Of a stretch of DNA of 64,000 bases, positions 1 to 64,000 are shown piece by piece. Source of the DNA: Pseudomonadota bacterium. GTDB taxonomy: Bacteria > Pseudomonadota > Gammaproteobacteria > QQUJ01. Under the pieces are notes generated by a model. That model saw only the letters and a list, made by a program, of their open reading frames with translations, had not been told where the DNA came from and searched no databases. Location of the stretch: contig QQUJ01000029.1 in NCBI GenBank assembly GCA_008501635.1, forward strand, positions 62,001-126,000, in the 5' to 3' direction. The position numbers and the translations under genes are program-made. How positions within the stretch are numbered: position 1 is the first letter of the stretch; each line of letters begins with the position of its first letter.

Positions 1-66
1 ACGGCGCATCTCATCGCACAAATGGCAGTAACAATTGCCGAACAGACGCAACAGCACCCCGGTCAC
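1..66 (-). CDS. Glutaredoxin-like protein, 5' fragment
   Basis: Only the first 22 codons lie in the window. A GTG at 66-64 overlaps the degQ stop (GTGA) and opens a frame running to the window edge. It contains the strand-then-CxxC start typical of small thioredoxin-fold proteins, LLRLFGNCYCHLCDEM, so C-H-L-C would be the redox pair. The DUF836 glutaredoxin family has this pattern. The four-base overlap suggests translational coupling to the degQ/rpoE cluster. Family assignment rests on this short motif only; the rest of the gene is outside the window. Confidence 0.6.
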   Translation of the reverse strand, partial: MTGVLLRLFGNCYCHLCDEMRR

Positions 67-1493
67 TCAGGTATTTTCATCGCCAGGAACATCGGGCCGG
101 TCTTGCGATAGACCAGAACCGCAACCGATTTGCCTTTGGGGAGCTTGTCTACCAGCTCATTGAACTGCTTGAGACCGGTAATCTTTTCATTGTTGATGCT
201 GGTTATGACATCACCGGCACGCACGCCGGCCGCCTGTGCAGGCCCTTCCTTGAGCGACTTAACGATCAGTGCACCCTTATCGAGCCCCAGTTCCTGACGC
301 TGTTCTTTTGTGAGCTCCTCAACTTCGATGCCTAACCGGTTGGTGCTGCGCTTCGACTCCTGGCTCTGACTGACGCGCACCTCGTCTTCGGCCGGCAATT
401 CGCCGATCTTGACGCTCAATTTGGTTGTGCGTCCGTTACGCAGCACTTTGACCGGCACGCTGTTACCAACCGGCGTCTGCCCCACCAGCGGCGGTAATGC
501 ACTTGAGCTGCTGACCTCGCGGCCATTGAACTCGAGCACCACATCGCCCACCTCAAATCCGGCCTCTGCGGCCGGGCTGTCGGGTAGTACGCGCGCCACC
601 AGTGCGCCGCGGGGCTTATCCAACCCGAAAGACTCCGCCAGTTCACGTGTCACATCCTGAATCAGGACACCCAGCCACCCGCGAACGACTTTGCCGCGCG
701 TCTTGAGCTGCTCGACCACATTCATCGCCACATCCATGGGTATGGCGAATGACAGACCCATAAAACCGCCCGTACGGCTATAGATCTGCGAGTTGATGCC
801 TATCACTTCGCCATCGAGATTGAACAGCGGCCCACCTGAGTTACCCGGATTGATGGCGACATCCGTCTGAATGAACGGTACATAATTCTCGCGCGGCAGA
901 CTGCGGCCCTTGGCACTCACGATCCCCGCCGTCACCGAATGATCGAATCCAAAGGGGGAGCCAATAGCAAGCACCCATTCGCCGACCTTGAGATCGCCGG
1001 AACTTCCCATCCGTACCACCGGGAGATCACCGTCGGTGGTTACCTTGAGCAGGGCGATATCGCTGCGCTCGTCGAATCCGATCACTTTGGCCTCCAACTC
1101 ACGGCGGTCACTGAGGCGCACGATGATTTCGTCCGCCCCCTTCACCACATGGGCATTGGTCAGCAGGAATCCATCCTTGGAGATAAAAAACCCGGAACCA
1201 AGCGACTTCGAATCAAACTCCTCGGGAATTCCTCCTTCACCCTCCTCACCGAAGAAATGGCGAAAAAGATCGCCGAACGGGCTGTTTTCAGGCAGTTCCG
1301 GAACGCGCAATCCCGGCGGAATCCGGTTGCTGCGCTGCACCTTCTGAGTGGTGCTGATGTTGACGACGGCTGCACTGTTCTGCTCCACCAGTTTGGTGAA
1401 ATCGGGCAGACTCCGGGCCTGCACCTCCTGTGCAATCAGCAACAGCGGCAGAATCACCCATGCACTTGTTCGTAAAAGACTATATGACATCAC
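63..1493 (-). CDS. degQ: Periplasmic serine endoprotease DegQ/MucD (DegP family)
   Basis: A 476-residue HtrA-family protease that degrades or refolds damaged envelope proteins in the periplasm. An N-terminal signal peptide (hydrophobic residues about 7-20, cleavage probably after QAR) leads into a trypsin-like domain. The triad is visible: H115 in TNAHVV, D145 in DERSDIALL and S219 in NPGNSGGP. Two PDZ domains follow (about 270-365 and 385-476). Length matches MucD/DegQ. It ends the rpoE-rse cluster, as mucD does in Pseudomonas, which fits a sigma-E regulated quality-control role. A second ATG one codon downstream is an equally good start. DegP and DegQ cannot be told apart with confidence; the gene position favours MucD. 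Confidence 0.93.
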   Translation of the reverse strand: MMSYSLLRTSAWVILPLLLIAQEVQARSLPDFTKLVEQNSAAVVNISTTQKVQRSNRIPPGLRVPELPENSPFGDLFRHFFGEEGEGGIPEEFDSKSLGSGFFISKDGFLLTNAHVVKGADEIIVRLSDRRELEAKVIGFDERSDIALLKVTTDGDLPVVRMGSSGDLKVGEWVLAIGSPFGFDHSVTAGIVSAKGRSLPRENYVPFIQTDVAINPGNSGGPLFNLDGEVIGINSQIYSRTGGFMGLSFAIPMDVAMNVVEQLKTRGKVVRGWLGVLIQDVTRELAESFGLDKPRGALVARVLPDSPAAEAGFEVGDVVLEFNGREVSSSSALPPLVGQTPVGNSVPVKVLRNGRTTKLSVKIGELPAEDEVRVSQSQESKRSTNRLGIEVEELTKEQRQELGLDKGALIVKSLKEGPAQAAGVRAGDVITSINNEKITGLKQFNELVDKLPKGKSVAVLVYRKTGPMFLAMKIPE

Positions 1494-1584
1494 TCAACAC
1501 TCCTCATGGACGATCCAGCCCTTGCCGATCGACGATCAAATCAATACCAGATGTTTCCCGTATACGGCTCCCGGTCACTACACG

Positions 1585-2034
1585 TCAGCGGGCGGAGGAT
1601 CCCGCACGACGCAGGATGACAGGCTGATACCTCTGCAAGCGGGCTGCGCGCCCACCAAATCCACGCACCCACCACAGCCCGGCGACAAAACCGGCAACCC
1701 CGCCGAGCAGAGCGGACAGATCCCCGACACCGGATACGGCAGTCGCTCCCACCAGCGCACCCAACAGCAACCCGAGCAACGGGATCAGATAGACCGCGAA
1801 CGAACTCTTCAGCAGCGCGTCTTCGCGCACACCCAAAACGATACACTCACCGGGTTTGAGGTGAGCGTTGTTGACAACCTGAACCTCGGCAAACTTTCTT
1901 CCGAAGGTTTTGCCGAGCAGCGCATGACCGCAGCCCGCTTGCGCAGAGCAGTCACCGCAGCTCGAACGTCGCTCGGTCTCCACCCAGGCGCGTTCCCCAT
2001 CGACGCGTACTACAATGCCTGCCTGCTCGATCAT
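1585..2034 (-). CDS. rseC: RseC/MucC family regulator, SoxR-reducing system protein
   Basis: A 149-residue inner-membrane protein of the RseC/MucC family, which modulates sigma-E activity and, in some species, takes part in reducing SoxR. The N-terminal half carries the cysteine cluster CGDCSAQAGC followed by HALLGKTF, the family hallmark. Two adjacent hydrophobic segments at about residues 78-120 (SFAVYLIPLLGLLLGALVG and a second helix) are membrane spans, followed by a short basic tail. The start overlaps the rseB stop by four bases, so it is co-translated with the anti-sigma genes. Its precise role is poorly defined even in model species. Confidence 0.88.
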   Translation of the reverse strand: MIEQAGIVVRVDGERAWVETERRSSCGDCSAQAGCGHALLGKTFGRKFAEVQVVNNAHLKPGECIVLGVREDALLKSSFAVYLIPLLGLLLGALVGATAVSGVGDLSALLGGVAGFVAGLWWVRGFGGRAARLQRYQPVILRRAGSSAR

Positions 2035-3008
2035 TGTGTATCGGGTCCGAGTACTATCGCCCGACCAATGAACTCGACGGTCGCGGGCGGGACCTCTCCC
2101 ACCACGGTGACTTGATAGTCTTCGAGATTCAAGCCAAAAGCGCTGAAGGCGCCCAGGCGTGATATTCCGCTGAGGCCTTTGCGGTCGGACATGGGCTCCA
2201 TATAGGCGGAGACCGATACCAGTCCATCACTGAAGACAACGTGGTCGACAGGCTGGCTGCTGCCAGGCAGCGTCTCTTTGATGTGTGAAAAAAGCTCGAA
2301 ACCATCGGGTAGCGCCTTGATTTTCCAGGGTGTTGCCGCAATCTCCCTACGGGCTCTCCGCGCCGGCTCCGCAGACAGGACAGGCGGAACAGTGAGAGAC
2401 TCTGCTGGACGGCTGGCGGATTCTTCCTCTTGCATAAGACGGAAGGAGGTGAACATGACCTGCTCCAGCGGGTACCCCTCTTCATCGAGCAACGCAACCT
2501 TCAGGGGGATCGCTGTTTGCCGGTCGAGCCAGAGTCGATAACCATAACGATAGCTGTCTCGCGGGTTGACGTGAATTTGTTGCGTTTCCCGGTCAGCGAT
2601 GCGTTCGTTATCTCCCAATTGGAAACTGTAGAACTGATCGAGGTGCGTAAACGCCTCGCCCAACGCCATGGGGAACGTGGCAGAAGGCGTGTCGGGTTGG
2701 CTAAAGATCGATGATGTGTCGGGCAGGATTCTGGTGACGGCGGCCCCGTCGCGCAACACCTCGCGAGGTGCACCGTTCAACGCGATCAGATGTTCGCGCT
2801 CGCCATGCTCATCGACAGTGTGTTGAAGACTGATCGTCTCCATACGGGGTCCGCTGGCGTAAACGAAAGTGCCCTGATAGTTCAAGGTGTGCAGGGATCG
2901 CGCCATCCTTTCCAACCAATGCTGCGGCGTTTCCGTGCTACGCCCAGTAGCCCCGCCACTTTGGAATGAGGCAACCAGCAAAACGGCCGCAACTGCGATC
3001 AGACGCAT
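2031..3008 (-). CDS. rseB: Sigma-E regulatory protein RseB/MucB
   Basis: A 325-residue periplasmic protein that binds the periplasmic part of RseA and shields it from DegS cleavage until mislocalised lipids or LPS intermediates are sensed. The first about 20 residues form a signal peptide. The mature N-terminal part (WLERMARSLHTLNYQGTFVY) is the conserved MucB/RseB start with its LolA-like fold, and the C-terminal domain contains the family sequence KALPDGFELF. The gene lies 9 bp after rseA and overlaps rseC by four bases. Length is normal (E. coli RseB 318). Confidence 0.92.
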   Translation of the reverse strand: MRLIAVAAVLLVASFQSGGATGRSTETPQHWLERMARSLHTLNYQGTFVYASGPRMETISLQHTVDEHGEREHLIALNGAPREVLRDGAAVTRILPDTSSIFSQPDTPSATFPMALGEAFTHLDQFYSFQLGDNERIADRETQQIHVNPRDSYRYGYRLWLDRQTAIPLKVALLDEEGYPLEQVMFTSFRLMQEEESASRPAESLTVPPVLSAEPARRARREIAATPWKIKALPDGFELFSHIKETLPGSSQPVDHVVFSDGLVSVSAYMEPMSDRKGLSGISRLGAFSAFGLNLEDYQVTVVGEVPPATVEFIGRAIVLGPDTQ

Positions 3009-3017
3009 GACCGGGAA

Positions 3018-3599
3018 CTAATCGCTCTGTTCGTGACCGACTATGCGCACATGCGGCGGCATGCCCGATGTCGTCGCCCGCTCGCTGTGCTTGGCCAGGT
3101 AGTCATTCAGGCGCCGTGCCACTTCGGGATCGGTGACCTGCCATCGATTGACGGTGGCTCGCTGTACTACCGTCTGGGGTACGATGACCGAAGGCGGAGC
3201 CGCGACCTGCTGCGCAGCAACCGGCGGTTGCGTCGTGGAATTGACCATCTGCACCCCGACAATCGCAAGCAGTGCGACCGATGCAGCGATCCCCGCCCCA
3301 ATCAGGGGTTGGAACCATTTTCCTGCTCCGCGCGGAGCATTGACCGGGGCAACGGCAACAGCAGGCTCGTTGCGGATATCCGCATCGACGCGATCGGCCA
3401 TACGACAGTTGACGAATTCGGGCAAACCGCCCTTCATGGCGTCACGGATCAGTTGAAACCGCTGTAAACGCAGGCGTAGATCTCGATCCTCTTCTAGACG
3501 TTTCAGTAGCAGCGGCACTTCTTCATGCGGAAGTTCGCCATCCATCCACGCCGATAACTGCTCACCGACTTTGTCAGTCATCGCCTTCCCCTCACTCAT
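3018..3599 (-). CDS. rseA: Anti-sigma-E factor RseA/MucA
   Basis: A 193-residue single-pass inner-membrane protein that sequesters RpoE. The cytoplasmic N-terminus has the sigma-binding pattern LSAWMDGELPHEEV. One transmembrane helix lies at about residues 100-120 (LIGAGIAASVALLAIVGVQM), and the periplasmic tail would be the site for DegS-type cleavage and RseB binding. Its start overlaps the rpoE stop by four bases (ATGA), giving tight coupling of factor and inhibitor. The ORF start is MSEGKAMTDKVG; ATG at residue 7 (MTDK) is a possible alternative start. Confidence 0.92.
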   Translation of the reverse strand: MSEGKAMTDKVGEQLSAWMDGELPHEEVPLLLKRLEEDRDLRLRLQRFQLIRDAMKGGLPEFVNCRMADRVDADIRNEPAVAVAPVNAPRGAGKWFQPLIGAGIAASVALLAIVGVQMVNSTTQPPVAAQQVAAPPSVIVPQTVVQRATVNRWQVTDPEVARRLNDYLAKHSERATTSGMPPHVRIVGHEQSD

Positions 3600-4171
3600 C
3601 GTTCCAAATCCTTGAGTCGTTTATCGATTGCCTCGCGTGCGCGAAAGATCCGCGAACGCACGGTACCCACCGGACAGGACATGGTCTGGGCAATCTCTTC
3701 GTAACTCATACCTTCCATCTCTCTCAAGGTCACCGCGGTACGCAGATCCTCTGGCAAATCCTCTATGGCCTGGTAGATGGTGCGCTCGATCTCGTCGCGC
3801 AGCATCAGGTGTTCCGGTGTATCAATATCCCTCAGATGTCCCATACCGCCGTTTTGTTCCAAAACCTGGGAATCGATGTCTGTCTCCAAAGGCCTTCTCC
3901 CCTGCGCAATCAGGTAGTTTTTCGCTGTGTTGATAGCGATACGGTAGAGCCACGTGTAAAAAGCGCTGTCACCGCGGAATTTGGGTAGCGCACGATACGT
4001 CTTGAGGAACGCCTCCTGAGTAACGTCCATCGCCTCGTGGGGGTCGTGGATATAACGCGACACCAGCTTGATGATCTTGTGCTGATATTTGCGGACCAGC
4101 ACATCGAATGCACCTCGCTCACCTTGCTGTACACGCTCTACCAGATCCTGATCAATGTTCCGTTCGCCCAT
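3596..4171 (-). CDS. rpoE: ECF RNA polymerase sigma factor RpoE (AlgU/sigma-E)
   Basis: The extracytoplasmic-stress sigma factor. The 191-residue product has sigma region 2 (FDVLVRKYQHKIIKLVSRY, AFLKTYRALPKFRGDSAFYTWL) and region 4 (LPEDLRTAVTLREMEGMSYEEIA) with the terminal helix-turn-helix. The open frame extends upstream to 4345, but that segment has no family similarity; the ATG at 4171 (MGERNIDQDLVERVQ) matches the length and start of E. coli RpoE (191 aa). It is first in rpoE-rseA-rseB-rseC-degQ and divergent from nadB, an arrangement shared with E. coli and Pseudomonas. Confidence 0.95.
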   Translation of the reverse strand: MGERNIDQDLVERVQQGERGAFDVLVRKYQHKIIKLVSRYIHDPHEAMDVTQEAFLKTYRALPKFRGDSAFYTWLYRIAINTAKNYLIAQGRRPLETDIDSQVLEQNGGMGHLRDIDTPEHLMLRDEIERTIYQAIEDLPEDLRTAVTLREMEGMSYEEIAQTMSCPVGTVRSRIFRAREAIDKRLKDLER

Positions 4172-4218
4172 CCGGGCACGCCCCTTTTCCTGTTTAGGCG
4201 CACCCTCCCGCCTGGTTG

Positions 4219-4246
4219 GATAGACATCCTCACCAGGGGATAGTTC
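4219..4246 (-). promoter_or_regulatory. Candidate sigma-E autoregulated promoter of rpoE
   Basis: On the minus strand GAACTA (4246-4241) is followed after 16 bp by TCTATC (4224-4219), close to the AlgU/RpoE pattern GAACTT-N16/17-TCTGA. Transcription would begin near 4212 and leave an about 40-nt leader before the rpoE ATG. Autoregulation of rpoE is known in the family; the site here is found by eye only. Confidence 0.4.
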
Positions 4247-4385
4247 GCCTAGAGACCCTATTTTCCTTATGTTTGTACCGAGATCGCGTTTGCCCACCCA
4301 GCCAAGTGTACGGTAACCTACCGCCGCACCCAGACGGGCACACAAAGTAGCTCAAAATACCCCATAGCCACCCCCCCAACAAGGC

Positions 4386-5987
4386 ATGAAGCAGTCGGAC
4401 TACTACGATGTTCTCGTAATCGGCAGTGGCGCAGCGGGACTCACCCTGGCGCTGCGACTCGGTGGTGCGCTGCGCATTGCCGTGCTCTCCAAAGGTCCGC
4501 TGACCGAGGGCAGCACTTTCTACGCTCAAGGCGGCGTAGCCGCTGTGATCGATGAAGCGGACTCTATCGAAAGCCATATCGCAGATACCCTCGATGCCGG
4601 TGCCGGGCTGTGCGACCCGGACGCTGTGCGCTTTACTGTCGGTCGTGGTCGTGAGGCCATTGAGTGGTTGATTGCGGAGGGTGTCCCCTTTACCCGTGCC
4701 ATCGGCTCCGAGAGCGCCGGCGGCTATCACCTGACGCGAGAAGGGGGGCACAGCCGGCGCCGGGTGATCCACTCGGCCGACGCCACAGGGCGCGCGATGG
4801 AGACCACTCTGGCCGATCAGGCGCGCAATCGCAGCAACATCGAGATTTTCGAGCACCACGTGGCCATCGACCTGATAACCGGCGAGAAGTTCGGGCTGCC
4901 GCACAATCGCTGTGTTGGCGCCTATGTGCTCGATAGCAAAAGAGGCAAAGTCAATCTCCTTAGAGCGCGCTTTGTCGTACTGGCAACAGGCGGTGCCAGC
5001 AAGGTCTACCTCTACACCAGCAACCCTGACGGCGCCTCAGGTGACGGAATCGCAATGGCTTGGCGTGCCGGCTGCCGGATTGCCAATATGGAGTTCAATC
5101 AGTTTCACCCTACTTGCCTCTACCACCCTCATGCCAAATCCTTTTTGATCAGCGAAGCAGTCCGGGGTGAGGGCGGACGACTGCTGCTACCCGACGGCAC
5201 CCGTTTTATGCAGCGCTTCGATTCCCGGGCCGAGCTGGCACCCCGCGACATCGTGGCGCGAGCGATCGACCACGAGATGAAGCGGCTTGGCAGCGATTGC
5301 ATCTATCTGGACATCAGCCACAAACCTGCCGAATTCATCCGCGAACATTTTCCTACCATCTATCAGCGCTGTTTGGATTTTGGGTTCGACATCACTCGCG
5401 AACCGATTCCGGTGGTGCCGGCAGCACACTACACTTGCGGCGGCGTGGTGACCGATTTGCGGGCGCGTACCGACGTGGAATCACTTTATGCCGTTGGTGA
5501 AACCGCCTTCACGGGACTCCACGGCGCCAACCGCATGGCCAGTAACTCGCTCCTGGAATGCCTGGTATTCGCAATGGCGGGAGCGGATGACATACTCGCC
5601 CGGCTCTCCCACGTCCCACCGCCACCGGAACTCCCGGCGTGGGACGAAAGCCGGGTCACCGATTCCGACGAAGAGGTGGTGGTCTCCCACAATTGGAATG
5701 AACTACGCCACTTTATGTGGGATTACGTGGGGATCGTGCGCACCAACAAGCGCCTGCAACGAGCCTGCAGCCGCATCGAACTGCTACAACGCGAAATTGA
5801 CGAGTACTACGGCAATTTCCGGGTCACCAGTGACCTGCTGGAACTACGCAACCTTGCCATGGTGGCCGAGTTGATCATCCGCTCCGCCATGCAGCGCAAG
5901 GAGAGCCGCGGCCTGCATTTCACGCTCGATTACCCGGAAACCGACCCGCTACTGACGCCTGCACCCACTATCCTGGAACCTCACTGA
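4386..5987 (+). CDS. nadB: L-aspartate oxidase NadB
   Basis: FAD enzyme that oxidises L-aspartate to iminoaspartate, the first step of de novo NAD synthesis (with NadA). The 533-residue protein starts with a Rossmann fingerprint ([15 protein letters not shown]). It has the flavin-binding stretch [12 protein letters not shown], the active-site segment [18 protein letters not shown], and the C-terminal helical domain of the succinate dehydrogenase/fumarate reductase flavoprotein family. EFNQFHPT is the short form seen in aspartate oxidases. It is divergent from rpoE, as in E. coli and Pseudomonas. Its stop overlaps the convergent DUF2189 gene by 7 bp. Confidence 0.95.
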
Positions 5988-6829
5988 CGATTCATCTGCT
6001 GGTGGCCCAGGGTGTCGCGATAAGCGTGCCAGGTAGCGTGACCGATCAGCGGCAGCATCACCAGCAGTCCCAGCAGAAAGGTCACCAGACCGATCCCGGT
6101 GAACGCCGCAATGATGGTGGCCCACAGCAGCATGGGGCGCGCATTTCGACGTACGGCCTGGACGCTGAGGCGCATGGCATCCAGGGCGTTGATGGTACGG
6201 TCCATGAGCAGCGGCACCGCCAGGGCGCTCATGGCAAACACGATCGTCGCCAATACGCCGCCCAGCAACAAAGCGGCCAGCAGCAGCGGAAAGGAATCGG
6301 GTTGCAGAAAAACCACCCGCACGAAACTCTCCCAGGTCGGAGTCACCCCCTGATGCAAAAGGGCGAAAATCAGCATCACCAACTGCATCCAGGCGATAAA
6401 CACCAGCATTAGAACCATGCCGAAGACGGCGATCTGCCCGCCATTGGCACGCCAGGCGCCAAGCGCATGACCTAACGAAACCGGTTGTCCGCGCTCATGA
6501 CGACGGCTGATCTCGTAGAGCCCGACCGCAGCTACAGGACCCACCAGAAAAAACCCGCTGAGCAACGGGAGCAGCAGGTAGAAAAGCTCCGCGTAGACGA
6601 TCACGGCAAACAGCGCATACCCGGCGAGTACAAAAATCAGGCCGTAACCCAAGCTTGGCAGGGGTGCATGGCGCAGATCGCTCCACCCCCTGGCGAGCCA
6701 GCTCCACGGATGATCGAGTGTCAGTTCCTGGATCTTGAAATCGGAGGGAGCGGCCTCGGCAGCTGAGTTGGTCGACGTCATTCGGCGGGTCTCGGTCGGT
6801 ACTTCTGAGGTTGGTTCGTCATGGGACAT
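5981..6829 (-). CDS. DUF2189-type integral membrane protein
   Basis: A 282-residue membrane protein of unknown function. A polar N-terminus of about 50 residues ([20 protein letters not shown]) is followed by [20 protein letters not shown] and about six hydrophobic segments, a pattern I associate with DUF2189 proteins. I chose ATG at 6829 over the GTG at 6841 because a GGAG motif sits five to six bases before it. It may be transcribed with the upstream sdhE/ygfX genes and converges on nadB with a 7-bp overlap. No catalytic motif is visible. Confidence 0.7.
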
Positions 6830-6870
6830 CAGGACTCCCACTACACCCTATTCCCGAGTGTTTGTATCGA

Positions 6871-7320
6871 CTAGAGCGTACCACCCTCCTCCCGCATTAA
6901 ACAACGTCGCAGCCAGCGCCAGGACTCGGCATCCGTCTGATCAGCCAGGAAAGGTAACCGATAGCGGCCCATTTCAACGAGTTCCACCTCGATGATCACC
7001 AGCGTCGAGGTCAGGTAGGTACAACGCCAGCTCCTGGCGTCGTGCCACTCGTGCGACACCAGCAACGACCACCCTGATACGGGTTCCTTTCTCACTGCCT
7101 GTGGGTAGCGGGAGGTCACGCCCCGCCACCGCCACGCGCTGACGATCACCACCAGTAAGGCGCCCGTCAACCGCTGCCAAAGAGGGAGGGGTAAAACCGC
7201 AACCGAGAACAAGGCGCCAAGCAGCCCTACCCCCAACCACCAACGCAGACGAACGGATGGAATCAGCTCAACGCAGCGAGGCGTCGCGGATCTTGTCGAC
7301 GAGGTTTCGATAATCGCCAT
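6871..7320 (-). CDS. YgfX/CptA-like small inner-membrane protein
   Basis: A 149-residue protein with two adjacent transmembrane helices (about residues 26-65, WWLGVGLLGALFSVAVLPLP and WQRLTGALLVVIVSAW) and a C-terminal soluble domain ending in WRWLRRCLMREE. This build and the position directly after sdhE match YgfX (CptA) of E. coli, where ygfX follows sdhE (ygfY). YgfX has been linked to cytoskeletal inhibition and to succinate dehydrogenase biogenesis; neither role can be read from this sequence. The start at 7320 overlaps sdhE by 53 bp in another frame, longer than usual, but no later start codon fits. Confidence 0.65.
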   Translation of the reverse strand: MAIIETSSTRSATPRCVELIPSVRLRWWLGVGLLGALFSVAVLPLPLWQRLTGALLVVIVSAWRWRGVTSRYPQAVRKEPVSGWSLLVSHEWHDARSWRCTYLTSTLVIIEVELVEMGRYRLPFLADQTDAESWRWLRRCLMREEGGTL

Positions 7321-7534
7321 CCTCTGGCTCGGCCTGCAGCAACATCCAGTCGAGGAGTTCCTGATCCTTGCACTCCAGCATGTGTTCGAAGGTGTCTCGC
7401 TCCGAGTCGCTCAATCGATGGTAGCCGTGGTCGAGAAATGCAGCGAACAGCTCATCAAGCTCCAGCATCCCGCGCCGACACCGCCAACGCAAGCGGCGTT
7501 TACGGGCGGCTGTGTCTTCGGTAATGGAGGACAT
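7268..7534 (-). CDS. sdhE: FAD assembly factor SdhE (succinate dehydrogenase assembly factor)
   Basis: An 88-residue protein that promotes covalent attachment of FAD to SdhA. The RGxxE motif used in flavinylation is present as RRGMLELDEL at about residues 20-29. The rest forms the five-helix bundle typical of the family (FAAFLDHGYHRLSDSERDTF, LLDWMLLQAEPEDGDYRNLV). Length matches E. coli SdhE (88 aa). It lies 36 bp after sdhB, inside the sdh cluster it serves. Confidence 0.93.
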   Translation of the reverse strand: MSSITEDTAARKRRLRWRCRRGMLELDELFAAFLDHGYHRLSDSERDTFEHMLECKDQELLDWMLLQAEPEDGDYRNLVDKIRDASLR

Positions 7535-7569
7535 TTTCGTTGGCGTAGCACCTCAAACGACAGAGGACC

Positions 7570-8262
7570 CTATATACCGCGTTTTAACATCAACTGCTTG
7601 ATGTGACCGATCGCTTTGGTGGGATTCAACCCCTTGGGGCACGCCTCCACACAGTTCATGATGCTGTGACAGCGAAACAGTTTGTAAGGATCCTCCAGAT
7701 TATCCAGGCGTTCGTCAGTCGCCTGATCTCGAGTATCGGCCAGAAAGCGCCAGGATTGCAGAAGTGCCGCCGGACCCATGTACTTGTCCGGATTCCACCA
7801 AAATGAGGGGCAGGCGGTGGAACAACAACCACAAAGTATGCATTCGTAAAGCCCATCCAACTGATCGCGATCTTCCGGGCTCTGCAAACGCTCCTTTTCC
7901 GGCACTGGGTCGCTATTGATGAGGTATGGCTTGGCAACCCGGTATTGCTTGTAAAACTGGCTCATGTCCACGACCAGATCGCGGATGATGGGTAGCCCCG
8001 GCACCGGGCGAACCTGCACCGGCTCCTTCAGCTTCACCACCGGAGTGATGCAAGCAAGGCAGTTTCGGCCATTGACATTGACGGCATCGGATCCGCACAC
8101 GCCCTCGCCGCAGGAGTGGCGAAAGGTCAGCGACTCGTCCCTGGCCTTGAGCAGGATCAGTGCCTCGCGGACCATCATCTCGGAGTTGACCTCCAATTCG
8201 AAGTCCTGCATGTAAGGTGCGCTGTCTGTGTCCGGATTGTAGCGATAGATCGAAAAACGCAT
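7570..8262 (-). CDS. sdhB: Succinate dehydrogenase iron-sulfur subunit SdhB
   Basis: A 230-residue subunit that carries electrons from the SdhA flavin to quinone through [2Fe-2S], [4Fe-4S] and [3Fe-4S] centres. The ferredoxin-like domain has CGEGVCGSDAVNVNG...CLAC, with Asp replacing one Cys as in E. coli SdhB. The C-terminal domain has CILCGCCSTACPSFWWN and CHSIMNCVEACPKGLNP. I place the start at the ATG at 8262 (MRFSIYRYNP) rather than the upstream TTG at 8277. It follows sdhA by about 80 bp. Confidence 0.95.
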   Translation of the reverse strand: MRFSIYRYNPDTDSAPYMQDFELEVNSEMMVREALILLKARDESLTFRHSCGEGVCGSDAVNVNGRNCLACITPVVKLKEPVQVRPVPGLPIIRDLVVDMSQFYKQYRVAKPYLINSDPVPEKERLQSPEDRDQLDGLYECILCGCCSTACPSFWWNPDKYMGPAALLQSWRFLADTRDQATDERLDNLEDPYKLFRCHSIMNCVEACPKGLNPTKAIGHIKQLMLKRGI

Positions 8263-8343
8263 GGTTACCGTTTCCAATTCTGAGTATAGCTAGGACCTGT
8301 CAACCATTCCCGAGCGTGTGTCGACGTCGACCTGCCCCTGTGA

Positions 8344-10107
8344 TCAGTAAATGCGCTTCTTCGGCGGAAACGGATCAACCGTCAATGGCTGCATCTGCAC
8401 CGGCTTGAAGTCGATCTTCCGACCCTCCCTGAAAAACAGCGTGTGCTTCAGCCAGTTCTCGTCGTCCCGATCCGGGAAGTCGACGCGGGCGTGGGCACCG
8501 CGGCTCTCCTTGCGCACCAGAGCAGATGAGACTGTCGCCAGAGCCACGTCCACCAGGTTCTCCAGCTCCAGCGCCTCGACCCGAGCCGTGTTGAAGGTGG
8601 CGCTGTGATCGCGCAGGCGCACATCGGACAGGCGTTGCTCCACCTCGATCATCTTCTCCACTCCCTCGGCCATGATCTCCTCGGTACGGAACACGCCGCA
8701 GTGATCCTCCATCACCTTCTTGAGATCATTGCGCAACGCGTCGACGGTTACGCCGTCACCCTTCTGGTCCCAGCGGGCCAGGCGGGCATGGGCTTTATCG
8801 ACAACTTCCTGAGCGAGCGTGCGATGATTCGGATTCTTACCCAGGTATTCGATCATGCTGTTGGCGGCGGCGCGTCCGAAGACCACCAGGTCAAGCAGCG
8901 AGTTACCCCCCAAGCGGTTGGCACCGTGAACCGACACGCAGGCGCACTCGCCGGCGGCATAGAGGCCGGGCGCTACATCTTCGCTGGCATTGCCGGTTGT
9001 TTTCACCACTTCGCCGAAACGGTTGGTGGGGATACCGCCCATGGCATAGTGAGCGGTCGGGTAAACGGGAATCGGCTTTTCGATGGGATCGATATGCGCA
9101 AAAATCATCGAGCTTTCGCGAATGCCTGGCAGTCGCTTCATGATGGTTTCGGCGCCCAGGTGATCGAGACGCAGCAAGACATGATCTTTGTTGGGGCCGA
9201 CACCGCGGCCCTCCTTCACTTCGGTGTACATGGAGCGCGCGACCACATCGCGACTAGCGAGGTCTTTAGCGTTGGGCGCGTAACGTTCCATGAAGCGCTC
9301 GCCGTCACCGTTCACCAGGTAACCCCCCTCCCCGCGACAACCCTCGGTCATCAGCATCCCCTTGCCAGCGATGCCGGTGGGATGGAACTGGAAGAACTCC
9401 ATGTCCTGGAGCGGGATCCCGGAGCGCAGCGCCATCGCGGCGCCATCGCCCGTGTTGATCTTGGCGTTGGTGGTTGTGCGGAAGATCTGACCAAATCCTC
9501 CCGTGGCCAGTAGCGTGGCTTTGGCCTGAATCACCAGTGGTTTACCCGTCTCGATCTCCATCACCACTGCGCCCTGGAAACAACCCTCCTCGTCGCGCAG
9601 CAGATCGACAGTGAAATACTCATCGAAGAAGTTGGTCTGCGCACGCAGATTCTGCTGGTACAGTGTGTGCAGCATGGCATGACCGGTGCGATCGGCCGCG
9701 GCGCAGGTGCGAGCCGCCTGCTCACCACCGAAATTCTGGCTCTGCCCCCCAAACGGACGCTGGTAGATACGCCCCGCATCGGTGCGCGAAAATGGTACGC
9801 CGAAATGTTCCAACTCGTAAACGATCTCGGCGGCTGCACGACACATATACTCGATGGCGTCCTGGTCGCCCAGGTAATCGCTGCCTTTGATGGTATCGAA
9901 CATGTGCCAATGCCAGTTGTCCGGCTGTACATTGGCCAGAGCCGCGTTGATTCCACCCTGCGCCGCAACGGTATGCGAGCGCGTAGGGAAAACCTTGGAG
10001 ACCACTGCCACGCTGATTCCGGCATCCGCCAGTTGCAGCGCGGCCCGCAGCCCGGCACCACCAGCGCCGATTACCAATGCGTCGAATTTTTGTACAGGGA
10101 TGCTCAT
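8344..10107 (-). CDS. sdhA: Succinate dehydrogenase flavoprotein subunit SdhA
   Basis: A 587-residue catalytic subunit that oxidises succinate to fumarate in the TCA cycle. It opens with the FAD fold (FDALVIGAGGAGLRAALQLA). The covalent-FAD histidine is in FPTRSHTVAAQGGINAAL. GQIFRTTTNAKINTGDG and EFFQFHPTG are the active-site stretches, and HGANRLGGNSLLDLVVFGR is near the C-terminal FAD site. The reading frame continues upstream to 10320 within sdhD, but the ATG at 10107 (MSIPVQKFDA), overlapping the sdhD stop by four bases, fits the family length (E. coli 588). Confidence 0.97.
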   Translation of the reverse strand: MSIPVQKFDALVIGAGGAGLRAALQLADAGISVAVVSKVFPTRSHTVAAQGGINAALANVQPDNWHWHMFDTIKGSDYLGDQDAIEYMCRAAAEIVYELEHFGVPFSRTDAGRIYQRPFGGQSQNFGGEQAARTCAAADRTGHAMLHTLYQQNLRAQTNFFDEYFTVDLLRDEEGCFQGAVVMEIETGKPLVIQAKATLLATGGFGQIFRTTTNAKINTGDGAAMALRSGIPLQDMEFFQFHPTGIAGKGMLMTEGCRGEGGYLVNGDGERFMERYAPNAKDLASRDVVARSMYTEVKEGRGVGPNKDHVLLRLDHLGAETIMKRLPGIRESSMIFAHIDPIEKPIPVYPTAHYAMGGIPTNRFGEVVKTTGNASEDVAPGLYAAGECACVSVHGANRLGGNSLLDLVVFGRAAANSMIEYLGKNPNHRTLAQEVVDKAHARLARWDQKGDGVTVDALRNDLKKVMEDHCGVFRTEEIMAEGVEKMIEVEQRLSDVRLRDHSATFNTARVEALELENLVDVALATVSSALVRKESRGAHARVDFPDRDDENWLKHTLFFREGRKIDFKPVQMQPLTVDPFPPKKRIY

Positions 10108-10445
10108 GAATTCACCACCACGAAAAGTACCCGGGCCGCCCAAACACCATAGCCCAGCAGGGCGAAAGCCGTGAGGCCGAGCAGGGCCAGCCGTAACCCA
10201 AGCGGATTCACATAATCGAGAAACACATCGCGAATACCCACCCAAGCGTGAAGCAGCAACGAAAACATCGCCAGCACCCACAGCACGCCTACCAATGGGT
10301 CGGCCATCCACGCCTTCCACTCAACGAACGAGGCAGGCGCGCTGGTCAGAAAATGGAACACCACATAGAGAACAAAGAGCCCCAGATAGATCGCCGAGAC
10401 GCGCTGCGCCACCCAGGCGCGAAGTCCATGTGCCTTGCGGCTCAT
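10104..10445 (-). CDS. sdhD: Succinate dehydrogenase membrane anchor SdhD
   Basis: A 113-residue hydrophobic anchor with three transmembrane helices, about residues 15-35, 55-75 and 86-110. The conserved HAWVGIRDVFLDYV at about residues 66-79 contains the histidine and aspartate/tyrosine positions of the haem b and quinone site. The N-terminus AHGLRAWVAQRVSAIYL is typical of SdhD. It overlaps sdhC and sdhA by four bases on each side. Confidence 0.92.
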   Translation of the reverse strand: MSRKAHGLRAWVAQRVSAIYLGLFVLYVVFHFLTSAPASFVEWKAWMADPLVGVLWVLAMFSLLLHAWVGIRDVFLDYVNPLGLRLALLGLTAFALLGYGVWAARVLFVVVNS

Positions 10446-10822
10446 AGGAATACCCCCACTAAAGTGATCAGGGCGGCGACACCACCTATGACAATCACGC
10501 CGATCGCGGACTGACGGGCTGCGGCTTTCTCGATGCCCACATCAATATCGAGCAGCAGGTAGCGGATTCCCGCACACAGGTGATGCACCAATGCCCAGAC
10601 CAGCGCCACGACGATCAATTTGAACACCACGCTGCTCATCAAGGCGGCCACCTGCGCAAAGCCTTCCGGATGGGATAGCGAGAGCTCCAGGAGATAGAGA
10701 AACAGGGGTATGGCGAGAAACATCAATACCCCGGAGATTCGGTGCGCGATCGACGCGTAGCCAACCGCAGGCAACCGAAAACGCAACAAATCGAGATTCT
10801 TTGGACGCGTCTGAGAGGCCAT
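10442..10822 (-). CDS. sdhC: Succinate dehydrogenase cytochrome b556 subunit SdhC
   Basis: A 126-residue membrane subunit with three helices. It carries the family signature RPKNLDLLRFRLPAVGYASI followed by AHRISGVLMFL and the haem-ligand region ALVHHLCAGIRYLLLDID. I chose the ATG at 10822 (MASQTRP); a GTG at 10834 in the same frame is the alternative. It is the first gene of sdhCDAB-sdhE and is preceded by a promoter at 10894-10922. Confidence 0.93.
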   Translation of the reverse strand: MASQTRPKNLDLLRFRLPAVGYASIAHRISGVLMFLAIPLFLYLLELSLSHPEGFAQVAALMSSVVFKLIVVALVWALVHHLCAGIRYLLLDIDVGIEKAAARQSAIGVIVIGGVAALITLVGVFL

Positions 10823-10893
10823 TGCCTGATCCACTGTGATGGTACAGATGAAGGGAAAAGGCGCCGAGTCGGAGACGCCAAAAACCGCGGCAA

Positions 10894-10922
10894 ATTTTAA
10901 TCAGTTATGCTTGCATAAGCAA
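10894..10922 (-). promoter_or_regulatory. sdhC promoter with palindromic operator-like spacer
   Basis: On the minus strand TTGCTT (10922-10917) and TAAAAT (10899-10894) are separated by exactly 17 bp, a good sigma-70 promoter for sdhCDAB. The perfect inverted repeat TTATGC-AA-GCATAA (10905-10918) overlaps the end of the -35 box and fills most of the spacer, so a dimeric repressor bound there would block RNA polymerase. The identity of such a regulator is unknown. Confidence 0.6.
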
Positions 10923-11054
10923 ATGTGATTTTAAGGTACCACAAGCTTATCAAACCGTTCCTTTCGAGAATGCACGCAGACACCGTGATTACGCGTAGCC
11001 TTGGACAGCGGGCACGGCATTGTCTAAGCTTTCCGCTGTAATTTAGTCGGGAAA

Positions 11055-12122
11055 ATGAGCATGAAGAGTGACTGGCAACGTCTACTGATCGACCAGGGCG
11101 CGGTAACGAACGGGGACCGAATTGAACACTTCGGCGCACCGCAGGAAGAGCTGTCAGCGGCGGTCTCCGCGACGGCGGTGTGTGACCTGTCCCACTATAC
11201 GCTGCTGGAGATCAGCGGTGTCGACGCCGGCGAATTCCTCCAGGGTCAGCTGACCAATGATGTGCGTCAGCTCCAGGACAATCACAGTCAACTGAGCGCC
11301 TACTGCGACCACAAGGGGCGCATGCTGGCCCTTTTCCGCATCTGGCCCTGGCAGGAAGGCTTCCGCGCCACATTGCCGAGCGAACTCGCCGACGAGGTGG
11401 CCGGGCGCTTGCGGATGTTTGTGCTGCGCTCGAAGGTGGAGATCCATGACCGCAGTACCGGGATCGCCCGCCTTGGCATCGCCGGATCTGCTGCCGCCGC
11501 GCTGCTTGAGCAGCACGTTGGCCCGGTCCCCCAGGCAGTCAATCGCTTCACCGATCAGCGCTCGACACGTATTACACGGCTACCGGGCGAGCATCCTCGG
11601 TTCGAGCTGCATTTGCCTGTCGAACATGCCGGCAGGTTATGGCAATCGTTGAGCAGCGAGGCCAGGCCCGTCGGTGCGCCCTGTTGGGATCTCCTTATGA
11701 TACGGGCAGCGCAGCCCGAGGTCGTCGCGGCCACGCGTTCCCTGTTCACTCCGCAGATGCTCAATCTGGAGGTCCTGGACGGGGTGAGTTTCAACAAGGG
11801 GTGTTACACCGGGCAGGAGGTCGTGGCACGGACCCAGTTCCTTGGAACCATCAAGCGCCGCATGTTCCCCGGTAAAGCGGCAGCAGAAACCCAGCCGCCC
11901 GCGGGTGGCGAACTGATCGGCGCCGAGGCTGCCTCCGGTCAAGCCACGGGGCGCATCGTCCTTTCCGCACCGAGCCCCGATGGCGGTTACGAGGTGCTGG
12001 CCATGGTGCAGATCAGCGCTCGCGAAGCGGGTTCCCTGCACATTGAGGGCGCGCCAGCAGCGACAGTCGAGTTACGTGATCCCCCCTACTCGTTGGAACA
12101 GATCAAACCGGGCAGTCAATAA
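11055..12122 (+). CDS. ygfZ: tRNA-modifying/folate-binding protein YgfZ
   Basis: A 355-residue member of the YgfZ/IBA57 branch of the GcvT (aminomethyltransferase) fold. It binds tetrahydrofolate and supports repair or assembly of certain Fe-S enzymes. The diagnostic motif KGCYTGQE is present in VSFNKGCYTGQEVVARTQF at about residues 248-266, including its functionally important cysteine. N-terminal CDLSHYTLLEISGVDAGEFLQGQLTNDV is also typical. Length is slightly above E. coli YgfZ (326). It is divergent from sdhCDAB across 220 bp, a neighbour that depends on Fe-S clusters. Confidence 0.92.
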   Translation: MSMKSDWQRLLIDQGAVTNGDRIEHFGAPQEELSAAVSATAVCDLSHYTLLEISGVDAGEFLQGQLTNDVRQLQDNHSQLSAYCDHKGRMLALFRIWPWQEGFRATLPSELADEVAGRLRMFVLRSKVEIHDRSTGIARLGIAGSAAAALLEQHVGPVPQAVNRFTDQRSTRITRLPGEHPRFELHLPVEHAGRLWQSLSSEARPVGAPCWDLLMIRAAQPEVVAATRSLFTPQMLNLEVLDGVSFNKGCYTGQEVVARTQFLGTIKRRMFPGKAAAETQPPAGGELIGAEAASGQATGRIVLSAPSPDGGYEVLAMVQISAREAGSLHIEGAPAATVELRDPPYSLEQIKPGSQ

Positions 12123-12220
12123 CGATTCCGGGTCGGAAAGGGTATCTGCTAGACTGCCCCCTCAGCCGACAGCCCAGAACAACCAGTTCGCTCCAATCGG
12201 GGAGGAGTACACCCAACGCC

Positions 12221-13063
12221 ATGACTGACGCCTCTGATCAATTCCTGCAACGGCTACTCGATGATCTGGCGCACAATCGCCTGGTGTTGCCGACCCTTCC
12301 CGAAGTGGCCCTCAGGGTGCGCGACACCGTCGAAGACGAGATGGCCTCGGCCGGCCAGATTGCCGAGATCGTCGCTACCGATCCCGCATTGGCGGCACGG
12401 CTTTTTCAGATCTCCAACAGCCCGCTCTACCGAGGCAACAAACCCATCGATGACCTGAAGATGGCAATCACGCGTCTCGGGCTCGGCGTGGTACGCAACG
12501 TGGTAACCAGTCTGGCGATGCAGCAGATTTTTCAGCCCACCACCGATGCGCTGGATCAGCGCTTCCGCAAGATCTGGGAGCACAGTACCGAGGTGGCCGC
12601 CATCAGCTCCGTGCTCGCCAAGCAGTACACCCGACTACGCCCCGACGAGGCGATGCTGGCGGGTCTGGTGCACGACATCGGTGCATTGCCGATCCTGAGT
12701 CGTGTAGAAGAGGATTCCTCCCTGGTAGCGGACGACGATCAGCTGGATGAGCTGTTGAAGAATGCCGCCGGCACCATCGGTGAAGCCATCCTCAAGGCCT
12801 GGGGGTTCTCCGACGCGCTGGTACAAGTTCCCAACGGGGTGCGCGATCTGCGGCGCCAAAGTGGCGACAAACCCGACTATGTCGACGTCGTGCAGGTCGC
12901 CAAACTTCAAGCGCTGTTCGGCAGCCAGGATCCCCTGGGCAGGGTGGACTGGGCCACGGTGCCAGCCTTTGCCAAACTGGGCATAGACTGCTCGGTAGAG
13001 GAGATTTCCATCGACGTCCCCAGCGAGGACGTTGGCGCAGTCCGCGAATTGTTGACGGGCTGA
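12221..13063 (+). CDS. HDOD domain-containing protein
   Basis: A 280-residue soluble protein consisting of one HDOD domain, a catalytically degenerate relative of HD phosphohydrolases used in signalling. Visible features are LPTLPEVALRVRDTVEDE at the start, the helix AEIVATDPALAARLFQISNS, and MLAGLVHDIGALPIL, which keeps an HD pair but not a full set of metal ligands. Proteins of this type act in c-di-GMP, motility or stress signalling; no specific role can be assigned. An SD-like GGGGAGGAG precedes the ATG. It is closed by the terminator at 13081-13115. Confidence 0.88.
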   Translation: MTDASDQFLQRLLDDLAHNRLVLPTLPEVALRVRDTVEDEMASAGQIAEIVATDPALAARLFQISNSPLYRGNKPIDDLKMAITRLGLGVVRNVVTSLAMQQIFQPTTDALDQRFRKIWEHSTEVAAISSVLAKQYTRLRPDEAMLAGLVHDIGALPILSRVEEDSSLVADDDQLDELLKNAAGTIGEAILKAWGFSDALVQVPNGVRDLRRQSGDKPDYVDVVQVAKLQALFGSQDPLGRVDWATVPAFAKLGIDCSVEEISIDVPSEDVGAVRELLTG

Positions 13064-13080
13064 GCGCCACAGCCGGCATC

Positions 13081-13115
13081 AAACCGAAAGGCCCGCACCG
13101 CGGGCCTTTCGGTTT
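13081..13115. terminator. Bidirectional intrinsic terminator
   Basis: A perfect 16-bp inverted repeat with a 3-nt loop: AAACCGAAAGGCCCGC, ACC, and its exact complement GCGGGCCTTTCGGTTT. Flanking A and T runs on both sides let it work in both directions, ending the plus-strand HDOD gene and the minus-strand lysS transcript that converge here. Confidence 0.9.
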
Positions 13116-13133
13116 TGCGGCTGATGTGCCAGC

Positions 13134-14627
13134 TCAACTCTTGCTTTCCGGACGCATGTGGGGAAACAGCAGCACATCGCGGATCGACGGCGAATCGGTA
13201 AAGAGCATCACCAGCCGATCGATCCCGATGCCCTCACCCGCCGTGGGCGGCATGCCATGCTCCAGGGCAGTGATATAGTCCGCGTCGAAATGCATCGCCT
13301 CTTCATCGCCCGCCTCCTTCTCTGCCACCTGCTTGCGAAAACGCTCGACCTGATCCTCGGCATCATTGAGTTCCGAAAAGCCATTGGCAATCTCGCGCCC
13401 GCCAACGAAGAACTCAAAGCGATCGGTAACAAAGGGGTCGTCGTCATTACGCCGCGCCAGCGGTGAAACCTCGGTGGGGTACGCGGTGATAAAGGTCGGA
13501 TCCCTGAGCCGCTGCTCGACGGTCTTTTCAAAGATCTCGATCTGCACCTTGCCCAATCCCCAACTCGCCTTCAGCGGAATCCCCAGGCGTTCAGCGACGG
13601 CACGCGCGGACTCCAGCTGGTCGATCTCGGCAGCCGAGATATCGGCATTGAAATGCAGGATCGAGTCGCGCACGCTCATGCGCGCGAAAGGCGTGCCGAA
13701 ATCGTAGCTCTCGCCCTGATGTTGGATCGTGCTCGAACCGATAATATCGGTGGCGATTCCGCGCAACAGCGTCTCGGTCAGATTCATCAGGTCTTTGTAA
13801 TCGGCGTAAGCCTCGTAGAACTCCAGCATGGTGAACTCGGGATTGTGCTGGGTCGAGAGCCCTTCGTTGCGAAAGTTGCGATTGATCTCGAACACCTTCT
13901 CGAATCCCCCCACCACCAGGCGCTTGAGATAGAGTTCCGGCGCGATACGCAGATAGAACCCCATATCGAGTGCGTTGTGGTGAGTGACAAAGGGGCGCGC
14001 CGCCGCACCTCCCGGGATCAGCTGCATCATCGGTGTCTCGACTTCGAGAAATCCGCGCTCGACCAGGAAATCGCGGGTGTAGTTGATGATGGCGGAGCGC
14101 AGGCGAAAGGTGTTGCGTGTCTCCTCGTTCATGATCAGATCGAGGTAGCGCTGCCGGTAGCGGGTCTCGGTATCGGTGAGACCGTGAAACTTTTCCGGCA
14201 ACGGGCGCAGGGATTTGGTCAGCAGGCGCAGCTCATCCACTTTTACCGAAAGTTCACCGGTCTTGGTCTTGAACAGAACACCCTCGGCACCGACGATATC
14301 GCCCACATCCCAGCCTTTGAAATTCTGGTAGACACCTTCCGGCAGCGCATCACGTTGCACGAAAAGCTGGATCCGTCCCGACATATCAAGCAGATGAACA
14401 AAGCTTGCTTTGCCCATCACTCGCTTACCGATCATGCGTCCGGCCACACTCACCCGCAGCGCATCGGTTTCCAGCTCCGCGGCGCTTTTTGCGCCGTATT
14501 CGGCGTGCAGCTCGCCGGCCACCACGTTGCGGCGGAAATCGTTGGGAAAGGCGACGCCCTCCTCGCGCAACTGTTGGAGCTTTGCCCGGCGCTGGGCGAT
14601 CAGTGTGTGCTCTTCGTCATTGTTCAT
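13134..14627 (-). CDS. lysS: Lysyl-tRNA synthetase, class II
   Basis: A 497-residue enzyme that charges tRNA-Lys. An N-terminal OB-fold anticodon-binding domain (about residues 55-150) precedes the class II core. Motif 1 is around [15 protein letters not shown], motif 2 in [20 protein letters not shown], and motif 3 in [20 protein letters not shown]. The frame extends to 14672, but ATG at 14627 ([17 protein letters not shown]) matches LysS lengths (E. coli 505). It follows prfB by 97 bp, the conserved prfB-lysS pair. Confidence 0.97.
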
Positions 14628-14724
14628 GGTGAGGTCTCTTGATCTCTTTCGCAGAGGCGCGAAGCGCGCCACGCAAAAACTCTAAACAATCTTTGCGATC
14701 CTGGTGTCTTTGCGAGAGCACCCG

Positions 14725-15823
14725 TTACAAACCGCTTTTCAGGCTCGCTTCGATGAACTGATCCAGATCACCGTCCAGCACCGCCTGGGTATTGCCCACT
14801 TCCACGCCGGTGCGCAGATCCTTGATGCGGGACTGGTCGAGCACGTAGGAGCGAATCTGACTGCCCCAACCGATATCGGCCTTGGTATCTTCCAGCGCCT
14901 GTTGCTTCTCCGTGCGTTTTTGCATCTCCGACTCGTAGAGTTTGGCGCGCAGCTGCTTCATGCAGCGATCCTTGTTCTGGTGCTGCGAGCGCTCGCTCTG
15001 ACACTGCACAACGATACCCGAAGGCGCGTGGGTGACGCGCACAGCCGACTCGGTGCGGTTGACATGCTGTCCACCGGCACCGCTGGCACGGTAGACATCG
15101 ACGCGCAGATCCGCCGGATTGATCTCGATATCGATGTCGTCGTCCACCTCCGGGGAGACAAACACCGCGGCAAACGAGGTGTGGCGTCGGTTACCCGAAT
15201 CGAAGGGCGATTTGCGCACCAGTCTGTGAACCCCGATCTCCGTGCGCAGCCAGCCAAATGCATAGTCACCGCTGAAGCTGATCGTCGCGCTCTTGATCCC
15301 GGCCACCTCGCCCGGTGAGACCTCGATCAGCTCGGTCTTGAAGCCGTGCCGCTCCCCCCAGCGCAGGTACATGCGCAACAGCATCTCCGCCCAGTCCTGC
15401 GCCTCGGTACCGCCAGAGCCCGCCTGGATATCGAGGAAGGCATTGTTGGGATCCATTTCGCCCGAAAACATACGGCGGAATTCCATCTCCGACACCCGTT
15501 TCTCATACCCTTCGAGATCACTTTCCACCGAGGCGATGCTCTCCTCATCGTCCTCCTCTGCCGCCATATCCAGCAACTCGCCGGCATCATTGAGTCCGCT
15601 GCTCAGTGTTTGCAGGGTCGTGACGATCTCTTCGAGCCGCGAACGTTCGCGGCCCAACTCCTGCGCATGGGCGGGATTGTTCCAGATCTTGGGATCTTCC
15701 AGCTCGCGCTCGACCTCGATCAGGCGTTCGCGTTTGAGATCGTAGTCAAAGATACCCCCTCAGGGCCTCTGTGCGCCCTTGCAGGTCCTTGATCTGCTGA
15801 TAGATGGGGTTGAGCTCGGCCAT
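14725..15823 (-). CDS. prfB: Peptide chain release factor 2, with programmed +1 frameshift
   Basis: RF2 recognises UGA and UAA stop codons and triggers peptide release. The coding sequence starts at ATG 15823 ([16 protein letters not shown]) and reads 25 codons to an in-frame TGA at 15748-15746. After a +1 shift at CTT TGA C it continues as DYDLKRERL to the stop at 14725. The total of 365 residues equals E. coli RF2. The SPF tripeptide that reads UGA ([12 protein letters not shown]) and the catalytic GGQ ([16 protein letters not shown]) are both visible. An annotation without the frameshift would wrongly begin at 15657 and lose 55 residues. Confidence 0.95.
15746..15760 (-). promoter_or_regulatory. 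prfB programmed +1 frameshift site
   Basis: On the minus strand the bases read AGG GGG TAT CTT TGA, followed by C. The internal Shine-Dalgarno-like AGGGGG, the slippery CTT and the UGA stop at codon 26 match the E. coli prfB recoding signal base for base. Low RF2 lets ribosomes slip forward and complete RF2, giving autoregulation. Confidence 0.97.
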
Positions 15824-15887
15824 GCCGTTTTCCGCCTGCTGATAGAGACAAAGCGCGCAATTGTACCGAATTCAGCCAACGCTTTGT

Positions 15888-15938
15888 ATGAACCTGTCTC
15901 ATCCCGCACAGCGCACGGGGATTTTGAGAGGGGTTCAT
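15888..15938. repeat. Palindromic intergenic repeat, copy A
   Basis: An imperfect palindrome whose left arm begins ATGAACCTGTCTCATCCCG and whose right arm, read as its complement, begins ATGAACCCCTCTCA. It shares the core GAACCTGTCTCA ... TGAGA..GGTTC with the element at 40815-40875. It lies between recJ and prfB, overlapping only non-coding DNA before the recJ stop at 15944. Confidence 0.6.
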
Positions 15939-15943
15939 GTAAG

Positions 15944-17692
15944 TCACCGACCCGGTGACGCTTCCAGATGATCGACGATCAGTTGTAGGGTACGCCGCCC
16001 GCGGTATTCATTGACGTCCAGCCGATAGACCATGCGCACCTGATCGCCGATACGCACCGATTCCGGATCCCGCGCGCGAAACCAGATTGCATCGAGTTCC
16101 CTGCCACCGGCACAGGACTGAACCATGAGCTTGAGATGCTGCCCCCCGACGATGCGACGATCGACCACCACGAAGCGCCCATCGAACCGCGGTTCGGGAA
16201 AGGCCTGCCCCCACGGTGCCGCCTCACGCAGGCATTGGGCAAAATCGAGGGTCAGATCGGCGGGGGCCACTTCCCCGTCACTCCATACCACGCCCTCCAG
16301 TTCGTCCGCGCCCAGATGGCGCCGCACTTCCGCATCGAAGGCGCTGCTGAAGCGATCCAGGTTCTGCGGCAGCAGGGTCAATCCTGCCGCCATGGCATGT
16401 CCTCCGAAACGCACCACCAATCCTGGATGCCGGGCCGCAACGGCGTCCAGCGTATCGCGGATATGCACACCCGGTACCGAGCGGGCTGACCCTTTCAGCT
16501 CGTCCGCCTCACCTGGGGCAAAGGCAACCACCGGACGATGGAGGCGGTCCTTGACCCGTGAGGCGATGATCCCTACCACACCCTGGTGCCATGCCGGATC
16601 GAACAGGCAAAGCCCGAAAGGCAACCCCGAATCGCTCTCCAGATGAAGAGTGCGCAGCGCATCCCACGCCTGCTCCTGCATCGTTTGCTCGATCCCACGG
16701 CGTTCGCGATTGAGGGTGTCGAGCCGGGTTGCCGTCTCGAAAGCGGCCTCCGGGGTCGAGCTCAGGAGGCACTCGATGCCCAGTGACATCTCGGTGAGGC
16801 GCCCGGCTGCGTTGAGACGCGGGGCCACCGCAAAGCCCAGATCCGACGCCACCAGACCGGCCGGATCGCGGCCTGCCACCGTCAGCAGTGCCCGGATTCC
16901 GGCACAACCGTGCCCGGCACGGATACGCCGCAGCCCCTGCTCCACCAGGGCGCGGTTGCAACGGTCCAGGGCGACCACATCGGCAACCGTCCCCAGCGCA
17001 ACCAGATCGAGCAGCTCCGCCAGATTGGGCTCCGGCACAGCGGCAAAATGCCCCGCCTCGCGCAGCGCCGTGCGCAACGCCATCAGCAGGTAAAACATCA
17101 CCCCGACTCCCGCCAGATGCTTGGTCGGGAAGCCGCACCCGGGTTGATTGGGATTGACGATGGCGGCTGCGTCCGGCAGCCCGTCCCCCGGCAGGTGATG
17201 ATCGGTAACGAGCACAGGGATTCCCATTGCCTGAGCCGCCGCCACCCCCTCGATACTGGAGATACCGTTGTCCACGGTAACGATGAGATCGGGATGCTGC
17301 CGGGCTGCCACCGCGACGATCTCGGGGCTGAGACCATAACCGTAGCGAAAACGGTCGGGAACCACATAGCTGACCCGTCGCGCCCCCAGCGCGCGCAGCC
17401 CCCTGACCGCGACGGCACAGCTGGTGGCGCCGTCGGCATCATAATCGGCGACGATGAGTATATGTCGATCCTGCTCCATCGCTGCGATGAGCAGCGTCAC
17501 CGCAGCATCGATGCCCTTGAAACAGTGCGGGTCGGGCAAGGTGCCGAGCGCGATATCCAGATCGGCGGCGCTGCGCACGCCGCGCGCGGCAAACACCCGA
17601 TGCAGGACCGGGTGCAGTTCCGCCGGCAGCTCCAGCGGTACCTCCGGTACGCTGCGACGGCGGATGACGATCCGCACCTGGGGAAGACTCAC
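15944..17692 (-). CDS. recJ: Single-stranded-DNA-specific exonuclease RecJ
   Basis: A 582-residue 5'-3' ssDNA exonuclease of recombination and mismatch repair. DHH-family motifs are present: VADYDADGATSCAVAV (I), VTVDNGISSIEGV (II) and VLVTDHHLPG (III). DHHA1 follows with FGGHAMAAGLTL, then the OB-type C-terminal domain. The start is GTG at 17692 (VSLPQVRIVIRRR), one base after the stop of the upstream gene. The frame extends to 17764, but that part is inside the neighbour and lacks similarity. Length matches E. coli RecJ (577). Confidence 0.95.
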   Translation of the reverse strand: MSLPQVRIVIRRRSVPEVPLELPAELHPVLHRVFAARGVRSAADLDIALGTLPDPHCFKGIDAAVTLLIAAMEQDRHILIVADYDADGATSCAVAVRGLRALGARRVSYVVPDRFRYGYGLSPEIVAVAARQHPDLIVTVDNGISSIEGVAAAQAMGIPVLVTDHHLPGDGLPDAAAIVNPNQPGCGFPTKHLAGVGVMFYLLMALRTALREAGHFAAVPEPNLAELLDLVALGTVADVVALDRCNRALVEQGLRRIRAGHGCAGIRALLTVAGRDPAGLVASDLGFAVAPRLNAAGRLTEMSLGIECLLSSTPEAAFETATRLDTLNRERRGIEQTMQEQAWDALRTLHLESDSGLPFGLCLFDPAWHQGVVGIIASRVKDRLHRPVVAFAPGEADELKGSARSVPGVHIRDTLDAVAARHPGLVVRFGGHAMAAGLTLLPQNLDRFSSAFDAEVRRHLGADELEGVVWSDGEVAPADLTLDFAQCLREAAPWGQAFPEPRFDGRFVVVDRRIVGGQHLKLMVQSCAGGRELDAIWFRARDPESVRIGDQVRMVYRLDVNEYRGRRTLQLIVDHLEASPGR

Positions 17693-17693
17693 G

Positions 17694-18752
17694 CTAGGCC
17701 TCCACTTCCAATCGCAGCCGGTTCGGCAATGGTCGCGACCGGCGCCAGAATCGGCGCAGCGCACGGCGGGTCATGCGCCACGCCTGGCCATCACCGCTGT
17801 GCAGCACCAGGCTGCGCAATCGGTTGCGCTGCAGCAGATCGGCCAGGTCAGCGAACCACTTCAACTCCAACGATTCCAGCCATGCGCCCCAAACCTCCGG
17901 ATCACGGGCAGCCCGGGCGTTGTCCAGGTCCAGCCAGATCAGATGCTCGCCCGCAGGCAGACCCTGCGCAAGCCAATCGTCCAAAGACTCACTAGCCACT
18001 ACGGCACTGACGCCGCCAAGCCGTGCAAGCCCGCGCACGATCGGCGCGGCGGCACAGACACTGCGATAACGAGGCTCTGCCACCCGGGGTGTCTGGCCCC
18101 AGCCCCATGGCCAGATGCTGTTGATGGCCGGAAGCCCCTGCTGCTCGCGTTGCTGGTTGACAGGATGTTCAAAGAGCAGCATCTGGATCTCGTTGATTCG
18201 CGTACGCCACGCCCGGCCCGCCTCCCCCTCGGGTAACCGACCCTGAGTGTCTCGTCCCGCCACCCGCTCCACCGGGACCGTTGCGAGCGGGGTGGAATTT
18301 TTGAGCTTGAGATACCACCGGGTCGGGTGGGGCATCGTCAACTCCCCCCACTCCTCCAGGCAGGATGAAACGGTTGCCGCCAGGGCCGTGGCCTCTGCCC
18401 CGGTCAGGGAAAAGTCGGGAGGAGCAAAAAGCAGCAGCTGCGCCATATCGGGACGCAGATGCACGGGATCGATACGCAGCCAGCATCCTGCCCGCTGACC
18501 GTTCGTCTCCCCGGCGAGCGCCAGCGCGGCCCACGGCGGTTGCGTGCCCTCGCGCAGTGTCGGCCCAAAGAACGCGAGCGGCGCCTCGAGTGCTGCGGTG
18601 GCAAGCGGGCTGCCAAGCCGATCGGCCCGTGCCAGCATGCGTTCCAGGGCAGGTGTCGCGGGAATCAATCCCGCGTGATCGAACCAGGCAGGCAGCGCAC
18701 GGGAGAGCCGCGGTGCGGCCAGATGCAGATCGTAAGCGTTGTGGTGCTCCAC
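17694..18752 (-). CDS. rpfE: RpfE-like conserved protein (phosphoglycerate mutase-like annotation family)
   Basis: A 352-residue soluble protein without catalytic motifs I can identify. It has conserved blocks HLRPDMAQLLLFAPPDFSLT, PHPTRWYLKLK, INEIQMLLFEHPVNQQRE and LPAINSIWPWGWG. These resemble RpfE of Xanthomonas and a family often annotated as cofactor-independent phosphoglycerate mutase or regulatory protein. The Xanthomonas rpf region also holds recJ, prfB and lysS, so context supports the name. It ends one base before the recJ start. Biochemical function is unknown; the symbol is given on synteny and pattern. Confidence 0.65.
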   Translation of the reverse strand: MEHHNAYDLHLAAPRLSRALPAWFDHAGLIPATPALERMLARADRLGSPLATAALEAPLAFFGPTLREGTQPPWAALALAGETNGQRAGCWLRIDPVHLRPDMAQLLLFAPPDFSLTGAEATALAATVSSCLEEWGELTMPHPTRWYLKLKNSTPLATVPVERVAGRDTQGRLPEGEAGRAWRTRINEIQMLLFEHPVNQQREQQGLPAINSIWPWGWGQTPRVAEPRYRSVCAAAPIVRGLARLGGVSAVVASESLDDWLAQGLPAGEHLIWLDLDNARAARDPEVWGAWLESLELKWFADLADLLQRNRLRSLVLHSGDGQAWRMTRRALRRFWRRSRPLPNRLRLEVEA

Positions 18753-18770
18753 GGGTGCCCGGACAGCCCC

Positions 18771-19850
18771 CTAGGCGAGATGCCCGAGTATGGCGTCCTT
18801 CACCGCACCAAGTTCGGCTCTCACCTTGCGCACCTGATCACCGCTCTGGCGGATGGCGGTATCCGGATCCTTCAGCCCATGGCCGGTCAAGGTGCAGACC
18901 ACCTGGCTGCCGGCGACGATCTTGCCACTTTGTATGTCGCGCAATGCACCGGCCAGCGAGATCGCCGAGGCGGGTTCGCAAAAAATGCCTTCGCGTTGCG
19001 CCAGCAGCTTTTGAGCGGCGAGGATCTCCTCATCGCTGAACTCATCGAACCAGCCGCCCGATTCCTGTTGGGCATTGACCGCCTTGTCCCAGCTCTGTGG
19101 ATTGCCGATACGGATCGCAGTCGCCACCGTCTCCGGATTCTCCACCGGATGACCGCGCAGAAACGGCGCCGCGCCTGCGGCCTGATAGCCGCACATCGTC
19201 GGTCGGCGGGTGACCAGTCCATCGGTGAAGTACTCGGTGTAGCCCATCCAATAGGCGCTGATATTGCCGGCGTTGCCCACCGGCAGGCAGTGATAGTCGG
19301 GCGCGCGACCGAGCTGCTCCACGATCTCGAAGGCCGCGGTTTTCTGGCCCTGCAGTCGGTAGGGATTGATCGAGTTGACAATGGTCACCGGCGCCTCACC
19401 CGCCACCTCTTTCACCAGCCGCATGCCATCGTCGAAATTGCCTTCGATCTGCAGTACCAGGGCACCGTGCATCATCGCCTGGGCCAGTTTGCCCAGCGCG
19501 ATCTTGCCCTCCGGAATGAGGACAAAGGCCGTGATCCCCGCACGTGCTGCGTACGCCGCCGCCGCCGCACTGGTATTGCCGGTGGAGGCGCAAATGATGG
19601 CGCGGCTGCCCTCATCCACAGCTCGGGTCACCGCCATGGTCATGCCGCGATCCTTGAACGAGCCGGTGGGATTCAGCCCTTCGTACTTGACGTAGATATC
19701 CACATCCCGGCCGAGATCACGGGTGATGTTGTTGAGCCGCAGCAGCGGCGTGTTGCCCTCGTTGAGGCTGATGATCCGCGTGTCATCATGCACCGGCAGG
19801 CGTTCACGGTATTTGTCGATCAAGCCGAGGTAGCGGCGGCTGGGGGTCAT
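18771..19850 (-). CDS. thrC: Threonine synthase
   Basis: A 359-residue PLP enzyme converting O-phosphohomoserine to threonine. The PLP lysine lies in [19 protein letters not shown] at about residues 54-72. The glycine-rich phosphate loop [15 protein letters not shown] and the [17 protein letters not shown] stretch are typical of the shorter class of threonine synthases in non-enteric bacteria. It lies 57 bp after hom, so homoserine production and its last use are coupled; no thrB is present in the window. Confidence 0.95.
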
Positions 19851-19907
19851 GTAACAGTCCTTTATCAGGCTCGGGCCGAAACTTCAGAAATACAGTCCCG
19901 CGCAGGC

Positions 19908-21215
19908 TTAAAAATGCTCCACGCGTATGCGCATCACCGGGGCAGTGATGCTGTCGAGTGCCTCGATGCGGCGCATCGCCTCGTTCACCGCGCGTTCCTT
20001 GACCGGGTGGGTGAGCAGGATTACCGGCACGGAAGTGGCACCCGCCTCCGGCTCTTTCTGCAGAATCGCCTCGATACTGATCTCCAGATCGGCGAGGATG
20101 CGGGTCACGTCCGCCAGCACACCGGGTTTGTCGAGGGCCTGCAGGCGCAGGTAATAGGCACACTCCACCTCGTCCATGGAGACGATGGTCATGTCCTGCA
20201 ACGCATCGGGTTGGAAGGCCAGGTGGGGCACCCGGTTTTCCGGATCGGTCGTCAACGCCCGCACCACATCGACCAGATCCGCAACCACGGCCGATGCGGT
20301 CGGCTGGGCCCCCGCACCCGCCCCGTAGTAAAGGGTGGGTCCGACGGCATCGCCTTCGACCAGAACCGCGTTCATCACCCCATCCACGTTGGCGATCAGG
20401 CGCCGCCTGGGAATCAGGGTGGGATGAACCCGCAGTTCGACCCCGCCGTTATTGCGCCGGGCGATACCCAGGTGCTTGATGCGGTAGCCGAGTTCCTCCG
20501 CATACCCCACGTCGCCTTGCGTGAGCCTGCTGATGCCCTCGGTATAGACCCGATCGAACTGCAGCGGAATGCCGAAGGCGATCGATGCCAGGATCGTCAG
20601 TTTGTGCGCGGCATCGATCCCCTCCACATCGAAGGTGGGATCGGCCTCGGCGTAGCCCAACCGCTGGGCCTCGGCCAGCACGTCATCGAACTCACGCCTT
20701 TCGTCGCGCATCGCGGTCAGGATGAAATTTCCAGTGCCGTTGATGATTCCCGCGACACCGAGGATTTCGTTGCCGGCGAGCCCCTCGCGAATCGCCTTGA
20801 TGATCGGAATCCCGCCCGCCACCGCCGCTTCGAAGGCCACCACGACGCCTTTGCTCTGAGCGGCGGCGAAGATCTCGTTGCCATGCAGCGCGATGAGCGC
20901 CTTGTTGGCGGTGACCACGTGCTTGCCCTGTTCGATCGCGCGCAGCACCAGATCCTTGGCGGGGTCATAACCGCCGATCAGCTCCACCACCACTTCCACG
21001 TCCGGATTGTTGACCACCTCGTAGGGATCGGTGGTTAGCTGGATGTCCTTGCTCCGCTGAAAGCGGCTGCCCTCGATCTCGCGCGCCGCGGCGTGGGCGA
21101 TGACGATTCCGCGCCCCGCACGTCGGGTGATCTCCTCGGCATTGCGCAGCAATACATCGTAGGTGCCGCCACCGACGGTGCCCAGGCCCAGCAGGCCGAT
21201 TCTAACCGGATTCAC
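19908..21215 (-). CDS. hom: Homoserine dehydrogenase
   Basis: A 435-residue monofunctional enzyme that reduces aspartate semialdehyde to homoserine. The NAD(P)-binding fingerprint [16 protein letters not shown] opens the protein. The catalytic domain contains [14 protein letters not shown] and [21 protein letters not shown]-terminal ACT domain (about 355-430, [20 protein letters not shown]) provides the site expected for threonine feedback. Its start overlaps the alaC-type gene by four bases. Confidence 0.96.
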
Positions 21216-22426
21216 TGGCTTCCTCCACTTGATGCCGTGGCCACCAGACCGTCTTTACGCAACATGTCGCGCACCCCCCGAATCGCCTGCCGGGTGCGAT
21301 GTTCGTTCTCAATCAACGCGAAGCGCACATGATCGTCGCCGTATTCGCCGAAGCCAATGCCGGGTGAAACCGCCACTTTGGCGTCACGCAGCACCTTCTT
21401 GCAAAACTCCAGCGAACCCATCTCGCGGTAGGGTTCCGGGATCGGTGCCCAGACGAACATGGTCGCCTTGGGCTTCTCCATCTCCCAGCCGGCGGCATTA
21501 AGACCATCGCACAGCACATCGCGGCGACTCTCGTAGCGCTCGCAGATCTCCTTGACACACTCCTGCGGACCATCCAGCGCCATGATCGAGGCCACCTGGA
21601 TCGGTGTGAACATGCCGTAGTCCAGATAGGATTTCATGCGCGCCAGCGCCGCCACCAGGGTGGCATTGCCGCACATGAAACCGACGCGCCAGCCGGGCAT
21701 GCTGTAGCTCTTGGAGAGCGAGAAAAATTCGACAGCAACGTCGCGCGCACCCGGCACCTGGAGGATCGAGGGCGCCACATAGCCGTCGAAGACGATATCG
21801 GCGTAGGCGATGTCGTGAACCACCCAGATTTGGTGCTCGCGGGCGATCTCCACCACTTTCTCGAAGAAATCCAGTTCCACGCACTGCGTCGTCGGATTGC
21901 CTGGAAAATTGAGCACCAGCATCTTGGGTTTAGGCCAGGAATCCTTGATCGCCTTTTCCAGTTCGACGAAGAAATCGATATCCGGCACCAACGGGACGTG
22001 ACGAATGTCGGCGCCGGAGATTACGAAACCGTAAGGGTGTATCGGATAGGCGGGATTGGGAACCAGCACCGCATCACCGGGGCCCATGGTGGCCAGGGAC
22101 AAGTGGGCCAGACCCTCTTTTGAGCCGATGGTGACAATGGCCTCGCGCTCGGGATCGAGATCCACGTTGAACCGGCGTCCGTACCAGTTGGCAATGGCGC
22201 GGCGCAGGCGCGGGATACCCTTGGACTGCGAATAGCGATGCGTGTCGTTGCGACGCGCGGCCTCGACCAGCTTTTCGACGATATGGGCGGGGGTGGGCTG
22301 ATCCGGGTTGCCCATCCCGAAATCGATGATATCCTCCCCGCGCGTACGAGCGGCCGCCTTCAACTCGTTAACGATGTTAAAGACATAGGGCGGTAGCCGC
22401 TTAATTCTAGGAAATTCGTCGATCAA
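21212..22426 (-). CDS. alaC: Alanine transaminase (AlaC-type class I aminotransferase)
   Basis: About 404 residues of a PLP-dependent fold-type I aminotransferase interconverting glutamate/pyruvate with 2-oxoglutarate/alanine. The PLP lysine is in [26 protein letters not shown] and the substrate-binding NFPGNPTTQ are typical of AlaC-like enzymes. I place the start at a TTG (22426) before [15 protein letters not shown] because GGGGA lies nine bases upstream. An in-frame TTG at 22447 is the alternative. It leads the alaC-hom-thrC group, a common order in gamma- and betaproteobacteria. Confidence 0.88.
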
Positions 22427-22622
22427 GTGCGTAGATCCCCAAAACAAGAAACCCCTCCTGCGGAAGGGTGAACGTTTGCCAAAGTAAAAGCATTGTACGT
22501 TACTGGCGGTGCCTTACAGCTGTCAATTGCCAAACCACGGTTTAAAATTAGTGCTCTACAAGGCGAATCGCCTGCTGTTGCAGACCCGGCTCCAAGTTCT
22601 GTCACCAAACTTTGGGAATCGT

Positions 22623-23015
22623 ATGAAGCTTAACCTCCACGGGCCCGGCGATCAGTACCACATCCGCGCCTACCGCCCCGGTGCCATCACGGTCAACGAC
22701 CAGCTCTTCTACCGCAGCCTGGTCATCGGCGGCGGGGAGCTGCTCGCTGACTGGGCACCACAACACATCGGCGAGCTGCAAGCGGAGCATTTGGCGCCCA
22801 TTCTGGAGATGGCGCCGGAGGTGGTGCTGATCGGCACCGGAGAGCGACTCGTCTTTCCCGATCGGATGCTCACCGCGCCGCTCTACGGGCGCGGCATAGG
22901 TGTCGAGATCATGGATACAGGCGCTGCATGCCGCACCTACAATGTCCTGATTTCCGAAGGACGTGCGGTAGTGGCAGCGCTGATCATCGAGGCGGGCCCG
23001 CAGCCGGAGCGCTAA
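22623..23015 (+). CDS. Mth938-like (DUF498) protein
   Basis: A 130-residue single-domain protein of the Mth938/NDUFAF3-like fold. Diagnostic stretches are YRPGAITVNDQLFYRSLVIG, PEVVLIGTGERLVFP and GIGVEIMDTGAACRTYNVLISEGR (each quoted in part). Function in bacteria is not established; eukaryotic NDUFAF3 relatives help assemble complex I, which is only a family-level hint. The ATG at 22623 (MKLNLHGPG) is preferred over the longer frame from 22509, whose first 38 residues show no similarity. Confidence 0.85.
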   Translation: MKLNLHGPGDQYHIRAYRPGAITVNDQLFYRSLVIGGGELLADWAPQHIGELQAEHLAPILEMAPEVVLIGTGERLVFPDRMLTAPLYGRGIGVEIMDTGAACRTYNVLISEGRAVVAALIIEAGPQPER

Positions 23016-23028
23016 AGTCAGATCAGGT

Positions 23029-23059
23029 TTGCCGTATCCTGGCCAATCTGGTATAGAAT
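23029..23059 (+). promoter_or_regulatory. dksA promoter
   Basis: TTGCCG (23029-23034), a 17-bp spacer and TATAGA (23052-23057) form a plausible sigma-70 promoter about 30 bp before the dksA start. A T-run and the SD AGGAG (23077-23081) follow. Confidence 0.5.
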
Positions 23060-23089
23060 CCGTTTTTTTGTTGGGCAGGAGTGTCCCGC

Positions 23090-23545
23090 ATGGCTGCTAA
23101 GAAACCAACCGCCGCTACTCCAGATTCGAACGTGGGAGTAATCAAGGACGTCACGCCCTACACCCCGAAAAAGGGTGAGGCGTATATGAATGAGAAGCAG
23201 GTGGAGCATTTCCGCCAGATGCTGCTGGCGTGGAAGCGCGAGCTGATGGAAGAGGTCGATCGCACCGTTCATCACATGAAGGACGATGCGGCGAATTTTC
23301 CCGATCCCAACGATCGGGCCACCCAGGAATCCGAGTTCAGTCTGGAACTGCGCACCCGTGACCGCGAGCGCAAGCTGATCAAAAAGATCGACGAATCACT
23401 GGCCGCTCTCGAAAGCAACGACTACGGCTATTGCGAATCGTGTGGCGTCGAGATCGGCATCCGCCGTCTGGAGGCCCGCCCCACGGCCACGCTGTGTATC
23501 GATTGCAAAACACTCGACGAGATTCGCGAAAAACAGATGGGTTGA
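23090..23545 (+). CDS. dksA: RNA polymerase-binding transcription factor DksA
   Basis: A 151-residue regulator that inserts its coiled coil into the RNA polymerase secondary channel and, with ppGpp, redirects transcription during starvation. The coiled-coil tip [13 protein letters not shown] keeps the D-x-A pattern needed for activity. The zinc finger is CESCGVEIG ... CIDCK. The ATG at 23090 has AGGAG at 8-nt spacing and gives exactly the E. coli length; the GTG at 23081 overlaps that SD and is rejected. dksA-gluQ-cbrAB order matches Pseudomonas. Confidence 0.97.
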
Positions 23546-23549
23546 CACC

Positions 23550-23571
23550 GCGGGTGCCAACCGGCACCCGC
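23550..23571 (+). other. Hairpin between dksA and gluQ
   Basis: GCGGGTGCC-AACC-GGCACCCGC forms a perfect 9-bp stem immediately after the dksA stop. There is no T-run, so it is not a standard terminator; it may protect the dksA mRNA 3' end or limit read-through into gluQ. Confidence 0.55.
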
Positions 23572-23669
23572 AACCCGTTGCTCGCTCATCCCCCCCCTTG
23601 GGCAATCGTCGCTAGCGCTCTCAAGCACCCGGTGCCCGCCTGTTTCCGCCACGCCGAACACGGTTTGGT

Positions 23670-24596
23670 ATGTGCATGAGTGGCATCCCGCATTACCGCG
23701 GCCGCTTCGCTCCCTCCCCCACCGGGCCGCTGCACTTCGGGTCATTGGTCGCGGCGCTCGGGAGCTATCTGCAGGCGCGAAGCTCAGGAGGAGAATGGCT
23801 GGTTCGTATCGAGGACCTCGATCCCCCTCGCGAGATAGCGGGTGCGGCTGACGCCATTCTTTTCACACTCGATCACCTGGGGCTGGAGTGGGACGGGCCG
23901 GTCGTGTACCAGAGCACGCGGCAACACCGTTACCGGGAGGCCCTGGATCGGCTCGATACCCTCGGTGTTCTCTACCCCTGCAGCTGCAGCCGCAGCGAAA
24001 TCGCCGCCCGTGCATCTCCCGGCACTGAAGGCTGGATCTATCCGGGGACGTGTCGCAACCGTACTGCGGTCGGCAAACACCTTGCGCTGAGAACGCGTAC
24101 GCACAACGATCCCATCGCCTTTATCGACACCATTCAAGGTGAGTACGGTCAGCGCCTGGAGACAGGTGTCGGTGATTTCGTCGTAAAACGGGCCGATGGA
24201 TTGATCGCTTACCAGCTGGCGGTGGTGGTGGATGACGCCGCGCAGGGCATCACCGAGGTGGTACGTGGCAGCGACCTGCTCAACGCCACTCCACGGCAGC
24301 TTTACCTGCAGCAACTGCTCGGATTTCCACCACCGCGCTACGCTCACCTACCCGTCGCCACGAACGATTTGGGGCACAAACTGAGCAAGCAGACCGGTGC
24401 CCAGCCTCTGACCCAGGGTGCCGGCAACCGCTATTTGCTGGAGGCACTGACCTTTTTGGGGCAGGCGGTCAGTGACGACCTGCGCTATGCTACCCAAGCT
24501 GAGATTCTGCGCTGGGCGGTCGATCACTGGGATCTCCATCGCGTGCCGAGATCAAGCGGCCTGGTGTGGCATCCGCCAGAGGCGTGGTCTCGCTAG
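23670..24596 (+). CDS. gluQ: Glutamyl-Q tRNA(Asp) synthetase
   Basis: A 308-residue truncated GluRS paralogue that attaches glutamate to queuosine in the tRNA-Asp anticodon. The class I signature appears as SPTGPLHFGSLVAALGSYL, and KLSKQ replaces KMSKS (HKLSKQTGA). The zinc-binding region YPCSCSRSEIAARA ... WIYPGTCRN is characteristic of GluQRS, and the anticodon-binding domain of true GluRS is absent. Starts at 23670 or 23676 are both possible. It is adjacent to dksA, as in E. coli and Pseudomonas. Confidence 0.94.
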   Translation: MCMSGIPHYRGRFAPSPTGPLHFGSLVAALGSYLQARSSGGEWLVRIEDLDPPREIAGAADAILFTLDHLGLEWDGPVVYQSTRQHRYREALDRLDTLGVLYPCSCSRSEIAARASPGTEGWIYPGTCRNRTAVGKHLALRTRTHNDPIAFIDTIQGEYGQRLETGVGDFVVKRADGLIAYQLAVVVDDAAQGITEVVRGSDLLNATPRQLYLQQLLGFPPPRYAHLPVATNDLGHKLSKQTGAQPLTQGAGNRYLLEALTFLGQAVSDDLRYATQAEILRWAVDHWDLHRVPRSSGLVWHPPEAWSR

Positions 24597-24658
24597 ATTG
24601 CTACTATTTGTAACAACATCTGTTAAGCTTGCGCAATCCGCACAGCCCCGGTGAGCGC

Positions 24659-24859
24659 ATGCAACTCAAACCCGAACCTGGACGACCGCTAACCAGCCTG
24701 GTACTGGTCTTTTTGTTCGGGCTCATGATGTACGCCACGCCCTTTCTCACATGGTGGGCGGTCGAAGACAGCCCGTGGTACCTCCCGTATCTCATCTGGT
24801 TGGTGATCATCGTATTGGTGGCGATAGCGCAGCTGCGCCGAGGGAGCGATGACATTTGA
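24659..24859 (+). CDS. cbrX: CbrX-like small membrane protein
   Basis: A 66-residue protein with two hydrophobic helices (about residues 11-29, SLVLVFLFGLMMYATPFLTW; and 39-56, LPYLIWLVIIVLVAIAQL) and a basic end RRGSDDI. It overlaps the start of the sensor kinase by 11 bp, so translation is probably coupled. Pseudomonas cbrX is a small gene overlapping cbrA that couples its translation; position, size and overlap match. I chose ATG 24659 over 24629 because GGTGAG precedes it. It resembles in layout the small protein at 40486-40725. Confidence 0.7.
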   Translation: MQLKPEPGRPLTSLVLVFLFGLMMYATPFLTWWAVEDSPWYLPYLIWLVIIVLVAIAQLRRGSDDI

Positions 24860-27839
24860 TATCGGGCAACTCTTCCTGGCGGTTGTCGCCTATCTGGCGC
24901 TGCTGTTTCTGATCGCTTACGCGGTTGATCGCGGCTGGATCTCAAGCCGGGTCGCCCGCCACCCGCTGACCTATGTACTATCGCTGGGCGTCTACGCCAC
25001 CTCGTGGTCTTACTACGGCAGCGTGGGATTCGCCCAGGCCCAGGGCTACAATTTCCTGACCATCTATCTGGGCGTGACGCTTGCCTTCGTACTGACGCCT
25101 TTCTTGTTGCAGCCCATCCTGCGCCTGACCCGGGATTACCAGCTCAGCTCACTCGCAGACCTGTTCGCCTTTCGTTTTCGCAGCCAGGCTGCCGGTGTAC
25201 TCGTCACTCTGTTCATGCTCGCAGGAACCCTGCCCTATATCGCGCTGCAGATCCGCGCCGTCACCGAATCGCTGCGCATTCTGACCAAAGAGTCTGCGAC
25301 GGGTGAACTTGCGCTGGGTTTTTGTCTGATCCTCACCGCTTTTGCCATCCTCTTTGGCGCACGGCATATATCACCCCGTGACAAACACGAGGGCCTGGTG
25401 GTGGCCATCGCGTTTGAATCGCTGTTCAAGCTTCTCGCGTTAATGGTGGTGGGTTTGTTCGCGGTCTTCGGGGTATTTGGCGGTTTTGACCAGCTGAACC
25501 TCTGGCTGGCCGAGAATCCCGAAGCGCTGGAGGCTTTGTACGAACCTGTAAAGAATGGACCCTGGTCCACCTTCATGGTGCTCTCGTTCGCTGCCGCGTT
25601 TCTGCTGCCGCGCCAGTTTCATATGGCGTTCGCCGAGAACATCGACGAGCGCACGCTGCCGATCGCCAGCTGGGGCTTACCCTTCTATCTGCTGCTGCTC
25701 AACCTGGCGATCCCGGTCGTGCTGTGGGCTGGAACCGCCCTGGGGCAACCCACCGAACCTGACTACTACGTACTCGGTATCACCCTGAGCAGCGGAAGCG
25801 CTCTGCTGCCCACCATGGCTTTTCTTGGGGGGGTTTCCGCCGCCAGCGCGATGATGATCGTCACCACACTCGCCCTGGCCGCTATGTGTCTCAACCACCT
25901 GCTGCTCCCGGCGAGCTATCCCGATCCCAAGCTCGACATCTACCGCTGGTTGCTATGGGGCCGGCGCGTGCTGATCGCCGTCATCATCTTTACCGGTTAC
26001 TTCTTTTCGCTGCTTCTGGAGAAACACCAGGGCCTGGTGCAACTGGGCCTGATCTCCTTTGTGGCGGTGGCTCAGTTCCTTCCCGGGGTTGTCGGCCTGC
26101 TCTACTGGCCGCGCGCAACCGCCTGGGGCTTCATCGCCGGTCTGCTGGGGGGTGGATTGGTGTGGGCCGTTACCTTGCTGTTCCCGTTGCTTCAGAGCAG
26201 TGGATTCCTGACCTATGACTTCGATGCGCAGACGCTGATGACGGCCGCCGGTCAGGACAAATGGACCTTCGCCACTTTCTGGTCGTTGCTGGTCAATGGC
26301 GTGTTGTTTCTTGGCGTGTCACTGATCACCCGCCCTTCGCGCGAGGAGCAGGATGCCGCCAACGCCTGCTGCCGCCATATCCTTGTCCCGGCCAGCGGCG
26401 CCCTCACCGCCTTCTCTCCCGACCAGTACCGCGAACAGCTTTCCCGCTACATGGGCGACGTGGCCGCCAACAAGGAGGTGACGCAGGCATTGCGTGATCT
26501 GGAGATGGGTAATGAGGAGCGCCGGCCCGCCCAGCTGCGTCGTCTACGGGACAAGATCGAACGCAACCTCTCCGGGCTCGTGGGTCCCCAGATGGCACGG
26601 ATGTTCGTGGAAAATCCCATCAAGATGAGCAGCCGCGCCCAAAGCGCTCTGGCCGACGGGATGCGGTTCATTGAAGAGCGCGTCGAGGAGTCGCGCATCG
26701 AACTGCAGGGTCTGGCGGCCGAGCTCGATGCACTCCGCCGCTATCATCGTCAGATTCTGCAGGACCTGCCGCTTGGCGTCTGCTCCCTGGGTCCCAGCCA
26801 GGAGATCGTGGTCTGGAACCTGGCGATGGAACTGCTCTCGGGGATCGAGCGCAACGAGGTGCTGGCCACACCCATCCAGGAACTGCCGCCTCCCTGGGGG
26901 CGGCTGTTCAGCGATTTCATCCGCACCAAAGATCGCCACCTCCACAAACAACGCATCACGCTGGAGGGTCGTACCCGATGGCTGAACCTGCATAAGGCGG
27001 CCATTGAGGCCCCGCAAAACCGCTACCGCAATGGCCGCGATACAACCGATCGTAGCGGTCTGGTGCTGCTGGTGGAGGATCTCACCGACCTGCAACTGCT
27101 GGAAGACGAGCTGATGCATAGCGAGCGCCTGGCCTCTATCGGGCGCCTGGCGGCCGGCGTGGCGCACGAAATCGGCAATCCGGTCACCGGGATCGCCTGC
27201 CTCGCACAAAACCTGCGCGATGAGACCGAGTCCGAACAGACCAGAGACCATGTGACGCGCATCCTGGAACAGACCCAACGCATCGGCGACATCGTCCACT
27301 CGCTGGTCTCATTCAGTCACGGCGGTATGCCCGATGGCTCGACCAGCACCCGCTTCGACCTGCGCGATTGTATCGACGAAGCCGTCCGCCTGGTGCGCCT
27401 GAGCCACGCCGGCAAGCTGGCGGAATTACAAAACAACTGCACACAGGGGTTTGAGATCCTTGGTGATCGCCAGCGCTTGATTCAGGTGTTCGTCAATCTG
27501 CTCACCAACGCCTGTGACGCCTCCGCACCCGGCGATCGTGTCACTCTCGAAGCACACCGCGAGGAAGATTGGCTGCGTATCGAGATCACCGACCAGGGAT
27601 GCGGTATACCGCTGGAGTTGCAGGAGCAGATCTTCGAGCCGTTCTTTACCACCAAGGAACCCGGCAAGGGCACCGGACTGGGCTTGCCGCTGGTCTACAG
27701 CATCCTGCAAGACCACGACGGCACCATTCACATCGACAGCGAACCCGGACGTGGCTCCTGCTTCATCATTCGCTTGCCCGCGGGCAGTGTGACAATCCAC
27801 CCCTCACTGAACAGCCAGGACGGAGCGACCATCCCATGA
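24849..27839 (+). CDS. cbrA: CbrA-type sensor histidine kinase with sodium/solute symporter domain
   Basis: A 996-residue sensor. Residues 1-about 500 form an SSS-family transporter-like domain with about 13 membrane helices ([20 protein letters not shown] at the start). A STAC-like linker ([20 protein letters not shown]) and a PAS-like region (about 640-740) follow. The HisKA H-box [18 protein letters not shown] has phospho-acceptor H773, and the HATPase boxes are [17 protein letters not shown] and [13 protein letters not shown]. Pseudomonas CbrA has the same build, length (983) and neighbours (dksA, gluQ, cbrB), where it controls carbon/nitrogen use. Its stop overlaps the regulator gene (ATGA). 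The ligand is unknown; whether it transports is uncertain. Confidence 0.88.
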
Positions 27840-29179
27840 ATCGGATCCTCATCGTCGAGGACGAAAAAGTCATACGCCAGGCACTGCTGCGTCTCCTGGA
27901 GCGCAACGGTTATGAAGTGGCCGATGCCGGTTCGGTGGCCGAGGCAGTCGAGAACCACGACCTGACCTCTTTCGATCTCGTCATCGCCGACCTGCGCCTG
28001 CCGGGGACGCCGGGCACCGATATCATCGCCCACTGCGAGAACACACCGGTAGTCATCATGACCAGCTACGCCAGCGTGCGCTCCGCCGTGGACTCGATGC
28101 AATTGGGTGCCGCCGACTATATCGCCAAACCCTTTGATCACGATGAGATGCTGCTGTTGGTGGAGCGTCTGCTGCAGCAGAATCGAATGGCACGCCAGAA
28201 TATCGCACTGAAAAGCGATCTCGAGCGCAATTACCCGGTCTCCGGTCTGGTAGGCGAATGCCCGCCCATGAAAGAGGTTTTCAACCGCATCAGTAAAGTC
28301 GCGCCAACCGATACCACAGTGCTTATTTTGGGTGAATCGGGTACCGGCAAAGAGCTGGTAGCTCGCGCCCTGCACGAAACCAGCCCCCGCAAGGACGGCC
28401 CCATCATCACCGTCAATTGCGCTGCCATCCCAGAAAGTCTGATCGAGTCGGAGCTCTTCGGCCACGAGAAAGGCGCTTTTACCGGTGCCGTAGGCATCCG
28501 GCACGGCCTGGTAGAGGCGGCCGACGGGGGTACGTTGTTCCTCGACGAGATCGGCGAGTTGCCGCTGACCGCGCAGGGCCGTTTGCTGCGCGTACTGCAG
28601 GAGGGAGAGATCCGGCGTATCGGCTCACCACACGAGCGCAAGGTCGATGTAAGGTTGGTCGCCGCCACGCATCGCGATCTTCAACAGCAGGTGAAGACCG
28701 GCGAGTTTCGCGAAGACCTCTATTTTCGCCTGCGTGTCATGGAGATTCACCTGCCGCCGTTGCGCGAGCGCGGCGAAGACGTGGCTCAGCTTGCAGAATT
28801 CCTCTTAGAGAAGAGCTGCCGCCGTTTGAATCGGGCTCCGTTGCAGTTTACACCCGCCTCCATGGAGACCCTGCTCAAGTACCCCTGGCCGGGTAATGTG
28901 CGGGAGATGGAGAACGCGATCGAGCGCGCCGTCATCCTCTCCGATGGCCACAGCATCACTCCCGAGATGCTCTCGATCGAGCCCGCCCGGCTCCCCGATA
29001 AAAACGCCGAGGTGTCCCCAAGTACAGACCTTGATCTTTCCCTGGAAGACTATTTCCGCCGTTTCGTCCTCGAACACCAGGATGAACTCACCGAGACCGC
29101 ACTCGCCAAACGTCTTGGGATTAGCCGCAAAGCACTTTGGGAAAAGCGGCAGCGCCTGGGAATCCCGCGGAGAAAATAG
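27836..29179 (+). CDS. cbrB: CbrB-type sigma-54-dependent response regulator
   Basis: A 447-residue NtrC-family activator. The receiver domain has D52 as phospho-acceptor (DLVIADLRLPG) and the KPF lysine near residue 101. The AAA+ domain carries Walker A GESGTGKE, the sigma-54 contact loop GAFTGA and DGGTLFLDEIGELP. A C-terminal Fis-type helix-turn-helix is LAKRLGISRKALWEKRQRLG. It partners the overlapping CbrA-type kinase. In Pseudomonas CbrB activates the sRNA gene crcZ directly downstream; here a 402-bp non-coding gap and an acetate symporter follow. The frame is open upstream to 27569, but ATG 27836 gives the family start. Confidence 0.9.
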   Translation: MNRILIVEDEKVIRQALLRLLERNGYEVADAGSVAEAVENHDLTSFDLVIADLRLPGTPGTDIIAHCENTPVVIMTSYASVRSAVDSMQLGAADYIAKPFDHDEMLLLVERLLQQNRMARQNIALKSDLERNYPVSGLVGECPPMKEVFNRISKVAPTDTTVLILGESGTGKELVARALHETSPRKDGPIITVNCAAIPESLIESELFGHEKGAFTGAVGIRHGLVEAADGGTLFLDEIGELPLTAQGRLLRVLQEGEIRRIGSPHERKVDVRLVAATHRDLQQQVKTGEFREDLYFRLRVMEIHLPPLRERGEDVAQLAEFLLEKSCRRLNRAPLQFTPASMETLLKYPWPGNVREMENAIERAVILSDGHSITPEMLSIEPARLPDKNAEVSPSTDLDLSLEDYFRRFVLEHQDELTETALAKRLGISRKALWEKRQRLGIPRRK

Positions 29180-29581
29180 CAGCCGACCCGACCCCGGCAT
29201 CTCCCTGAAAACGGCGGTTTGGAGAACTTGATCTGCAGGCCAAAGGGGCCATTGCCAGGCAAACTCGCATCGGAAAAGTGTTACCTATGTTACTTTACGT
29301 TACTTTTATTTGTTTCATTTCGTTACATTTTTAGCTTCTCTTGACATCTTTTACATTAATTAACCATTCTATCTCATTGATTATTAGTTATTTAACTTTT
29401 CTGCATATTTTTTGCTTGCACTTTGCGCCAAGGGATGATTTGACCACAACAAAATGCTATGGAGGGCAATCACGAGGAGGAGGAATAAATCAACATCGGC
29501 TAAATCAGCAGCTGTTCGCAAATAACAATGATCGGCGTTTCATCTCTGCATTATTACTTCAATAAATAAGGAGGAAGGTCG
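29180..29581 (+). other. AT-rich 402-bp non-coding leader before symporter genes
   Basis: No supported gene. The stretch is strikingly AT-rich compared with its neighbours (29280-29440). It holds four GTTAC units at 29280, 29289, 29299 and 29322, spaced 9, 10 and 23 bp. A TTGACA occurs at 29341 without a good -10 at normal spacing. One AANAANAA sequence (AATAACAA, 29521-29528), the type bound by Hfq/Crc in Pseudomonas, lies upstream of the symporter start. A strong SD (AGGAGG, 29569-29574) ends it. I found no sigma-54 consensus and no strong cbrB terminator by eye. Confidence 0.6.
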
Positions 29582-29848
29582 GTGAATTCAGAAACTACTG
29601 CTATGAGGGAGGCCCACTGGAATCGGACGCGAAACCTGATGATTATTCATTTGAGCATCTGGTTTGTTTTCGCGTATCTGGTCCATTGGTTTGCACCCCA
29701 ACTCAACGAAATCAGGTTCATGCACTTTCCCTTGGGATACTACATGGCGGCCCAGGGTTCCCTGTTCGCGTTCGTCATCCAACTGTTCATCTTCGTGAAA
29801 CAGCAGGACAAGGTCGATCGCGAATGCGGTATGGCTGAAGAAGACTAA
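29582..29848 (+). CDS. DUF4212 sodium/substrate symporter small subunit
   Basis: An 88-residue protein with two membrane helices (about residues 22-40, LMIIHLSIWFVFAYLVHWF; and 58-76, AAQGSLFAFVIQLFIFVK) and a charged C-terminus KQQDKVDRECGMAEED. This is the DUF4212 pattern of small partners encoded directly before SSS-family acetate-type symporters. The start is GTG at 29582, with AGGAGG seven bases upstream; an ATG at residue 8 is weaker. It lies 15 bp before the symporter gene. Confidence 0.9.
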   Translation: MNSETTAMREAHWNRTRNLMIIHLSIWFVFAYLVHWFAPQLNEIRFMHFPLGYYMAAQGSLFAFVIQLFIFVKQQDKVDRECGMAEED

Positions 29849-29863
29849 GGGGGGGGCGCACAA

Positions 29864-31702
29864 ATGAGCTTTTTCAGAATGCAAGGGGACTTCATCACCA
29901 ACCTCCCCAAGATCTACGGCTTCTATACCGGGGGCTTCATAGTCTTCATCCTGCTGATGGCAGTGCTGGAGCAGATGGGATTGGGTGCCGACACCATCGG
30001 CATACTCTTTGTGGCTTTCACAATTCTCATCTACGCCCTCATCGGGTGGCTGTCGCGAACCATGCAGATCGACGCGTACTACGTCGCCGGCCGACAGGTG
30101 CCGCCGGTGTTCAACGGTATGGCGACCGCTGCGGACTGGATGTCCGGTGCTTCATTCGTGGCCATGGCCGGCGGCATCTACATGGGCGGTCACTCCTACC
30201 TCGCCTTCGTGGTCGGCTGGACCGGCGGCTACGTGCTGGTCGCGGTGCTGATGGCGCCGTACCTGCGCAAGTTCGGCTGCTACACGGTGCCGGACTTCAT
30301 CGGTACCCGTTATGGCGGCAACACGGCACGCTTGCTTGCGGTGGTGGTGCTGGTCATCGCATCGTTCACCTATGTGACGGCGCAGATCAACGCTACAGGG
30401 ACTATCGCCTCGCGCGCGCTGGGCGTTCCGTTCGAGGTGGGTGTCTGGTTCGGGCTGGTGGGAATCCTGATCTGCTCGATGCTGGGCGGCATGCGCGCGG
30501 TGACCTGGACCCAGGTGGCGCAGTACATCGTGCTTATCATCGCCTATCTGGTTCCGGTTATCTGGATGTCGAACAAGCAGGGCTTCGGCGTGATTCCGCA
30601 GTTCGTCTACGGTGACGCGGTGGCCCGCATCCAGGAACTGGAGCCAATGCTCGGGGTGGGTACGCTGAAACCGGTCGCGGGTGCCGCAACCGGCTTCCCG
30701 GGTCTCGTGGCGCTGACCAACCTGCACGCCGAACCCGGTGGTGGGCTGGCAGCCTGGAAGTTCGTGACCCTGGTGGCATGCATGATGCTCGGTACGGCAT
30801 CGCTGCCGCACATCCTGATGCGCTACTTCACCACGCCTTCCGTGCGTGCAGCGCGTGTCTCGGTGGCCTGGTCGCTGTTCTTCATCACCCTGCTCTACTT
30901 CACCGCACCCGCGCTAGCTACCTTCACCAAACTGCAGGTGCTGGATCCCACCCTGGCGACCAGCATCATCGGCAAGGCGATAGCGGATGTGAATGCACTG
31001 GAGTGGATCCAGAAGTGGGCAGCGGTCGGAATGTTGGGCATCAACGACGCCAATGGCGACGGCTTGCTGCAGATCAACGAGTTCTTCATGCGCGGCGACA
31101 TCGTCGTGCTGGCGACACCCGAGATTGCCGGCCTGCCTTACGTCATCTCCGGCCTGGTCGCCGCCGGCGGCCTGGCCGCGGCCATGTCCACGGCCGACGG
31201 CCTGCTGCTCGCCATCGCCAATGCCCTGTCCCACGATCTGTACTACAAGATCATCGATCCCAAGGCGGAGACCAGAAAGCGGTTGATCGTCGCCCGCGTC
31301 CTGCTGCTCGGAATCGGTGCGGCGGGCGCTGCGGTGGCCAGCTTGAAGCTGACCGGTATCCTCGGTGCGGTGGCCTGGGCCTTCGACTTCGCCATGTCGG
31401 GTCTGTTCTTCCCGCTGGTGCTTGGGGTCTGGTGGAAACGGGCCAACCGGCCGGGGGCCATCGCCGGTATGGCGCTGGGTCTTGCTGCAGGGACCTGGTA
31501 CCTCTACATGGTCCGCTTCGCCGGCATGGAACCGTGGATCGGTATCGATCACCTGCGCTTCGGCATCATCGGTGCCTCGGTGAGTCTGGTGGCCATGGTG
31601 GTGGTTTCGTTGATGACCGCAGAGCCTGACAAGGAGACACAGGCGATGGTCGACGAGATCCGCATCCCCAGAGGTGAGACGATCGTCGGTTCGCACCATT
31701 AA
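29864..31702 (+). CDS. Sodium:solute symporter, acetate/ActP-like (VC_2705 subfamily)
   Basis: A 612-residue SSS-family permease with about 13 transmembrane helices. Typical sequences are VAGRQVPPVFNGMATAADWM and ASFVAMAGGIYMGGHSYLAF near the N-terminus, GLAAAMSTADGLLLAIANAL in the sodium-binding region, and LSHDLYYKIIDP. The family takes up acetate and similar short carboxylates with sodium. The DUF4212 gene before it and acs 4 kb downstream support acetate as substrate, but pyruvate or propionate cannot be excluded. An SD of GGGGGG precedes the ATG. It ends at a strong terminator. Confidence 0.9.
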   Translation: MSFFRMQGDFITNLPKIYGFYTGGFIVFILLMAVLEQMGLGADTIGILFVAFTILIYALIGWLSRTMQIDAYYVAGRQVPPVFNGMATAADWMSGASFVAMAGGIYMGGHSYLAFVVGWTGGYVLVAVLMAPYLRKFGCYTVPDFIGTRYGGNTARLLAVVVLVIASFTYVTAQINATGTIASRALGVPFEVGVWFGLVGILICSMLGGMRAVTWTQVAQYIVLIIAYLVPVIWMSNKQGFGVIPQFVYGDAVARIQELEPMLGVGTLKPVAGAATGFPGLVALTNLHAEPGGGLAAWKFVTLVACMMLGTASLPHILMRYFTTPSVRAARVSVAWSLFFITLLYFTAPALATFTKLQVLDPTLATSIIGKAIADVNALEWIQKWAAVGMLGINDANGDGLLQINEFFMRGDIVVLATPEIAGLPYVISGLVAAGGLAAAMSTADGLLLAIANALSHDLYYKIIDPKAETRKRLIVARVLLLGIGAAGAAVASLKLTGILGAVAWAFDFAMSGLFFPLVLGVWWKRANRPGAIAGMALGLAAGTWYLYMVRFAGMEPWIGIDHLRFGIIGASVSLVAMVVVSLMTAEPDKETQAMVDEIRIPRGETIVGSHH

Positions 31703-31727
31703 TAACAACTAGTCTGTGTTGTCTTGA

Positions 31728-31761
31728 GCCGGGGCGAGGTCTACTCGCCCCGGCTTATTTT
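31728..31761 (+). terminator. Intrinsic terminator of the symporter operon
   Basis: A perfect 11-bp stem GCCGGGGCGAG / CTCGCCCCGGC with loop GTCTA, followed by TTATTTT, 25 bp after the symporter stop. It separates the DUF4212-symporter unit from the following small membrane gene. Confidence 0.92.
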
Positions 31762-31808
31762 CGTTATATAAAGTGGCAAATAAGTGTGATTAACCGGGGG
31801 GCTCTGAA

Positions 31809-32165
31809 ATGACAGAGGTATTTCCACTGTGGGTACTGGTATTCGATTACCTCATGGGCATGATTATGTGGACGCTGATCGGTCGTTTCGGCATGCGTCT
31901 GTTTCTTCCTGAAGAGAGCAAATTCTTCTTCATGCGATTCTTCGTGCGGGTGACCGATCCACTGCTGAAACTGTTCGCACCCATTACGCCCGCGTTCTTG
32001 ATCCCTCAGATGATTCCGCTCTATGTGGCTTGGTTCTTCTTCATGATTCGCTTCTACCTGATGCCCTGGCTGCTCGGTTATTCAGTCATGGGCATGCTGT
32101 CATTCCCCCTCGAGAGTGAAATAGCGCAAGGCGTCAATCACTTGCTCGGGTTGATCCTCAAATAG
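31809..32165 (+). CDS. Small membrane protein, YggT-like
   Basis: A 118-residue hydrophobic protein, unnamed. Three helices are likely: about 7-28, 58-86 and 87-115. The middle stretch FFVRVTDPLLKLFAPITP resembles the YggT-family motif (ITDPLL followed by a proline-rich turn), and IGRFGMRLF before it fits too; the match is by eye. It has its own leader after the symporter terminator and an AACCGGGGGGCTC stretch before the ATG that can act as SD. It lies 10 bp before the CBS-DUF294 gene, so the two are probably co-transcribed. Function unknown. Confidence 0.6.
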   Translation: MTEVFPLWVLVFDYLMGMIMWTLIGRFGMRLFLPEESKFFFMRFFVRVTDPLLKLFAPITPAFLIPQMIPLYVAWFFFMIRFYLMPWLLGYSVMGMLSFPLESEIAQGVNHLLGLILK

Positions 32166-32175
32166 CCTCACTGCC

Positions 32176-34269
32176 ATGGCGGGCCGCATACCTCCTCCAA
32201 GCCAGGCACCGCTGATCACGCTGCCGACGCTGATCCTGGCGGTAGAGACCAGCGATTCCAACGCAGAGCGCGGCCGCATCCTTCAAGTGAGCGCCGTTGC
32301 CATGAAGGGCGGCGCCCAACTCGATCAGCCGCGATTCAGCCATCGATTTAAACCCGGGATACCCCTCTCGCCGCAAGCAGACGACACCTCGACAACAGAT
32401 AGTGCCGACTTCGCCGAGGTCGCCAAAACACTGCGGGAGCTATTCGTGGGGCGGATCGTCGTCGGCCATACGATCGCGGCCGATCTGGCCGCGCTGTGCG
32501 CAGCAGCCGCGCAGGCGGGAATCCCATGGCGCGATCCACCGGCGCTCGATATTGCGCACCTGACGGGAATATTGGATCCGGCATTGCCGAATCCAGGTCT
32601 GAAATCACTGGCTGAACGTCTGGGCGTCACCATCGATCACAACGATCCACTGCTGGGCGAGTGTCTGGCCATCGGTAAAATCTGGGGCAAACTGCTAGCC
32701 TTGCTGCGCGAAGCGGATATCCGAACGCTGGGTGAGGCGCAGTCCTTCGCCGAACATCGCGTCGAGTCCGTCAGCCGCGATGCGGAAGCGGGCTGGTACG
32801 ATGGCAAGGTGCAGGCCGCGCCCAGCAACGTGCCCCTACCGGTAACACACATCGACAGTTACGCATTCCAGCGTCGACTGAGTGACCTGATGAGCGCACC
32901 GCCGATCATGACCGGTGCCGACACTCCGCTGCGCGAGGTGGCACGCACACTATGCAGGGAGCGCATCGGCGCGCTGCTTATCGGCGACCCCAGTGCACCG
33001 CCCCAGGGTATAGTCACCGAGCGTGATCTCCTGCAAGTCACCGCCACCGGAACTCAGGATCTCGACACCGTCACCGCTGCCGAGATCATGAATACACCGG
33101 TCGAGTCCATGGCGGGCAATGAAATGCTCTATCGTGCACTCGGGCGTATGGACCGCCTGGACATACGCCATCTCTGCATCGTCGATAGTACCGGCAACGC
33201 AGTCGGTATGATCTCTCAACGCAACCTGCTGCAGCACCGGGCACGCAGCGCCGACATGCTGGGTGATGAAATCACAATGGCGGAAGACGCAGAGGCTTTA
33301 GCGACCGCCTATGCGCGGGTTCCGGAGATCGCATCACGCCTGGTCGACGAAGGTTTGGACGGTCTGACAGTCGCGCGTTTCATCTCCAGCGAGTTGCGTG
33401 CGCTCACTGCGCGAGCCTCTGAAATAGCCGCTGGTGAGTTGGCGGCGGAAGGCCTGGGAACAGCGCCAGCACCGTGGTGCCTGCTCGTCCTGGGGTCCGG
33501 CGGACGCGGTGAAAGTCTGCTGGGTGCTGATCAGGACAATGCATTGATCCACACTGGTTCACCCGACGACGATGATTGGTTTGCCCGGTTTGGTGCCAAG
33601 CTGGCCGACCGACTCGATACCGCCGGCGTACCGCGCTGCAAAGGCGAAGTCATGGTTGTTACACCCCGTTGGCGAGGCACCGCTGAGGAGTGGTTGACGC
33701 GGGTGGAAAGCTGGTTACGGCGAGCCCGTCCCGAAGATCAACTCAACGTCGACATCTTCTTCGATCTGATCCCGGTGGCGGGCGATGCGCGGCAGGCGCG
33801 CGAACTCCACGCCCATGCCGTGCGCAATGCATCCACCAATCTGCCCTTCATCGGCCTGCTCGCAGAATCAGTCAATGCCGTGACACCGCGACTGGGTATG
33901 CTGGGGAGCCTGCCCACGGATCAGGGACGGATCGACCTCAAGCGCGATGGCCTGCTGCCGCTGGTCAGCCTGGCCAGAACCCTGGCCCTGCGGGCCGCCT
34001 CCACCGCGCGCTCGACGCCCGAGAGGCTGCGCGATGCAGTGGCAGCGGGACGTCTTCCGGAGGGCGATGCGGCAGCGCTGATCGAGCTGCATGTCGAACT
34101 GCTTACCTTGGTACTGCAACAGCAGCTCGTCGATCTCGAAGCAGGGCGAGCGCCGTCCAGCCGAGTGGAACTGAAAGCCCTGAGCCGGCAGCAGCGCTCG
34201 AGCCTGAAACACCGACTCAAACACCTCGACACGGTAGTAAGAGAACTTCGCAGCGCGATCGCAGGTTAA
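32176..34269 (+). CDS. Exonuclease-fold / CBS pair / DUF294 nucleotidyltransferase-like fusion
   Basis: A 697-residue multidomain protein. Residues about 15-180 resemble a DnaQ/RNase T exonuclease domain (ILAVETSD, VVGHTIAADLAAL, LKSLAERLGV). However, the first catalytic Asp is Ala22, the catalytic His position is Asp157 and the last Asp is Glu162, so nuclease activity is doubtful. Two CBS domains follow (about 230-290 and 298-356), then a DUF294 nucleotidyltransferase-like domain with GSGGRGESLLGADQDNALIH (about 441-460) and its helical C-terminal domain. In Pseudomonas and Vibrio, separate exonuclease and CBS-DUF294 genes sit beside ActP-like symporters; here they are joined. CBS pairs usually bind adenine nucleotides, suggesting an energy-sensing regulator. 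Confidence 0.82.
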   Translation: MAGRIPPPSQAPLITLPTLILAVETSDSNAERGRILQVSAVAMKGGAQLDQPRFSHRFKPGIPLSPQADDTSTTDSADFAEVAKTLRELFVGRIVVGHTIAADLAALCAAAAQAGIPWRDPPALDIAHLTGILDPALPNPGLKSLAERLGVTIDHNDPLLGECLAIGKIWGKLLALLREADIRTLGEAQSFAEHRVESVSRDAEAGWYDGKVQAAPSNVPLPVTHIDSYAFQRRLSDLMSAPPIMTGADTPLREVARTLCRERIGALLIGDPSAPPQGIVTERDLLQVTATGTQDLDTVTAAEIMNTPVESMAGNEMLYRALGRMDRLDIRHLCIVDSTGNAVGMISQRNLLQHRARSADMLGDEITMAEDAEALATAYARVPEIASRLVDEGLDGLTVARFISSELRALTARASEIAAGELAAEGLGTAPAPWCLLVLGSGGRGESLLGADQDNALIHTGSPDDDDWFARFGAKLADRLDTAGVPRCKGEVMVVTPRWRGTAEEWLTRVESWLRRARPEDQLNVDIFFDLIPVAGDARQARELHAHAVRNASTNLPFIGLLAESVNAVTPRLGMLGSLPTDQGRIDLKRDGLLPLVSLARTLALRAASTARSTPERLRDAVAAGRLPEGDAAALIELHVELLTLVLQQQLVDLEAGRAPSSRVELKALSRQQRSSLKHRLKHLDTVVRELRSAIAG

Positions 34270-34955
34270 TCTTCTGAACTCAAAACGGCCCCTGCATCGA
34301 GGTCACGGCGCAGATCGCGACGGATCTCCTGCCAGCGGAAGCGGACCGAGTTCTTGACGATCGGCTCGTCGAGTTGTTTCAGCTCATCGATGACGGGTGC
34401 CCAACGCACCAGCGCCACCGGACTCTCGGAAAACGCTGTTTCATCATCGGTAATCTGCGTCCAATCGCACTGCGCGACACGGCCAAGCACACGCTCGGCG
34501 TGCGCTGCAAACTCCTCGTCGGCATCTGCGGGGGAACCAGCGGCCGTAACGACCTCTTCGACCAATTCCCGAATAAGATTCTCCACCTCACCTATCGACG
34601 CCGATGTGCGCTGGACCAGCAAGCCTCCAGCGTAGACAGCCAGATCCGAGACACAGGCAAGCCAAATATGCCACTTGGCGATGTTGATCGACCTGACGAA
34701 CACATCATCGTCAAACAGTTCGGGATAGCGCATACCCGTGCGTGTGCGCAAGTAGCCATACAGCGAAGTTTGTGCGACAAAACTCGCGCGCGTCTCCAGA
34801 AACTGCCGTAGGCGGATACGGTTGTCGACGGGTTCGCGGCGGCGTCGGCGGCCCAGGCCGATGTACTCCCGCACCAGCCCCCACAACTCCGCAGGCTTGC
34901 CCCACTCCCCGATACGTCGATTCAGATCGTTACTCACAGAATCCAGAACACCCAT
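34266..34955 (-). CDS. Conserved-looking hypothetical protein
   Basis: A 229-residue soluble, charged protein I do not recognise. Its features are a basic patch IGLGRRRRREPVDNRIRLRQ (about 33-52), an aromatic core SLYGYLRTRTGMRYPELFDDDVF, and an acidic helical C-terminal half with EVENLIRELVEEVVTAAG. No signal peptide or membrane helix is evident, and base composition matches the neighbours. Its stop overlaps that of the convergent CBS-DUF294 gene by four bases. Its place between that gene and acs suggests a link to acetate metabolism, by position only. Confidence 0.6.
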   Translation of the reverse strand: MGVLDSVSNDLNRRIGEWGKPAELWGLVREYIGLGRRRRREPVDNRIRLRQFLETRASFVAQTSLYGYLRTRTGMRYPELFDDDVFVRSINIAKWHIWLACVSDLAVYAGGLLVQRTSASIGEVENLIRELVEEVVTAAGSPADADEEFAAHAERVLGRVAQCDWTQITDDETAFSESPVALVRWAPVIDELKQLDEPIVKNSVRFRWQEIRRDLRRDLDAGAVLSSED

Positions 34956-35612
34956 GGCCAGGCTATCTCGTTATTGTTCCCCGTGTTGTACCACTCCTTC
35001 CCGATACTCACCAGCACGACGGCAACTTCCGCGCCTGAGCTGAGCCGCTCGCGTTTAGGCTCTGAATCCATGCGGGCAACGATCGCAACGCGATGGCGAT
35101 TCCCGGTCAATCGCTACCTGCATTCGTGCTGGGCCAAGCCCAACGCCTATCCCTGCCCCCAACGTTTGTCTTACGTTCCCTCATCCGCATAAACAAAAGA
35201 TATAGGCATTGACATTAATAGTTATGGGTAGAAAAATGTCTTCTCGATGCCTTACCGTACCCTCGGGTTCCACCACCAGGCGGCAGAGTGCCACAGGATC
35301 GATTGGACCTCACCGATGCCATGGAGACCGGAGCCAATCGTGCACGTCTGGACGGTGGCCTCGTCGGCCGCAGGAGAGTAGTATTTCTTTAGAATTCCAA
35401 GCAGTTGAACGCCCAGACGGTGGGTTTGAATACGCGTACAAAACCAGTTACACCCGCTTTGACTTTGATTTCGCGTGTGAATCGCCTTAGTCCGTATCCC
35501 GATGCAGAGGGGCCTCACTTAACGGGATGGTGGGCGGAACCAGATGAGCCATTATCAGACCGAATCCCGCTCGAACAGACGGGACAGAAAAACCAGCAGA
35601 GGAGAGTGACGC
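34956..35612. other. 657-bp intergenic region before acs
   Basis: No supported gene, RNA or repeat. Several short open frames exist on both strands (for example 35209-35490 plus and 35252-35518 minus), but they lack recognisable motifs and overlap each other. A TTGACA at 35209-35214 has no good -10 at usual spacing. The acs SD is within AGAGGAGAG just before 35613. The length suggests a complex acs promoter region or gene decay. Confidence 0.5.
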
Positions 35613-37550
35613 ATGTCCGAAGTACACGTCTATGACGTCCCGGCGGAATTCGCCGCTAAAGCCCATATCAACGAGGCCTTGTACGATTCAATGTACAAGC
35701 GCTCGGTCGAAGATCCGGAGGGATTCTGGGCGGAACAGGCCGAAAAATTCATCACCTGGTTCAAGCCCTGGGACAAGGTCACCGAACATAATTATGACAA
35801 AGGCCATATCCGCTGGTTCGAAGGCGCCAAACTAAATGCGTCGTTCAACTGCCTGGACCGCCATCTTGAAACCCGTGGCGACCAGGTCGCCATCATCTGG
35901 GAAGGTGACGACCCGGCCGACGACAAGAAGATCACCTACCGCGAGCTGCACGCAGAGGTTTGTAAATTCGCCAATGTGCTGAAGAAGCGCGGCGTCAAGA
36001 AGGGCGACCGCGTCTCGATCTACATGCCGATGATTCCGGAAGTCGCGGTGGCAATGCTCGCCTGCACACGGGTTGGCGCGGTCCATTCCATCGTCTTCGG
36101 GGGGTTCTCACCGGAATCGCTTAAAGACCGTATCCTGGATTCCGACTGCCGCGTGGTCATCACTGCAGACGAAGGCCTGCGCGGTGGCAAAAAGGTACCG
36201 CTAAAAGTCAATGCCGACAAAGCGTTGCTCGAATGCCCGAATGTACATTCCGTCATAGTGGTCAAACGCACCGGCAGCGACATTTCCTGGAACAGTGATC
36301 GCGATATCTGGTACCACGAGATCATGGCAGATGCGTCGACCGACTGCCCCGCCGAAGAGATGGATGCCGAGGATCCGTTGTTCATCCTCTACACCTCCGG
36401 ATCCACTGGGATGCCCAAGGGTGTGTTGCACAGCACCGGCGGCTACCTGCTCTTTACCGCCATGACCCACAAATACATCTTCGATTATCACGATGGCGAC
36501 ATCTACTGGTGTACCGCCGACGCGGGCTGGGTCACGGGTCACTCCTACATCATTTACGGCCCTCTCGCCAACGGCGCCACCACCTTGATGTTTGAAGGTG
36601 TTCCCAACTATCCAAGCCACTCCCGCTTTTGGGATGTGGTGGACAAACACAAGGTCAATATCCTCTACACCGCACCCACCGCTATCCGTGCACTGATGGG
36701 TCAGGGTAACGATTTTGTCACCAAGACGTCACGCAAGACCCTGAAACTGCTGGGCACCGTCGGTGAACCGATCAATCCCGAGGCCTGGGAGTGGTACTAC
36801 AACGTGGTCGGCGATAAGCGCTGCCCGATTGTCGATACCTGGTGGCAGACCGAAACCGGTGGCATCCTGATTTCACCGCTGCCGGGATGCACCAAACTGA
36901 AACCGGGCTCTGCCACGCGACCCTTCTTCGGTGTCGTTCCCGATATCGTCGACACCGATGGCAACGTGCTGGAGGGTGCCGCTTCCGGCAACCTGGTCAT
37001 CAACCGCCCATGGCCGGGGCAGATGCGTACCGTGTACGGCGATCATCAGCGCTTCATCGATACCTACTTCAAGACCTACCCGGGCAAGTATTTCACTGGC
37101 GATGGCGCGCGCCGTGATGAGGACGGTTACTACTGGATCACCGGTCGTGTCGATGATGTCATCAACGTCTCGGGACACCGCATGGGTACAGCCGAGGTGG
37201 AAAGTGCACTGGTACTGCACGAGAGCGTCGCCGAAGCCGCCGTGGTGGGTTATCCCCACAATATCAAAGGTCAGGGCATCTATGCCTACGTCACACTGAT
37301 GACGGGTGTCGAGCCCAGCGATGCGTTGAAGAAAGAACTGGTAGGTCTGGTGCGCAGCGAGATCGGACCGATTGCATCACCCGATGTCATTCAGTGGGCG
37401 CCGGGGCTGCCGAAAACCCGCTCGGGTAAGATCATGCGCCGCATCCTGCGTAAGATCGCGGCCAATGAAATCGATGCCCTGGGCGATACCACCACGCTGG
37501 CAGATCCTTCGGTGGTGTCGAACCTCATAGATAACCGTGCGGTGAAGTAA
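35613..37550 (+). CDS. acs: Acetyl-coenzyme A synthetase
   Basis: A 645-residue AMP-forming enzyme that turns acetate, ATP and CoA into acetyl-CoA. The adenylate-forming motif [14 protein letters not shown] is at about residues 264-277. WWQTETGG gives the acetate-pocket Trp and AMP site, and [18 protein letters not shown] is the hinge region. The C-terminal [17 protein letters not shown] contains the catalytic lysine acetylated by Pat-type enzymes. Length is close to E. coli Acs (652). It lies between the symporter/CBS-DUF294 genes and a second SSS-sensor kinase. Confidence 0.97.
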
Positions 37551-37572
37551 CTATCTATCAAATTGCGCATTG

Positions 37573-37607
37573 AGAAACCCGGTCGCTCTTTGGGCGATCG
37601 GGTTTTC
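37573..37607 (+). terminator. Intrinsic terminator of acs
   Basis: AAACCCGGTCGC (37575-37586) pairs with GCGATCGGGTTT (37594-37605) with one G-T pair and is followed by TTCTT. A- and T-rich flanks may give some activity in the reverse direction as well. It lies 22 bp after the acs stop. Confidence 0.85.
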
Positions 37608-37729
37608 TTATACCGGCGCCATCTTTGGCACCCTATCCACTACTCGTAACGAACCGCTTCAATCCAGGTGCCGAAACAGGGCACTGTTTTTTGTAAACCA
37701 CCTTACCGTCCACCCTTGTAACCTGCGCT

Positions 37730-40483
37730 TCAGTCGGTCTGCTTTCGCTCCGCTTGCAATCGCATCGCCTGACTCAGCGGCAATGTAAACGCGAAGGTCG
37801 AACCCTTGCCGATCTCGCTTTCCGCCCAGATAGTACCTCCGTGATGTTGAATGATTCGGCGACATATCGGAAGACCCAATCCGGTTCCCCGCGGCTTACC
37901 ATCCTGTGCGTCGCTGACCTGGTGGAATTTCTCGAAAATACGCTCTAGTTCTCCAGGTGCAATACCCACACCATTGTCGTTCACGGCAACGGTCACCGTG
38001 TCATGGTCACTCAAAACCCGTACTTCAATTCTCCCTGTTCCCGAATCGCAAAACTTTGCAGCGTTGGATACCAGATTGATTACCACCTGTATGAGACGAT
38101 CTTTGTCGACAACTACGTTTACGGCACCCGCCGGCACATCCTTGACGAGTTCGATACCAAGGTCTGAAATAATCTGCCGCGTAGCAATCAACGCGTCGTT
38201 TACGATTTCGCGCAGATCGACTACTTTCATATGCCATTCGACGTGACCCGATTCGATTTTTGCCAGATCCAGGACCTCATTGATCAGTCGTGTCAAACGT
38301 TCGCTTTCCTTGACGATGACATCGAGAAATTCTTGACGTTGCTCCCGCGACATATCCGGACTATCACGCAGAATTTCCGAAAAAGCGCGAATTGAAGTAA
38401 GTGGTGTTCGCAACTCATGACTCACCGTAGAGACAAAATCATCCTTTAAACGATCCAACTCCTGCAACTGTTCGTTGGCTGCTTTCAGCTCGCGGGTAGC
38501 CGCTTCCAGCTCACGCGATTTCAATTCGAGACGCCGACTGTACTCGATGACCTGGGTGGTTTCGTCGAGTATCTTCATCACCCCTTCGATGCTCAACTCT
38601 TCTCCCTTGACCACCGATCCCATCATCACGTGTGCTGACGCCGCGCCGATCGCACCGGCAAGTTGTCTTTCAGCGTACTCAACCAGCACGCCCTCCGCGT
38701 GATCTTCACCAAGCAGTACTTTTCCACGCGATGCCGCAAACCTATCGAATACTGCTTGCGCTCTATCAGGTCCGATAAAGCGCCTTAATAGATCGCGCAC
38801 TTCCGCAATGGTCGCAGTGCTCTCCCAGATGCGCGAATCCCGCGCTTCGGTGCCCTGTTTGAATACATCGACAAAAAGGGTGGCTTGAATTCGTTCTATG
38901 GGGCTTTCGCGCGCAAATAACGACACCCCAACCAATAAGCCGATGTTGATCAACATGCTCCAGAAGACAGCATGAGTAATAGAGTCGAACTCCCCGAGTC
39001 CGAACAATGCATAGGGTTTTAACCAGCTCCAACCCAACAACCCCTCCTCGAGAAAGGCGATGGGCAACCAGCCCGAAAGCGCAAATCCTGGTAATACCAG
39101 CGTATATATCCAAATGATAAATCCGCCAACCAGACCCGCAATGGCACCAGCGCGCTTGGCCCCTTTCCAGTAAATACCGATCAAAATTGCAGGTGCGAAC
39201 TGCGCTGCCGCAACAAAAGAGACTAGTCCGATACTTACCAGGGTGTAGGATTCGCCTATCAGGTGAAAATAGAGGTATCCAAGCAACAGCACAAAAATGA
39301 TGGCGCCCCGCCGGATCGTCAGCAGAAGACTTGTCAGGTTTTCGCGATACAACAAACCGAAACGAAACAGAATCGGCATTATCAGATCATTGCAAACCAT
39401 GGTGGCGATCGCGACGGTCGCCATAATAACCATACCCGTTGCTGCCGAAAGACCACCAGTGAAGGCAAACAACGCCAGCCACTCCGCATTGTTTGCCAGA
39501 GGAATCGTCAGCATGAAGGTGTCGGGATCAATCGCCCCATCAGGAAAGAAAATCAATCCGGCAATCGCAAGCGGCAGAACAAAGATGTTAATGACCAACA
39601 GATACAGGGGAAACAGCCAGCTGGCTTTGCGAATGTGATCTTCGTTCACATTCTCTACCACCAACACCTGAAACTGGCGGGGGAGAAACATGATCGCCAT
39701 CATGGAAAGGAAGGTCAGTGACAACCAGCTGGAATAACCTCCTGGCATGGAATCGAAACTGAATAGCTTGGCGATATCCGGAATTGCGCTCGCTTGTGCA
39801 AATAGATCGGTGGGCCCCTGGAAGAGAATAAAGGTGACAAACAAACCCACTGTTAGAAACGCCAGCAGTTTCACCACTGACTCAAAAGCGATCGCCGCCA
39901 CCATGCCCTCGTGTCGTTCGGTGGCATCGATGTGCCGGGTTCCGAACAATATGGTAAAGAGGGCCATGGCCAGAGCCACATATAAAGCGGTATCGCCTAC
40001 CAACTGCCATTGCGGTGTCGGACCACCCACCACATTGGAGGTTCGCAACAAAACGTCGCTCAATGCCACTGCTTTCAATTGGAGAGAGATATACGGCATG
40101 ATGCCGATAACGGCGATCACGGTAACCAGCCCCCCGACCAATCCACTCTTGCCATACCGTGAACCAATAAAATCGGCAATGGATGTGATACGGTGCACCT
40201 TGCTGATACGTACAATCTTGCGCAGCACATACCACCACAAGCATGCCATCAGCGTCGGACCCAGATAGATGGGAAGAAATCCGACACCCGAACCAGCCGC
40301 GCGCCCCACACTGCCGTAAAATGTCCAGGCAGTGCAATAGACGGCAATCGAAAGGGTATAGATATACGGGTTACTGATGATCGAGCGCCCGCGATCGGCA
40401 CGTAGATCGGCATAGAAGGCGATGGCAAACAACAAACCCACATAACCGAACGCGGTCAGGAGTATCGCCCAATCAGTGAGCAC
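37730..40483 (-). CDS. SSS-domain sensor histidine kinase (CrbS/MxtR/CbrA-like)
   Basis: A 917-residue sensor. The N-terminal about 500 residues form an SSS-family domain (VYCTAWTFYGSVGRAAGSGV, then about 13 helices). A STAC-like linker follows (VRDLLRRFIGPDRAQAVFDR), then a coiled coil (RRLELKSRELEAATRELKAA). The HisKA box DDFVSTVSHELRTPLTSIRA has phospho-acceptor H689; the HATPase boxes are INLVSNAAKFCDS, DNGVGIAPGE and GTGLGLPICRRII. CrbS/MxtR kinases of Vibrio and Pseudomonas share the SSS build and control acs, and this gene is next to acs. It lacks the C-terminal receiver domain those kinases often carry. It starts 2 bp after a small membrane gene. Confidence 0.88.
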   Translation of the reverse strand: MLTDWAILLTAFGYVGLLFAIAFYADLRADRGRSIISNPYIYTLSIAVYCTAWTFYGSVGRAAGSGVGFLPIYLGPTLMACLWWYVLRKIVRISKVHRITSIADFIGSRYGKSGLVGGLVTVIAVIGIMPYISLQLKAVALSDVLLRTSNVVGGPTPQWQLVGDTALYVALAMALFTILFGTRHIDATERHEGMVAAIAFESVVKLLAFLTVGLFVTFILFQGPTDLFAQASAIPDIAKLFSFDSMPGGYSSWLSLTFLSMMAIMFLPRQFQVLVVENVNEDHIRKASWLFPLYLLVINIFVLPLAIAGLIFFPDGAIDPDTFMLTIPLANNAEWLALFAFTGGLSAATGMVIMATVAIATMVCNDLIMPILFRFGLLYRENLTSLLLTIRRGAIIFVLLLGYLYFHLIGESYTLVSIGLVSFVAAAQFAPAILIGIYWKGAKRAGAIAGLVGGFIIWIYTLVLPGFALSGWLPIAFLEEGLLGWSWLKPYALFGLGEFDSITHAVFWSMLINIGLLVGVSLFARESPIERIQATLFVDVFKQGTEARDSRIWESTATIAEVRDLLRRFIGPDRAQAVFDRFAASRGKVLLGEDHAEGVLVEYAERQLAGAIGAASAHVMMGSVVKGEELSIEGVMKILDETTQVIEYSRRLELKSRELEAATRELKAANEQLQELDRLKDDFVSTVSHELRTPLTSIRAFSEILRDSPDMSREQRQEFLDVIVKESERLTRLINEVLDLAKIESGHVEWHMKVVDLREIVNDALIATRQIISDLGIELVKDVPAGAVNVVVDKDRLIQVVINLVSNAAKFCDSGTGRIEVRVLSDHDTVTVAVNDNGVGIAPGELERIFEKFHQVSDAQDGKPRGTGLGLPICRRIIQHHGGTIWAESEIGKGSTFAFTLPLSQAMRLQAERKQTD

Positions 40484-40485
40484 AG

Positions 40486-40725
40486 CTAACTCCTGTTGAA
40501 TCGCCCACTATCGACCCCTACTTTTTCTGCGCTGCTTTTACGTTCGAAAACAACTGCGATAAGGGCGATGATCACAGCCCAGCAACCGAAGAGATAGAGA
40601 TAGAGCAACGGCACCCCCAGAACCAGTTTGCCCGTACCGAACAGATGCAACAGGGGATAGTTGATCAGGATAACTCCGACAGCAAACAACGCCGCCAATC
40701 TTTCGCGAGAACGTGTGGTACTCAT
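40486..40725 (-). CDS. Small two-helix membrane protein upstream of SSS kinase
   Basis: A 79-residue protein with helices at about residues 8-26 (LAALFAVGVILINYPLLHLF) and 34-58 (GVPLLYLYLFGCWAVIIALI), then a basic-polar tail VFERKSSAEKVG. It lies directly before the SSS-type kinase. Its layout parallels the CbrX-like protein at 24659-24859 and the DUF4212 protein, all small two-helix partners preceding an SSS protein. I chose ATG 40725 (MSTTRSRERL) over the in-frame start at 40749. Function unknown; coupling or stabilising of the kinase is likely. Confidence 0.7.
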   Translation of the reverse strand: MSTTRSRERLAALFAVGVILINYPLLHLFGTGKLVLGVPLLYLYLFGCWAVIIALIAVVFERKSSAEKVGVDSGRFNRS

Positions 40726-40814
40726 GACTCGCCGGTCCCCGTCCACCACGTTATTTTTGCCACTGTACTGGAGAGTGTGGCTGTCATCAGGTTAGCACTC
40801 CACGCATTATATCG

Positions 40815-40875
40815 AGAACCTGTCTCACAATCCCACGCGAGCGGTACGGCACGCGGGAGATGTGAGATAGGTTCT
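40815..40875. repeat. Palindromic intergenic repeat, copy B
   Basis: A 61-bp imperfect palindrome. The left arm AGAACCTGTCTCACAATCCC and the right arm, read as its complement AGAACCTATCTCACATCTCC, pair over about 24 positions with small bulges around a GCGGTACGGC centre. It shares its outer sequence with 15888-15938. It lies between the small membrane gene and the response regulator. Confidence 0.7.
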
Positions 40876-41000
40876 AGCGTTTACCCCATTTGGGAGTCGT
40901 CCCAAGCCAGATTCAGAACAGCAGCCTCCCCGGTCTCGTGCGGCAAATAAACCCATGATTTCGCCCAGCGCCAAGCAATTCTGCTCGCAAGGCGTCCCGG

Positions 41001-41378
41001 TTACTGACGACCGGTTTCGAGCAGAAGACGCACTTTCTCCACCAAATCCCTGGTGGCGAACGGCTTCGTCACATAGTCATCGGCACCCAGTGCCAGGCCT
41101 TTTTCGCGTTCGACTTCGCGCCCCTTGGCCGTCAGCATCAGAATCAGCATATCATTCAGTTGCGGATCGCTGCGCACCGTCTGACACACTTCATAGCCAT
41201 CCATGCGCGGCATCATCACATCGAGCAATACCAAATCGGGCTTGGATTCTCGGATGATCTGCATCGCCTCCTCACCGTTGCTCGCGGTTCTCACCCCGTA
41301 ACCCTCCTTCTTCATTAGAAACTCTAAAGAAAGGACGATGTTAGGTTCGTCGTCGACCACCAGAATTTCCCCCGCCAT
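41001..41378 (-). CDS. Single-domain response regulator (CheY-like)
   Basis: A 125-residue receiver without output domain. Acidic pocket DDE (residues 9-11), phospho-acceptor D53 in PDLVLLDVMMPRMDGYEV, the T-loop LMLTAKG, and K105 in DYVTKPF are all present. An SD AGGAGGAATTTGCC precedes the ATG. It lies upstream of the small membrane protein and SSS kinase on the same strand, separated by 250 bp including a palindromic repeat. It may accept phosphate from that kinase, which lacks its own receiver. A phosphorelay or allosteric role is inferred. Confidence 0.9.
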   Translation of the reverse strand: MAGEILVVDDEPNIVLSLEFLMKKEGYGVRTASNGEEAMQIIRESKPDLVLLDVMMPRMDGYEVCQTVRSDPQLNDMLILMLTAKGREVEREKGLALGADDYVTKPFATRDLVEKVRLLLETGRQ

Positions 41379-41552
41379 GGCAAATTCCTCCTCTTTTACT
41401 TCACCCTGCCTACGCGACCCTGCGGTTGATCTGTTTAAGCTTCTCGACCGCCAGGTCGGCCTTCCGGACTTCGTGCAGGGTCGGAGGATAGTTGTAACAC
41501 AATTCCCGGATCTACGCGCCCGGTCCCCCTGTTCACCACGGTGCCAACAGAT

Positions 41553-41583
41553 AAAAAGAAAGGGGCCAATGGCCCCTTTCTTT
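41553..41583 (-). terminator. Intrinsic terminator of the rimP-pnp operon
   Basis: A perfect 13-bp stem AAAGAAAGGGGCC / GGCCCCTTTCTTT with a 3-nt loop lies 18 bp after the pnp stop. On the minus strand it is followed by TTTTTAT. It ends the long rimP-nusA-infB-rbfA-truB-rpsO-pnp unit. Confidence 0.93.
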
Positions 41584-41600
41584 ACGACGCTATCGACGAG

Positions 41601-43688
41601 CTACTCGTCGCCGATGGCCTTCATGCTGAGGCGAATTCGGCCCTGCTTATCCACTTCCAGGACTTTTACTTTAACGACATCGCCTTCGGTCAGTTTGTCG
41701 CTGACATTCTGTACGCGTTCGTTGGAGATCTGCGAGATGTGCACCAAACCATCGCGCCCAGGCAAAATTGATACGAAAGCGCCAAAATCCATCAACTTAA
41801 CGACTTTGCCCTCGTATATCTTGCCTACCTCGACATCGGCTGTGATCAGTTCGATGCGGCGACGTGCCTCGTCGGCATCCAATTTGTTTACCGACGCCAC
41901 CCGGATGGTGCCATCGTCATCGATATCTATTGTCGTGCCGGTTTCTTCGGTGATCGAACGTATGGTGGCACCGCCCTTGCCGATTACATCACGGATCTTC
42001 TCCGGATCGATCTTGAAAGCGGAAATACGTGGAGCGAACTCGGACATCTCTGCGCGCGGGGCACTGATCGCCTTGCCCATCTCGCCCAGAATATGCAACC
42101 GGCCGTCGCGTGCCTGAGCCAGCGCAGCCTCCATGATCTCCTTGGTGATACCGTCGATCTTAATGTCCATCTGAAGAGCGGTAACGCCCTGATTGGTACC
42201 GGCGACCTTGAAATCCATGTCACCAAGATGATCCTCATCACCCAGGATATCGGTCAGCACCGCAAACCGGTCCTGCTCCTTGATCAGTCCCATCGCGATG
42301 CCAGCGACAGGGGCGTGGATCGGTACACCGGCGTCCATCAACGCGAGGCTGGTGCCGCACACGCTGGCCATAGAGCTGGAGCCGTTGGACTCGGTGATCT
42401 CCGAAACCACTCGAATCGTGTAGGGAAACTCTTCTCGCGTCGGCATCATGGCCTGGATCCCGCGGCGGGCCAGGCGGCCGTGACCAATTTCACGGCGTTT
42501 CGGACTGCCGATGAAACCGGTCTCGCCCACGCAATAAGGGGGAAAGTTGTAGTGCAGCATGAACGGGTCGCGATACTCGCCTTCGATCGCATCGATGATC
42601 TGGGCATCGCGATCGGTGCCGAGCGTGGTCACTACGATCGCCTGGGTTTCACCACGCGTGAACAAAGCGGAACCGTGGGTACGCGGCAAGACCCCGACGC
42701 GTGCCGAGATCGGACGCACCGTGCGTGTGTCGCGCCCGTCGATACGCGGTTCGCCGGCGAGTACGCGTTGACGCACCACACGTTTTTCGAGCTTCTCCAC
42801 CGCGCCACGCACCGCTTCCACGCTCCACTGTGGCTCATCGCCTGCCGCCAACTGCTCCGCAGCCGCGGCCCGTATTTCGCTGACGCGCTGCTGGCGTGCC
42901 ATTTTGTCCTTGATCTGGTACGCGGCCACGACATCGGCCTCCACTGCCGCGGCAACGGCTTCCACCAGTGCATCGTCGGTGGCGGGCTTCTCCCAGTTCC
43001 AGGCGGGTTTGCCTGCTTCGGCCGCCAGTTCTTTGATGGTCTGAATGGCAACCTGCATTTGCTCGTGACCGTAGAGTACCGCACCCAACATGACCTCTTC
43101 GGCCAGCTCCGCTGCCTCCGACTCCACCATCAACACCGCATGCTCGGTACCGGCGACCACCAGATCGAGCTTCGAATCGGCACGCTGCGAGGCGGAAGGA
43201 TTGAGCAGATACTGGCCATCCAGGTAGCCGACACGGGCGCCGCCGATGGGACCACTGAAGGGTACCCCGGAGATAGCGACCGCAGCGGAAGCACCCAGCA
43301 TGGCCGGAATATCGGAATCGATCTCCGGATCCAACGACATCACGGTGGTGATGACCTGAACTTCATTGTAGAAACCCTTGGGAAACAACGGGCGCAGCGG
43401 GCGATCGATCAGACGTGAGTTGAGGGTCTCTTTCTCCGAGGGGCGTCCTTCGCGCTTAAAAAAACCGCCGGGGATCTTGCCACCGGCGTAGGTCTTTTCC
43501 TGATAGTTGACGGTCAACGGGAAGAAGTCACGTCCGGGCGCCGCCTCTGTTCGGGCAACCACGGTTGCCAGAACGACAGTGTCTCCCATACTGATCATGA
43601 CCGCGCCATCAGCTTGGCGCGCGATCTCCCCTGTCTCTAGAGTGACCGTGTGGTCACCGTACTGAAACTGTTTTCTGATTGATGTCAC
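41601..43688 (-). CDS. pnp: Polyribonucleotide nucleotidyltransferase (PNPase)
   Basis: A 695-residue phosphorolytic 3'-5' exoribonuclease of the RNA degradosome. Two RNase PH domains (about 1-220 and 310-545, with [19 protein letters not shown] and [20 protein letters not shown]) flank a helical linker. A KH domain ([20 protein letters not shown], about 555-610) and an S1 domain ([20 protein letters not shown], about 620-690) follow. Length matches E. coli (711). It lies 37 bp after rpsO, the conserved rpsO-pnp pair. The product ends early after S1 with little tail. Confidence 0.97.
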
Positions 43689-43725
43689 GAGCTATACCTT
43701 CCGACGTGGTTGCGTCGATAAGCGC

Positions 43726-43995
43726 CTAACGGCGAATACCCAAGCGTTTGATGAGATCACGATAGCGCTCCACGTCATTGCTTTTGACGTAATCGAGCAA
43801 CTTACGGCGCTGATTGACCATGCGCAGCAGGCCCTGGCGGGAGTGATGATCCTGCTTGTGCTTGCTGAAGTGCTCGGTGAGCTGGTTGATATTGGCGGTC
43901 AGCAGGGCTACCTGGACCTCCGGGGAACCGGTATCGGTGGCGGAGAGTTGATACTCCTTGACGACATCGGCCTTCTGCTGGGTGCTCAGTGACAT
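43726..43995 (-). CDS. rpsO: 30S ribosomal protein S15
   Basis: An 89-residue primary 16S rRNA-binding protein that bridges the subunits. The whole sequence matches the family: [40 protein letters not shown] and [20 protein letters not shown], ending in LGIRR. Same length as E. coli S15. In E. coli S15 represses its own mRNA through a 5' pseudoknot; the about 120-bp spacer after truB leaves room for this, but I cannot assign the fold. Confidence 0.98.
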
Positions 43996-44118
43996 GTAGT
44001 GAAACTCCTGGATTCTTGAATGGTCGCTTCTATGAAGCCGGGTATTTTAACTTCCAGCCATTTGTTAAACAAGGAAAAACCTTGGGGCGAAAAGCGGTGC
44101 CGAAACCCCGGCAGCGGG

Positions 44119-45042
44119 TCACGATCCGTTCTTTTGCAACATACGCCGTGGTGCGATACGGCCGTCGTCCAACACCTCCCCCACCCCGATAAAGCGTCGT
44201 GCAGCGGTATAGATGCGCACCCAACCACTGGTGGGTGCACGGGGCACCATCACCGGCTGGCCCATCTGCAGGTAATAGGCGGAATCGGCGGACAACTGAA
44301 CCTCGGGCCACTGCTGAACGCTGGATTCGATGGGTAACAGAAGGGCATCCAGCGCCTGCTCGCCCGCTTCGGCCGAGGCCTGGAGCTCTTCCAGAGTCAC
44401 CATGCCGTCGCCGGGATACGGCCCCACGCCAATGCGGCGCAAGGCGATCACGTGTGCACCGCAACCGAGTCTGGCGCCGATGTCCTCGACCAGGGTACGC
44501 ACATACGTCCCCTTCGAGCAGTGCACGGTGAACTCTGCTTCCGTATTCTCCACTCGCAGCAGCTCCAACGCATGAATCGTGACCACCCGGGGTTTACGCT
44601 CGACCTCCTCGCCCTTGCGTGCCAGCTCGTAAAGCCGTTTTCCCTCGTGGCGCAGCGCCGAATACATCGGTGGGATCTGTTCGATAGCGCCAAGAAAGTC
44701 CCCCATTACCTGGCTCAGGCTATCGAAATCCAAGGACGGTACGGGCTTGGTAGTGATCAGTTCGCCATCCGCGTCGCCGGTCGTCGTCGTCTCACCGAGT
44801 TTCATCCGTACCCAATAGCGTTTGTCGGCATCGAGCAGGAATCCTGAAAATTTGGTGGCTTCGCCCAGACAAATGGGCAGCAGTCCACTGGCCAGCGGAT
44901 CCAGACTTCCGGTGTGCCCTGCTTTGCGGGCGTTGAAGAGACGTTTGACCATCTGCAACGCCCGATTGGATGTCGGACCCACCGGCTTGTCGAGCAGCAG
45001 GACTCCATGGACATTGCGGCGCTGGCCATTGCGGGGGGGCAT
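44119..45042 (-). CDS. truB: tRNA pseudouridine-55 synthase TruB
   Basis: A 307-residue enzyme that makes pseudouridine 55 in the T loop of tRNAs. The catalytic aspartate is D48 in AGHTGSLDPLASGLLP. Other conserved blocks are KRYWVRMKLGETTTTGDADG, PPMYSALRHEGKRLYELARK and CSKGTYVRTLVEDIGARLGC. A small C-terminal PUA-like domain ends the protein. Length as in E. coli (314). It is 38 bp after rbfA. Confidence 0.96.
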   Translation of the reverse strand: MPPRNGQRRNVHGVLLLDKPVGPTSNRALQMVKRLFNARKAGHTGSLDPLASGLLPICLGEATKFSGFLLDADKRYWVRMKLGETTTTGDADGELITTKPVPSLDFDSLSQVMGDFLGAIEQIPPMYSALRHEGKRLYELARKGEEVERKPRVVTIHALELLRVENTEAEFTVHCSKGTYVRTLVEDIGARLGCGAHVIALRRIGVGPYPGDGMVTLEELQASAEAGEQALDALLLPIESSVQQWPEVQLSADSAYYLQMGQPVMVPRAPTSGWVRIYTAARRFIGVGEVLDDGRIAPRRMLQKNGS

Positions 45043-45080
45043 CGGTACCTCGTCTACGTCAGGCTGGCTGGCGGTGGGAT

Positions 45081-45458
45081 CTATTCTTCGGAGGGCCGCT
45101 GTTTCTTGGCCTGCTCGAGCAGTTCGTTGATGCGTGCCCCCTGTTCCATCGAGGTATCGTGCAGAAAGTGCAGATGCGGAATCGTACGGATACTCATCCT
45201 GCGGCCCAGTTCACGGCGCAGAAAACCCTCGGCACGCGTAAGCCCTTCGAGCGCCGCGGCGACCGCTTCACGATCGCCCAGTACACTGACATAGACCTTC
45301 GCATGTCCCAGATCACGACTGACTTCGACACCGGAGAGCGTGACCATCCGTACCCGCGGGTCCTTGACCTCTTCGCGCAACAGTACCGCCATCTCGCGGC
45401 GCAACTGCTCCGCAACACGCCGCAGGCGATCGCCAGGGCGATTCATAATCGTATGCAA
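45081..45458 (-). CDS. rbfA: Ribosome-binding factor A
   Basis: A 125-residue 30S maturation factor that binds near the 5' end of 16S rRNA and is needed for cold adaptation. Family features are RVAEQLRREMAVLLREEVKD, VTLSGVEVSRDLGHAKVYVS and the KH-like fold ending FLHDTSMEQGARINELL. Length is near E. coli RbfA (133). It lies 15 bp after infB in the conserved infB-rbfA-truB order. Confidence 0.96.
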   Translation of the reverse strand: MHTIMNRPGDRLRRVAEQLRREMAVLLREEVKDPRVRMVTLSGVEVSRDLGHAKVYVSVLGDREAVAAALEGLTRAEGFLRRELGRRMSIRTIPHLHFLHDTSMEQGARINELLEQAKKQRPSEE

Positions 45459-45473
45459 CCGGACAAAGACACC

Positions 45474-48059
45474 TTACAGGGTCTTGGCAACCTGAACGCG
45501 CTCATACACCTCGATCTGATCACCGGGTTTGACGTCATTGTAATTCTTTACGCCGATACCGCATTCGGTACCGGAACGGACCTCATTGACGTCGTCCTTG
45601 AAGCGGCGCAACGACTCAAGTTCGCCCTCGTAAATCACCACATTGTCGCGCAGCACACGGATCGGATTGTGCCGCTTGACCGCGCCCTCAACCACCAGAC
45701 AGCCGGCAATGGCACCCAGTTTGGAGGAGCGGAACACGTCGCGCACCTCGGCCAGGCCAACGATCTGCTCGCGCATCTCGGGCTGAAGCTTGCCGACAAT
45801 CGCCTGCTTGACCTCGTCAATCGCCTCGTAGATGACGCTGTAATAGTGCAGATCCACACCCGCTTCGCTCACCAGGCGGCGTGCGGCGGAATCGGCGCGA
45901 ACGTTAAAGCCGATGATGATGGCATTGGAGGCCAGCGCCAGATTGACGTCAGACTCGGTGATCCCGCCGACACCGGCCGCTACGACCTTGACCTTTACCT
46001 CCTCGGTGGAGAGGTTCTCCAGCGAATCGCGCAGCGCCTCGACGCTACCCTGGACATCCGCCTTGATCAGCAGATTGACCTGCTGGACGTCGCCCTCCTG
46101 CATCTGCGTGAACATATCTTCGAGCTTGGCCTGCTGCTGTTTGGCGAGGCGCACATCGCGGAACTTGCCTTGACGGAACAGCGCCACTTCGCGGGCCTTG
46201 CGCTCGTCGGTCACTACGATCATGTCGTCACCGGCATTGGGGGAACCGGAGAGACCCAGGACCACTGCCGGCATCGACGGCCCTACCTTGTCGATAGGCT
46301 TACCGCTTTCATCGAACATGGCGCGAACGCGGCCGTACTCCATGCCCGAGAGTATGATGTCGCCCCGGTTGAGCGTGCCCTTCTGGACCAACAGCGTCGC
46401 GACCGGGCCACGGCCCTTGTCAAGACTCGACTCCAGCACCACACCCGCGGCGGGCCCCTCCGCGACAGCGGTCAGTTCCATCACCTCGGCCTGGAGCAGA
46501 ATCGCATCAAGCAGCTTGTCGACGCCATCACCCGTCTTGGCCGAGACGTAGACAAACATGGTGTCGCCACCCCAATCGTCCGGAATCACCTTCTGGTTGA
46601 CCAGCTCCTGCTTCACGCGGTCGGTCTCGGCATCCGGTTTATCGATCTTGTTGACCGCCACTACCAGCGGTACCTCGGCGGCACGGGCATGTTGGATCGC
46701 CTCGATGGTCTGGGGCATCACGCCGTCGTCGGCAGCCACCACCAGCACCACGATATCGGTAATCTGGGCGCCGCGCGCACGCATCGCGGTAAACGCCGCG
46801 TGGCCAGGCGTATCCAGGAACGAGATGACACCCTTGTCGGTCTCAACGTGATACGCGCCGATATGCTGGGTAATGCCGCCGGCTTCGCCCGCGGCCACGC
46901 GGGTGCGTCGGATGTAATCGAGCAACGACGTCTTGCCGTGATCGACATGACCCATAATGGTCACTACCGGAGGCCGCGGCTGCTGTTCGCCCTCCGCCAC
47001 CGCACTCAGGGAAAGTTCGTCCTCAAGGCTGCTATCGGCCATCAGCTTGGCCTTGTGCCCCATCTCCTCGACGATCAGCGTTGCGGTCTCCTGATCGAGC
47101 ACCTGATTGATGGTGGCCATCACCCCCATCTGCATCATCACTTTGATGAGTTCGGCGGCCTTAACGGCCATCTTCTGCGCCAGTTCAGCTACCGTGATGG
47201 TTTCGGGAATCGCGACCTCACGAACGACAGGGGCGGTTGGGCGTTCGAACCCATGGGTCTGTGAGGGGGCGACACTGGGAACGCGCGTACGACCCTTCTT
47301 CTTGCGGCGGCCGCTCTTGCTTTCGGCCACATGGAGTTCCTTGCGACCGAAGCGGCTTTCCCGGTCGTCGCGGCGTGTCTCTTTCTCTTTTTCCTTCTTG
47401 GGTGCCCGGCTTTTCGTCTCGGTGGCAACCTTTGCTTCCGCATCGACCCGCGCCTTCTGGGTCTCTTCCTCGGCCTGGCGACGAGCCTCTTCTTCGGCCT
47501 GCTGACGGGCTTCCTGCTCGGCCTGCTGCAGCGCTTCCTGCTCGGCCAGCTGTCGTGCCTCCTCCTCGGCCTGATTCTGCCTTTCGAGGTCCTGCTGTGC
47601 GGCAATACGCTCTTCGTCGATCTTGCTTTGCTTATCGACCTCGGGCTGCTCGACAACGCGCTCCTCTTCAGCCGGGACAGCCTTGACTGCCTCTGCCTCT
47701 GCCTCAGCATCGGCCTCGGCACGCTGCCGTTCTTCGTCGAGCACCGCGCTACGCTTTATGTAGGTGCGTTTCTTGCGCACCTCAACACTGACGGTCTTGA
47801 CCTTGCCACGATCCCCGGTCTGGCGGATCTCACTGACCAGTTTGCGTTTGAGAGTGATCTTTTTCGGCTCGGCAACACCCTCCCCCGTTTTCTTGCCATG
47901 CGCCTTGCGCAAGTGGCTGAGCAGGTCCAACTTCTGCTGCTCAGTGATGCTGGAGTCAGCGGTATTGACATCAACACCTGCCTCCTGCAACTGAGCAAGC
48001 AAGCGGTCTACGGAGATACCGACCACATCCGCCAATTGTTTTACGGTCAATTCGGTCAT
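45474..48059 (-). CDS. infB: Translation initiation factor IF-2
   Basis: An 861-residue GTPase that delivers fMet-tRNA to the 30S subunit. An N-terminal IF2_N domain ([20 protein letters not shown]) is followed by a long charged linker (about 90-240) rich in repeated [17 protein letters not shown]-type units, predicted as coiled helix. The G domain has G1 [20 protein letters not shown] (G3) and NKIDKPDAE (G4), then domains II-IV. Length is between short and long IF-2 forms (E. coli 890). It lies 19 bp after nusA. An antisense open frame of 764 codons over it is a shadow. Confidence 0.97.
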
Positions 48060-48078
48060 TGGTTCCCCCTCCTAGAGA

Positions 48079-49581
48079 CTAGCCCTGCTGTTCGTCGGCA
48101 AACCACGGGGCACGTGCCGTCATGATCAGTGCCGCGGCACGCTCTTCATCGACACCTTCGATATCGATTAGCTCATCCACCGCCTGCTCTGCCAGATCCT
48201 CCATGGTGCAGATGCCACGGCTTGCCAGCACGAATGCCAATTCACGGTCCATGCCCTCCATGCCGAGCAGATCTTCAGCGGGTTCGGATTCTTCCAGCTT
48301 CTCTTCGTTGGCTATGGCGCGCAGCAACAAGACATCACGCGCGCGATTGCGCAGTTCCTCGACGATACTCTCGTCGAATTCCTCAATTTCCAGCATCTCC
48401 TGAGGCGGTACGTAGGCAACCTCCTCAATCGTGGAGAAACCTTCCTGCACCAGGATGGCGGCCAGCTCTTCGTCGACATCCAGCTGTTCCTTGAATATGG
48501 CCTGGAGCCGCTCGGCCTCCTGCTCGCTCTTCTCCTCGGCCTGGCCCTCGGTCATGACGTTGAGGTCCCATCCGGTCAGTTGGCTCGCCAGCCGGACATT
48601 CTGCCCGCCACGGCCAATCGCCTGCGACAGCTGCTCTTCGGCGACTGCCACGTCCATGCTGCCGCTCTCCTCATCCACGACGATGGAGACGACATCAGCC
48701 GGGGACATGGCATTCACCACCCACTGCGCCGGATTCTCGCTCCAGTTGATGATATCGACGCGCTCGCCGGAGAGTTCGTTGGACACCGCCTGGACGCGCG
48801 AGCCGCGCATGCCGACACAGGCGCCGATCGGATCAATGCGCTGATCCTTGGCGCGCACAGCAATCTTGGCACGCAGGCCGGGATCGCGGGCAGCACCCAT
48901 GATCTCGATCAACCCTTCACCCACCTCCGGGACCTCAAGCTTGAACAGCTCGATCAACAACTCCGGTGCGGTACGGCTGATGAAGAGTTGCGGGCCGCGC
49001 TGTTCCGAACGAACCTCGTAGAGATAGCCCCTGACGCGGTCACCCGGGCGCACCGGTTCGCGCGGGATCATGTTCTCGCGGGTGATGATTGCCTCGGCAT
49101 TTCCACCGAGATCCAGATAGACATTGCCGCGTTCGATGCGTTTGACCACGCCCATGACCAGGTCACCGATGCGATCCTTGTACGCCTCGACCACTTGGGC
49201 GCGTTCCGCCTCGCGGACCTTTTGCACGATAACCTGCTTGGCCGCTTGCGCGCCAATACGACCAAAGGCAACCGATTCGATCGGCTCCTCGATATAGCCA
49301 TCCACTTCGATATCGGGTTGGACCTTGCGTGCCTCGCTCAAGCGAATCTCGGCGTCCGGATTTTCGGGCTCTTCGGTTTCGTCGGGGATGACCAGCCAGC
49401 GACGAAAGCTCTCATAGGCGCCCGTATCGCGATCTATAGCGACCCGTGCGTCGATATCACCGGCATGCTTCTTGCGCGTTGCCGACGCCAGGGCGGCTTC
49501 TATCGCCTCGAAAATAACGCTCTTCTGGACGCCCTTTTCGTTGGAAACGGCGTCTACCACCATCAAAATCTCTTTGTTCAT
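48079..49581 (-). CDS. nusA: Transcription termination/antitermination factor NusA
   Basis: A 500-residue RNA polymerase-binding factor. Domains in order are the N-terminal RNAP-binding domain ([20 protein letters not shown]), S1 ([20 protein letters not shown]), KH1 ([20 protein letters not shown]) and KH2 ([20 protein letters not shown]), then two acidic AR-type repeats at the C-terminus (about 365-500), which E. coli NusA also has. Length matches E. coli (495). NusA is known to regulate its own operon; the hairpin before rimP is a candidate target. Confidence 0.97.
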
Positions 49582-49647
49582 CGCTTCAAGCCTCCAGGCC
49601 GGATATCGACACGCTTGCGGGGATCTGACGAGCCCTCCGCCTGTCGA

Positions 49648-50103
49648 TCAGAACTCCGGCGCCAACCGAGCCTGCTCAATCTCAGCAAGCGGCAGTTTCA
49701 CCGTCTCGCCATCCTGTACCAAAACCACGCTGTCTCCCTCCAGACCCTGGAGGAGACCTTCAAATTTCCGGCGCCCCTCCTGCGGGATCGCCATTCGCAC
49801 CTTGACCCGTTGACCGCTGAAACGCTCGTAATGCGTGCGGTCGAATAACGGCCTGTCCAGGCCGGGCGACGAGACCTCCAGATTGTAGTTACCGGGAATC
49901 GGGTCCTCGACATCCAGTACGCCGCTGATCTGATAGCTGACCCGCTGGCAATCGCTGACGCCGATACCCTCCGGGCGGTCGATGTAGATCCGCAGCAAAC
50001 CACCGCGTGGCCCTGCCGCGAACTCGATACCCACCAACTCATAACCCATGCCGACAATCACGGGTTCTAATAGCTGATAGAGCTTATCGGGTGCGCGCCG
50101 CAT
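49648..50103 (-). CDS. rimP: Ribosome maturation factor RimP
   Basis: A 151-residue factor for 30S assembly. Conserved features are LEPVIVGMGYELVGIEFAAG, LLRIYIDRPEGIGVSDCQRV and LEVSSPGLDRPLFDRTHYER. The ATG at 50103 (MRRAPDKLYQLL) follows GAGGCG. The frame continues to 50181, but that part crosses a terminator-like hairpin and lacks similarity. It is the first protein gene of the nusA operon, downstream of initiator tRNA as in E. coli (metY-rimP-nusA-infB). Confidence 0.95.
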   Translation of the reverse strand: MRRAPDKLYQLLEPVIVGMGYELVGIEFAAGPRGGLLRIYIDRPEGIGVSDCQRVSYQISGVLDVEDPIPGNYNLEVSSPGLDRPLFDRTHYERFSGQRVKVRMAIPQEGRRKFEGLLQGLEGDSVVLVQDGETVKLPLAEIEQARLAPEF

Positions 50104-50118
50104 CGCCTCGCCATAAAC

Positions 50119-50139
50119 AAAAAAAGGGCCTACGGCCCA
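50119..50139 (-). terminator. Terminator-like attenuator hairpin before rimP
   Basis: On the minus strand GGGCC-GTA-GGCCC is followed at once by seven T residues, ending about 15 bases before the rimP ATG. It can act as an intrinsic terminator or attenuator of the rimP-nusA-infB operon. The stem is only 5 bp, so strength is uncertain. Confidence 0.5.
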
Positions 50140-50256
50140 CGTTGAAATCCTCGTGACTGCTCGGCAAGAACCGTCTATCAAGCCCTCTCGCCGTCTCAGC
50201 TCCGGCCGTCCCCAAGGTCAGTGCCATCGCATCGGGGACCCGCGAGGGACCCCTAA

Positions 50257-50279
50257 TAAAAAACCCCGTAAACGGGGTT
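50257..50279 (-). terminator. Intrinsic terminator after tRNA-fMet
   Basis: On the minus strand AACCCCG-TTTA-CGGGGTT is followed by TTTTATT, 22 bases downstream of the tRNA CCA end. It would end most nuo/tRNA transcripts before the rimP operon. Confidence 0.85.
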
Positions 50280-50300
50280 CTTCTTACTAACCTCGAATAT

Positions 50301-50377
<77 letters not shown>

Positions 50378-50435
50378 CCGGAAAACGAGCGGAATTTTAC
50401 ATACTCCCCTGCGCCGAATCAACCTTGGCGGAAAA

Positions 50436-51884
50436 CTACGCCACTACCGAGGCACAGAGTGCCATCAGCGCCCCGGGGGAAATGCCGAGTGCCAGAATAG
50501 CCAACCCATTGGCGCTCATCATCAATCTAACGTCTGCCGCAGGATTCACCGCGGAGTCGTCTTCCGCCGCGTCGAAGTAGATCAGCTTGACGACACGGAT
50601 GTAGTAAAACGCACCTACGACGGAGAACGCCACCGCCACCACCGCCAGCCAGACAAGATCGGCGTTGATCACGGCCTGCAGCACCGAGAGTTTGGCGTAG
50701 AATCCCACGGTCGGCGGAACACCGGCCATGGAAAACATGAGCAACAGCATGATGAAAGCAAACCATGGGCTGCGCTTACCCAAGCCCTTGAAACTATCAA
50801 GTTCATCCGCTTCATAGCCGGCACGGCTCAACAGGATGATCATGCCGAAGCCCCCCGCCGCAGTGAGCGCGTAGACCACCGTGTAGAACATGGAGGCCGC
50901 GTACCCTTGCGCCGTACCCGAAAGGATGCCCAGCAAAATAAATCCAACGTGAGCAATGGTCGAATAGGCCAGCATACGCTTGATGTTGGACTGGGCGATG
51001 GCGACCACGTTACCGATACCGATCGAAAGTACCGCGAGCATCACCAGCATCTGCTGCCATTCCCCGTGCAGACCCTGCAGCCCGTCTACCAGGAGTCGCA
51101 TCACCATAGCGAAAGCCGCAATCTTGGGGGCGGTGCCGATATAGAGTGTCACCGACGTGGGGGCGCCATGGTAAACATCCGGTACCCACATATGAAAAGG
51201 TACGGCACCCAACTTGAACGCCAGGCCGACGATGATGAACACCGTCCCAAAAACCAGTATCAGATTACCCTCCAGGATCGAACCCGCCGCTATGCTTTGC
51301 GCGACAGCGGCGATATCGAGTGTTCCCGTAGCACCGTAGATCATCGACATCCCGTAGAGCAGCATTCCTGAGGCAATTGCGCCCAGCACGAAGTATTTCA
51401 TGGCCGCTTCGGAGGCCACCCGATTGTCACGGTCAAAAGCAACCAGCGCGTAAAGCGACAGCGATAGAGTCTCCAGTCCCAGATAGACGGTAAGCAGATT
51501 GCGCGCCGAAATCATGATCATCATGCCCAGCACGCCGAAAAGACCGAGCACGTAATACTCACCCTTGAGCAGATTACGCACACGCAGGTACTCGCGGGAG
51601 TAAAGAAACACACCGGCGGTAATGATGAAGACCGCCAACTTCAAGACGTCGGCCATCGGATCACGCACAAAGGTGTTGTTAAAGGTCAGTATCTCGGTGC
51701 TGCTGAACGTGACGACAATAATGATCGCTGTCATCACCAGAGTCAGCTGTGACAACAGATAAGCCACATTCCGGTTCCGCTCGCCAACGAACAGATCGAC
51801 CACCAACACAACGCAGGCCATGGCCAGGAGGAAGATCTCCGGGGCTGCCGGAGCGAAATCAGGAATCACGAAATTCATTCCCAA
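50436..51884 (-). CDS. nuoN: NADH-quinone oxidoreductase subunit N
   Basis: A 482-residue antiporter-like proton-pumping subunit of complex I with about 14 transmembrane helices. Conserved stretches include [20 protein letters not shown]-type N-terminus, [37 protein letters not shown] (with the pumping Lys) and [20 protein letters not shown]. Last gene of the nuo operon, ending 58 bp before the tRNA. Confidence 0.95.
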
Positions 51885-51939
51885 ACCTTATGTCGTTTTT
51901 ATTCACAATGTTCGAACAGGCCGCGCATGCGTCCCACCG

Positions 51940-53451
51940 TTAGATCTTTGACACCAGGATGTACTGGAGCAGGTTCTCCACCGTGGCGTGCATCACCTCG
52001 GTCAGCGGCTGCGGCCAGACACCCAACAACAGCACCGCCACGGCCAGCACACCAAGAATCAGGAACTCCCGATTGTTCACGTCATCCAGAGCCGCGACAT
52101 GCTCGTGCACCACCGGGCCAAACACCACGCGCTTGACCATCCACAGGGTATAGGCTGCACCGAGCACCAAGATGGTGGCCGCGAGAAACGCATACCAGAT
52201 GTTTGCCTGGTAACTGCTGAGGATGACCATGAACTCCCCGACAAAACCCGAGGTGCCCGGCAATCCGGAATTGGCGAGTGCAAACAGCACCATAAACCCC
52301 GCGAAGATCGGCATGCTGTGCACCACACCGCCATAGGAGGCGATCTCGCGACTGTGCACGCGGTCGTACATCACCCCGACACAGAGAAACAGGGCGCCGG
52401 AGATGAAGCCGTGCGAAATCATCTGCACCATGCCGCCTTCAATACCCATGATAATGGCGTCCGTGCTCCCGGAGGCACGGACGATACCGTAGGCGATGAA
52501 AAAACCCAGGGTGACGAATCCCATGTGGGCAATCGATGAGTAGGCGATCAGTTTCTTCATGTCACTCTGCACCAGCGCAACGAAGCCGATATAGACTACA
52601 GCTATCAACGAGAGCGCGATGACCAGCCAATCGAGCGTCTGACTCGCGTCAGGAGCAATTGGCATGGCGAAGCGCAGGAAACCGTAGCCACCCAGTTTCA
52701 GCAGCACTGCCGCCAGGATCACCGAGCCACCGGTGGGTGCCTCAACATGGGCATCAGGCAACCATGTGTGCACCGGCCACATCGGCACCTTGACGCCAAA
52801 GGCAAGCAGGAAGGCGAGGAAGATCAGTATCTGCGCCGTAAGACCCAGCGGCAGACGGTAAAAATCCACCAGCGCGAAGCTACCGGTCTGCGTGTACATG
52901 TAGATCAACGAGATCAACATGAACACCGAACCGAGAAATGTGTAAAGAAAGAACTTGATCGTGGCGTAGACGCGACGTGGGCCACCCCAGATGCCGATGA
53001 TCAGGAACATGGGGATCAGCAGCGCCTCCCAGAAGACATAAAAGAGCATGGCATCCAGGGCGCTGAAGACACCGATCAGGATGCCTTCCATGATCAGGAA
53101 TGCCGCCATGTAGAGATTGGGACGATCCTTGATCACCTCCCACGCCGACAGTACCACCAGCACCGTACAGAAAGTGGTCAACAAGATCAGCGGCATGGAT
53201 ATACCGTCGATTCCCAGATGATAGTTGATGGCAAAGGTTTCGATCCACGGCGCAAACTCAGCGAACTGCATCTCCGCGGTGGCGCGATCGAAACCGCTCC
53301 ACAGCGGCAGACTCAGCACGAAGGTGATGGTTGAGACCACGACCGCCAGTGTCTTTGCCCGATTACCCTTGTCGCCGAGGAACGCCGTGATGAGCCCGCC
53401 CGCTATGGGGAACCAGATGAGCAGACTCAGCAGTGGAAACTCCGAATTCAT
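51940..53451 (-). CDS. nuoM: NADH-quinone oxidoreductase subunit M
   Basis: A 503-residue antiporter-like subunit with about 14 helices that pumps protons. Typical motifs are NYHLGIDGISMPLILLTTFC, FFLYTFLGSVFMLISLIYMY, FGVKVPMWPVHTWLPDAHVE (central lysine and proline bend) and VQSDMKKLIAYSSIAHMGFV. It lies 13 bp after nuoL and 55 bp before nuoN. Length matches E. coli (509). Confidence 0.96.
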   Translation of the reverse strand: MNSEFPLLSLLIWFPIAGGLITAFLGDKGNRAKTLAVVVSTITFVLSLPLWSGFDRATAEMQFAEFAPWIETFAINYHLGIDGISMPLILLTTFCTVLVVLSAWEVIKDRPNLYMAAFLIMEGILIGVFSALDAMLFYVFWEALLIPMFLIIGIWGGPRRVYATIKFFLYTFLGSVFMLISLIYMYTQTGSFALVDFYRLPLGLTAQILIFLAFLLAFGVKVPMWPVHTWLPDAHVEAPTGGSVILAAVLLKLGGYGFLRFAMPIAPDASQTLDWLVIALSLIAVVYIGFVALVQSDMKKLIAYSSIAHMGFVTLGFFIAYGIVRASGSTDAIIMGIEGGMVQMISHGFISGALFLCVGVMYDRVHSREIASYGGVVHSMPIFAGFMVLFALANSGLPGTSGFVGEFMVILSSYQANIWYAFLAATILVLGAAYTLWMVKRVVFGPVVHEHVAALDDVNNREFLILGVLAVAVLLLGVWPQPLTEVMHATVENLLQYILVSKI

Positions 53452-53464
53452 GAACGACTTCCCC

Positions 53465-55447
53465 TCAGACGACGAACCAGGTCAGCAGCACCAGCAGGCC
53501 AATGATCATTGCAAATGCATAGTGATAGAGATATCCGGACTGGAGTTGGCGCACGACGCCGGATACCCAGCCCACCGCGCGTGCCGAGCCGTTGACCAGG
53601 ACGCCATCGATCAGAATACAATCACCGAGACGCCAGAGTAGATCGCCCATCCCGCGTCCACCGCGCGCCAGGACCTTTTCATTAAAATCGTCGAATCCAT
53701 ATTTGTTGATAAGGATCTCGTGGAAAAAGGCAAGACGCCGGCGAATCATCTCCGGAACATCCGGCCGTTTCATGTAGAGGAACCAGGCCGTGAATACGCC
53801 GCCCACCGCGAGCCAGAAGGGTGCTGTCCCAAAAGCGTGGGTCGCCATGGCCCACCAGCCGTGGAAATGTCCGCTCAAGGTCGCCATCGCCCCGTGCTCG
53901 GGCGAAATCACAATGGCGTCACCGAAATAGCCGCCAAAGAGAAGCGGCTCGATCGTCAGCGCGCCGATAAAGACCGACGGGATCGCCAGCAGTATCAGCG
54001 GAATGGTCACCACCTTGGGTGTTTCGTGCAGATGCTCGCGGGTGTGATGGTCCATACGCTCCTCGCCCCAGAAGGTGAGGAAGTACATGCGGAAGCTGTA
54101 GAGTGCGGTAACGAATACGCCCGCCATGACCGCCCAATAAGCCAGCTCCGCACCCGCAATATTCGAAGCGTGGACAGCCTCGATGATCGAATCCTTGGAG
54201 TAGAAACCGGAAAAGAGTGGTGTACCGATCAGCGCCAGCGAACCGATCAGCGAGGTCCAGTGCGTAATCGGCATGTACTTGCGCAGGCCGCCCATCTTGC
54301 GCATGTCCTGCTCGTGATGCATCGCGATGATCACAGAACCGGCGCCAAGGAACAGCAGTGCCTTGAAGAAGGCATGCGTCATCAGGTGGAAGATCGCGAC
54401 TGAGTAGGCCGAAACACCGAGTGCGACCGTCATGTAGCCGAGTTGCGAAAGTGTCGAATAAGCCACCACGCGCTTGATGTCGTTTTGCACCAGGCCCAGC
54501 AATCCCATAAAGAAGGCCGTGATCGCCCCGATCACCAGCACAAAGCTCAGCGCCGTGTCCGACAGTTCGAACAGCGGTGACATGCGCGCCACCATGAAGA
54601 TACCGGCCGTTACCATGGTTGCGGCGTGGATCAGGGCCGAAATCGGTGTCGGGCCCTCCATGGAATCCGGCAGCCAGACGTGCAGCGGTACCTGTGCCGA
54701 TTTACCCATTGCGCCAATGAAGAGCAGGATGCAGATCAGTGTCATCACCGACCAATCCTGGGTTCCGATCACCTGAACAGTGGCATCCCGTAACTCGGGC
54801 GCCGCCGCAAACACCTGCGCGTAGTCGAGCGTATTGAAATAGAACAGCACAGAGGCGATACCGAGCAGAAAACCGAAATCTCCCACACGATTGACCAGGA
54901 ACGCCTTCATATTGGCGAAAACCGCCGAGGGGCGTACCGACCAGAACCCGATCAGCAGATAGGAGACCACGCCCACCGCCTCCCACCCGAAGAAGAGTTG
55001 GAGAAAGTTGTTGGACATGACCAGCATCAGCATCGAGAACGTGAACAATGAGATATAGCTGAAAAAGCGCTGGTAGCTGTTGCGTCCGGCGCGGCTGGTT
55101 TCCGGCCAGTTGTGCTCATCGTCGGCCATGTAGCCGATGGTGTAGATATGCACCATCAGCGAAACGAAGTTCACCACGCACATCATCAGCACGGTGAGGC
55201 TGTCGATCAGGAAACCGACCTCAAAGACGTATCCGCCGCTGGTCAGCCACGTGTAGACGGCACCATTGAAGATATTTCCGTCGAACACCACATCTTTCAG
55301 CACGATCAACGACAGCAGAAACGAAATCCCGACGCCGACCGTTGTTATCCAGTGTGCTCCCGCCCGGCCAATACGCCCGCCGAACAGGCCCGCGATGATG
55401 GCGCCGGCCAACGGAAAAAGGATAATCGCAAGGTAAACCTTCTCCAT
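53465..55447 (-). CDS. nuoL: NADH-quinone oxidoreductase subunit L
   Basis: A 660-residue subunit with about 16 helices, including the long lateral helix near the C-terminus that runs along the membrane arm. Conserved sequences include [40 protein letters not shown] (active-site region), [20 protein letters not shown] and [20 protein letters not shown]. It starts 4 bp after the nuoK stop. Length is normal (E. coli 613; many others 650-680). Confidence 0.96.
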
Positions 55448-55451
55448 CCCC

Positions 55452-55757
55452 TTAACCCTTCATCATGTCCAGGTCGTTCACATTGATGGTGCGCCGATTA
55501 CGGAACAGCACCACCAGAATCGCCAAGCCGATGGCGGCCTCCGCGGCGGCGACCGTCAGGATAAAGAAGACGAAGACCTGCCCGCCGGTATCACCCAGAA
55601 AATGGGAAAAAGCGATGAAGTTCATGTTGACCGCCAACAACATCAGTTCGATGGCCATCAACAGAATCAGCACGTTCTTGCGATTGAGAAAAATTCCCGC
55701 CACGCTGAGTGCGAACAGGATCGCGCCCAAGGTGAGGTAGTTTGACAAGTCAATCAT
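55452..55757 (-). CDS. nuoK: NADH-quinone oxidoreductase subunit K
   Basis: A 101-residue, three-helix membrane subunit. The conserved glutamates lie in [20 protein letters not shown] and [19 protein letters not shown], which form part of the central proton path. Same length as E. coli NuoK (100). A 77-bp spacer separates it from nuoJ. Confidence 0.96.
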
Positions 55758-55834
55758 TGTTGTTCCCCATACCCTGCCTCGCGGCGCAGGCGACTATGTC
55801 TTTCGCTTTCGGACTCGCGTTTCTGGTCGCGAGG

Positions 55835-56446
55835 CTAGCTTTCAACTTTTTTCTCCGCTTCCATCTTCACCAGGCGAACGCGATCGGCACGGCGTACCGC
55901 GATCTGCCTGGTCGGATCCTGATGGCGTGTCCCCGGGCGACGCCGCAGTGTCAAAGTAATAGCTGCAACGATGGCGATCAGCAGGATGACCGACGCGATC
56001 TCAAAGGGATAGAAATAGTCGGTGTAAAGAATCATCCCTAACTCGCGGGTATTGCTGTAATCGGCACCGTGCCGCAATGGCGCCGGCATGTGCACGCCGT
56101 CGAAGTAACGCGTGCTCACCACCATCATCATCTCGGCGACCATCACCACGGCGATGCCCGCTCCCAGCGGCAGATAACTCATGAAACCCTCGCGCAGTTG
56201 ATCGATGTTGATATCGAGCATCATCACCACGAACAGGAACAACACCATCACTGCGCCGACATAGACCAGCACCAGGGTGATCGCCAGGAATTCAGCCTCG
56301 GCCAACAGCCAGATCGCCGATGAGGTCACAAAACACAAAACCAGGAACATGGCGGCGTGCACGGGATTGCGCGCCGTGATTACACGAAACGCGGCAAAGA
56401 CCAGAATGGCCGCAAATAAAAAGAAGATACCCTGCTCTAGCGTCAT
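55835..56446 (-). CDS. nuoJ: NADH-quinone oxidoreductase subunit J
   Basis: A 203-residue membrane subunit with five helices. Typical sequences are NPVHAAMFLVLCFVTSSAIW, LAITLVLVYVGAVMVLFLFV (the pi-bulge helix with conserved Tyr/Gly) and VVMMLDINIDQLREGF. The C-terminus is a basic tail (RADRVRLVKMEAEKKVES). It lies 44 bp after nuoI. Confidence 0.95.
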   Translation of the reverse strand: MTLEQGIFFLFAAILVFAAFRVITARNPVHAAMFLVLCFVTSSAIWLLAEAEFLAITLVLVYVGAVMVLFLFVVMMLDINIDQLREGFMSYLPLGAGIAVVMVAEMMMVVSTRYFDGVHMPAPLRHGADYSNTRELGMILYTDYFYPFEIASVILLIAIVAAITLTLRRRPGTRHQDPTRQIAVRRADRVRLVKMEAEKKVES

Positions 56447-56490
56447 GAGATGTTCAACTCTCGTTCGTCAGTCACCGTTTTCCATGGCCA

Positions 56491-56979
56491 TCAGCGATAG
56501 GGCGCATCAGCCGCTCGACGCTCGGCGATTTCCACCTCATAGCGATCGCCGATGGCCAACAGTTTCTCCTTGGTCATTACCTGCTCACCGCGATTTTCAA
56601 AGTGATACTCGAAGATATGGGTCTCGACGACGGCATCCACCGGGCAGGCCTCTTCGCAGTAGCCGCAGAAGATGCACTTGAACAGATCAATGTCATAACG
56701 CGTTGTCCGGCGTTGGCCATCCTCGCGGGGCTCGGCCTCGATGGTGATCGCCAGCGCCGGGCAGACCGCTTCGCACAGTTTGCAGGCGATGCAGCGCTCC
56801 TCGCCGTTGGCGTAACGGCGTAGCGCGTGGATGCCGCGAAACCGCGGCGACATGGGCGTTTTCTCATCCGGGTACTGGACGGTGATTTTTCGGCCAAACA
56901 GATGTTTGCCGGTCACGCGCAGTCCCAGTAACAGTTCCCAGAGAAACAGACTCTTGATGTAGTTCGTCACTGTATTCAT
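56491..56979 (-). CDS. nuoI: NADH-quinone oxidoreductase subunit I
   Basis: A 162-residue ferredoxin-like subunit carrying clusters N6a and N6b. Two CxxCxxCxxxCP motifs are present: [12 protein letters not shown] (C63, C66, C69, C73) and [12 protein letters not shown] (C102, C105, C108, C112). The frame opens at 57033 inside nuoH; ATG 56979 ([17 protein letters not shown]) matches family starts and comes right after the nuoH stop at 56990. Confidence 0.96.
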
Positions 56980-56989
56980 TGCCGTCACC

Positions 56990-58018
56990 TCAATCGAACC
57001 ACGGCGGCAGATCAACCACCACACCCAATCCAACTACCAGCAGCCAGACGATCGTGATCGGGATAAACACCTTCCAGCCCAGGCGCATGATCTGATCGTA
57101 GCGATAACGCGGGAACGTGGCGCGGAACCACAAAAAGCAAAATAGGAAGAACGCGGTCTTGGAAGCCAGCCATAGGATACCCGGCACCCAGGCAAACAGC
57201 GGCTCCAACAACGGAATACCTTCGAAGGGTGACAACCAGCCCCCAAGGAAGAAGAGCGATGCCAGCACCGAGATCAGGATCATTGCCGCATATTCGGCGA
57301 GAAAGAAGACGGCAAAGGCCATGCCGCCGTATTCCACGTGGAATCCGGCGACAATCTCCGACTCACCCTCGGCCACATCGAAAGGCGCGCGATTGGTTTC
57401 GGCCACACCTGAGATGAAATAGATGACGAACAGCGGCAGCAGCGGCAACCAGAACCAGTGCAGGACGCTGCCCTGCTGCGCGCGCACGATCTCGCTCAGA
57501 TTGAGACTTTGTGCCGCCAGCAGTACGCCGACCACAGCAAAACCCATGGCGATCTCGTAGGAGACCATCTGCGCCCCGGAACGCATCGCACCCAACAGCG
57601 CATACTTGGAGTTGGAGGACCAGCCGGCAATCAGCACGCCATAGGCCTCCAACGAGGTGAGGGCGAGGATGAACAGCAAACCGGCGTCGATATCGGCCAG
57701 CACCCATCCCTCATCGAAGGGGATCACCGCCCAGGCCGCCAGTACCGGAGTAATCGAAAGTACCGGCGCCAGAACGAACATGATGCGATTGGCCTCGGCC
57801 GGAAGGATGATCTCCTTGAACGCCAGCTTGGCCGCGTCCGCAATCGGCTGCAGCCACCCGCGTGGTCCAACCCGGTTGGGACCGATGCGCACCTGCATGT
57901 AGCCGATGATTTTGCGTTCGGCATAGGTGAGATAGGCCACCGCGCCCATCAACGGCAGAACGATGACCAGAATCTTGGCCAGGGTTATAACCAGATATTC
58001 GATGTCGGCAAGCTCCAC
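56990..58018 (-). CDS. nuoH: NADH-quinone oxidoreductase subunit H
   Basis: A 342-residue subunit with about eight helices that forms the quinone-binding entry at the junction of the two arms. Conserved stretches are [40 protein letters not shown] and [20 protein letters not shown], the latter two with essential charged residues. Length matches E. coli (325) with a short extension. It lies 24 bp after nuoG. Confidence 0.97.
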
Positions 58019-58042
58019 GTGATCCCCCGGTGTTATCCGATC

Positions 58043-60406
58043 CTACCCGTGTACCAATTCGATCGGCCCCATGGCCGGGCCCAGCTCCGCCGTCTCCGCA
58101 AGACCCGCCGCCAGCCACACCACTCCATCGGGTACTCGTTCGTCAATGCTCAGCGGCAGCGTCACGCGACCCTCGCCCTGCACCGCAACCGCCAGTTCGG
58201 CTCCTTGCAATCCAAGTCGATCGGCCAGAGTGGGTGCCACAGCAATCCAGGCACGTTCGGCGTCCGCGGTCGCCTGTAACGGCTGTGAGCGCCGCACCAA
58301 CGCGTCGACTGCGTAGATCGGTACATCACCAATACGTTGCAGCGCACCGTTGATCGTCGCTTGCGGCGCGGGGATGGTATCGATATTCAACGCGGAAACT
58401 GCCTGCGAACCAACCATGCCGCGAAGCTCGCTCAGCACCTGTTCACTGCTGGCGTAATCAAAACCCTCGACCTTCAGCAGATTGGCCAGCACGCGCAAAA
58501 CCTTCCAGGCGGGGCGGCTGTCGCCGGGGGGCAGCGCTGCACCTTTGAAACTCTGCCAATCGCCCTGAGCGCTGATGTAGGTGCCCGAGGTTTCGGCAAA
58601 CAGCGCGATGGGCAGCAACACATCGGCGACCCGCTCCAGCGCAGGGGTGCGGTAGGCGCTCAAGGCAACGACGTGTTCCGCCTGCGCCAAAGCGGCGACG
58701 GTGGCGCGCGCGTCGGCGCTGTCGCGATCGGGCTCGACTCCCAATAAAAGGTAACCCTTGCGCGGCGCAGCGACCATGGCGGCGGCATCGAGTCCCGGAT
58801 CCGACCTGGCGCCCGCAGTACCGCGGCGTGGCAGCGCGCCGGCAATCCATGCCCCCGCGTTGTTGGCTGCCTCCGGGAGATAGCCGATACGGACGGCAGC
58901 GCTCTGCGCGATAAACGCAGCTAGCGCGCGCATTGTCGCGGCATTGGGATCGGTATTGGCCAAGTTGCCGACCAGCACCACGCCCCGATCGGCGCTTTTC
59001 AGGCTTGCGGCGATCGCTCGATGCTTCTCGTTAACCTCGACACCGCTCAGGGCTTGTTCCAAACCCTGCGGTATCTTTGCGTGACCAAGTTCAGCGACAG
59101 CGCTTGCTACGGCGGCCAGCTCACCCACCAGCCGGGCGGGAGCGGCGATACACTTTTCTGCAATATCGAAGTGAAAATCGAAATCGATCGGATTGACCGC
59201 ATGCACCGCAGCGCCGTAAAGCGCCGCCTTGCGCACGCGATGCGCCGCCAGCGGCTGCTCCTTGCGGATGTTGCTGCCAACCAGCAATATCGCCTCCTGC
59301 TCCTCCAGCTCCGCCAGTGACATGCCCAGCGCAGGGTACAACGGCGCCGCATCGTCATCACGAAAATCCACCTGGCGCAACCGATGGTCGATGTTGCTAC
59401 AGCCAAGCCCGCGCGCCAGTTTTTGAGTCAGGTAGAGTTCTTCCAGCGTCGCGCCCGGACTGGCAAGAACGCCCAGTGCATCACCACCATCGGCGGTGGT
59501 CGCGGCGATTCCCCGGGCCGCCGCCTCAAGGGCCTCCTCCCAACTCGCAGCGCGCCAGGCGCCGTCCTGTTTGATCAGGGGTGTAGTGAGGCGGTCATCG
59601 CTATCGATTCCCAGATAGCTGAAGCGGTCACGATCGGAGATCCAACATTCGTTGATCGACTCGTTGTCGCGCGGCACCACGCGCATGACCTTGCCGCGTC
59701 GTGTATGCAGGTAGATGTTGGTACCCAGCCCATCATGCGGAGCGATGCCCTCATGTTGCGTCATCTCCCAGGCACGCGCCTGAAAGCGGAACGGTTTGGA
59801 GGTAAGCGCTCCCACCGGGCAAAGATCGATGACATTGCCCGACATCTCGGAACTCACCGACTCTTCGAGGTAGGTGCCGATGGTCATGTGCTCGCCACGC
59901 CCCGTGGCGCCCAACTCACGCACACCGGCCACTTCGGCCCCGAATCGTATGCAGCGGGTACAGTGGATACAGCGCGTCAAATCGGTGGAGATCAGTGAAC
60001 CGATGTTCTTGTCCTTGACGACCCGCTTCGATTCTGCGTAACGGGACACGTCACTGCCGTAGCCCATGGCGAGGTCCTGCAGTTCGCACTCACCGCCCTG
60101 ATCGCAGATCGGGCAGTCGAGCGGATGATTGATGAGCAGGAATTCCATAACGCCCTTCTGCGCAGCGATGGCCTTCGGTGAATCGGTTATTACCTTCATG
60201 CCCTCAGTGACCGGAGTGGCGCACGCGGGCAGCGGTTTGGGCGCCTTTTCCACCTCCACCAGGCACATACGGCAGTTGGCCGCTATGGAAAGCTTTTTGT
60301 GATAGCAAAACCGTGGGATAGCGATCCCCGCCTGATCGGCAGCTTCGATCACCATCGAGCCTTCGCGGGCTTCGATCTCGATGCCGTTGATCTCGACCTT
60401 TACCAT
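58043..60406 (-). CDS. nuoG: NADH-quinone oxidoreductase subunit G
   Basis: A 787-residue peripheral subunit. The N-terminal ferredoxin domain has CRMCLVEVE and the N1b cysteines. CDQGGECELQDLAMGYG and the following CIHCTRCIRFGAEV carry N5 and N4. The molybdopterin-oxidoreductase-like C-terminal domain is not catalytic. Near residues 225-285, where E. coli NuoG binds the extra N7 cluster, the cysteines are replaced (MTQHEGIAPHDGLGTNIY), so N7 is absent. I chose ATG 60406 (MVKVEING) over 60427 because GGAATTCGGA precedes it. Confidence 0.95.
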   Translation of the reverse strand: MVKVEINGIEIEAREGSMVIEAADQAGIAIPRFCYHKKLSIAANCRMCLVEVEKAPKPLPACATPVTEGMKVITDSPKAIAAQKGVMEFLLINHPLDCPICDQGGECELQDLAMGYGSDVSRYAESKRVVKDKNIGSLISTDLTRCIHCTRCIRFGAEVAGVRELGATGRGEHMTIGTYLEESVSSEMSGNVIDLCPVGALTSKPFRFQARAWEMTQHEGIAPHDGLGTNIYLHTRRGKVMRVVPRDNESINECWISDRDRFSYLGIDSDDRLTTPLIKQDGAWRAASWEEALEAAARGIAATTADGGDALGVLASPGATLEELYLTQKLARGLGCSNIDHRLRQVDFRDDDAAPLYPALGMSLAELEEQEAILLVGSNIRKEQPLAAHRVRKAALYGAAVHAVNPIDFDFHFDIAEKCIAAPARLVGELAAVASAVAELGHAKIPQGLEQALSGVEVNEKHRAIAASLKSADRGVVLVGNLANTDPNAATMRALAAFIAQSAAVRIGYLPEAANNAGAWIAGALPRRGTAGARSDPGLDAAAMVAAPRKGYLLLGVEPDRDSADARATVAALAQAEHVVALSAYRTPALERVADVLLPIALFAETSGTYISAQGDWQSFKGAALPPGDSRPAWKVLRVLANLLKVEGFDYASSEQVLSELRGMVGSQAVSALNIDTIPAPQATINGALQRIGDVPIYAVDALVRRSQPLQATADAERAWIAVAPTLADRLGLQGAELAVAVQGEGRVTLPLSIDERVPDGVVWLAAGLAETAELGPAMGPIELVHG

Positions 60407-60454
60407 GTTCCGAATTCCATCATTCACTAACCGTTATCAGAGACGCCGTGCCGC

Positions 60455-61729
60455 TCAGGCATTACCGACCATGCAGCGTTTATGTTCGATGTGATATTCG
60501 AACTCATCGTGATAGTGTTTGAGAAAGCTCTGCACCGGCATCGCCGCAGCATCGCCGAGCGCGCAGATGGTACGGCCCATGATGTTGCCCGCAACACTGT
60601 TGAGTTTTTCCAGATCCTCGGGGCAGCCCTGGCCATGCTCGATGCGATGCACCATGCGCGCCAGCCACCCCGTCCCCTCGCGGCACGGCGTGCATTGACC
60701 GCACGACTCCTCGTAATAGAAGTGCGACAACCTCGCCAGCGTCTTGACCATGCAGGTGGTTTCATCCATTACGATGACCGAACCGGCACCCAGCATCGAA
60801 CCCACTTTGGCGATGCCATCGTAGTCCATGGTGGCTTGCATCATCTGCTCGGCCGGTACAACGGGGGTCGATGATCCACCGGGTATCACCGCCTTGAGTT
60901 TACGGCCCTTCCAGACGCCGCCCGCCATCTGCAGCAAATCTGCAAAGGGCGTTCCCATGGGAATCTCGAAATTGCCGGGTCTCTCCACGTGTCCCGAGAC
61001 ACAAAACAGCTTCGAGCCACCGTTATTGGGTTTACCCATCTCCAGAAACCACTCGCCCCCCTCCTGCAAAATGGCAGGAACCGAGGCCAGCGATTCGGTG
61101 TTGTTGATCGTCGTGGGACGGCCATACAGGCCGTAGTTCGCCGGGAACGGCGGCTTGAAACGCGGCTGCCCCTTCTTGCCTTCGATGGATTCGAGGAGCG
61201 CGGTCTCTTCGCCGCAGATATAGGCGCCGGCGCCGAGATGGGTATGGATCTCGAAATCGAAACCGGAACCCAGGATGTCGTTGCCGAGATAACCCGCTAC
61301 ACGCGCCTCGTGCAGCGCCTTTTCGAAGCACTCGTAGGGCTCCCAGAACTCGCCGCGAATGTAGTTGTAACCGACACTGGCACCGATGGTGTAACCACCG
61401 ATGATCATTCCCTCGATCAGCTGATGCGGGTTGTAGCGCAAGATGTCACGGTCTTTACAGGTACCCGGCTCCCCTTCATCGGAGTTACAGATCAGGTACT
61501 TCTGGCCGGGAAGGTTGCGCGGCATGAAACTCCATTTGAGCCCGGTGGGAAAACCCGCGCCACCACGGCCGCGCAATGCCGATTTTTTCAGCTCTTCGAT
61601 AATCGTTTCTGCCGGTGTCTTCTCCTTGAGTATCCTCTCCAGGACAGAATAGCCACCGACGCTTTTATAGCTTTCGAGAGCCGCGGGGTTGTTCAGATGC
61701 AGGGTGCGGAAACAGGTCTCGTTGGCCAT
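60455..61729 (-). CDS. nuoF: NADH-quinone oxidoreductase subunit F
   Basis: A 424-residue subunit that oxidises NADH through FMN and cluster N3. NADH/FMN-binding sequences are [40 protein letters not shown] and [21 protein letters not shown]3 cysteines are in [16 protein letters not shown] and a later Cys. ATG 61729 ([14 protein letters not shown]) overlaps the nuoE stop region; the upstream ATG at 61759 is inside nuoE and gives a non-conserved tail. Confidence 0.96.
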
Positions 61730-61733
61730 GCCC

Positions 61734-62246
61734 TTACTCCAAGCCGTCCAGGAAAGCATCGATGGACTCGGGAGTCAGATTCTCGTGATACTCCCTGCCC
61801 ACCTGCATGACCGGCGCGTTGACACAGGCGCCCAGGCATTCGACTTCTTTCAATGTGATCTTTCCGTCTTCCGTCGTGCCGCCCATTTCGACGCCGAGAC
61901 GCTGTTTCAGGTGCGCGACGATCTCCTCCGAACCGCGCAGCTGGCAGGAGATATTGGTGCACAGGCAGAGCTTGGTCTTGCCGACCGGCCGCAACTCGTA
62001 CATCGAGTAGAAGGTGGCCACCTCGTAGACGGCAATGGCGGGCATCTGCAGATACTCGGCAACGGCGTCCATGAGGTCGCTGGTCAACCAGCCACCGTTC
62101 TGCTCCTGCGCGACGCGCAGCGCGGCCATCACGGCCGACTGCCGCTGCTCAGCCGGATACTTGTCAATCCACTGATCGATCTCGTTCAGCGAGGCTGGCG
62201 TCAGTAGTCCGATCCTGGGCTCTTTGCTCTTGCTCTGGGAACTCAC
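61734..62246 (-). CDS. nuoE: NADH-quinone oxidoreductase subunit E
   Basis: A 170-residue thioredoxin-fold subunit with [2Fe-2S] cluster N1a. The cysteines are in [13 protein letters not shown] and [16 protein letters not shown]. The start is GTG at 62246 ([13 protein letters not shown]), whose GTGA overlaps the nuoD stop by four bases. The open frame to 62666 runs through nuoD in another frame and is not coding. Family length is about 160-170. Confidence 0.95.
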
Positions 62247-63496
62247 CGGTCGATCTCTCCAAACACAATGTCCTGGGTACCGATCACTGCAACCACATCG
62301 GCCAGCATGTGACCTTTGACCATCTCGTTCATCGCGGCAAGATGCGCGAACCCGGGGGCGCGCGCCTTGAGTCGGTAGGGCTTGTTGGCGCCGTCGGAGA
62401 TCAGGTAGATACCGAACTCGCCCTTGGGGTGCTCGATACCCGCGTAGACCTCCCCCTCCGGTACGCAGTAACCCTCGGTGAACAGCTTGAAGTGATGAAT
62501 CAGGGATTCCATGTCCTCCTTCATCTCTTCGCGGGGCGGAGGCGCGATCTTGTGATCGTCGACCATCACGGGACCCGGGTTGGCGCGCAGCCAATCGACG
62601 CACTGTTTGATGATCCGGTTCGATTGGCGCATCTCTTCCATGCGCACCAGATAGCGGTCGTAGCAATCGCCGTTGACCCCCACGGGTATGTCGAAATCGA
62701 GGCGATCATAGACTTCGTAAGGTTGCTTCTTGCGCAAATCCCACTCGACGCCCGAACCGCGCAACATCGGTCCGGTGAAACCAAGCTGCAGCGCGCGCTC
62801 GGCTGAAACGGCGCCGATGCCCACCGTGCGTTGTTTCCATATCCGGTTATCGGTCAACAACGTTTCGTAATCGTCGACATAGGCAGGAAAACGTTGGGTA
62901 AAGTTGTCGATAAAATCGAGCAGCGAGCCCTGACGGTTGGCATTGAGCCGCTCCACATCCTTGGCGTTGTGCCACTTGGATGCCGAGTAATGCGGCATGC
63001 GGTCCGGCAGATCGCGGTAGACGCCTCCGGGCCGATAGTAGGCCGCGTGCATGCGTGCGCCCGAGACCGCCTCGTAGCAATCCATCAGATCTTCGCGCTC
63101 GCGGAATGCGTAGAGAAACATCGTCATCGCCCCGACATCCAGTGCATGGGTGCCGATCCACATCAGATGATTGAGGATGCGGGTGATCTCATCGAACATC
63201 ACGCGGATGTATTGGGCACGGATAGGCACCTCGATTCCCAGCAATCGCTCGATGGCAATGACGTAAGCATGCTCGTTGCACAACATGGAGACGTAGTCGA
63301 GCCGATCCATGTAGGGAACACTCTGATTGAACGGCTTGCTTTCAGCGAGCTTTTCCGTGGCGCGATGCAGCAGTCCGATATGCGGATCGGCACGCTGAAT
63401 CACCTCACCGTTCATCTCCAGCACCAGACGCAATACGCCGTGGGCCGCCGGGTGCTGCGGCCCAAAGTTGATCGTATAGTTGCGAATCTCAGCCAT
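62243..63496 (-). CDS. nuoD: NADH-quinone oxidoreductase subunit D
   Basis: A 417-residue 49-kDa-type subunit that forms the quinone pocket with NuoB. Conserved sequences are [20 protein letters not shown] (with the quinone-binding His), [34 protein letters not shown], and the C-terminal [20 protein letters not shown]. It is separate from nuoC, unlike the nuoCD fusion of E. coli, supporting a non-enteric lineage. Confidence 0.97.
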
Positions 63497-63514
63497 TGTT
63501 CATTGATCCGATAA

Positions 63515-64000
63515 TCAAGTCTGCTCCTGATCGGGTATGCGGCCAGCACCGAGATAGCGGTGATCCTTGCGAATCACTCGCGGCACGAGAACACGCGGTT
63601 CAATCTTCACCGGTTCGTAAACCACGCGTTGCTGCGCGGGGTCATACCGCATCTCCACATGCCCGTAGAGCGGGAAATCCTTGCGGAACGGATGACCGAC
63701 GAATCCATAGTCGGTAAGGATACGGCGCAGATCGGGATGACCTTCAAACAGAATGCCAAACAGATCGAACGCCTCGCGCTCGTACCAATTGGCGGAGTTC
63801 CAAACATCGACCAGTGAGTCCAGTTTCGGGAATTCATCATCGACGCAGTAAGCGCGCACGCGAATGCGTTGATTGTGGGTGACCGATAACAGGTGTGCTG
63901 CTACCGCAAATCGCCTCTTGGGCTGAAAAGCATGCTCTTCGACGATCGGCTGTGCGCGCTCCGCACCACGGCTAAAACCACCACCGGAGAAGGTGTCGGA
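63515..64000 (-). CDS. nuoC: NADH-quinone oxidoreductase subunit C, 3' part
   Basis: The reading frame is open to the window edge; 161 codons are visible and the start lies outside. Family sequences are [60 protein letters not shown] and the C-terminal [17 protein letters not shown]. It holds the peripheral arm against NuoD. A frame starting at GTG 63859 alone would miss the conserved [10 protein letters not shown] segment, so the upstream part is coding. Confidence 0.93.

Follow-up and report, generated by a model that had tools for sequence, protein, structure and literature searches.

A candidate pseudo-exonuclease within a widespread family of fused exonuclease-CBS-DUF294 proteins

Introduction

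The gene at positions 32176-34269 (forward strand) of the window, the whole stretch of 64,000 nucleotides analysed here, raises the question of what becomes of a two-part enzyme when one part appears to have lost its catalytic residues. Its product joins an exonuclease-like domain to a CBS pair and a DUF294 nucleotidyltransferase. At issue are whether the exonuclease half is still active, whether its decay came before or after the fusion, and what the protein as a whole may still do.

Domain architecture of the fused protein

The open reading frame contains no internal stops and specifies 697 residues (stop included), a layout drawn from the frame itself, Pfam and the orthologues. An N-terminal DEDDh-like domain of the DnaQ/RNase T type, its catalytic residues lost, occupies residues 1-212 (32176-32811) and is followed on the same strand by the CBS pair (about residues 240-355; 32893-33240), the DUF294 nucleotidyltransferase domain (residues 381-520; 33316-33735) and DUF294_C, a putative substrate-binding domain (residues 558-687; 33847-34236). 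This order of domains in a single chain of about 700 residues, together with the linker motif IDS(F/Y), is the architecture of the family. Pfam recognizes DUF294 (1.4e-35), DUF294_C (6.8e-29) and two CBS stretches (2.3e-15) above the cut-off. The proposal of an earlier note on this DNA that a fused DEDDh-CBS-DUF294 protein is encoded beside an ActP-like symporter is supported. The RNase_T match of the window protein is sub-threshold, scoring 15.3 bits where 24 are required; RNase_T is matched by all 37 full-length family members, the best at 5e-31 and the window protein at 0.03. Membership of the domain in the DEDDh fold (DnaQ/RNase T, PF00929) is nevertheless indicated by a tree of exonuclease domains and by orthology to intact fused proteins, and a fold search with the domain returned matches to PolC exo, DnaQ and RNase T.

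The nucleotidyltransferase part retains its motif, which reads G440-S441-x-G443-R444-x-E446...D452-Q-D454-N455, in which G440, S441, G443, R444, E446, D452 and D454 are invariant across 37 sequences, the window protein included. By its GS(x)GR(x)E...DxD motif the DUF294 part is assigned to the Pol-beta-type, GlnD/GlnE-like nucleotidyltransferases. The DUF294_C domain has itself been grouped with domains found at the C-terminus of polymerase-beta proteins of the GlnD/GlnE type (PMC3710099).

Loss of the catalytic site

Alignment with intact fused orthologues places A22-E24-D103-D157-E162 at the five DEDDh positions, where DEDHD is expected, so that the metal site of four acids and a histidine is absent. 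More specifically, the Exo I motif is AVE (residues 22-24; 32239-32247) in place of DxE, the Exo II acid D103 is kept (32482-32484), and in the Exo III motif (32644-32661) the histidine has become D157 and the aspartate E162. The earlier reading of the sequence, that only E24 and D103 survive, is thus borne out by the orthologues. The losses extend beyond the metal ligands: a 6-residue in-frame deletion takes out most of the conserved AIHGI loop of the orthologues, within a substrate-loop region (residues 67-77; 32374-32406) that forms a helix in the intact model, and the family residues T26, G27, L28, D29, P65, R156 and A159 are also changed.

These changes do not carry equal weight. In all 18 of 18 unfused gammaproteobacterial exonucleases encoded beside DUF294 genes the Exo II aspartate is a glutamate, and D162E alone is therefore no proof of loss; because E162 is conservative and the same exchange occurs naturally at another metal ligand in this related group, it is A22 and D157 that are decisive. 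Alanine at the first aspartate or at the histidine inactivates the oligoribonuclease Orn (D12A, H158A; PMC6613908), and the activity of MrfB is lowered by D107A and H258A (PMC10889028). From this we infer that the window protein has lost its exonuclease activity.

An exonuclease still active through a rearranged site, with for example H155 as the base and D157, E162, E24 and D103 as metal ligands, is improbable. H155 does lie two residues ahead of the lost histidine, and the glutamates of the unfused actP-linked group show that an Asp-to-Glu change at one ligand is tolerated. However, no acidic stand-in for A22 is found nearby on the strand, the model helix begins at residue 158 so that H155 would have to shift two residues within a loop, and the whole domain appears to be under relaxed constraint.

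Structure prediction had been put forward as a check in the earlier note. AlphaFold retains the general fold of the window protein (mean pLDDT 86, pTM 0.85), but two short helices at residues 66-79 of the model of the intact relative L089 are absent, and the mean pLDDT of the exonuclease domain is about 84 against 93 in L089, the remainder being about 90 in both. The two proteins were modelled from the same sequence set, and the domain values (residues 11-200) were averaged by hand from block values. The metal site was judged by alignment and predicted secondary structure.

Distribution of the catalytic site among fused orthologues

In the survey, which covered 73 loci for fused orthologues in Gammaproteobacteria and Alphaproteobacteria, DEDHD is kept in 73 of 73, and AEDDE is found in the window protein only. 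The 73 loci (41 + 5 + 27, a few probably representing the same species from two collections) were gathered by whole-genome searches and by an alignment-based scan of named genomes; a single-sequence scan of genome contigs gave no matches, whereas the alignment query did find orthologues. The gammaproteobacterial members include L006/L035, L007, L008, L036-L055, L089-L091, L095, L096, L099, L100 and others, and the alphaproteobacterial members come from Mesorhizobium, Bradyrhizobium, Hyphomicrobiaceae and others. Architecture and length are shared with the Burkholderiales MAG protein L089 (CP070753.1; 53% identity) and with L006 (50%), and both recur in Mesorhizobium (L098) and Bradyrhizobium (L106-L110); all of these, unlike the window protein, keep the intact site.

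The distribution thus shows that the fusion is old and widespread, being common in Proteobacteria, and that the loss is specific to the window lineage. The source genome is the sole genome of its order, and the variant is known from this one genome. Fusion followed by decay, as had been proposed from the sequence, is the right order of events for the window lineage, but fusion does not generally lead to decay, since 73 relatives remain intact.

Two further observations concern the wider family. In L111 (Rhodospirillaceae R-7), L102 (Hyphomicrobiales MAG) and L103 (Mesorhizobium prunaredense) the fused gene is seemingly split over two frames, through frameshift or sequencing error, with the exonuclease motifs intact. 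A different architecture occurs in several genomes (L063:1-2094, L064-L079, L180-L203), where proteins of about 700 residues carry a C-terminal RNase_T-type exonuclease behind an N-terminal part that is kinase-like in appearance, with membrane helices and a PAS-like region; DEDHD is present in all copies checked.

Rate and timing of the decay

Among 37 full-length proteins placed in one tree, the window protein, L035 and L089 are mutually nearest sequences. With the topology fixed, the terminal branch of the window protein is 1.20 for the exonuclease domain and 0.33 for CBS-DUF294, a ratio of 3.6. Over the whole tree this ratio is 1.07, and the runner-up among the terminal branches reaches 1.67. 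Private substitutions, counted at columns identical in L035 and L089, are likewise concentrated in the exonuclease domain (44 of 106 columns, against 32 of 236 in the remainder; Fisher p = 3.8e-8), and the same test on the sisters L035 and L089 reveals no such bias (p = 1.0 and 0.75). Among columns conserved at 90% or above, the window protein is changed at 20 of 45 in the exonuclease domain and at 12 of 108 elsewhere.

A second tree, built from exonuclease domains only and including unfused and sensor-type exonucleases, joins the window protein to L035, L089 and L008 with a support of 100, in a clade that falls within the fused group, itself supported at 91. Its position there argues that fusion came first and that the domain decayed in place. 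An exchange of the exonuclease domain was considered and rejected on the same ground, as the tree keeps the window protein among its fused relatives. A sequencing or assembly error, or replacement of the N-terminal domain by an unrelated one, would account for a variant present in a single genome only, yet such an artefact is highly implausible: the many changes are in frame and without frameshift, the codon-position GC of the exonuclease part is like that of the remainder of the gene, and the grouping with L035, L089 and L008 is fully supported.

The strong decay of one half might also be taken as the leading edge of a whole gene becoming a pseudogene. This is very unlikely, since the reading frame is complete, the nucleotidyltransferase motif is intact, the gene neighbours are conserved, and the CBS-DUF294 terminal branch is the shortest among the closest relatives (0.33, against 0.54 and 0.35).

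A more serious alternative is that catalysis was lost while the domain was kept to bind a nucleotide, the end of an RNA or DNA, or a partner, and so to control the DUF294 nucleotidyltransferase. The domain is in frame and of full length, its predicted fold is largely kept, and 12 of 18 changed hydrophobic core positions are still hydrophobic where about 8.4 would be expected from the genetic code (p = 0.07), a result suggestive of some remaining structural constraint. A precedent has been proposed in DinG-like helicases with a pseudo-exonuclease domain (pExoDinG; PMC11981726), which resemble the window protein as fused multi-domain bacterial proteins whose exonuclease domain is without catalytic residues, but differ in being DEDDy-like, in forming a whole subgroup and in being fused to a helicase. 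Against such a new role, the substitutions are scattered throughout the domain, where they have accumulated 3.6 times as fast as in the remainder, the loop deletion and the losses neighbouring Exo I and Exo III remove the known binding face, and only a single sequence carries the variant. Because the domain-wide rise in rate and the loss of the loop and binding face fit relaxed constraint better, a remnant is preferred, and repurposing is regarded as rather unlikely. A particular form of it, in which the former exonuclease would be a non-catalytic sensor gating the nucleotidyltransferase, so that in the window lineage a one-way enzyme controlled by a ligand replaces two opposed activities, 'nucleotide on' and 'nucleotide off', is unlikely. 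A similar case of a pseudo-exonuclease domain is provided by Taq DNA polymerase I, whose 3'-5' exonuclease domain is vestigial.

The actP neighbourhood

The fused gene is the third of a row. An ActP-like sodium:solute symporter (29864-31702, forward strand) is followed by a 118-residue membrane protein with a weak YGGT match (31809-32165, forward strand), whose gene lies upstream of the fused one at a distance of 10 bases. The same order is found in G093 and in L089, the Burkholderiales MAG, and also in L170; as in the window, the nearest fused relatives have ActP and the 118-residue gene adjacent. The ActP proteins are 83% and the 118-residue proteins 77% identical between the window and G093, and the latter are 77% identical in L170 and L089 as well.

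Between the ActP and 118-residue genes lies a strong terminator-like hairpin (31725-31757; 14 pairs, then TTTTCGTTAT), and the downstream gene pair may therefore depend on read-through. On the opposite strand a 229-residue protein (34266-34955), without a Pfam match above the cut-off, is convergent with the fused gene and overlaps its end; relatives of it are encoded close to the fused gene in L170 (59%), L097, L098, L104 and L106. The actP region is flanked by two histidine kinases (24849-29179 and 37730-40483), each with a long membrane region at its N-terminus, that of the second being symporter-like by Pfam; after the first comes a sigma-54-type response regulator, and both of these lie upstream of actP. 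A scan for sigma-54 patterns gave 34 matches against 35.4 expected, no better than chance, with none upstream of actP in 29180-29863. The acs gene is at 35613-37550, and the sole Rfam match in the window at the gathering threshold is a tRNA gene on the reverse strand (50304-50377).

A second actP operon in the same genome

A second DUF294 operon (G000:C10; L169:6750-11173) combines an ActP-like symporter, a 622-residue cNMP-CBS-DUF294 protein and a separate exonuclease of the RNase_T type (231 residues; L169:6750-7445) with the site D-E-E-H-D. The components are shared with the window system; unlike the fused protein of the window, the exonuclease stands alone and the DUF294 protein has a cNMP_binding domain. 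This exonuclease belongs to the DEEDh variant, with Glu at Exo II, seen in unfused exonucleases beside cNMP/CBS-DUF294 genes (L009-L034).

It is plausible that the intact exonuclease of the second operon could cover the function lost from the window protein. As a sufficient cause this is weakened by the distribution of the two systems: among 22 genomes that carry the fused gene, only 3 (G000, G294 and G298) have a cNMP-type protein as well, and in G294 and G298, where both systems are present, the fused exonuclease site is intact. Redundancy is thus a plausible permissive condition rather than a sufficient cause.

Relation to known systems

The unfused exonuclease and CBS-DUF294 pairs mentioned in the earlier note do exist, both at the second locus of this genome and in Pseudomonas, where a study of P. 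putida places PP_0354 (CBS protein) and PP_0353 (putative RNase_T exonuclease) under MxtR/ErdR (CrbS/CrbR) control (PMC9927547). In that study growth on pyruvate is impaired when PP_0353 is lost, and likewise when actP-I is lost. In P. fluorescens, nucleotidylation was predicted for the cAMP/CBS/nucleotidyltransferase protein Pflu5625 and no phenotype was found (PMC5715377). These proteins and the window protein share an exonuclease and CBS/nucleotidyltransferase module linked with actP and the use of carboxylates, and the window locus has the actP linkage of the PP_0353/PP_0354-type module. They differ in that PP_0353 and PP_0354 are separate genes, against one fused protein with a different catalytic state in the window, and in that the Pflu5625-type protein has a cNMP-binding domain in the position taken by the exonuclease in the fused protein. 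A full-text literature search combining DUF294, exonuclease and acetate gave no paper, and the literature found names no substrate for DUF294 nucleotidyltransferases linked to actP and exonucleases.

Conclusions

The sequence shows that catalytic residues were lost, in a single domain and a single lineage, that the nucleotidyltransferase motif stayed intact, and how the gene is placed among its neighbours. The family to which the protein belongs joins a DEDDh 3'-5' exonuclease domain to a GlnD/GlnE-like nucleotidyltransferase gated by CBS, and its genes stand with those of ActP-like symporters. In the window lineage catalysis would have been lost as the metal-bridging Asp became Ala, the general-base His became Asp, the last metal Asp became Glu and the substrate loop was partly deleted. 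The exonuclease half is probably now a catalytically lost but folded remnant under relaxed constraint, beside a CBS-DUF294 part under normal selection in an old fused family. The protein may still act as a CBS-regulated nucleotidyltransferase, and the exonuclease step may have become dispensable, perhaps being supplied in trans by the unfused exonuclease of the second actP operon.

Comparative analysis thus bears out and sharpens the original observation: within a fused family of wide distribution, the window protein is a lineage-specific variant with a predicted pseudo-exonuclease. As a clear natural 'half-dead' enzyme it could help to show what each half does: with one half off and the other maintained, the functions are separated, which suggests that the nucleotidyltransferase is useful without its own exonuclease. 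Set against L006 and L089, it offers a ready-made comparison for finding the substrate of the DUF294 nucleotidyltransferase.
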